The position numbers and the translations under genes were made by a program. Under the pieces are notes generated by a model. That model made no database searches. It was not told the DNA's origin and worked only from the letters and a program-made list of their open reading frames with translations. DNA of 34,153 bases from Fidelibacterota bacterium (lineage in GTDB: Bacteria > Fidelibacterota > UBA8477 > JABMPR01). The number at the start of each line of letters is the position of its first letter. The first letter of the stretch is position 1. This document shows positions 1 to 34,153 of the stretch, one piece after another. The stretch is from positions 1 to 34,153 of the forward strand of contig JAOZSM010000006.1 of assembly GCA_029939675.1 (NCBI GenBank), in the 5' to 3' direction.

Positions 1-1459
1 AATTAGGTCGCTCAAAATCAATGGGATTCTTATGGAAAAACAACTGCCATAGGTCTAGTAAGAGTTGCTTATTAGTAAAGTATTGAACTGATAGAAATAC
101 TAATTCAATGGTAACAAATAGTGAGAATAACTGAATAAATTGGTTTGAAATTATTATCATAATCAAATGGCCTAACACACTTGCTATTATAATAGAAAGC
201 CAGATACTACGGGTATCCCACAATTGTCGCAACAGACCGTAGTTAAGTGATTTTCTCGCATAGTAGGTGTTAAAATATAAAGATAGAGTAGACACAACCA
301 GCTCACCCATAATAATATAAAGGACGCCAAATTGAGCCATTATCAGGATGTTCGCGATCCGAATAACAATCTTAATTATATTTAACCTAAAAATCAAATC
401 GCTCCGTCCTTGCGAAATTGTTAATTGGATATTCAACAAGTGGATTGGATACAAAATTCCGATAATTGCTAGTATTTTGAGATAAGGAATAATTGACAGC
501 CATTTATCCGTTAGAAGAAGCTTGATAAATGGTTGTGCGCCAATATGTAGTGACAACATAATTGGTGCGACTAACACAAGTGATAGTGCTAAAAAGCTGC
601 TCATACCGAGTTTAATCTTCTGCTCTTTTCCTTGAACTTTCGCTAGAACGGGAAAGGCAACTCCTCCTATTGCTTGAGAAAATTGTTCCGATCCCATTTG
701 CTGGAATTGTTTAGCCTTAGTGTAGTAACCAACCTGGGCAGCGGGAAAGTATTTACCAATAATTAAGATATAGAGATTATCAGTAATTGTTGTAAGTATA
801 CTTGTAGCGAGCATCCACACTCCAAATGAAAGCATCTTCCTAAGCGAATCGAATGAAAACTCGAAGCGGGGAATCCATTTGACCACAATCCATAGTCCAA
901 CGACATTTAAAATATTCAGGCAAATGAATTGAATCACAATACTCCATACACCCAAACCAGATAAGGCAACATAAATTGCTATCCCTCCCGAAACGAGATT
1001 TGCAATGAGATTGACGATTGCTTTCTCTTTGAACTTAACCTCACGTCTGAGCTTAGAGTGTTGAATAACACCGAAGGCGTTGATAACAAAAATAAACGCC
1101 ATGATTCGGGTAAGTTCCAGGAGTTGGGGCTCTTCATAAAAAGCGGCTACAAATGGGGCTATTGACCAAACAACAACGTACATCAAGACACTGATAACTA
1201 GATTAGTAATAAATATCGTGTTTGCATCGATAAAACTAACTTCTTTTTTCTGGATATACGCAGAACCCAAACCTGCCTCAACGAAGACCTGGGCAATGGC
1301 AAAAATGACCATTATCATACCGATCAAGCCAAAATCTGCTGGTGTTAGAAGTCTGGCCAGGATGATAGTGACAATAAAACGAGTGACCTGAAGACCAAAT
1401 TTTTCAAATAGCTGCCAGATTACGCCATGTGTTGTCTGTCTCTGTAAAACCGTATTCAA
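1..1459 (-). CDS. MOP/Wzx-type polysaccharide flippase, partial (runs off left edge)
   Basis: Not in the ORF track because it is open at the edge. My reverse-strand translation from a TTG at 1459-1457 gives LNTVLQRQTTHGVIWQLFEKFGLQVTRFIVTIILARLLTPADFGLIGMIMVIFAIAQVFVEAGLGSAYIQKKEVS..., typical of WzxC-like lipopolysaccharide/polysaccharide exporters, with no stop to position 1. It starts one nt after the upstream aminotransferase stop. Confidence 0.85.
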   Translation of the reverse strand, partial: MNTVLQRQTTHGVIWQLFEKFGLQVTRFIVTIILARLLTPADFGLIGMIMVIFAIAQVFVEAGLGSAYIQKKEVSFIDANTIFITNLVISVLMYVVVWSIAPFVAAFYEEPQLLELTRIMAFIFVINAFGVIQHSKLRREVKFKEKAIVNLIANLVSGGIAIYVALSGLGVWSIVIQFICLNILNVVGLWIVVKWIPRFEFSFDSLRKMLSFGVWMLATSILTTITDNLYILIIGKYFPAAQVGYYTKAKQFQQMGSEQFSQAIGGVAFPVLAKVQGKEQKIKLGMSSFLALSLVLVAPIMLSLHIGAQPFIKLLLTDKWLSIIPYLKILAIIGILYPIHLLNIQLTISQGRSDLIFRLNIIKIVIRIANILIMAQFGVLYIIMGELVVSTLSLYFNTYYARKSLNYGLLRQLWDTRSIWLSIIIASVLGHLIMIIISNQFIQLFSLFVTIELVFLSVQYFTNKQLLLDLWQLFFHKNPIDFERPN

Positions 1460-1460
1460 T

Positions 1461-2585
1461 TTAGTGTGACCGATATTCCTTTATGAGATCAATGATACGC
1501 AGAACATCCTCAGGATCAAGCTCGGGGTAAATCGGTAAACAAATAACCTCTTTGCTGATCTTTTCTGCAGTTGGGACAGAAAGTTGACTTGCAGCTCCAA
1601 TCTCCTGATAAGCTGAATACTGACTGATAAGTGGATAAAAATATCGCCGAGCAATAATATCTTGTGTTTTCAGGTAGTGATATAATGAATCACGACTCTG
1701 GCCATAAATCGACTCTGATATGAAGATTGGATAGTAGCCATAGTTATAATTACTTAGTCCGGCTGGACTCGAAGCCAGGCGAATCCCAGCAATTTTTGAG
1801 AGCCCCGTGTGATAAAGTTCAGCAATTTCAGCTCGCCGATCAATGTTCGATTTATGATACTTAAGCTGTAGTAGACCTAAAGCCGCCTGCATCTCATTCA
1901 TTTTTGAGTTTATACCATGAGCTACCACTGATATTTCGTTCATAAAACCAAAATTTTTCAGTTGATCAATGTGTTGCTTAGTGGCAGCATCGTGACTAAT
2001 GATGGCTCCACCCTCCATCGTGTTATACACTTTTGTAGCATGAAAACTTAGAATAGACAGATCGCCATGATTTAGAATTGATTCACCATCCAGGCACACG
2101 CCAAAAGCATGTGCAGCATCGTAAATTACTCGCAATTTGTGTTTTTGAGCGATTTCTTGTATCCTGGAAACATTAGCCGGAAAACCATAGACATGTACAG
2201 GTAGAATCGCCGTGGTCCGGGGAGTAATGGCGGCCTCAATAAGATCGGGATCTAAATTCCCATAAATTGGGTCAACATCAACGAATACTGGTTTTAGATT
2301 GTTCCAAATAAGTGAGTTTGCAGTTGCCACAAATGTGTAAGGAGTGGTAATGACCTCCCCTTTAATATTTAGTGCCTGCAGGGCTGTTATAAGAGCCAGG
2401 GTTCCATTCGTAAACAATGATATATAATCGACGCCCAGGTAGTCTGCCATATCTACCTCCAGCTGCTTATGGTATTTGCCATTATTCGTCAGCCATTTGG
2501 TTTCCCAAATATCCTTTAAATAAGGTATAAATTCTTCAACTTCCGGTAGTGAAGGTTCAGTAACATAAATTTGTTTCTTTTTCAT
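1461..2585 (-). CDS. DegT/DnrJ/EryC1/StrS family sugar-nucleotide aminotransferase (VioA/FdtB-like)
   Basis: 374 aa; PLP-lysine region SFHATKVYNTMEGGAI and DAAHAFG motif; sits in a glycan cluster. Confidence 0.92.
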   Translation of the reverse strand: MKKKQIYVTEPSLPEVEEFIPYLKDIWETKWLTNNGKYHKQLEVDMADYLGVDYISLFTNGTLALITALQALNIKGEVITTPYTFVATANSLIWNNLKPVFVDVDPIYGNLDPDLIEAAITPRTTAILPVHVYGFPANVSRIQEIAQKHKLRVIYDAAHAFGVCLDGESILNHGDLSILSFHATKVYNTMEGGAIISHDAATKQHIDQLKNFGFMNEISVVAHGINSKMNEMQAALGLLQLKYHKSNIDRRAEIAELYHTGLSKIAGIRLASSPAGLSNYNYGYYPIFISESIYGQSRDSLYHYLKTQDIIARRYFYPLISQYSAYQEIGAASQLSVPTAEKISKEVICLPIYPELDPEDVLRIIDLIKEYRSH

Positions 2586-2644
2586 GTCTGTTCATCTCTC
2601 ATAGGGGCTACACTCATTTCGATTAACCAAATAGTGAGGTATAT

Positions 2645-3571
2645 TTATTCCACCGATAACACATCCCCGCTAGCGATCAGGGGGTGAGGTTGCTCATTGT
2701 ACAGATAATCCAGTCCAAACAGCCTGAGAATTTCAAGTGTTCTCTGGATTTGTTCTTTGCTGACATGTTCCTGCCATTCCAGCAAGGGTGATTTGCCCTG
2801 GTTTACGGCGCTACCATCTCTGGCAAGTGCCGATGGTCGATTAAATACTTTTTCACTAATCCGGGGAACTGGTTGCTGTAGAAAAGAAAATATTCGCTGC
2901 ACTTCACGACTACGATCTGCAATAATATCTTCATAGAAGGTAATGTGGGCATCACCAGGCTTGAGCAACTTCAAAGGGATGTAATTTTCTATGCACCAAT
3001 TCACAATATGGCCTTCAAAATCACCCGTAATTTTTTCAATTTCATTCACAAATGGAGCGAGGTGATCCTTAACCAGTTCATTTTGAGAGAGAAATACGTC
3101 TGTACTACTAGGCCAGTTAAGTTGCATCCTGGAATTGGCAACGGCGCAGGGGTGTCGCATTAAAAAAATAATGGGAACTTCAGGAAAATTTTTATGCAAC
3201 CAGGGTAACTGCAAATTAGCTCTAATTTCCTTGATAATTCTAGTACGGCTAAATACTCTGCGGTTCAGCCGATTCACCCACGCGTTTCGAACTTTTCCAT
3301 CCAATATTTTTTTGGCCGGGATTAAATATTTTGCTTCCTGATTATTTTGTCTCAAGTATTGATAAGGAGTCCAATGAGCAACTAATTTGTTTTTCCGGGT
3401 ATGAAAGGGTTCGAATATTACCCGATGAGAATTATCATGATTAAGAATATTCTCAACCCAAGTAGTGCCACTTCGACCACTTCCGGCAAGCAACAGACTG
3501 CCATGACTATCCCCACTATCAAAATACACCCACTTGGGGAATCTCTTGATACTAATCATAACATTGATCAA
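2645..3571 (-). CDS. Sulfotransferase family protein
   Basis: GSGRSGTTWVENIL matches the PAPS 5'-phosphosulfate-binding loop; IIFLMRHPCAVANSRM resembles the 3'-phosphate-binding region. The track start is TTG at 3571; an ATG at 3559 (MISIKRFPKW...) is an alternative. Confidence 0.85.
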   Translation of the reverse strand: MINVMISIKRFPKWVYFDSGDSHGSLLLAGSGRSGTTWVENILNHDNSHRVIFEPFHTRKNKLVAHWTPYQYLRQNNQEAKYLIPAKKILDGKVRNAWVNRLNRRVFSRTRIIKEIRANLQLPWLHKNFPEVPIIFLMRHPCAVANSRMQLNWPSSTDVFLSQNELVKDHLAPFVNEIEKITGDFEGHIVNWCIENYIPLKLLKPGDAHITFYEDIIADRSREVQRIFSFLQQPVPRISEKVFNRPSALARDGSAVNQGKSPLLEWQEHVSKEQIQRTLEILRLFGLDYLYNEQPHPLIASGDVLSVE

Positions 3572-3731
3572 TCATGACGATCCCGCAAAAAGTGCCTCTC
3601 GCAGAGAACGCAAAGGCGCAAAGTGTTGATAATTAAGAACACAGCTCGTGTTCGCATAAATAGCTATATTTATTAATGTTAGGGTGATATTCATGTTTTG
3701 TCATATACTCTTTGCTAAGCCGTCAATCATT
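3570..3731. mobile_element. MITE-like element, copy A
   Basis: Imperfect terminal inverted repeat TGACGNNNNNGCAAAAAGT (left, ~3575-3593) versus the complement of ACTCTTTGCTAAGCCGTCA (right, ~3707-3725). Left 32 nt (3575-3606) match copy B (14254-14285) at 29/32 positions, and the interior aligns with copy B. No transposase. Confidence 0.6.
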
Positions 3732-3740
3732 TAACTTTAT

Positions 3741-4634
3741 TCAGGATGTTCTTAGAGGTGTTTGAATACCTCGAATAAATCCAAGAAACGTGTAATAGAT
3801 TGCCGATAATGAATACCTCCTGGCCACTATCTCTTTAACCAGTATTCCACTTAAATAGATAAGCGTGAAAGGAATGTATTTCTTCCGGCCATGTTTGCGG
3901 AAAAAGTAGATTGTGTTATGAGTCCGGCAGTTCATGCCTCTTGATGGGTTAGATGGTCGCACACCTCCAGTAGGAATTCTTAAATGCAACATACGTGGCT
4001 TAGGATTGTACTGAACAGAGTATCCATGATTCAGAATTGTATATCCGAAATCGCTATCTTCCATTACAGCTGTACCTATAAAATTGGTGTCAAATCCACC
4101 AACCTTTTTATAAATATCTGTTCGAACACAAAAATTACCACCTGGAACCCATTCACATGGTCCGCTATTATCAGTATCAAAATTCTTTAGAGTCTTACCA
4201 TATCGAGTAACGACCCCACCTACCAGACTGATACGCTCTTTAAAAATATTTGATCCCTCTTCAATGACCCGGCCACCAACCAGAACAAGAGCATCGTCTG
4301 CGCTTATAAATATTTCTTGATAGGCTTCAATTAAATCGGGATCAGGAATACAGTCATCATCCAGGAAAATGGCATAATCAGTCGTTACCGCTTGCATACC
4401 GACATTCCGGGCATTGGGCAAACCAGGAGTATCAATATGGATGTACTGATATAAAAATGCTGAAGATTGGAACTCTTGCAAAGCCTCCACCGGTGATTCC
4501 GATTGATCAACAATGATTACTGGAAAGCCGGATTTTGTCTGATGCGCTAAAGCCTCAAGCGTATTAAGGGTTATTAGCCCCCGATTATACGTTGGAATAA
4601 CAATACTGAACGTTTGTGGATTTGAGGTTTTCAT
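3741..4634 (-). CDS. Glycosyltransferase family 2
   Basis: N-terminal SIVIPTYNRG, DYAIFLDDDCIPDPD (DxD motif), GPCEWVPGGNFCVRTDIYKKVGGFD. Confidence 0.92.
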   Translation of the reverse strand: MKTSNPQTFSIVIPTYNRGLITLNTLEALAHQTKSGFPVIIVDQSESPVEALQEFQSSAFLYQYIHIDTPGLPNARNVGMQAVTTDYAIFLDDDCIPDPDLIEAYQEIFISADDALVLVGGRVIEEGSNIFKERISLVGGVVTRYGKTLKNFDTDNSGPCEWVPGGNFCVRTDIYKKVGGFDTNFIGTAVMEDSDFGYTILNHGYSVQYNPKPRMLHLRIPTGGVRPSNPSRGMNCRTHNTIYFFRKHGRKKYIPFTLIYLSGILVKEIVARRYSLSAIYYTFLGFIRGIQTPLRTS

Positions 4635-4662
4635 TGCAGCACCTGGGTTAGCATATCAAATC

Positions 4663-5523
4663 CTACTTTGCTGTTTTCAATGAGTTTTTTGCAATCTTTT
4701 TGAAAATTTGGATATTAGCAAAGAAAAAGATCAACTGACTTGGGATTATCGTCGGCCAATGATACCACCTGGTGTGCTTTGAATATACTTTAAACAATCC
4801 TTCCAGTTTTCGACGAAATTTGCTAAATCCGAATTCACCACCCAAAGAGGCGGAAACCTTATGAAATATTTTACTTTGGGGGCAAAACATTAATTTATAG
4901 CCTGCCTTGCGACAGCGTAGTGAAAGGTCAACATCTTCTCCGTACATTTTAAATGCAGGATGAAAACCTGCCAATTCAGTAGCCACTTTGGTTGGCATCA
5001 TCATGCAACAGCCAGTGATGTAGTCAGTGCTGACAAGCTCCGGAGAAACCTCAGAAACTTGATCCCGGATATGCTTGTGAACGATGATCCCGGTCCAGAG
5101 GTTAACACTCCCCCCACCATACCAAACCCGTTCGGGGTCTGAGGCATAACACATCATGGGTGCAACCATACCAACCCGTTCAGATCGATCAAAACTGGCC
5201 AATAGTGGTTCAATAAAATCCGGTTCAACTGTAGTATCATTGTTCAGAAAAATCACATATTCAAAACCCTGCGTATCAGCCCACTTAAGTCCAGCATTGT
5301 TGCCACCACCAAAGAACAGATTAGTGGATAACTCCAGCACAAATATGTGAGGAAAGGCCTGTTTGATCTTTGCAACAGAATCATCATCAGAGCCATTGTC
5401 AATCACAACAACTTCAGCATGGGCATAGGTCAGGTTTTGCAGTGAATCCAGACATTCCAGGGTATCATCTGCCCCATTCCAGTTTAGCACCAGGATACAG
5501 ATCCGGGGACTATTCATCCTCAA
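4663..5523 (-). CDS. Glycosyltransferase family 2 (rhamnosyltransferase-like)
   Basis: CILVLNWNGADDTLECLDSL, VVIDNGSDD, FLNNDTTVEPDF, GEDVDLSLRCRKAGYKL motifs typical of GT2 WbbL/RfbF-like enzymes. Confidence 0.92.
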   Translation of the reverse strand: MRMNSPRICILVLNWNGADDTLECLDSLQNLTYAHAEVVVIDNGSDDDSVAKIKQAFPHIFVLELSTNLFFGGGNNAGLKWADTQGFEYVIFLNNDTTVEPDFIEPLLASFDRSERVGMVAPMMCYASDPERVWYGGGSVNLWTGIIVHKHIRDQVSEVSPELVSTDYITGCCMMMPTKVATELAGFHPAFKMYGEDVDLSLRCRKAGYKLMFCPQSKIFHKVSASLGGEFGFSKFRRKLEGLFKVYSKHTRWYHWPTIIPSQLIFFFANIQIFKKIAKNSLKTAK

Positions 5524-6634
5524 GCGCCCTGGCTATGTGAGAGCAAAATGTGCTGATAGAGTATTTTGATTTTTGGGCTTTGACATGAGTAACCATGACA
5601 TCACGATCATCACTTTGAAAGAATTTCAGAATTAAATCAGCCAAGGCATCCGGATTTTCCGGCTCAGCCAGATAGCCTGTTTTTCCATCTTCTATGTATT
5701 CACCCAAGCCCCCTACCCGAGTTGCGATGACCGGTCGATCCATCTGGAAGGCAATACCAATGATACCGCTTTGCGTAGCCGAACGGTAGGGTAGAACCAA
5801 AACATCGCAGGCGGCAAAATATAAAGGGAGCTTTTCATCAGGGACAAATTCATTCCGGTAGTGAACCTGAGATCCTACACCGGTTGATTGAATCAAATCT
5901 TTGTATTTTTGTTCATTTTCATAGGCTTCACCAAGAATGTATGCTTTGTAATCAGGTAGTCTGTTTTGCAGCAATCCCAAAGCCTTGATCAGAATATCTA
6001 ATCCTTTATAGGGTCGGATCAATCCAAAGAAAAGCATAACCGGCTGATCAGACAATTTCAATATTGCTCTGGCTTCTGCCTTTGAATAGCGAGATTTGTA
6101 ATTCTCATATAGTGGATGAATCAAAGTTGTTACGGGGAGCTCAGGGCGAAAACGATGAACATCCTGCGTGACGTACTTGGATAAGGTGAATATGTGATTT
6201 GCATTGGCAAGTACCCGGCGCGCTGCCCAGGAATCAATAAAAGACTCTTCGTGGGGAATCAGATTATCGATAAATACGCTAACCTTAATCCCAACACGAC
6301 TCAACCTGGCACTGATTGTATTGATCATTAACGCAAAGTAGGGGTTCCAATACCGGAAGATCACCGCATCTGGATTAAACTTTTTGATCCGTTCCGCTGC
6401 CTTGAACCAACTAAAGGGATTTAATGAATCAACAATGCGTTCTGAAGGAAAATCTGAAGCCTGGCTCCCTTCCTTAAACTCTGTTTTACCTGGAAACAAC
6501 AGTTTGGGATACTGCCTCGAGTAGTTGATGAATTGAACAGTGTGCTCTTGACCAAGTTCACGGAAGATCAGGGCACTCAAATCTGAAAGTCCACCCCGGT
6601 AAGGTGGACCCACACTAATAAAAGAAATTCGCAT
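5510..6634 (-). CDS. Glycosyltransferase family 4 / group 1
   Basis: MRISFISVGPPYRGGLSDL N-terminus, MLFFGLIRPYKGLDILIKAL, and C-terminal RSATQSGIIGIAFQMDRPVIATRVGGLGEYIEDGKTGYLAEPENP. Overlaps the downstream GT2 by 14 nt. Confidence 0.92.
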   Translation of the reverse strand: MRISFISVGPPYRGGLSDLSALIFRELGQEHTVQFINYSRQYPKLLFPGKTEFKEGSQASDFPSERIVDSLNPFSWFKAAERIKKFNPDAVIFRYWNPYFALMINTISARLSRVGIKVSVFIDNLIPHEESFIDSWAARRVLANANHIFTLSKYVTQDVHRFRPELPVTTLIHPLYENYKSRYSKAEARAILKLSDQPVMLFFGLIRPYKGLDILIKALGLLQNRLPDYKAYILGEAYENEQKYKDLIQSTGVGSQVHYRNEFVPDEKLPLYFAACDVLVLPYRSATQSGIIGIAFQMDRPVIATRVGGLGEYIEDGKTGYLAEPENPDALADLILKFFQSDDRDVMVTHVKAQKSKYSISTFCSHIARALEDE

Positions 6635-6650
6635 AGCTACTTAATGGGGA

Positions 6651-7619
6651 TCAATCATCCTCACGGATGACAGGCTTCTCCTTATGCAGTGAACTGGTGA
6701 TCAATTCACCTAAAAGCCCCATGGACACAAACTGACCACCCATGATCGAGAGGAGGATACCCAGGTAGAAGATGGGCCGATTGCCGATCCATTTACCTGC
6801 TTCAAAAAAGTATTGGAGCAGCCACTGAAATGATAAGAATCCCAGAATTCCGAAGCCTATCAATAATAAAAACATACCGGCAAGCCCAAAAAAGTGCATT
6901 GGTTTGCGCATATATTTTCCAAGGAAAAGAACAGTAAATAGATCGAGGTAGCCGGTAAATAGACGCTTGAACCCGTATTTTGACTCACCATATTTTCGAG
7001 CATGGTGTTGGACTACTTTCTCAGTGCAGTTGAAGCCTTTCTGTTTGGCTAAAACCGGGATATAGCGATGCATTTCTCCGTAGAGTTCGATGTTTTTTAT
7101 TACTTTGCGGGTATAAGCCTTCAGCCCGCAATTAAAATCATGGATGGGTATCCCGGAAAGTTTGGAGACTGTAAAATTATATAATTTAGAGGGTAGTCTC
7201 TTACTGATAGGATCATGGCGGACCTGTTTCCAGCCGCTGACCATATCCCAGCCCTCTTCCAAAACACCGATAAGGGGTAGAATCTCTTGTGGATCATCCT
7301 GGAGATCTGCGTCCATCGTGATCACGTAATGACCCTCAGCAGCCTTAAAACCAGCATTCAATGCTGCGGCTTTTCCATAGTTTCGTTGAAAGCTAATGAC
7401 TTTCACTCGTTTATCAGATGTAGCAATTTCACGAATAAGTTCAAGCGATCTGTCCGTCGAACCATCATCGATAAAAATAATCTCAAACTGGTGTTTGGAA
7501 GGTTCCAGGGCCTGTTTGATCTGTGAAAGGAGCTCTACCAGTGATTCATCCTCATTAAGAAGTGGGATCACAAGACTAATTAGACTCAATTGATTCTCCC
7601 TATACCGTAACGAATCCAA
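6651..7619 (-). CDS. Polyprenyl-phosphate glycosyltransferase (DPM1/GtrB-like GT2 with two C-terminal TM segments)
   Basis: SLVIPLLNEDESL, IFIDDGSTDRSL, VITMDADLQDDPQEI, DFNCGLKAY, plus two hydrophobic C-terminal segments. Confidence 0.92.
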   Translation of the reverse strand: MDSLRYRENQLSLISLVIPLLNEDESLVELLSQIKQALEPSKHQFEIIFIDDGSTDRSLELIREIATSDKRVKVISFQRNYGKAAALNAGFKAAEGHYVITMDADLQDDPQEILPLIGVLEEGWDMVSGWKQVRHDPISKRLPSKLYNFTVSKLSGIPIHDFNCGLKAYTRKVIKNIELYGEMHRYIPVLAKQKGFNCTEKVVQHHARKYGESKYGFKRLFTGYLDLFTVLFLGKYMRKPMHFFGLAGMFLLLIGFGILGFLSFQWLLQYFFEAGKWIGNRPIFYLGILLSIMGGQFVSMGLLGELITSSLHKEKPVIREDD

Positions 7620-7770
7620 CAGACAACCACGAATCTATCTATGTACTTTGTGACAATCTGAAATTCAATATTTTTTATAAATACCATTGTACTCATTACC
7701 ATCTTTGTTATATAATTCCATGTCTCAATCTCATATCAAGCTTTATCTGTGGAGTTATCTCTCATAACAT

Positions 7771-9318
7771 TTACCGTAATTTCCCTGCACGCATATAGTA
7801 AATATAAGCTTCATTTGACTTTCCAAGATACTCCAAAACATCGCCCATGTGCATTAAAACCTCAGGGTTGTCCGGATTGATATTCAGTGAACGGTCAATG
7901 AATTCCCGGGCTAGTTGGACGTGACCCAATTTGAAATAGATCCAGCCTGCAGTATCCAGATAGGGTGCATTATCAGGATTAAGGATCAGAGCTCGCTCTA
8001 CAAACTCTGCTGCATACCGAAGGGTATCTTCACTAACCTCACCTTCGGCTAGTAAGTAGGCATAATTGTTAAGAGCCAGATCATCATCAGGATTAAGCTC
8101 AATTAAACGTAGATATGTCTGTAATACCCCTTCCCGGTCATCCAATAGATCCAGAGTTGCAGCAATCATATGCAGAGTCTGAGCATCTTCAGGTCGAATC
8201 TTTAAGGCAGTATTCAAAGCATCAAGGGCTTGTTGAATATGCGTTGAGTCCCTTGATTTAACCGAAATATCCTGCAGAATACTACCCATGAGGCGGTGGA
8301 GAAAAAAATCATCCGGGAAGGCCGGAAGATAACTCTCCAATACCGTACCGGCTTGCGCCACATCGTCTACATCCAAATAGGTCCAAACCAACATGGATAC
8401 TGCATTAGATAGTTCCGGGTTAATCTCCAGGATATCCTTGATCATACTGCGAGCATTACTGGATTCTCCGGCGTCTATGAGAAGTTGACTGAGTTTGAGT
8501 TTTAGCTCCCAGGACTCAGGATACTCATCCACAACCGCGGTGAGATAATCAACGGCAGCCATTTCTCCATGCATCACCTTAACTAAATCCGTCTTCATAC
8601 TCTGGAGATCCATGGAATAGGGGGCCACCTCGATCAGTGAATCCATCAAAGCCTCAGCATCGAAAAAGCGATTCATACCTAGAAATAATCTTATTTGGCG
8701 ACCAACCAGGTCAGTCTCAGTAGGCCTGCGTTTGATGAGCTTATCGTAAAGATCGGTGATACGGATGTAATCATTGGCATTCAGATAAATGGTCTCTGCT
8801 CGTTGCAGGGCTGCAACACGATCTGTATCCAGCTCCCACAAGCGGATCAACAACTCAGCTTCGCGAATAGTATCACCCAGAGCGTGAAAGATCTGTGCAG
8901 ATTGTAAGATGGCATAATCGTTATTGTGATCCATGTCCAGAATACGATCGAAATAGCTCAGGGCCAATTTATGTTCAAGTTCTGATTGGGCAATTTCTCC
9001 CAACAGTTCCAGCGATTCCATATTGCGGGGCTCTATGGCAATGACTTTCAACAGGGCGTTCTTTGCGGCTGTTCTCCGATCAACTTGAAGAAACAACCTG
9101 GCCAGGGAAAAATGAATATCTACTGCACCTGGATCAAATTTAATAGCTCGCTCATAGGCAATGATGGCTTGCTCATATTTTCCGCTTGATTCCAGGTCCA
9201 TTCCATCCATAAAAGCATCAATGGCACGCGTATCATAGGTTCGAACAGGTGTTTCAGCACATAAGGGAACCCCACCAGTAACAACTAATAGAGTAACTAT
9301 GAATATGAACCTAACCAT
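7771..9318 (-). CDS. Exported tetratricopeptide repeat protein
   Basis: Many TPR units (for example YEQAIIAYERAIKFDPGAVDIHFSLARLFLQ). The track start at 9390 overlaps the upstream gene; the internal Met at 9318 (MVRFIFIVTLLVVTGGVPLCA, signal peptide) is more plausible. Confidence 0.85.
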   Translation of the reverse strand: MVRFIFIVTLLVVTGGVPLCAETPVRTYDTRAIDAFMDGMDLESSGKYEQAIIAYERAIKFDPGAVDIHFSLARLFLQVDRRTAAKNALLKVIAIEPRNMESLELLGEIAQSELEHKLALSYFDRILDMDHNNDYAILQSAQIFHALGDTIREAELLIRLWELDTDRVAALQRAETIYLNANDYIRITDLYDKLIKRRPTETDLVGRQIRLFLGMNRFFDAEALMDSLIEVAPYSMDLQSMKTDLVKVMHGEMAAVDYLTAVVDEYPESWELKLKLSQLLIDAGESSNARSMIKDILEINPELSNAVSMLVWTYLDVDDVAQAGTVLESYLPAFPDDFFLHRLMGSILQDISVKSRDSTHIQQALDALNTALKIRPEDAQTLHMIAATLDLLDDREGVLQTYLRLIELNPDDDLALNNYAYLLAEGEVSEDTLRYAAEFVERALILNPDNAPYLDTAGWIYFKLGHVQLAREFIDRSLNINPDNPEVLMHMGDVLEYLGKSNEAYIYYMRAGKLR

Positions 9319-9334
9319 TATGCACAGCAGTTTG

Positions 9335-11233
9335 TTAATGGGACTCAACCTCCACGGACTCATCGGAAAGTACTGGCAGGGGTTTGCCAAAGAATCTCAG
9401 TATCAGATAAAGAGTTGTAATACTTAAGACATAAAGCAGAATACCTGTGAAATATGATGGATTTGCAATAAGACCTATCGGTAAAAATCCAAATAGAATG
9501 GCAACTCCACCAACAGTCAGGGCATATGGAAGTTGAGTTTGAACATGGTCTACATTATCGGCGCCGCTGGCCAATGAAGACAGAATCGTTGTGTCGGATA
9601 TAGGTGAGCAATGATCACCAAATGTTGCCCCGCTGATAATACCTGAAAAGGTAGCCCAAAACATAACACTATAAACATCCCCATAAAACTGGATGGCGAG
9701 AGGGATAATCAGTGGAATCAGTATGGACATGGTACCATAGGAAGTTCCCGTGGCAAAACTGATCAGGGCTGCAACAATAAATGTCAAAGCTGGAAGTAGA
9801 CCTGGTGAGATCCAATCCTGGGTATGGTGGACGATAAAGTCAGCAGTATGAATATCGGTACAAACTGATCCAAGACTCCAGGCTAGAACCAGAATAATCG
9901 TTGCCAAGAACATGGTTCTAGCTCCTTCAAACCAGCTTTCGAGAGCAGCTTTGAGCGTTAATAACCGTTGCCCCAGAGCCATACTAATTGCCACTACAGC
10001 AGCGATATAGCTGGCCCACAGCAGAGCCCGGCTCGAATCTGTGCTGTCCATTATGAGGAGAACTTTCTGTAGAATCCCTGCATCTGCCGGGAAAGAATCG
10101 GGCATCCCTGTAATAATCATACCCACAATGGTCATGAAGATGACAATAAAAATCGGGATGACCGCATTGTACCAGCGATGAGGGATATGCTCTGGAATTG
10201 CATTTTTAAGCAGGGAATCGTCAGACAATGGCTTGGCACCTGGCCGCAGAATAGCCCCTGTCGTGATGGCCCGGGACTCGGCTTTGTACATCGGTCCAAA
10301 TTCCCTTTGCATGATCGCATTCATAAAGACAAACACAATAGCCAGAATGGCGTAATAGCTAAAAGGAATGGATAACAGAAAGATCAGATAGGCATTGGTA
10401 TGAATTCCCAATACTTTTAGTTGCCCATCTAAAAGGGACATAGCAAAAACAATCCAGGTACTGATCAAGCCGATACTGGCTACTGGTGCGGCTGTTGAAT
10501 CAACAATGTAACTTAGTTTTTCACGACTGACTCGCAGCTTATCGGTAAAAGGTCGCATGGTGTTTCCTACCAGCAGACTATTGGCATAATCATCAAAAAA
10601 GATAAAGAGCCCCATGGATGCGGTAGCGACTTGTCCTCGAACCCGGGTTTTGGCATACCGGGCGGCAATGGCGACAATCCCGGCTAAACCACCGTTTTTT
10701 TGAACAATTCCGATAAGTCCGCCAAAACCAAAAGTGAATAGAAGGATGGTGGCATGGCCAGGATCAGCAATGGTATTGACAACATAGCTATCCAGAGAGC
10801 GTAGGAATCCATTGATAGGATTATAGCCGAACATGATGGTCACTCCCACCCATATCCCGGAAAAAAGAGAAATCAACATCTCCTTGGTCAATAAGGCTAA
10901 GGCAATGGCCAAAAGAGGTGGAAGCAAACTCAGCCAACCCGGTATGGTAACAATCTCTTCCTGAATGACCTGTCCATCATTATGGGCATATTCAAGCATA
11001 ACATCGCCCCTTAGAACCACTTTGGTCGCCCCACTTGCTGAAGTGATCTGAAGTGTATTTCCTTCTATACCTTTGACCATGATCGGGTTTTGCGGGGAGG
11101 CTTGCGTAAAGTCCATCCACGAGATCTCAAAAGGGACACCTGATAGGATAAGTGCAGGATATTCTATGCTTTGAGCTAAGCCCGGGTTAACTACCCCAAA
11201 TAATAGGCTGAATGCTACAACAAATAATTTCAA
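9335..11233 (-). CDS. NhaC-family Na+/H+ antiporter with N-terminal signal peptide and extra extracytoplasmic domain
   Basis: TM core with FDDYANSLLVGNTMRPFTDKLRVSREKLSYIVDSTAAPVASI and FGDHCSPISDTTILSSLASG, typical of NhaC-type antiporters; preceded by MKLFVVAFSLLFGVVNPGLAQ and ~75 non-TM residues. Confidence 0.88.
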   Translation of the reverse strand: MKLFVVAFSLLFGVVNPGLAQSIEYPALILSGVPFEISWMDFTQASPQNPIMVKGIEGNTLQITSASGATKVVLRGDVMLEYAHNDGQVIQEEIVTIPGWLSLLPPLLAIALALLTKEMLISLFSGIWVGVTIMFGYNPINGFLRSLDSYVVNTIADPGHATILLFTFGFGGLIGIVQKNGGLAGIVAIAARYAKTRVRGQVATASMGLFIFFDDYANSLLVGNTMRPFTDKLRVSREKLSYIVDSTAAPVASIGLISTWIVFAMSLLDGQLKVLGIHTNAYLIFLLSIPFSYYAILAIVFVFMNAIMQREFGPMYKAESRAITTGAILRPGAKPLSDDSLLKNAIPEHIPHRWYNAVIPIFIVIFMTIVGMIITGMPDSFPADAGILQKVLLIMDSTDSSRALLWASYIAAVVAISMALGQRLLTLKAALESWFEGARTMFLATIILVLAWSLGSVCTDIHTADFIVHHTQDWISPGLLPALTFIVAALISFATGTSYGTMSILIPLIIPLAIQFYGDVYSVMFWATFSGIISGATFGDHCSPISDTTILSSLASGADNVDHVQTQLPYALTVGGVAILFGFLPIGLIANPSYFTGILLYVLSITTLYLILRFFGKPLPVLSDESVEVESH

Positions 11234-11238
11234 CTGTT

Positions 11239-12753
11239 TTAGGCCCCTGATTTTGGCACCATACCTTTCTCATACTTAACTACCTGATTTCCCCCGCGTC
11301 GTTTGGCAGTATACATAGCTGCATCAGCAGATTGAATTAATTCCTGCATGGTCTCACCATCACGTGGAAATTCAGAGAGGCCAATACTAATCTTATTCTG
11401 GATATTGATCGCATTCATTTCGTACTCATGGTTATTAATTGCGGAACACAGCCGACGGGCACTTTTCAAGCAGGCTTCGGCATCAGCATTTACCATGATA
11501 ACAACAAATTCCTCACCTCCGTAGCGGCCTGGAATATCACTGGTACGAATAGAATCTCGAATAATTTGGGATGTTTCTCTCAACACGAAATCACCCATGA
11601 GGTGACCATAGGTATCATTAACCAATTTGAATTTATCCAGATCCAGAAAAAGCACGACCAAAGAGTTCTGATAACGCCCTGCCCGGGCTAACTCTTCCTC
11701 AAAACGTTGTTTTAAGGCTCGAAGATTATACAAATGGGTCAGTGTATCAATAGTTGCATAATTGTTCAACCGCTCATACAGACTAAAACGGGTTAGAGCA
11801 GCTCCCAGGCTCTGGCTGATCATTTCAAATATGCCAACTTCACTTTGTTTAACTGGATATTCACTATATGACTCGAGAACGAGAACTCCTGGTGCATTTT
11901 TAACCTTTGCCAGAGGAAAAGCAATGACCTGGTCATAGGGATAGCCTTGATAATCACCTGTACGATAAATACCTTCAGGTTTGGTTTTGTGGCTTTTTTT
12001 AAAAACAAAATGCTGGCCAGTCAGAATAGAGCGACTCACTAATGAATTATATAGCGGGTAACTCATCCCCTGCTGTAGTCCTACCTCATCTCCTTCAATA
12101 GAGTCCACAATAAAGTATTCTGGAGTTTCCTCTGGGTGAAGCACCAGGACTGCCCGGTCGAAGTGGAGAAAGTATTTTCCAAATCGAGATATCTCATACA
12201 GGAAATCAGTTTTTGTGACGGCAATATTCAAGTGAGTATTTACCTCAAGCATGACTGACAGGTGATCACTTTTCTTCTTGTATTTTTCCAACATGTTTGA
12301 TGTTACGGAGTTTGCGCCAAGACTTTTTGCAACCCCATCGAACAAAGCCAGATTATAATCATCAGTTGAGCCACCTGCAGGAAGCAGGCAAAGCAGAAAT
12401 CCAGCCAGGGTTCCCTGATCACCTATGGGTGAAACCAGTGAATGTTCGGACCATTGATCTGGATCCTGAGAAAAAATGGCGGCATTCGCCTGATTTGAAA
12501 TAAAGGTACTGGAAAATGATTCCTGAGCCAGGATTTCGGTAATAACCGGTACTTCAGGCAGAATAGAATCAAACACATGATCCTGGTTGGTGGAAAGTTC
12601 TTGAAGAATGAAGTTTCCGGCATCATCAGGAACATATAAATAAATATTTATCTCAGGATAGGCAGAGAGTAGAATCTCTATAAGATTGTTCACCTGACTC
12701 TTAAAAAAAGGTTTAGTATCCAGATTCGCTAAATCGATATCTGTTAGTGCCAT
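11239..12753 (-). CDS. GAF-like sensor diguanylate cyclase (GGDEF domain)
   Basis: DTLTHLYNLRAL...FLDLDKFKLVNDTYGHLMGDFVL...RTSDIPGRYGGEEFVVIM: intact GGEEF active site and RxxD I-site five residues upstream; N-terminal ~330 aa GAF-like. Confidence 0.92.
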   Translation of the reverse strand: MALTDIDLANLDTKPFFKSQVNNLIEILLSAYPEINIYLYVPDDAGNFILQELSTNQDHVFDSILPEVPVITEILAQESFSSTFISNQANAAIFSQDPDQWSEHSLVSPIGDQGTLAGFLLCLLPAGGSTDDYNLALFDGVAKSLGANSVTSNMLEKYKKKSDHLSVMLEVNTHLNIAVTKTDFLYEISRFGKYFLHFDRAVLVLHPEETPEYFIVDSIEGDEVGLQQGMSYPLYNSLVSRSILTGQHFVFKKSHKTKPEGIYRTGDYQGYPYDQVIAFPLAKVKNAPGVLVLESYSEYPVKQSEVGIFEMISQSLGAALTRFSLYERLNNYATIDTLTHLYNLRALKQRFEEELARAGRYQNSLVVLFLDLDKFKLVNDTYGHLMGDFVLRETSQIIRDSIRTSDIPGRYGGEEFVVIMVNADAEACLKSARRLCSAINNHEYEMNAINIQNKISIGLSEFPRDGETMQELIQSADAAMYTAKRRGGNQVVKYEKGMVPKSGA

Positions 12754-12871
12754 AATCTAACCCTACCTTCTTAACTTTAACTCGTAATCAACTTCAAGAG
12801 TTGACGACCTGAACAATCTTAATAATGCGTCGTTTCAGACGATTTAAGCAATAGACTTAAAGTTAAAGGTG

Positions 12872-12899
12872 AGGAGTATCAAAATCAATTGATACTCCT
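12872..12899 (-). terminator. Possible terminator or regulatory hairpin downstream of the anti-sigma gene
   Basis: Perfect 11-bp inverted repeat aggagtatcaa / ttgatactcct with 6-nt loop aatcaa. No strong U-tract on either side, so the function is uncertain. Confidence 0.4.
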
Positions 12900-12955
12900 G
12901 AAACTTACAGGATTAATAAAGTTATAAAAATTGAGAAATCAGTAATAAAAAATGA

Positions 12956-13477
12956 CTATTGGGTATCACTGACCAATTGCAAAGATGAGGTCCCGCTATT
13001 GGTGGCGCGATGTGGTATTTTAAGCGAATCAGCGGTATTTCCCAAAAGACTATCTACGTTATCGGCAATTGATTCCATGGGTTGGATTTGGGGGTTTTCC
13101 CGGCCAGTATAATCGCGAATTCCGTTGGGAGAGATTGGGTCAATCCAGATGTTTAGTCCCAGGGCAACAATAAGACCAGCAGCAATTGCATAGCCAGCAA
13201 CCCGGGTAAATGAAGATTGATATACTCTTTGCCAGGGAGATTGATGATTTAAATCATCAATTTTAGACATGAGATTTTGAGTAAAATCTGGTTTTGTGGT
13301 TAGACTTGGAAATTCATGAAGCTGGTCCAGCACTCTGTTTAACTCTTGATAGATATCGCGACACGAAGAACATACAGTAAGATGGGCATCTACCCGAGCT
13401 CTTGTTTCCGATGTTAACGAATTTTCCTGATAGTCTGTAAATTGTTCACCAATGTAGATACATTCGTCATTCTGCAT
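12956..13477 (-). CDS. Anti-sigma factor with zinc-finger (ZAS/zf-HC2-like) domain and one TM helix
   Basis: HLTVCSSCRDIYQEL (HxxxCxxC), TM segment VAGYAIAAGLIVALGLNIWI; directly downstream of an ECF sigma gene. Confidence 0.85.
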   Translation of the reverse strand: MQNDECIYIGEQFTDYQENSLTSETRARVDAHLTVCSSCRDIYQELNRVLDQLHEFPSLTTKPDFTQNLMSKIDDLNHQSPWQRVYQSSFTRVAGYAIAAGLIVALGLNIWIDPISPNGIRDYTGRENPQIQPMESIADNVDSLLGNTADSLKIPHRATNSGTSSLQLVSDTQ

Positions 13478-13529
13478 GTTTAAAATTCCTCGATGTGGGT
13501 TGCTCTCGCGATAACGATTTCGCTATGGA

Positions 13530-14099
13530 CTACTCCCTTAGGTAACTTAACGTTTCCTGTAATTTCAAACGCGCTCTATTCACGCGTGATTTGACAGTTC
13601 CCATTGGAATGTCGAGTATTGTACTAATGTCTTCGTAGGAAAGTTCCTGGATATCTCGTAAAATTATGATTGTTTTAAAGGGTTCAGCCAACTGCTTAAT
13701 CGCCTTCATAATTTCTTCTCCGGCATATGTATTAAATACGATCCCTTCTGTGTCCTTATCAGGGTCAACCGGTGTAAATTCATTATCCTCATATGATAAT
13801 TGAGACATGGTAAAAGTCTTACGACGCTTCCGTTTCCTTAATTCTGACCGGGCCAGGTTGCCGGCAATTGTATAAATCCAGGTAGAAAACTTGGCAATTT
13901 CACGATAAGCGTGTTTGTTTTTATAAACCTTGAGGAAGGTCTCCTGCACCAGGTCTTCAGCATCGGTCATATCATTGAGAAAGCGATAAACAAAATTAAT
14001 CAAACGGTCTTTATACCGATCGACTAGTTCCACGAAGGAATGATCATCGCCACCTTGAAATTCAGCAATTAATTGTTCATCAGTTTTAGTCTTATTCAT
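13530..14099 (-). CDS. ECF RNA polymerase sigma factor (RpoE/SigW-like)
   Basis: Sigma-2 region FVELVDRYKDRLINFVYRFLNDMTDAEDLVQETFLKVYKN and sigma-4 region ELSYEDISTILDIPMGTVKSRVNRARLKLQE. Likely start MNKTKTDEQ at 14099 rather than the track start at 14129. Confidence 0.93.
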   Translation of the reverse strand: MNKTKTDEQLIAEFQGGDDHSFVELVDRYKDRLINFVYRFLNDMTDAEDLVQETFLKVYKNKHAYREIAKFSTWIYTIAGNLARSELRKRKRRKTFTMSQLSYEDNEFTPVDPDKDTEGIVFNTYAGEEIMKAIKQLAEPFKTIIILRDIQELSYEDISTILDIPMGTVKSRVNRARLKLQETLSYLRE

Positions 14100-14119
14100 G
14101 CAACACCAAAGTAAGAGTT

Positions 14120-14190
14120 TTTTAACCACAGATGAACACCAGTTTTCATTCTTCGAGCTATGCCAAGCAGGCTGATGAACACCGATAAGG
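14120..14190. repeat. Degenerate intergenic repeat phrase 'AACCACAGATGAACACC...GATGAACACCGATAAGG'
   Basis: gatgaacacc occurs at 14131-14140 and 14174-14183, within the gap upstream of the ECF sigma gene. Confidence 0.45.
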
Positions 14191-14245
14191 GGGGAAATGA
14201 ATTTTGACGAAGCAGCATATGGCTACTCGCGTAATAATATGTTTT

Positions 14246-14411
14246 ATTAATATTGACGTCCCCGCAAAAAGTCCCTCTCGCAGAGGTACAGAGACGCAGG
14301 GAATTGATATTTATGAGTTTAGGCATGTTTGCGTTATGTGGTTGTGTTTTATGTGCTTAGGGTGCATTTTATGATTTCTCAACTACTTTTTGCGGCTTCA
14401 TCAATATTTAT
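14246..14411. mobile_element. MITE-like element, copy B
   Basis: 24-nt terminal inverted repeat with 20/24 identity: AATATTGACGTCCCCGCAAAAAGT (14249-14272) versus the complement of 14385-14408, AATATTGATGAAGCCGCAAAAAGT. Interior aligns with copy A (cgTGTTcGC..., TTAGGGTG, ATTT/CATG blocks). Confidence 0.65.
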
Positions 14412-14455
14412 TTTTATGTCCTCTGGGTTCTATGCTTTAAATTTTCTATTGTTGT

Positions 14456-15466
14456 TCAGACAACCTTTGATACCCAAGTAGAAAAGACCGTTAATAAATC
14501 CATAGAACCTAATCTAAACTGCAGATCGAGATCAGCTAATTCACGGGTGGCAAGCTGCAATTCAGTGAGCGAATACTTTCTGGAAAATGGTTGTAATTTC
14601 ATCAGGATGTAGTTTGAGGTAGCCCCCTGACCAATTGCTTTCCGGGCTTCCGGTGTTTCATGAAGAGTCATGAATTGAATCAAACGATTATAAAGCATGG
14701 CTACGAGATAGGGCAGGCCTTCCTTGCCTTGATGATGAATTTCAACCAGGGTTTGGATCGCCATCCGGCGGTCACGATTAGAGAATGCCTGAATAAATTG
14801 CTCCACTTGGGCATTCTCAACAGTACCTGCTACCTGGTCCACCAGGTCACGGTTAATTACTGAATTAGAATCATCCAGATAGAGAGCCAGTTTCTCTAAT
14901 TCATTGTCGATAATGGCTAACTCTCCACTACTGAGTTCCATAAGGCGATAAATCGCAGGATCATCAATTTCCAGCTCATGACGGGTAGCCATATCACGAA
15001 CTATTCTTGGAATGAACGCGCTATCAGAGATGCTCAGGGGGACGACTTGGGCCACATCCTGCATGGCTTTCAGCCAAATAGCTTTCCGGAAATCACTGAT
15101 AGAGTAGTGGACAAGAACTACGGTATCCGGAGGAAGTTTACCCAGAAGATCAGCTAAATTTGTTTTGACCTGCTTTCCAGAATCCTGGATCTCATGCAAC
15201 ATAACCAGACTTGCTGATGAAAAAAGTCCACCCCCACTCAGTAAAGAGCTCACATCAGTGACAGCCTTAAGATCTACGCCCCAACGTTGAACAAGATCAG
15301 CGTGCTCGCCAAATCTGGTTCTAAAGGCAGATTGGAGTTCAGTAATAAATTGGCGATATAGATAGTATTCAGATCCCATGGCAAAATACAAGGGAGCCAG
15401 CTTACCTCCACGTAGATCGGACAGTATCTGTAAGTAAAGGGGATATTGATTCTTATTGAACGCCAT
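14456..15466 (-). CDS. holA: DNA polymerase III subunit delta
   Basis: 336 aa; LYFAMGSEYYLYRQFITEL, LSSGELAIIDNELEKLALYL and the C-terminal clamp-loader delta pattern; followed by uppP two nt away. Confidence 0.85.
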   Translation of the reverse strand: MAFNKNQYPLYLQILSDLRGGKLAPLYFAMGSEYYLYRQFITELQSAFRTRFGEHADLVQRWGVDLKAVTDVSSLLSGGGLFSSASLVMLHEIQDSGKQVKTNLADLLGKLPPDTVVLVHYSISDFRKAIWLKAMQDVAQVVPLSISDSAFIPRIVRDMATRHELEIDDPAIYRLMELSSGELAIIDNELEKLALYLDDSNSVINRDLVDQVAGTVENAQVEQFIQAFSNRDRRMAIQTLVEIHHQGKEGLPYLVAMLYNRLIQFMTLHETPEARKAIGQGATSNYILMKLQPFSRKYSLTELQLATRELADLDLQFRLGSMDLLTVFSTWVSKVV

Positions 15467-15467
15467 A

Positions 15468-16283
15468 TTAAAAGTAGATCAAACCTATAATTGCGATACT
15501 GAAACAATACCAGGCAAAATAATGAAATTTACCCTGCCGGAGCAACTTGAGTAACCATTTCAAGCTTACATATCCGACTAAAAATGAGACCACCAGCCCA
15601 ATCCCCAGAATCAGACCTTCGTCTGCAGAAATTCCAACTTCCAGCAGATCTTTAAATTCAAGTACAGTTGCGGCAACGATAAGCGGAAGCACCATGATAA
15701 AGCTGAACCGAGCTGCCTGTTCCTGTTTCACACCAAGTGCCAGAGCCATAGCGATGGTTGATCCTGAACGCGATATTCCAGGGACAAGCGCCAGGGCCTG
15801 GGCAAATCCAATCAACAGGGCTCGCTTCAAATCAATTGGCTGATCAGCTGGCTTAAAATATTTTGTTGAGAGTAACAAAGCACCGGTAACTAATAAAGCA
15901 ATACTCACCATAACAGGATTCGAGAACAGGTTACTGATCTGATCCCTTAGGAGTAGACCCACAACACCAGCGGGTAACATGGCAATGAGCATAAGAACTG
16001 CCAATCTAAATTCAGGATTCTGTTCATACTCACTCTTCCATTGACCGGGTGAGACAATTCGAGTAAAAAAGATGCCCAGTAAATTGAGAATATCATTCCA
16101 GAAGATAACCAGCACAGCCAGAAAAGTCCCCAGATGTACAACCAATTCAAAAGCGATACTGTCTTTAAAAGCATGCGTACCTAACAGGGCTTCTCCCAAA
16201 ACCAGGTGCCCTGAGCTGGAAACGGGTAGAAATTCTGTTAAGCCTTGAATTACCGCCAGAATAGCAGCACTGAGTACACTCAT
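15468..16283 (-). CDS. uppP: Undecaprenyl-diphosphatase
   Basis: AVIQGLTEFLPVSSSGHLVLGEALLG and ALVPGISRSGSTIAMALALGVKQEQAARFSF signature motifs. Confidence 0.96.
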   Translation of the reverse strand: MSVLSAAILAVIQGLTEFLPVSSSGHLVLGEALLGTHAFKDSIAFELVVHLGTFLAVLVIFWNDILNLLGIFFTRIVSPGQWKSEYEQNPEFRLAVLMLIAMLPAGVVGLLLRDQISNLFSNPVMVSIALLVTGALLLSTKYFKPADQPIDLKRALLIGFAQALALVPGISRSGSTIAMALALGVKQEQAARFSFIMVLPLIVAATVLEFKDLLEVGISADEGLILGIGLVVSFLVGYVSLKWLLKLLRQGKFHYFAWYCFSIAIIGLIYF

Positions 16284-16999
16284 GAGTGGATTCCGATCAC
16301 TGACATCATTCTACCTGTAATTTCTTTATCGCGCCGATGGGAAAAGAATAAATCCTGGTCCCGATAACTACAGAAAGGCATCACTTCTATCTGCTCAACG
16401 GGGATTCCATGCTTCACGCCTGTATCCATTAAATGTTGATTATTATTAAAATATGAGTGGTCACTGTCCGGTATCATTCGAAGGTACTCCGGTTTAAACT
16501 TCTCGCTAAATTCTGGACCGACTTCAAAATTATCCTGGCTCAGACCAGGTCCGATCACCATTGATAAAGAAGCTGGTGAAACGTTAAAAGCATGCATCAT
16601 TTCCCTGATTGTATGTCCCAGAATATCCAACTCAGAACCCTGCCAGCCAGAATGAACGGCAGCCACCAGGGGACGGTCCTCAGACCAGATCAAAACCGGC
16701 GTACAATCAGCGGTGAGAATGCTTAAATAGACATCGGTTTGTTCGGTGATCAGAGCGTCACATTCAGCATATTTCCCAGGGCGATGGATGATCTCAATTC
16801 CAGCACGACTGATCTGGATGGGTTGAGCAAGTTGAGCCTCATCAATGCTGAACTCATTTAGGAATTCCTGGCGATTAGCATGAACGTTTTCTGCAGAATC
16901 ACCTTTAGAAGTTGACATATTCAACCCTTGAAAAGGAGCTTTACTTTGGCCTCCCTGACGGGTTGAAAAGCCGAGCTTAATTTGCTGCGGTACCGGCAA
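16280..16999 (-). CDS. pgeF: PgeF/YfiH-family multicopper polyphenol oxidase / purine nucleoside phosphorylase-like protein
   Basis: LGFSTRQGG, LNMSTSKGD, SILTADCTPVLIWSEDRPLVAAVHSGWQGSELDIL, IGPGLSQDNFEVG, FFSHRRD. Stop overlaps the uppP start by 4 nt. Confidence 0.9.
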   Translation of the reverse strand: MPVPQQIKLGFSTRQGGQSKAPFQGLNMSTSKGDSAENVHANRQEFLNEFSIDEAQLAQPIQISRAGIEIIHRPGKYAECDALITEQTDVYLSILTADCTPVLIWSEDRPLVAAVHSGWQGSELDILGHTIREMMHAFNVSPASLSMVIGPGLSQDNFEVGPEFSEKFKPEYLRMIPDSDHSYFNNNQHLMDTGVKHGIPVEQIEVMPFCSYRDQDLFFSHRRDKEITGRMMSVIGIHS

Positions 17000-17019
17000 A
17001 TGTTGCGGCTTAAGGACTC

Positions 17020-18924
17020 TTACTCGATCTCTGATGTTGCCCCCACACCTAGACTATCCATGGAGAAAAAGCCGGAGTTATCATAATACCCGGTGAGCTC
17101 AAAGGCCTTATCTACATAATCCATGAGAAACACCAGATCATTTTCCCGACGGGTATCCCCACCCCATTGAACCTGATGCACCAGGCCTTCGTAGGTCGGT
17201 GAATTGATCAGGACATCCCAGAGTTTACTGCCTGATCCACCAGCGTATTGGCTGGCATGCAGCACCATACCCATAGCATCAAAACCCATGAAGTCGTATT
17301 GCTCAGGACGATGTTTAAAAATTCTATTGTATTTATCAGAATACGGTTTGCTGATCTCTTGGAATCCAAGTCGATCACCGGCAACAATGGTTAATTTAGG
17401 GAGATAACTGGCATTTTTCTTCAGCGCATCACGATCCAGCCAATTTTCATCACCCAGAACGTGGGTGACCAGATTATTATGGGCAATCTGAGCGGCTATA
17501 TAGGTGATGCTTCCCTTGTGAATTGGAAAAAATATTCCATCAATATGAGAAAGCTCAACGTGAATAGAGTCACCCCGGGTTGGGCGTGATTTCTTCAGGA
17601 TCGGCCGTAGTTGTTCCCGATAGATATTCACAGAATCACCCTCTGAGATCAGACCGCTAAGCAGAGAATCCAGGCGTAGAGAATCAAGCTGCATTTTCTG
17701 GTATAATTCTTCCAGGCCCTGTTCTCTAATTCTGCGAAAATGAACTTTTGAAAGATCAGTAGGGTCTCCTACATACCATCCTTGATATTGGATCAACCCG
17801 CCTAATTCATCTACTCGAGTGGCAAAGTTATCAGCAAACTGCTGGCCATATTCAGTAGAGGGAGCAATAATTGCGAAGGTTTCCAATCCCAACGTTTGCA
17901 CAGCATATTCAGCCATGGCAATTGCTTTGCGTTCCCGGGTGGCTCGAAATTGGAAGATTCCCTGGGAGAGATTAGTCAGATGATCTTCGGTTGCTGCTGG
18001 AGCTATGATGGGAATGCGGTGCCCTTCGAGGACAGCCGCAGTACCCTTGATATTCACATTGGTAAGAGGACCTATCTGAGCGATAATTCGGGGATCATCC
18101 CGGACTTCCCTGGCAATTTTAATACTCTCTGATAATTTACTTTCATTATCAAAGACGTGTAAATTTACTATTTGCTGGCTACTATCCATATAGGTCATGG
18201 CGGCATACCTGACACCATCCAGAAGGGGACTTCCAATAGATGAAAGCGTCCCTGATAAGGGTAAGACTACAGCAACATGGAGCGTATCTGCCTGCGTTTG
18301 ACTGAATCGATTATAAAGCTTCATGGCTCGTTTACGAAGGTCTTCATCGTGGATATAGGGTCTTAGATTAAACAGAATTCCTAAGGATTCACCCTGCTCT
18401 CCATCCTTGAGGAAACGCTCAGCAACCAGCAATGCTAAAAACTGGCCTGTCCGATCAACGGATCTGCTGGCTAAAGCATGAAGATCATCGATATCGCACA
18501 CCGTCCCCACCAAAGATTCTGCATATTCCCTAGCTGCTTTGCGAATTTTTTTATCATTTGTTGTGGCTGCAGAATTAGCAAAATACCAGGCTGCCTCGCG
18601 AGCATCTCCCAGATCCAGATAGATCTCCCCCAGCAGAAATTGAAGATCATCCTGATAATTACTCCCAGGATAAGTTTGGGGGAACTCCCGGGCCAGCATC
18701 AGTGCTCGCTGACTGAATCCCAGTTTATTGTAACAGCGAATCCGCATATAGGATGAAGCAGATCGTTGAGGATTGAGTGAAACACTTTCGTCTGCCAGTT
18801 CTCCAAAAATGCGCAGGGCTTCCCAATAAGCGCCCTGATTGTAAAGAGAAACACCGTCCTTAAAATCAGGACGAGCACTAAATAGCAGTACAGGAAAAAG
18901 AAGAAATAGTATCCAATTACGCAT
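17020..18924 (-). CDS. Exported protein with TPR-like N-terminus and type 1 periplasmic-binding fold (LpoA / amino-acid ABC substrate-binding-like)
   Basis: Signal peptide MRNWILFLLFPVLLFSA; helical TPR-like N-terminal third; then LHVAVVLPLSGTLSSIGSPLLDGVRYAAMTYMD... IGPLTNVNIKGTAAVLEGHRIPIIAPAATEDHL. Confidence 0.82.
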   Translation of the reverse strand: MRNWILFLLFPVLLFSARPDFKDGVSLYNQGAYWEALRIFGELADESVSLNPQRSASSYMRIRCYNKLGFSQRALMLAREFPQTYPGSNYQDDLQFLLGEIYLDLGDAREAAWYFANSAATTNDKKIRKAAREYAESLVGTVCDIDDLHALASRSVDRTGQFLALLVAERFLKDGEQGESLGILFNLRPYIHDEDLRKRAMKLYNRFSQTQADTLHVAVVLPLSGTLSSIGSPLLDGVRYAAMTYMDSSQQIVNLHVFDNESKLSESIKIAREVRDDPRIIAQIGPLTNVNIKGTAAVLEGHRIPIIAPAATEDHLTNLSQGIFQFRATRERKAIAMAEYAVQTLGLETFAIIAPSTEYGQQFADNFATRVDELGGLIQYQGWYVGDPTDLSKVHFRRIREQGLEELYQKMQLDSLRLDSLLSGLISEGDSVNIYREQLRPILKKSRPTRGDSIHVELSHIDGIFFPIHKGSITYIAAQIAHNNLVTHVLGDENWLDRDALKKNASYLPKLTIVAGDRLGFQEISKPYSDKYNRIFKHRPEQYDFMGFDAMGMVLHASQYAGGSGSKLWDVLINSPTYEGLVHQVQWGGDTRRENDLVFLMDYVDKAFELTGYYDNSGFFSMDSLGVGATSEIE

Positions 18925-18927
18925 TGC

Positions 18928-20754
18928 TCACTCCACCGTCACACTCTTGGCTAAATTTCGCGGTTGATCCACATTACATCCTCGCTCCACAGCTATATAA
19001 TACGATAAGAGCTGTAAGGGTATCACGTTTAGGATGGGTGCTGTAAATGACAGAGCCGGTGGAACATACAGAACATGATCCGCTACATCCTTGATACGTG
19101 TATCACCCTGAGTGGCCAGGGCAATTACCCGTCCATGACGGGCTTTGACTTCTTCAATATTACTGATGATCTTATCATAGGTCTTATCCTGAGGCGCGAT
19201 AGCCACAATGGGCATTGACCGATCGATGAGAGCAATGGGACCATGCTTCATTTCGGCTGCAGGATAACCCTCGGCATGGATATAAGAAATCTCTTTGAGT
19301 TTGAGTGCGCCTTCAAGCGCTACGGGAAAATTTACACCGCGTCCCAGATACAGAAAATTAGAGGCATCAGCATAAAGTTTGGCAATCTCTGCAATTTGGT
19401 CAGCCTGTTTAAGCAGCCATTCCACATCTTCAGGCAGGCGTTGCATAGCCTGGGCGATCTCCAGTCCATCGGCATCGCTCATACCCATAAGGCGGGCCAG
19501 CTTCAGTGTTAAAAGTGATAGAACAGTGACCTGTGAAGTAAACGCCTTGGTGGAGGCCACCCCAATCTCGGGGCCAGCATGAATGTATACTCCAGCCTCA
19601 GTTTCCCGGGCGATGGAACTCCCAACAACGTTACAAATACCTAGAACGGTAGCATCCCGATTTTTGGCTTCTTGAATAGCCGCCAGTGTGTCAGCCGTCT
19701 CTCCGGACTGGCTGATGGCAAAAACGATGGATTTTGTATCTACCAGGGGTTCACGATAGCGAAATTCACTGGCGTACTCTACTTCACTAGGCAAGCGGGC
19801 AAATTGCTCAAACATCATTTCGCCAATGAGAGCAGCGTGCCAGGAGGTACCACAGGCAGTAAAATAGCGCTGGTCAGCATGCAGGATGGAACCAATCATA
19901 TGGTTGAGTCCACCGAGGTGGGCGTTGCCTTCTTCAGGAAGCAGCCGGCCTCGCATGGCATCATGAATGGTTTGAGGCTGACTAAAAATCTCCTTAAGCA
20001 TAAAATGCTCAAAGCCACCCTTTTCGACCTCTTCCAGATTGAAAGTAATCTTGTGAATCTTTTTGGCTATCTGATTTTCGTCACTGGAATAAGTCTTGAT
20101 GCCATCGGGAGTTAGAACACCAATTTCCTCATTATCCAAATAGATAACATCTTTGGAATATTTCAAGATTGCAGCAACATCAGAAGCGACAAAATATTCA
20201 TTCTCTCCTACAGCCATGATCAGGGGCGCACCCTTTCGAGTACAAACAATCTTTTCTGGTTCATCAGCATGAATAATTGCCAGACCATAAGCGCCGATAA
20301 CATGTGAAAGAGCTTCTCGAACTGCAGATTCCAGGTTCCCATGGTAAGCCTGACTGATGAGAGCGACTACCACCTCAGTATCGGTATCACTACTGAATTC
20401 ATAACCACTATTCTCGAGTTCATCCCGTAAAATCTTATAGTTTTCAATGATTCCATTATGGACCAGAGCAACTTTGCCATCCTGGCTGACGTGAGGATGG
20501 GCATTATCCACAGTCGGTGGTCCATGAGTAGCCCAACGGGTATGACCAATAGCAACCGGACTGCTGGTTTGTTGTTGAGCTAAAGCCCCCTGAAGTTTAT
20601 TCACCTTGCCTGTAACCTTCTCCAGGTTAATGCCGGTAACATTCAGTAAAGCAATACCACAGGAATCATAGCCACGATATTCCAAGCGCTGCAAGCCCTC
20701 AATTACTACGGGAATGGCGTTATTCTGACCAATGTATCCTACAATACCACACAT
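18928..20754 (-). CDS. glmS: Glutamine-fructose-6-phosphate aminotransferase (isomerizing)
   Basis: MCGIVGYIGQ N-terminal Cys nucleophile, GHTRWATHGPP, SQSGETADTLAA, C-terminal LAKSVTVE. Confidence 0.98.
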   Translation of the reverse strand: MCGIVGYIGQNNAIPVVIEGLQRLEYRGYDSCGIALLNVTGINLEKVTGKVNKLQGALAQQQTSSPVAIGHTRWATHGPPTVDNAHPHVSQDGKVALVHNGIIENYKILRDELENSGYEFSSDTDTEVVVALISQAYHGNLESAVREALSHVIGAYGLAIIHADEPEKIVCTRKGAPLIMAVGENEYFVASDVAAILKYSKDVIYLDNEEIGVLTPDGIKTYSSDENQIAKKIHKITFNLEEVEKGGFEHFMLKEIFSQPQTIHDAMRGRLLPEEGNAHLGGLNHMIGSILHADQRYFTACGTSWHAALIGEMMFEQFARLPSEVEYASEFRYREPLVDTKSIVFAISQSGETADTLAAIQEAKNRDATVLGICNVVGSSIARETEAGVYIHAGPEIGVASTKAFTSQVTVLSLLTLKLARLMGMSDADGLEIAQAMQRLPEDVEWLLKQADQIAEIAKLYADASNFLYLGRGVNFPVALEGALKLKEISYIHAEGYPAAEMKHGPIALIDRSMPIVAIAPQDKTYDKIISNIEEVKARHGRVIALATQGDTRIKDVADHVLYVPPALSFTAPILNVIPLQLLSYYIAVERGCNVDQPRNLAKSVTVE

Positions 20755-21004
20755 ATATCTACTCTCGTTTTATTAATTAATCAGTGAAGGGTCATTAGAG
20801 ATTTACACAGGACCTTTTGGATGTGAGTTCTATCGTTCCAGATTGGGAATGTGGTTTTTGATAATATATCACTATTAATCTCTCATCAGTTATGTTCAAC
20901 ATTGTACAAAAAAAATATGGTTCTCTGAATCAAATTACGTTCAGGCAACCACTACCAATACTATTAGTAATTAACCAGACTATTTGATGGCAGGGGATTC
21001 AATG

Positions 21005-22537
21005 CTATTCCCACTCGATAGTTCCAGGTGGTTTGGAGGTTACATCATAAACAACGCGATTTATGCCATTCACGGAATTTACGATCTTACTGGAAACCTC
21101 AGCAATGATCTCATAGGGAATTCTGACCCAATCAGCAGTCATCCCATCCAGACTATGGACTGCTCGAATTGCCAGGACATTTTCATAGGTTCGTTTATCA
21201 CCCATCACCCCCACCGTTCTAAGCGGGAGCAACACGGTAAAAGCCTGCCAGATTTTATCGTACCAACCAGTTTCGTACAGGGTTTCAATAAATATTCTAT
21301 CAGCTGCTCTAAGAATTTCCAGACGATCTTCGCTGACCTCACCCAGGCACCTTACTGCCAGTCCTGGTCCTGGAAAAGGATGTCGACCAATAATCTTGAC
21401 TGGCACATTTAAGACTCTTCCAACTGCGCGCACTTCATCTTTAAACAGTTCTTTAAATGGTTCAATAACTTTCAGGGACATCTTTTCCGGTAAACCGCCG
21501 ACGTTATGGTGACTTTTAATGGTGACGGCATGTCCCGAAACAGCCCCGCTTTCGATGACATCCGGATAGAGAGTACCTTGAGCCAAAAACTCGATATCCT
21601 GGTGTTGAGCAGCAACTTCTTCAAAAGATTCAATGAAAACCCGACCGATAATTTTGCGTTTCTGCTCTGGTTCTTTAACACCAACCAATTCGGAGAGAAA
21701 TGCCTGGGAGTAATTATGCTGAAATATTTTGATATGCGAAGCCTCAAAAAGACTCCTTACTTCCTCAGTCTCATTGGCTCTTAATAATCCATTATCAATA
21801 AAAACCGGAATACAGCGATCACCAATGGCATCGTGCATGAGAAATGCCAGAACTGATGAATCCACACCCCCACTCAACCCCAGTAACACTTTTTTAGCTC
21901 CAACCGTATCACGGATAGACTGAATGGCATCTTCCACAAAACTCGAGGATGTCCAATCACGCGAGAAATCAGCTACTTTGAATAAAAAGTTACTAATGAT
22001 AGTCTGCCCCTGGACGGTATGATTAACCTCCGGGTGAAACTGAACTGCATAGAGCGGCTTGAGGGTATGGGCAATTCCTGCAATAAGATCGCCTGAGGAG
22101 CGGGCTATTATTTTAAAATCAGCTGGGATTGAATCTACATGGTCGCCATGACTCATCCAAACTTGAGAGCCCTCAGAAACGCCTTCAAACAGTTGGCTGT
22201 CAACAGGAAAATGAACCCCCATGGGTCCATATTCTCTGGTAACTCCAGGTACAACACTGCCTTTAAAGTGCCGGGTCATTAGCTGAAGACCATAGCAAAC
22301 ACCCAGAATTGGTAAATTTAGCTCAAAGATATCAGGGTCGATCTGCGGTGCGCCTTCTTCAAAGCTACTATTCGGTCCACCTGACAGGATTAGTGCTTTA
22401 GCGCCCAACTCCTGAATTTCCACGGCTGTTAAATCAGAGTGAACAATGCGACAATACACCTGTTCCTCTCGAATTCGGCGAGCGATCAGCTGGGTGTATT
22501 GTGATCCAAAATCAAGGATTAGCACCAGCTCATGCAT
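21005..22537 (-). CDS. guaA: GMP synthase (glutamine-hydrolysing)
   Basis: LILDFGSQYTQLIARRIREE, GVCYGLQLM, VLLGLSGGVDSSVLAFLMHDAIG, RHPFPGPGLAVRCLGE, C-terminal SKPPGTIEWE. Confidence 0.98.
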   Translation of the reverse strand: MHELVLILDFGSQYTQLIARRIREEQVYCRIVHSDLTAVEIQELGAKALILSGGPNSSFEEGAPQIDPDIFELNLPILGVCYGLQLMTRHFKGSVVPGVTREYGPMGVHFPVDSQLFEGVSEGSQVWMSHGDHVDSIPADFKIIARSSGDLIAGIAHTLKPLYAVQFHPEVNHTVQGQTIISNFLFKVADFSRDWTSSSFVEDAIQSIRDTVGAKKVLLGLSGGVDSSVLAFLMHDAIGDRCIPVFIDNGLLRANETEEVRSLFEASHIKIFQHNYSQAFLSELVGVKEPEQKRKIIGRVFIESFEEVAAQHQDIEFLAQGTLYPDVIESGAVSGHAVTIKSHHNVGGLPEKMSLKVIEPFKELFKDEVRAVGRVLNVPVKIIGRHPFPGPGLAVRCLGEVSEDRLEILRAADRIFIETLYETGWYDKIWQAFTVLLPLRTVGVMGDKRTYENVLAIRAVHSLDGMTADWVRIPYEIIAEVSSKIVNSVNGINRVVYDVTSKPPGTIEWE

Positions 22538-22627
22538 ATGGACCCCCTATAAAAGCTGCTTGCCATTCTCCATTTCCCGAGCTTGGTTCTTCGCTTATCG
22601 GCTTCACCCTCACAAACCACCGGGCGG

Positions 22628-22642
22628 GCAGAGAACGCAAAG
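22628..22642. repeat. Intergenic repeat phrase GCAGAGAACGCAAAG
   Basis: Exact 15-mer identical to 3601-3615 inside MITE-like copy A; lies in the guaA-surE gap. Confidence 0.55.
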
Positions 22643-22713
22643 TATTTTTAAGTAAATACAAATAGATTAGTCGCATTGCAGTAGCTCTCAATTGATTGTT
22701 CAATGGGGCTGAA

Positions 22714-23484
22714 TTACCTTAGTTCCAGATTCCAGGATCGCAGGGATTCCAGAAAATTATGGTTGGTTAGTTCATAGTGAAGCGGAGTAATTGATACACA
22801 GCCTGATCTAACTGCGTTTTCATCTAGATCAGGATCGGAATCTTTGTAGACTCGTGTACCGGAAAGCCAGTAATAAATGCGTTTCCGTGGATCTTCCCGG
22901 CGTTCCAATTTTTCCTGATAGGTACCACTCCCCTGCCTGGTAATGCAAAACCCTTTGAAAGATTCATAATCTCCAGCTGGTACGTTAACATTTAGAAGAG
23001 TCCCTTTGGGCAGGCCTGCATCAAGCATTCGATCAACCATTATCTTAGCAACCTTAGCTGCCGCAGAAAAATCTTTTTGGCTAAAAGAGTCCAATGATAT
23101 GGCCATGGCAGGGATATCTAATATGGTACCTTCATATGCTGCTGAGACAGTACCTGAATAGATAATATCCACACCTACGTTAGCACCCTGATTAATTCCT
23201 GAGATAACCAATTCAGGCCTGGGAACCAATTTTCCATTGATCGCCAATTTGACACAATCTGCCGGTGTTCCCCCGATACCCCAACCAAAATGAGTATCAT
23301 CTCTAAATATTTCAGTCACTTTCAGGGGATCAGAAATTGTGATCGCGTGTCCCATGGCACTCATTTCCGAGATGGGTGCTACCACATAAACATCAGCAGA
23401 ATCAGCAAAGATATCTGCCAGAGCAAGAATACCCGGGGCATTAATGCCATCATCATTTGTTAGTAGAATCTTAGGCTTGGACAT
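22714..23484 (-). CDS. surE: 5'/3'-nucleotidase SurE
   Basis: ILLTNDDGINAPGILALA, MSAMGHAITI, GTPADCVKLAI, VISGINQGANVGVDIIYSGTVSAAYEG. Confidence 0.97.
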   Translation of the reverse strand: MSKPKILLTNDDGINAPGILALADIFADSADVYVVAPISEMSAMGHAITISDPLKVTEIFRDDTHFGWGIGGTPADCVKLAINGKLVPRPELVISGINQGANVGVDIIYSGTVSAAYEGTILDIPAMAISLDSFSQKDFSAAAKVAKIMVDRMLDAGLPKGTLLNVNVPAGDYESFKGFCITRQGSGTYQEKLERREDPRKRIYYWLSGTRVYKDSDPDLDENAVRSGCVSITPLHYELTNHNFLESLRSWNLELR

Positions 23485-24322
23485 AGAGAATATCGAGTAT
23501 TTCAGTCATCTGCTGCTTGAGATCATCGCGGGCAACAATTAAATCAAGGAAACCCTTTTCAAGTAAAAATTCAGCTCGCTGAAAACCTTTAGGAAGATCT
23601 GCCCCGATTGTTTGCTTGATAACCCGGGGGCCGGCAAAACCAATCAGCGCTCCAGGTTCGGCAATATTGACATCACCTAACATAGCAAAGCTGGCAGTTA
23701 CACCACCTGTGGTAGGATCAGTCATCAGTGAAATGTAGGGGATTTTTTCATCAGCTAACTGACTCAATTTGGCAGAGGTCTTGGCCATCTGCATCAAAGA
23801 ATAAGCCCCTTCCATCATTCGGGCACCACCAGATGCTGAGATAATGATCAGGGGATACCTTTTTTCCCGGGCAAGGTCAGCTGCCCGAGCTAATAGTTCT
23901 CCCACGGCAGAGCCCATACTGCCACCAATAAACGAAAAGTCCATAACAGCCAATACCACTGGCTTCTTATTCATGCGCCCTTCAATCACTTGAACGGCCT
24001 CATTTCTACCTGTCTTTTGTTGGGCTGCAGAGAGTTGTTCGCTATACTTTTTCTGGGCTTTGAACTTAAGGGGATCTTTAGGTTTGATCTGCTGAAAACG
24101 GGATTGACGACCATCAGAATCCAACAAGATTTCAATGTAGTTTGAGGCTGGAATTCTAAAATGATAACCACACTTATAGCAGACATTATTACTCTGCTGT
24201 AACTCAGCTTTATATAGAATCTGCCGACAGCTGGGACACTTGACCCAGAGACCCTCCTGGATGTTCTTCTTCTCAGCACTTTCGGTTTGAATATTTTTAT
24301 CTTTACGACGAAACCAACTCAT
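23471..24322 (-). CDS. accD: Acetyl-CoA carboxylase carboxyltransferase subunit beta
   Basis: Zinc ribbon CPSC...CYKCG; MDFSFIGGSMGSAVGE; SASGGARMMEGAYSLMQMAKTSA; TDPTTGGVTASFAMLGDVNIAEP. Overlaps surE by 14 nt. Confidence 0.97.
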   Translation of the reverse strand: MSWFRRKDKNIQTESAEKKNIQEGLWVKCPSCRQILYKAELQQSNNVCYKCGYHFRIPASNYIEILLDSDGRQSRFQQIKPKDPLKFKAQKKYSEQLSAAQQKTGRNEAVQVIEGRMNKKPVVLAVMDFSFIGGSMGSAVGELLARAADLAREKRYPLIIISASGGARMMEGAYSLMQMAKTSAKLSQLADEKIPYISLMTDPTTGGVTASFAMLGDVNIAEPGALIGFAGPRVIKQTIGADLPKGFQRAEFLLEKGFLDLIVARDDLKQQMTEILDILYVQA

Positions 24323-24489
24323 TTATAGTCCTAACGGCTTAATAATTTACAGGTATTTAAACCTTGGACATAATAACCTGTAAAGCAAGTTATACCAATT
24401 AAACCTCATAATGTGCAGTGCCTCCTTCATTTTTTCCAGTTCTACTGCACTTCAAAATTTGAGTTTAGCAATGGATATCCAAATCATAT

Positions 24490-25170
24490 TTAAAAACTGG
24501 GTGGGACCCATTTTTTGGCTTCGTATTTGACATTGTAAAAAGGTTCAAGTTCATCCAGATCAGTCACGATGTTTACTCCCCGTAACCCAGCGAGCAGGGC
24601 AACTTGACCTGCATCAGCAGCCTGATGATAAAATCGCTGCTGAACTGAAGCGGCTGCCTGGTCAGTTTGAAGCCACTGTTCAAAACCACGGTCGGCAATT
24701 CCAAAATAGTGATCAACCTGTTTGTTAGCCAAAGTATCCCATGTATCATAGTGAAATTCAGGCGTGGTGATTAACCCACTTTCCCCAAGCTGATAATCGG
24801 CATAGTGCACAAAATTGCGATGGGAGAAGATCACCGCTCGACAGAGTCCCTTAAGACTGTGTCTGAGACCGAAGGCCATGGCATCAGTAGTAAGGATAGG
24901 CATCAAGGGAAGATCAAGCGTAAGCGCAAGTGCTTTCATGGTTGCCAGACCAATCCGTAAACCGTTGAAACTACCAGGTCCGATGGCAATGGCCAAAGCT
25001 TGCACGGGAATTTTCCGGGAGCGACTGTCTGTGAGTGCTTCTTTTAAAAATGGAGAGAGTTTCTCAATATGAATCTGCCCACCAGATGCCTCTCGGTTGA
25101 AAATGATCTCACCCTCATGGGCTGTAGCGACAGAGCACACAACCGAGGAAGTATCACACGCCAGGATCAT
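24490..25170 (-). CDS. tsaB: tRNA threonylcarbamoyladenosine biosynthesis protein TsaB
   Basis: MILACDTSSVVCSVATAHEG, AIAIGPGSFNGLRIGLATMKALA; start overlaps the tsaE stop. Confidence 0.93.
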   Translation of the reverse strand: MILACDTSSVVCSVATAHEGEIIFNREASGGQIHIEKLSPFLKEALTDSRSRKIPVQALAIAIGPGSFNGLRIGLATMKALALTLDLPLMPILTTDAMAFGLRHSLKGLCRAVIFSHRNFVHYADYQLGESGLITTPEFHYDTWDTLANKQVDHYFGIADRGFEQWLQTDQAAASVQQRFYHQAADAGQVALLAGLRGVNIVTDLDELEPFYNVKYEAKKWVPPSF

Positions 25171-25622
25171 AGTTTAAACTCCAACACCCGAGGTGAATTT
25201 ATTAGAATTTCACGTCCATTCTCATCATCGTCCACATGCCTAAAATGAAAGCCAAAAGCATCCTCTGGAATGGCATCTGCAACGATATCAGCCCATTCTA
25301 TAATGATGATGGCACCTGAATCATAATACTCCCAGATTCCCATGGAAATCAATTCTGCCCCTGATTTGAGGCGGTAGGCATCAATGTGCACAATTTCCTG
25401 ATTTTTATTACCGTGGTACTCATTGATATATGTAAAGGTTGGGCTAAGGGCAAATTCACGAACTTCGTAATAGCTTGTGATGCCTTGCGTAAAAGTTGTT
25501 TTGCCACTGGCCAGGTTGCCCCTCATTGCCAGTACATCACCTGGCTTCAATTGGGCGGCAAGCTGCTGGGCAAGTAACTTGGTTTCCTCTGCGGTATTAG
25601 TTTTAAAGTGATAACGCTGCAT
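25167..25622 (-). CDS. tsaE: tRNA threonylcarbamoyladenosine biosynthesis ATPase TsaE
   Basis: Walker A-like MRGNLASGKTTFTQGI, SPTFTYINEYHG, VHIDAYRLKSGAEL, IIIEWAD. Confidence 0.94.
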   Translation of the reverse strand: MQRYHFKTNTAEETKLLAQQLAAQLKPGDVLAMRGNLASGKTTFTQGITSYYEVREFALSPTFTYINEYHGNKNQEIVHIDAYRLKSGAELISMGIWEYYDSGAIIIIEWADIVADAIPEDAFGFHFRHVDDDENGREILINSPRVLEFKL

Positions 25623-27190
25623 TATTTAGGTTCCAGGGTTGCCAGAGGAAGGATCATTTCCCACATACTGAGACCACCATGCTGGTAGGTATCGGCAAAC
25701 TTATTCTGAAATTTTCGGAAATTATTGGGATACAGGAAGTAATACATTTTCTGAGCAATGGCCAGCGTATCACTCTGATTTGAAGTCGGTATTCGAAGTC
25801 GTGCAGGATTGTCAAGATACCAGGCATCCTTAGGATTCGGTTTAAGGTTACGTCCCTGTTTAAACCTTAAATTTGTGGAAGCTTCACGGTCTGCCAGAAT
25901 TTGAGTTGGTTGCTGTACACGAACGCTGCCATGATCTGACGTCACGACAACATGGAAACCCTGCCTGGCAGCTGTGGCCAGAACATCTTTTATCCAGGAG
26001 TTGTTAAACCAGGCTCGAACGATTTCGCGATAACTGGCCTCATTGGGCAGGATCTCTCTGAGCAACGGTGAGTCTGTCCGTCGGTGAGCAAGCAGATCAA
26101 CATGATTAACAACCAGGGCGACCAGCTGATGGTTGCCCCAGGACCCGAATTGTTTGGCAAATTGGACACCATCACGATTACTGAGAATCTTTTTATACTT
26201 GGCTTCCGGTCTAAGCGAAAGACCTGAACGTCGGATATTTTCCAGCAGAAAGTCCTCTTCGTGTCGATTGAGGCTATGCTCATCTCTCCCACCCCACCAT
26301 TCAGGATGGAAGCGTTGCATATCATCTGGGAAGAGGCCACTAAAGATGGCATTTCTACTGTATTCAGTTGTGGTAGGAATCAGTGAGAAAAACCCATCCC
26401 TCTGAATCTGAAAATCATTATAAAGCAGGGGCTCCAGGGTTAACCATTGATCCCAACGCATACAATCTATAACGAGGAGCAGAACCTTCTTTTGCTCTTT
26501 CAGAAGGGGTTTGACGGCATGATTAAATACATCAGGAGAAAGCGGAGGTCTTTGATCAGATGACCCTTGGACCCAGGTTTCATAATTTGTCTTAACGAAA
26601 CGCGTAAACAGATCATTGGCTTCATGTTGTTGTTGTAAAAGCATTTCGTCAAAGCCCAGATCGGGATAATCATCCAACTCCAATTCCCAGGCTGAAAGTT
26701 GGTGATGGATATTGATCCACTCCTGTGGACTGGGATTACTCTCAATGCGGGAGGTTAACTCAGCAAAGGCCCGCATATATTTTTCTGAAATGGCATCCTG
26801 TTTGATCTGTCGATTTTCCAGAATCTTCATGATAGCCAGAAGTATTTGGGATGGATTCACCGGTTTAGTAAGATAATCAGAAATACGACTCCCAATGGCT
26901 TCTTCCATCAGGCTCTCTTCTTCATTCTTGGTAATCATAATGATGGGTAAAGCTGGGTGTTCAGCTTTTAGAACAGAGAGGGTTTCCAATCCGTCCTTCC
27001 CGGGCATATTCTCATCAAGCAGGACAATATCAAAACGCTGCTGTCCACAGAGGGCGATGGCATCATCACCGTTCGTAACGGTTGTGACTTGAAAACCCTT
27101 GCCTTCCAAAAAGAGAACATGTGAACGCAGCAGGTCTATTTCATCATCAGCCCAAAGTATTTTTCCACGATTCAGTACGTTTGTATTCAT
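25622..27190 (-). CDS. porX: PorX-like response regulator fused to PglZ / alkaline-phosphatase superfamily domain
   Basis: Receiver ILWADDEIDLLRSHVLFLEGKGF with phosphoacceptor LLDENMP (D59). C-terminal phosphatase-type motifs LLVIDCMRWDQW, PTTTEYSRNAIFSG, VNHVDLLAHRR, VTSDHGSVRV, TYQHGGLSMWEMILP. Confidence 0.92.
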   Translation of the reverse strand: MNTNVLNRGKILWADDEIDLLRSHVLFLEGKGFQVTTVTNGDDAIALCGQQRFDIVLLDENMPGKDGLETLSVLKAEHPALPIIMITKNEEESLMEEAIGSRISDYLTKPVNPSQILLAIMKILENRQIKQDAISEKYMRAFAELTSRIESNPSPQEWINIHHQLSAWELELDDYPDLGFDEMLLQQQHEANDLFTRFVKTNYETWVQGSSDQRPPLSPDVFNHAVKPLLKEQKKVLLLVIDCMRWDQWLTLEPLLYNDFQIQRDGFFSLIPTTTEYSRNAIFSGLFPDDMQRFHPEWWGGRDEHSLNRHEEDFLLENIRRSGLSLRPEAKYKKILSNRDGVQFAKQFGSWGNHQLVALVVNHVDLLAHRRTDSPLLREILPNEASYREIVRAWFNNSWIKDVLATAARQGFHVVVTSDHGSVRVQQPTQILADREASTNLRFKQGRNLKPNPKDAWYLDNPARLRIPTSNQSDTLAIAQKMYYFLYPNNFRKFQNKFADTYQHGGLSMWEMILPLATLEPK

Positions 27191-27249
27191 GGGTTGAAAA
27201 TATGTGGTGAAGCTGGTGAGAAAAGGGGATTTTTAAAAAGACAGATGCC

Positions 27250-27328
27250 AGAATATAAAGAATATTAAACAAGGAACACCGATTTTAGAAGTTCTGAAAT
27301 CGGTGTTCGTTATTCCTTGTTTGCTATT
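27250..27328. repeat. Palindromic intergenic element; possible terminator of the CHASE2-cyclase gene
   Basis: Inner perfect 12-bp stem gaacaccgattt (27274-27285)/aaatcggtgttc (27297-27308); outer 10-bp stem aaacaaggaa (27267-27276)/ttccttgttt (27313-27322). Arms extend to gaatatt / gctattc. T-rich on the minus strand past the hairpin. Confidence 0.6.
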
Positions 27329-27333
27329 CAATA

Positions 27334-29763
27334 CTACTTGGAGGTCAGGGTCCAGGATCCATCCCAATTCGTATCGGGTGGATTCTCCATATAGTGTTCA
27401 CATCGATAAATATATACCCGGCTGGGGTTGGTCGGTCTATACGGGAACATCTCTTCAAGTTTATCCGCAGCGATAAATTCGGCTCTGGCTTCCTCCCACT
27501 TTTGTGAACGGTATAATTGCAGTCCCTTGTTATAGCGAGGAAGGATCTTTTCATAGATTGGAGGGAGATTACCTTTTTTAGCAAGGAGCTCATAGGAGTA
27601 GGCAGGAACGCTTTTACCTTTGACTGTGACATAATCCAGTTCACGCCAGTGGAAATCATCTTTGCATTCTATATAGGTTGATTCTAATACCTGGATATAT
27701 ACTCCATATTGTTTGGCTGAGGCTTCAAACCGGGCGGCAATATTTACAACATCACCCATCATGGTATAGCTCATCCGTGTAGAAGAGCCCATATTACCTG
27801 TCACCATCAGGCCGGTTGCAATTCCGATTCGATTCAGCATATGATGGACAATTTCCGGCCACCGATCGCCTTCTTCCTGCCATTTTAAACGTAATTCAGC
27901 CAAACGATCTTGCATTTCTACAGCTGTAAGGCAGGCCATATAGGCATGGTTTTCAACAGGCACCGGGGCACCATAGAAGGCTACAATTGCATCACCAATA
28001 TATTTATCCAGAGTCCCTTGATTCCTAAGCAGGATATCGGTCATGTCATTCAAGTAATCATTCAACAGTTCTACTACTTCTGGTGGAGATAACTTTTCTG
28101 AGAAGCTGGAAAAGCTTTGAATATCAGTAAAGAAGGCTGTATGTATCCCCTGATCACCACCCAATTTTGGTTCCTGTTTATCCTCATACATCTGGTCAAT
28201 GAGGTCAGGAGAGATGTAGGCACCAAAGGTGTCTTTTAGAAAATACTTATCGCGTTGTTCGAGAATGAATTTATAGAGTACGTTGGCTAAGAAAGTTAAT
28301 GCCATAACCAGCAGCGGCGCCATGATGGGAATGAAGGTGGTCTCACCCGGGGCTGGTACAGAAATCTCCTCAGAGTTACCGGATATCCATTTAAAAAACC
28401 ACAAATGATCAGAGGTAAACATACCAACACTAATACTGAGTAAAATAATGGCTTCAACAAGAATCAGGATTCCGCCCCACAATGGATCAAATACGGCAAT
28501 GATCAAATAAGCAATGAGGGCACAAATAACAAGTAGGGCAATCTGAAAAGTAGCTGAGTCAGATGTAAACTCGATGGTGTTTCCCATGACCTTGATAAAG
28601 TTTTCATCCAAGATGGTTTGAATGGCGTTGGCGTGATATTCAAACCCAGGCATAAGGGTGGGGGCGCCCAAGTAATCAAAAAATGCAGTTGATTTGTAAT
28701 CATGCATGACCTCAACTGAGACCCCAATGATGCATATTTTGCCTTTAAAAGGGCTCTCAGGAACCTTATGCTCTGGATCCATCATACTCATCATCATGTT
28801 TAGTGTGCCTTCAGGATTAAATGTGTCCATCCAATTCGTGTCTTCCTCATAGGAAGGTAGATCATAATCCTCTGTATCAATTATCCAGACGAGGGGGAAG
28901 CGCTTGAAGGTCTGCCAAGGCTCAGATTTCCCGATACGAGCATGGGAAGCAGGACCATATATATTGGTCAAAAAACCGGGATGGTCGGATCCGTAGGTTG
29001 GGATTTTAATTGGGCCATAAGTAAACTTCCCACTATCATAATCATAGCTTAGTCCAGGATCATCTGGAATATCCAAATAATATTTTACTGCCTTCATCCC
29101 CAGTGAGAGACGCCAAATATCAGGTTCATGCGCCATGGCACCAAAAACTGGATATCGTCGAGTAAAGTGGTCCTTGTCCTCTTCGATATCGACCAGACCA
29201 TGATCCGGGTTTACCCTCATAATAAAATCATTGGGAATAATCAAAATCTGTGGCGGAATACTCGACGGTTCAGTTTTGATAGTGGAGGCCATGACAATTT
29301 CTGTCCCCTTGCTACGCGCATATTCGATTGCTTCGGTAAGAACAAGATCACCATCATAATAGTTTTCAGGTAGCTCACCATTAAATACAGATAGGACTCT
29401 GGCTGTATGTGCATCACGGGCATCAAACTGGATATCAAATACGATAACCTTGGCACCGGCATCGGCCAGATTCTCGACAACTCTATTCCATATTTCACCA
29501 CGGGGATAAGGCCAACCAATATCACCCAGCAGCCGATAAGTCTCATCATCCACATCGATGAGGACTACATCCAAACTATCGTTAGGATTTTCCTGGTGGG
29601 AAGCCCAGGATGAAAGGGGACCCCGAAGTTGAAAACTAAAATCAAGAATTTTAAAATTTGCAAGATCAAGCAAACCAAACATCTGGATGACTAAGACCAC
29701 AATAATGGCCATAGTTGTAAACAAAACTCCGAAGCCATATTTTTTTAACATGTCAAACCCCAA
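27334..29763 (-). CDS. CHASE2 domain class III adenylate/guanylate cyclase, membrane bound
   Basis: CHASE2-like DVVLIDVDDETYRLLGDIGWPYPRGEIWNRVVENLADAGAKVIVFDIQFD; TM segments; cyclase FTDIQSFSSFSEKL, LDKYIGDAIVAFYGAP, MSYTMMGDVVNIAARFE. Confidence 0.94.
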   Translation of the reverse strand: MGFDMLKKYGFGVLFTTMAIIVVLVIQMFGLLDLANFKILDFSFQLRGPLSSWASHQENPNDSLDVVLIDVDDETYRLLGDIGWPYPRGEIWNRVVENLADAGAKVIVFDIQFDARDAHTARVLSVFNGELPENYYDGDLVLTEAIEYARSKGTEIVMASTIKTEPSSIPPQILIIPNDFIMRVNPDHGLVDIEEDKDHFTRRYPVFGAMAHEPDIWRLSLGMKAVKYYLDIPDDPGLSYDYDSGKFTYGPIKIPTYGSDHPGFLTNIYGPASHARIGKSEPWQTFKRFPLVWIIDTEDYDLPSYEEDTNWMDTFNPEGTLNMMMSMMDPEHKVPESPFKGKICIIGVSVEVMHDYKSTAFFDYLGAPTLMPGFEYHANAIQTILDENFIKVMGNTIEFTSDSATFQIALLVICALIAYLIIAVFDPLWGGILILVEAIILLSISVGMFTSDHLWFFKWISGNSEEISVPAPGETTFIPIMAPLLVMALTFLANVLYKFILEQRDKYFLKDTFGAYISPDLIDQMYEDKQEPKLGGDQGIHTAFFTDIQSFSSFSEKLSPPEVVELLNDYLNDMTDILLRNQGTLDKYIGDAIVAFYGAPVPVENHAYMACLTAVEMQDRLAELRLKWQEEGDRWPEIVHHMLNRIGIATGLMVTGNMGSSTRMSYTMMGDVVNIAARFEASAKQYGVYIQVLESTYIECKDDFHWRELDYVTVKGKSVPAYSYELLAKKGNLPPIYEKILPRYNKGLQLYRSQKWEEARAEFIAADKLEEMFPYRPTNPSRVYIYRCEHYMENPPDTNWDGSWTLTSK

Positions 29764-29799
29764 ATTCTATCGTAGAAAAGCGAACCAATTTAGTTAACT

Positions 29800-29826
29800 G
29801 CAGAGAACGCAATGGGCGCAGAGACT
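29800..29826. repeat. Intergenic repeat phrase GCAGAGAACGCAATGGGCGCAGAGACT
   Basis: Shares the exact 13-mer GCAGAGAACGCAA with 3601-3613 and 22628-22640; lies in the gap between the barrel and cyclase genes. Confidence 0.5.
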
Positions 29827-29921
29827 CAAATAAGCTAGATAAGGAATATGTTGCCCAAATTGTGTGTTTTCTCAGTGGAACTGTGCATCAGCACAAAACT
29901 GCGCACATAAAAGTAAGGTAC

Positions 29922-32690
29922 TTAAAAGGTCATCTCAAATCGAGCTGAAGCTGTGTTGTCAATGTAGTCGGTATAGTCGCTGACATATTGACGTTGTTCA
30001 AAACTGCCAATCATCCGAGATTTGATCACAGAGTTACCAACATTAAATGATTTAAAGGAATACTGCGCATTAAACTGCATGTTAGCCTGGGTCTTCAACG
30101 ATGTGATCAGCACATCTTCCACAAATTTCTCGGATTCAAATGTCATATACTGGAAACTACTCCGAAGAATTAGATGACTGTTAAATAGTCGATAGCCTGC
30201 TCCAAATCGATACGTATTGAAGGTATTTGTTTGAAAATTGGGGTTTTCGTTCTCATAGAGTTGATTTCGATTATTGCGGACTGAAATAGTCGTAGTCAAC
30301 GGGATACCCCATTCCGATCGAAGATTTAACCCATAAAGGTTTGATGCCCGCAAGAGCCCTTCTCGATCAACTACTGTATTGTTCATATCTGCACGCATAA
30401 AATTGAGAGAAAAGGTATTTGCTATTTGTCCAGTCTGGAGCAGATAGGTGATATTCACATTCGAACTTAGTGATTCATTCAGCTCACGATTATCAATAAT
30501 AAGCGTGGTATCTCCCTGCACTGAGTGCGTCGTATCATCAATATTATTGTCCCGCGTTAAGAACTTCATATTGGTGGAAATAGTAGGTAATCCATGACCC
30601 GGATTTAGAGTAATTCCTCCGCTGAAGGCATTTTGCGCTAAACGCGGATCTGCGACGAGATCCTGAGATGCAGTATTATTTTTATAGGATTGCCAGCCCA
30701 GGTTTAGATACAACATATTATTGAGCATACGTATTTTGTCGGTAATCTTCCAGCCGCTCCAACCTTTTCCATCTAAACGGAGAACCGGACTACCCAGGGC
30801 TTTGTACCCGGGTCCAACATGATGATAATCCACGTGAATAAAATTACCATAGTAATTCAATTTAGCGGCAAAATGCAAAGCTAGAGTTGGCAGACCGGCA
30901 AGAATATTTCCATTACTGAGATTATCTACATCAACAGGGAGAACCAAATTCTCATTAATAATGAAATAATCTGATAAATTTCCGGGATCGAACATACCAT
31001 CAGTCATTAGGAAATCTAATTTGCCGGCGAGGGCATCATCAATTGAGGAAAGCGGAATATCCAGAGTACCGGACCCCAGGGTATCATCATAAGTTGTATC
31101 AGAAAGTAGTGCAAATGTATCTAACTGTGCTCGGGTCAATGGACCATCTGAGATATTTCGGTTATGGAGTGAAAAGGCTGCACTGCTCTCTAAAACAAAG
31201 CGGTGATTATCAAATGCAATCTTCAAATCAGAACCAACAACGATGTTGTCTTCAGGATTACTTCCATTTAAAAAATAGTTAATAGATCGGGTGCTATCAT
31301 CCAGGGTAAATTCATCTGCTCCAAAAGGAACCGTAACAATCCCGGTTTCTCCAATCAACTGTTCAGAAAACACTTCTCCATTCCACCAAACGGGACGAGT
31401 AGAGACGCTGTTGATACTGTCCCTAGTATGCACATAGAACAGCCCTAATTGGAAATGCTTTCCAGAGCCAAAGCTGGGTCTAACAGCAAACAGACCACGC
31501 TCATAACTATACCCGGAACGTTTCCATTCTGCCCCCGTACTATCGAAAGTGGCTTTACCTGTTACAGCACGAGCTGTTTGGCCGGAGACTACGTGTAGAT
31601 TCACCCATTTAAAGCGGAGATCAATATTATGTCCCCTAACTCGTTTACCCCAAAGGGCCAAACGATTCAGCATGGGTGTTTCGTCACCATAAGCATATTT
31701 TAACCAGGAGGTTCTTACCTTCACACCATAGCGATTCTGGGGCTGGAGGGTTGAATCCTCTTTGGTAGTCAAATTGCCAAATACCTTAATCTTGGCCCAG
31801 TCAAAATTTATATTGGTGTGAAAATCAGCACGTGATACCGCTTGTGATAGGGGTGTATACACTGGCACAGAAACAGTTTCACCATCTATCAAAGAATCAA
31901 CTTCTGTACCTCTGATATTGATCAAGTCCTGTCGATGACTGAGATTGAGATTCCCATGTACATCAACCTCGAAAATCTGTTGAGCTTGACTACGTATGTT
32001 AAAGCTCCATGATGTTGAGGACAGTCGCACCCCATATATATTGGAGACTTCAATAAACATATTGTGTTTGCCGGCGCTAAGACCATCAGGTTTATAAGTG
32101 ATTAAATCAGTTGTCACCAGGGAATAGGCAGTAACATCCACATTATCGAAGAACACCCGAACTGAATTGATATCAACATTGGACAGGTTGAAAAGTGAAA
32201 CGGCAATAATCATGGGTTCACCGAAAGGGATAATTGCACCGGGATCGGGAGTGAGAATAATCAACTCGCCAAAATTACTGGTTTCATCCACCTGTTTATC
32301 TGCCTGACTTGGTTCAGCAACTGGGACATATTGGGGATCCGAAAGGGGATCATCATTGGTGGGAAAAGCCACCAATCCGCCATTTTCTAAACTAAGCACG
32401 ATGACATATTCAATTCCAGGGGCACCAATGGTCTCACCGGGAAGGTTTCCAGAAAGTTTCACCTCTCCAATATCCATCATCTCTTCTAGGAAGCCAACCT
32501 GACCAGCCAAACGATAGAGGATCTTTGCGTTAAGAATCTGGTCCAGATCACCAGTATATATTGCTTCAATATTTAAGCTGTTTCCCTCGATAGCTTCTTG
32601 TGGTGGAATATGAATGATCTCGCCCTGTTGCTGAAAGGCAACAGCAGTTAGTCCCATCCCCACGAGTAGTATCGTCAGTAGCTGCTTCAT
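29922..32690 (-). CDS. Exported hypothetical protein, putative outer-membrane beta-barrel with N-terminal Ig-like region
   Basis: Signal peptide MKQLLTILLVGMGLTAVAF; Ig-like segment around residues 145-230; long C-terminal stretch of alternating amphipathic strands ending ...TASARFEMTF (C-terminal Phe). Confidence 0.7.
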   Translation of the reverse strand: MKQLLTILLVGMGLTAVAFQQQGEIIHIPPQEAIEGNSLNIEAIYTGDLDQILNAKILYRLAGQVGFLEEMMDIGEVKLSGNLPGETIGAPGIEYVIVLSLENGGLVAFPTNDDPLSDPQYVPVAEPSQADKQVDETSNFGELIILTPDPGAIIPFGEPMIIAVSLFNLSNVDINSVRVFFDNVDVTAYSLVTTDLITYKPDGLSAGKHNMFIEVSNIYGVRLSSTSWSFNIRSQAQQIFEVDVHGNLNLSHRQDLINIRGTEVDSLIDGETVSVPVYTPLSQAVSRADFHTNINFDWAKIKVFGNLTTKEDSTLQPQNRYGVKVRTSWLKYAYGDETPMLNRLALWGKRVRGHNIDLRFKWVNLHVVSGQTARAVTGKATFDSTGAEWKRSGYSYERGLFAVRPSFGSGKHFQLGLFYVHTRDSINSVSTRPVWWNGEVFSEQLIGETGIVTVPFGADEFTLDDSTRSINYFLNGSNPEDNIVVGSDLKIAFDNHRFVLESSAAFSLHNRNISDGPLTRAQLDTFALLSDTTYDDTLGSGTLDIPLSSIDDALAGKLDFLMTDGMFDPGNLSDYFIINENLVLPVDVDNLSNGNILAGLPTLALHFAAKLNYYGNFIHVDYHHVGPGYKALGSPVLRLDGKGWSGWKITDKIRMLNNMLYLNLGWQSYKNNTASQDLVADPRLAQNAFSGGITLNPGHGLPTISTNMKFLTRDNNIDDTTHSVQGDTTLIIDNRELNESLSSNVNITYLLQTGQIANTFSLNFMRADMNNTVVDREGLLRASNLYGLNLRSEWGIPLTTTISVRNNRNQLYENENPNFQTNTFNTYRFGAGYRLFNSHLILRSSFQYMTFESEKFVEDVLITSLKTQANMQFNAQYSFKSFNVGNSVIKSRMIGSFEQRQYVSDYTDYIDNTASARFEMTF

Positions 32691-32714
32691 GTCTGGTATC
32701 CGAGTTACCCGGTA

Positions 32715-33422
32715 TTATTCGGCGTACTCTATTATAATGTATTTTTCTGTATTGGTTTCTTCATTGACCATGCGAATGCGTAATTCGTGGATAGTACTGC
32801 CTGAATCTTCTTCTTCGCCTTCAGTTTCGGGATCATCAGGAACATCTTCCTCCTCAGTTTCCTCAACCTCGACAGATCCATCCGGATTGGATGTGGCAGT
32901 TTCGTCTGCACCTACATTTTGAACAGTACCACTGATCAGGTTCTCAACTTCAACAATTCCATCGATAACGATAAAGATATCACCATTTTCATCACTGGTG
33001 ACCCACCACTCGGTCCCTTTTACAGAAGCCACAGATGTTGGGGTAGCGATTCGAAATTCACCTTTTTGTTTCGTAACTGAGGCTTTAACTGTTCCGTAAT
33101 CCAAAGAGATCGTTTTTGATATCTTGCCACGTTCCACCGCTGCCAGGATTGCCATTTCCGAATTACTTTTGACTTTAATCTGACTTTTATCATCAAGAAA
33201 AAAGATGGCAATAAAACCATCATCACCGGTTTTTATCCAGTCATTATTCTTAAGCTGAGTGCCCATAATTGCATTAGGGCTGTAATCATCGGCATTAAAT
33301 TTTTTATGGAAGGTTGTTCCTTTTGATTTAGCAATTACTCCAATGGGTTCCTGTGCAAAAGAAGTGGCTGACACAAGGCCAATGAGAATAGTGATCAACG
33401 CTATTTTTGAATAATATTTCAT
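32715..33422 (-). CDS. Secreted FecR-domain protein with acidic C-terminal tail
   Basis: Signal peptide MKYYSKIALITILIGLVSATSFAQ; FecR-like core NDWIKTGDDGFIAIFFLDDKSQIKVKSNSEM...GEFRIATPTSVASVKGTEWWV; tail VEVEETEEEDVPDDPETEGEEED. Start at 33422 preferred over track 33470. Confidence 0.85.
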   Translation of the reverse strand: MKYYSKIALITILIGLVSATSFAQEPIGVIAKSKGTTFHKKFNADDYSPNAIMGTQLKNNDWIKTGDDGFIAIFFLDDKSQIKVKSNSEMAILAAVERGKISKTISLDYGTVKASVTKQKGEFRIATPTSVASVKGTEWWVTSDENGDIFIVIDGIVEVENLISGTVQNVGADETATSNPDGSVEVEETEEEDVPDDPETEGEEEDSGSTIHELRIRMVNEETNTEKYIIIEYAE

Positions 33423-33432
33423 GGTAAACCCT

Positions 33433-34153
33433 TTATTGTGTCGTAATGCTTTCGATCTCGAAGGCCCCACTCATAAGTTGAACCAGAAGAGCCCCAAAGT
33501 CGGTTGAATTCAAATTCTCACCATCCAGGGTGATTTCAGCACATTCGCCATAGCCTTCCAGGGGTCCATTAGGTCCAAATAGAATGTTATATTGGCTATC
33601 CCCCAGCACATTTCGCAACTGTTGTTGACAGGGAGTGATAGTTTGACCTGCCTCTGAAATAGTGAAACCATAGATCTCACTAAATGACTCCTCTGCTGCA
33701 CCCGTAGTTTGACAGACTTTCTTAATCTGCCAAGCATAAGCCTTTCCAACTTCAAGTGAACGACCAGTTACAGTTGAATAGTCAAGTTGGTAGGTAGCAC
33801 CAAGTGATACAAAGCTACCATCATCAGGGTAAGGGAAGACAGCTTCGCTCTGCAAAGCATCTTCTGGTGAGCTATGCATAATGGGATTGTACTCACAGAT
33901 TCGAATATAATAATCATCGCACCCAGTAGAATTCCATTCAAAGACGGGATAGGTATCGCTAATAAACTCATATCCCAGAGACGGGAAGATTAAATCGATA
34001 TTGGCTGGTTGTTCAATAGTGATAACTTTGTGAGGATCAAAACCGACATAATCAACTGAATACCCCGGGGCTGTAATATTCAGATCAAAGACATACTGAC
34101 CGTCAGGCATTTTTAGGTTAGTGGTAACCTGATCACGGAGTGATTCGAATTCT
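33433..34153 (-). CDS. Hypothetical extracellular protein, partial (N-terminus beyond right edge)
   Basis: The frame stays open upstream of the track Met at 34110: EFESLRDQVTTNLKMPDGQYVFDLNITAPGY... to the window end. FN3/Ig-like strand pattern; function unknown. Confidence 0.7.
   Translation of the reverse strand, partial: EFESLRDQVTTNLKMPDGQYVFDLNITAPGYSVDYVGFDPHKVITIEQPANIDLIFPSLGYEFISDTYPVFEWNSTGCDDYYIRICEYNPIMHSSPEDALQSEAVFPYPDDGSFVSLGATYQLDYSTVTGRSLEVGKAYAWQIKKVCQTTGAAEESFSEIYGFTISEAGQTITPCQQQLRNVLGDSQYNILFGPNGPLEGYGECAEITLDGENLNSTDFGALLVQLMSGAFEIESITTQ

Follow-up and report, generated by a model that had tools for sequence, protein, structure and literature searches.

The interval between holA and an ECF sigma factor gene in a bacterium of Candidatus Neomarinimicrobiota very probably holds a non-autonomous MITE of about 149 bp, which duplicated its target, was probably moved by an IS1182-like transposase with matching 18-bp ends and may have ended the coupling of the two genes at their junction. 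The original prediction of a MITE-like element is supported by the presence of multiple copies with conserved boundaries in the host genome. In the mechanism proposed, an IS1182-like insertion sequence whose 18-bp ends match those of the MITE would have supplied the transposase, and the MITE would have entered and duplicated a 6-bp target rich in A+T (consensus AANNTT). The transposase would have acted in trans, and would later have been lost from the host genome or be missing from the assembly. The insertion, together with some 200 bp of other sequence, would then have ended the tight coupling of the sigma gene to holA.

Limits and parts of the element

The MITE proper occupies positions 14255-14402 (148 bp) of the stretch of 34,153 nucleotides that was analysed (the window). 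It is short and non-coding, with neither a transposase nor any other gene inside it, and the earlier description of a transposase-free interval between holA and the ECF sigma gene is borne out by the open reading frames and a domain search. A 24-bp inverted repeat had been claimed, pairing 14249-14272 with the complement of 14385-14408 at 20 of 24 positions, and recomputation gives the same value. Within the 34-kb window this is the only inverted pair of such quality (24 bp, at least 20 matches, spacing 20-200 bp), and pairs of this kind were absent from 10 first-order Markov randomisations of the window.

The pairing stands, with one refinement. Its six outermost bases at either end are a target-site duplication, which leaves a terminal repeat of 18 bp, with 14 of the 18 positions matched in this copy. 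The duplicated letters, AATATT, are palindromic, and were for this reason counted into the inverted repeat. The duplication, previously called ambiguous, is now resolved as a perfect one of 6 bp (14249-14254 and 14403-14408). Likewise the element as such is upheld, whilst each of the limits first given to it, 14246 and 14411, lies 3 bp too far out. The ends of the MITE and of the transposase clade described below are written GACG..CCGCAAAAAGT, and the element boundary was set at GACG. The left terminal inverted repeat (14255-14272, plus strand) reads GACGTCCCCGCAAAAAGT, an exact member of the family pattern GACGNYCCCGCAAAAAGT; the right one (14385-14402) reads GATGAAGCCGCAAAAAGT on the minus strand. 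Between them lies the non-coding body (14273-14384, plus strand), as delimited from alignments and the sequences of copies. Its left part, at about 14273-14302, carries CGCAGAG-type units and is the site at which other copies carry extra repeat modules, and its right part is conserved across copies.

The holA–sigma junction

Transcription runs on the minus strand from holA (14456-15466), which encodes the delta subunit of DNA polymerase III, to the ECF sigma factor gene (13530-14099) downstream of it. The sigma product is recognised by Pfam Sigma70_r2 and Sigma70_r4_2; its open reading frame was listed as 13530-14129 on the minus strand, and the likely start, an ATG at 14099, was chosen by comparison with relatives. 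The holA product matches Pfam DNA_pol3_delta_C with an E-value of 0.00047, under the curated cut-off, and the adjacency of holA to the sigma gene is conserved in 17 other species. In all 17 of the other species of the genus in which the junction is intact, the two genes are separated by 5-12 bp, against 359 bp in the host by an equal measure. Empty sites, proposed earlier as a check on the element, are thus present at the level of species, as opposed to strains.

Of the roughly 350 bases by which the junction is longer, 154 bp are the MITE and one copy of its duplication. Most of the remaining 200 bp or so (14100-14248) is single-copy in the host genome. Within this stretch lies part of a dispersed TTAACCACAGATGAACAC repeat, which other sequence appears to interrupt.

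Most likely, the insertion would have cost the sigma gene its tight coupling to holA in transcription and translation, and it is plausible that sigma expression has been uncoupled from that of holA. With the coupling ended, transcription of sigma would need either to continue from holA through the element or to start at its own promoter; a search of the junction for sigma-70-type promoters found none. The context of the junction makes an effect of the MITE on the sigma gene, which had been suggested from the outset, more plausible.

Domestication of the element as a regulator or an RNA (an attenuator, a terminator or a small RNA), retained upstream of sigma by selection, is unlikely. The transcript towards sigma does fold better than shuffled sequences (z -3.7), but good folding is built into a long inverted repeat and is to be expected of any inverted repeat. 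The strand read towards sigma has one weak terminator-like hairpin, although its stem is of 5 bp and is set apart from the T-run. Where copies intervene between co-directional genes, 20 of 29 are oriented against the genes, a bias short of significance (two-sided binomial estimate about 0.06, with crude gene calls). Furthermore, Rfam holds no family that matches the element, and a copy is missing from the same place in the 17 congeners. The element is most likely selfish, not a dedicated regulator.

Copies and target sites

The element is one of many dispersed copies. At least 45 BLAST matches to it were obtained in the host genome, mostly 75-90% identical. At up to two mismatches, the terminal-repeat pattern occurs at 184 sites in this genome of 3.2 Mb, compared with 4 for a reversed-pattern control; at up to one mismatch the counts are 109 and 0. 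Two-ended elements range from 132 to 252 bp, most being of 148-150 bp, and the 18-bp terminal inverted repeats are family-wide. The search for further copies with the same ends, which had been put forward as a means of checking the prediction, has therefore yielded many, with their boundaries conserved. Of the 53 copies with sufficient flank, 4 are inside reading frames as called, while crude gene calls assign about 83% of the fetched DNA to coding sequence. Some copies at separate sites are 98-98.6% alike, which suggests fairly recent activity. The exact MITE pattern had no match in the collected genome contigs, a set to which the host's own genome perhaps does not belong. A blastn comparison of the fetched loci, those from relatives having mostly been picked for holding an end, gave no clear case of an insertion site shared with relatives.

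A second, diverged copy is present in the window at 3570-3730 on the plus strand (element 3576-3724), with a 6-bp duplication, AATCAT, on each side. It takes up nearly all the space between a glycosyltransferase gene (3741-4634, minus strand) and a sulfotransferase gene (2645-3571, minus strand), and its adjoining gene is strongly diverged across the genus. Elsewhere, many copies carry extra repeat modules at about positions 30-60, among them four loci in genome G002 and four in G000. These modules include a 24-bp tandem unit, CTTCGACTGAGCTCAGGAACCGCC, present five times in one of the G002 loci (L111), or GGCAGGC-type palindromes; one spot in the MITE thus seems to gather other repeats.

Duplication of the target is a property of the family. 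Exact 6-bp duplications flank 29 of 65 distinct two-ended copies, where 2.1 are expected (the mean of 5,000 shuffles, in which the maximum was 8), and 45 of the 65 have at most one mismatch in their 6-bp flanks, against an expectation of 11.6. The preferred target is A+T-rich, AANNTT. At all six positions, letters departing from this consensus are common to the left and right flanks more often than expected, which argues for a duplication of six bases and not for one of two bases inside a fixed AA..TT. Duplications of other lengths gave no comparable signal among the copies.

Across 245 genomes of the phylum, a relaxed form of the end pattern is abundant only in four genomes of the genus (G000, G001, G002 and G015). 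It is found in smaller numbers in G058, G063 and G150 and at single sites in a few others, the end motif being absent from most of the 245. In G058, which belongs to another family of the phylum, three loci contain related short elements; their ends are of the kind GATGAAACCGCAAAAAGT, and a CGCAGAG-type stretch lies inside them.

A probable IS1182-like partner

Autonomous elements with matching ends exist in sister species, whereas the host assembly yielded none. Screening of Pfam DDE_Tnp_1 transposases of sister species for the MITE ends identified two full-length elements, of 1,916 bp in G001 and 1,906 bp in G015, each with ends such as GACGGAACCGCAAAAAGT and one open transposase gene of 536 aa. 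Among NCBIfam models the transposase comes closest to IS1182 (E about 1e-49), and it also matches Pfam DUF772 and DDE_Tnp_1_6. Its score against the NCBIfam model is 168 bits, below the curated cut-off of 270, and the partner is therefore called IS1182-like and is not filed as a member of IS1182. Residues D153, D357 and E482 are invariant in all eight transposases compared and, from their motifs, would form the DDE catalytic triad. An Ignavibacteria record and further Neomarinimicrobiota contain more distantly related insertion sequences with similar ends. Duplications beside the insertion sequences are mostly imperfect, with one exact case (ATTTTT, in G111) and 1-4 mismatches in the rest. Two more distant transposases of the same group, at 27% identity (in G009 and G012), have a looser end, GATTCCGCTGCAAAAAGG, beside ATAGTT.

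The shared ends and the target duplication suggest that the MITE was moved by an IS1182-like transposase; beyond the ends, it has little in common with known insertion sequences. Searches of the host assembly, which is 91% complete in 348 contigs, found no IS1182-like transposase, and a terminal-repeat scan of the host for a long element led, at the 40 places fetched, to short elements or to ends that were contig-cut or recombined. As the assembly is incomplete and no such transposase was found in it, we infer mobilisation in trans. The missing partner would also suit a different, unseen insertion sequence as the mover, the likeness of the IS1182-like ends being due to coincidence or exchange. 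This is distinctly improbable, as the 18-bp end motif flanks the transposases of this clade in several families of Neomarinimicrobiota and in the Ignavibacteria record, and is missing from most genomes of the phylum. Membership of the REP/BIME class, with a RAYT (Y1) transposase as the mover, would fit a multicopy, mostly intergenic element with palindromic ends, but is highly improbable and was rejected in view of the 6-bp target duplications and the DDE partner, since 6-bp duplications and 18-bp terminal repeats in common with a DDE insertion sequence are not known as features of REP sequences.

An IS1182-like transposase thus remains the preferred mover, and MITEs with a partner of this type have been described before. 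Those of Methanosarcina acetivorans, whose partner is ISMac2 of the IS1182 family, are 160-169 bp long, occur in 7-14 copies, and have terminal repeats of 25-26 bp and direct repeats of 4 or 0 bp (PMC3852290). They resemble the present family in their short form and in the type of partner, but here the duplication is of 6 bp, the terminal repeats are shorter and the host is a bacterium of an uncultured phylum. ISPse1 of Paracoccus, an IS1182-family element, is 1,653 bp long with 16-bp ends and a 4-bp duplication (PMC3281130), whereas the partner described here is of about 1.9 kb with a 6-bp AANNTT duplication, the published examples compared having 4 bp. The Chunjie MITE of Geobacter uraniireducens is likewise short and variable in size, with one copy in an operon and others intergenic, as described in a review (PMC10969869); it is a different element. 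The family is new in its sequence, host and duplication length, though not in kind, and in a full-text literature search no paper mentioned MITEs together with the phylum.

Only tentatively can a wider pattern be suggested, in which the partner insertion sequences would form a distinct IS1182-related family with a 6-bp AANNTT duplication across Neomarinimicrobiota, Ignavibacteria and Bacteroidota, and their MITEs would have rewired operons in one genus, here at the ECF sigma/holA junction. The analysis provides a clearly bounded MITE family in an uncultured phylum, for which the ends, the target rule and a probable transposase are described, and it offers a natural comparison of a conserved gene junction upstream of a regulator with and without a MITE.
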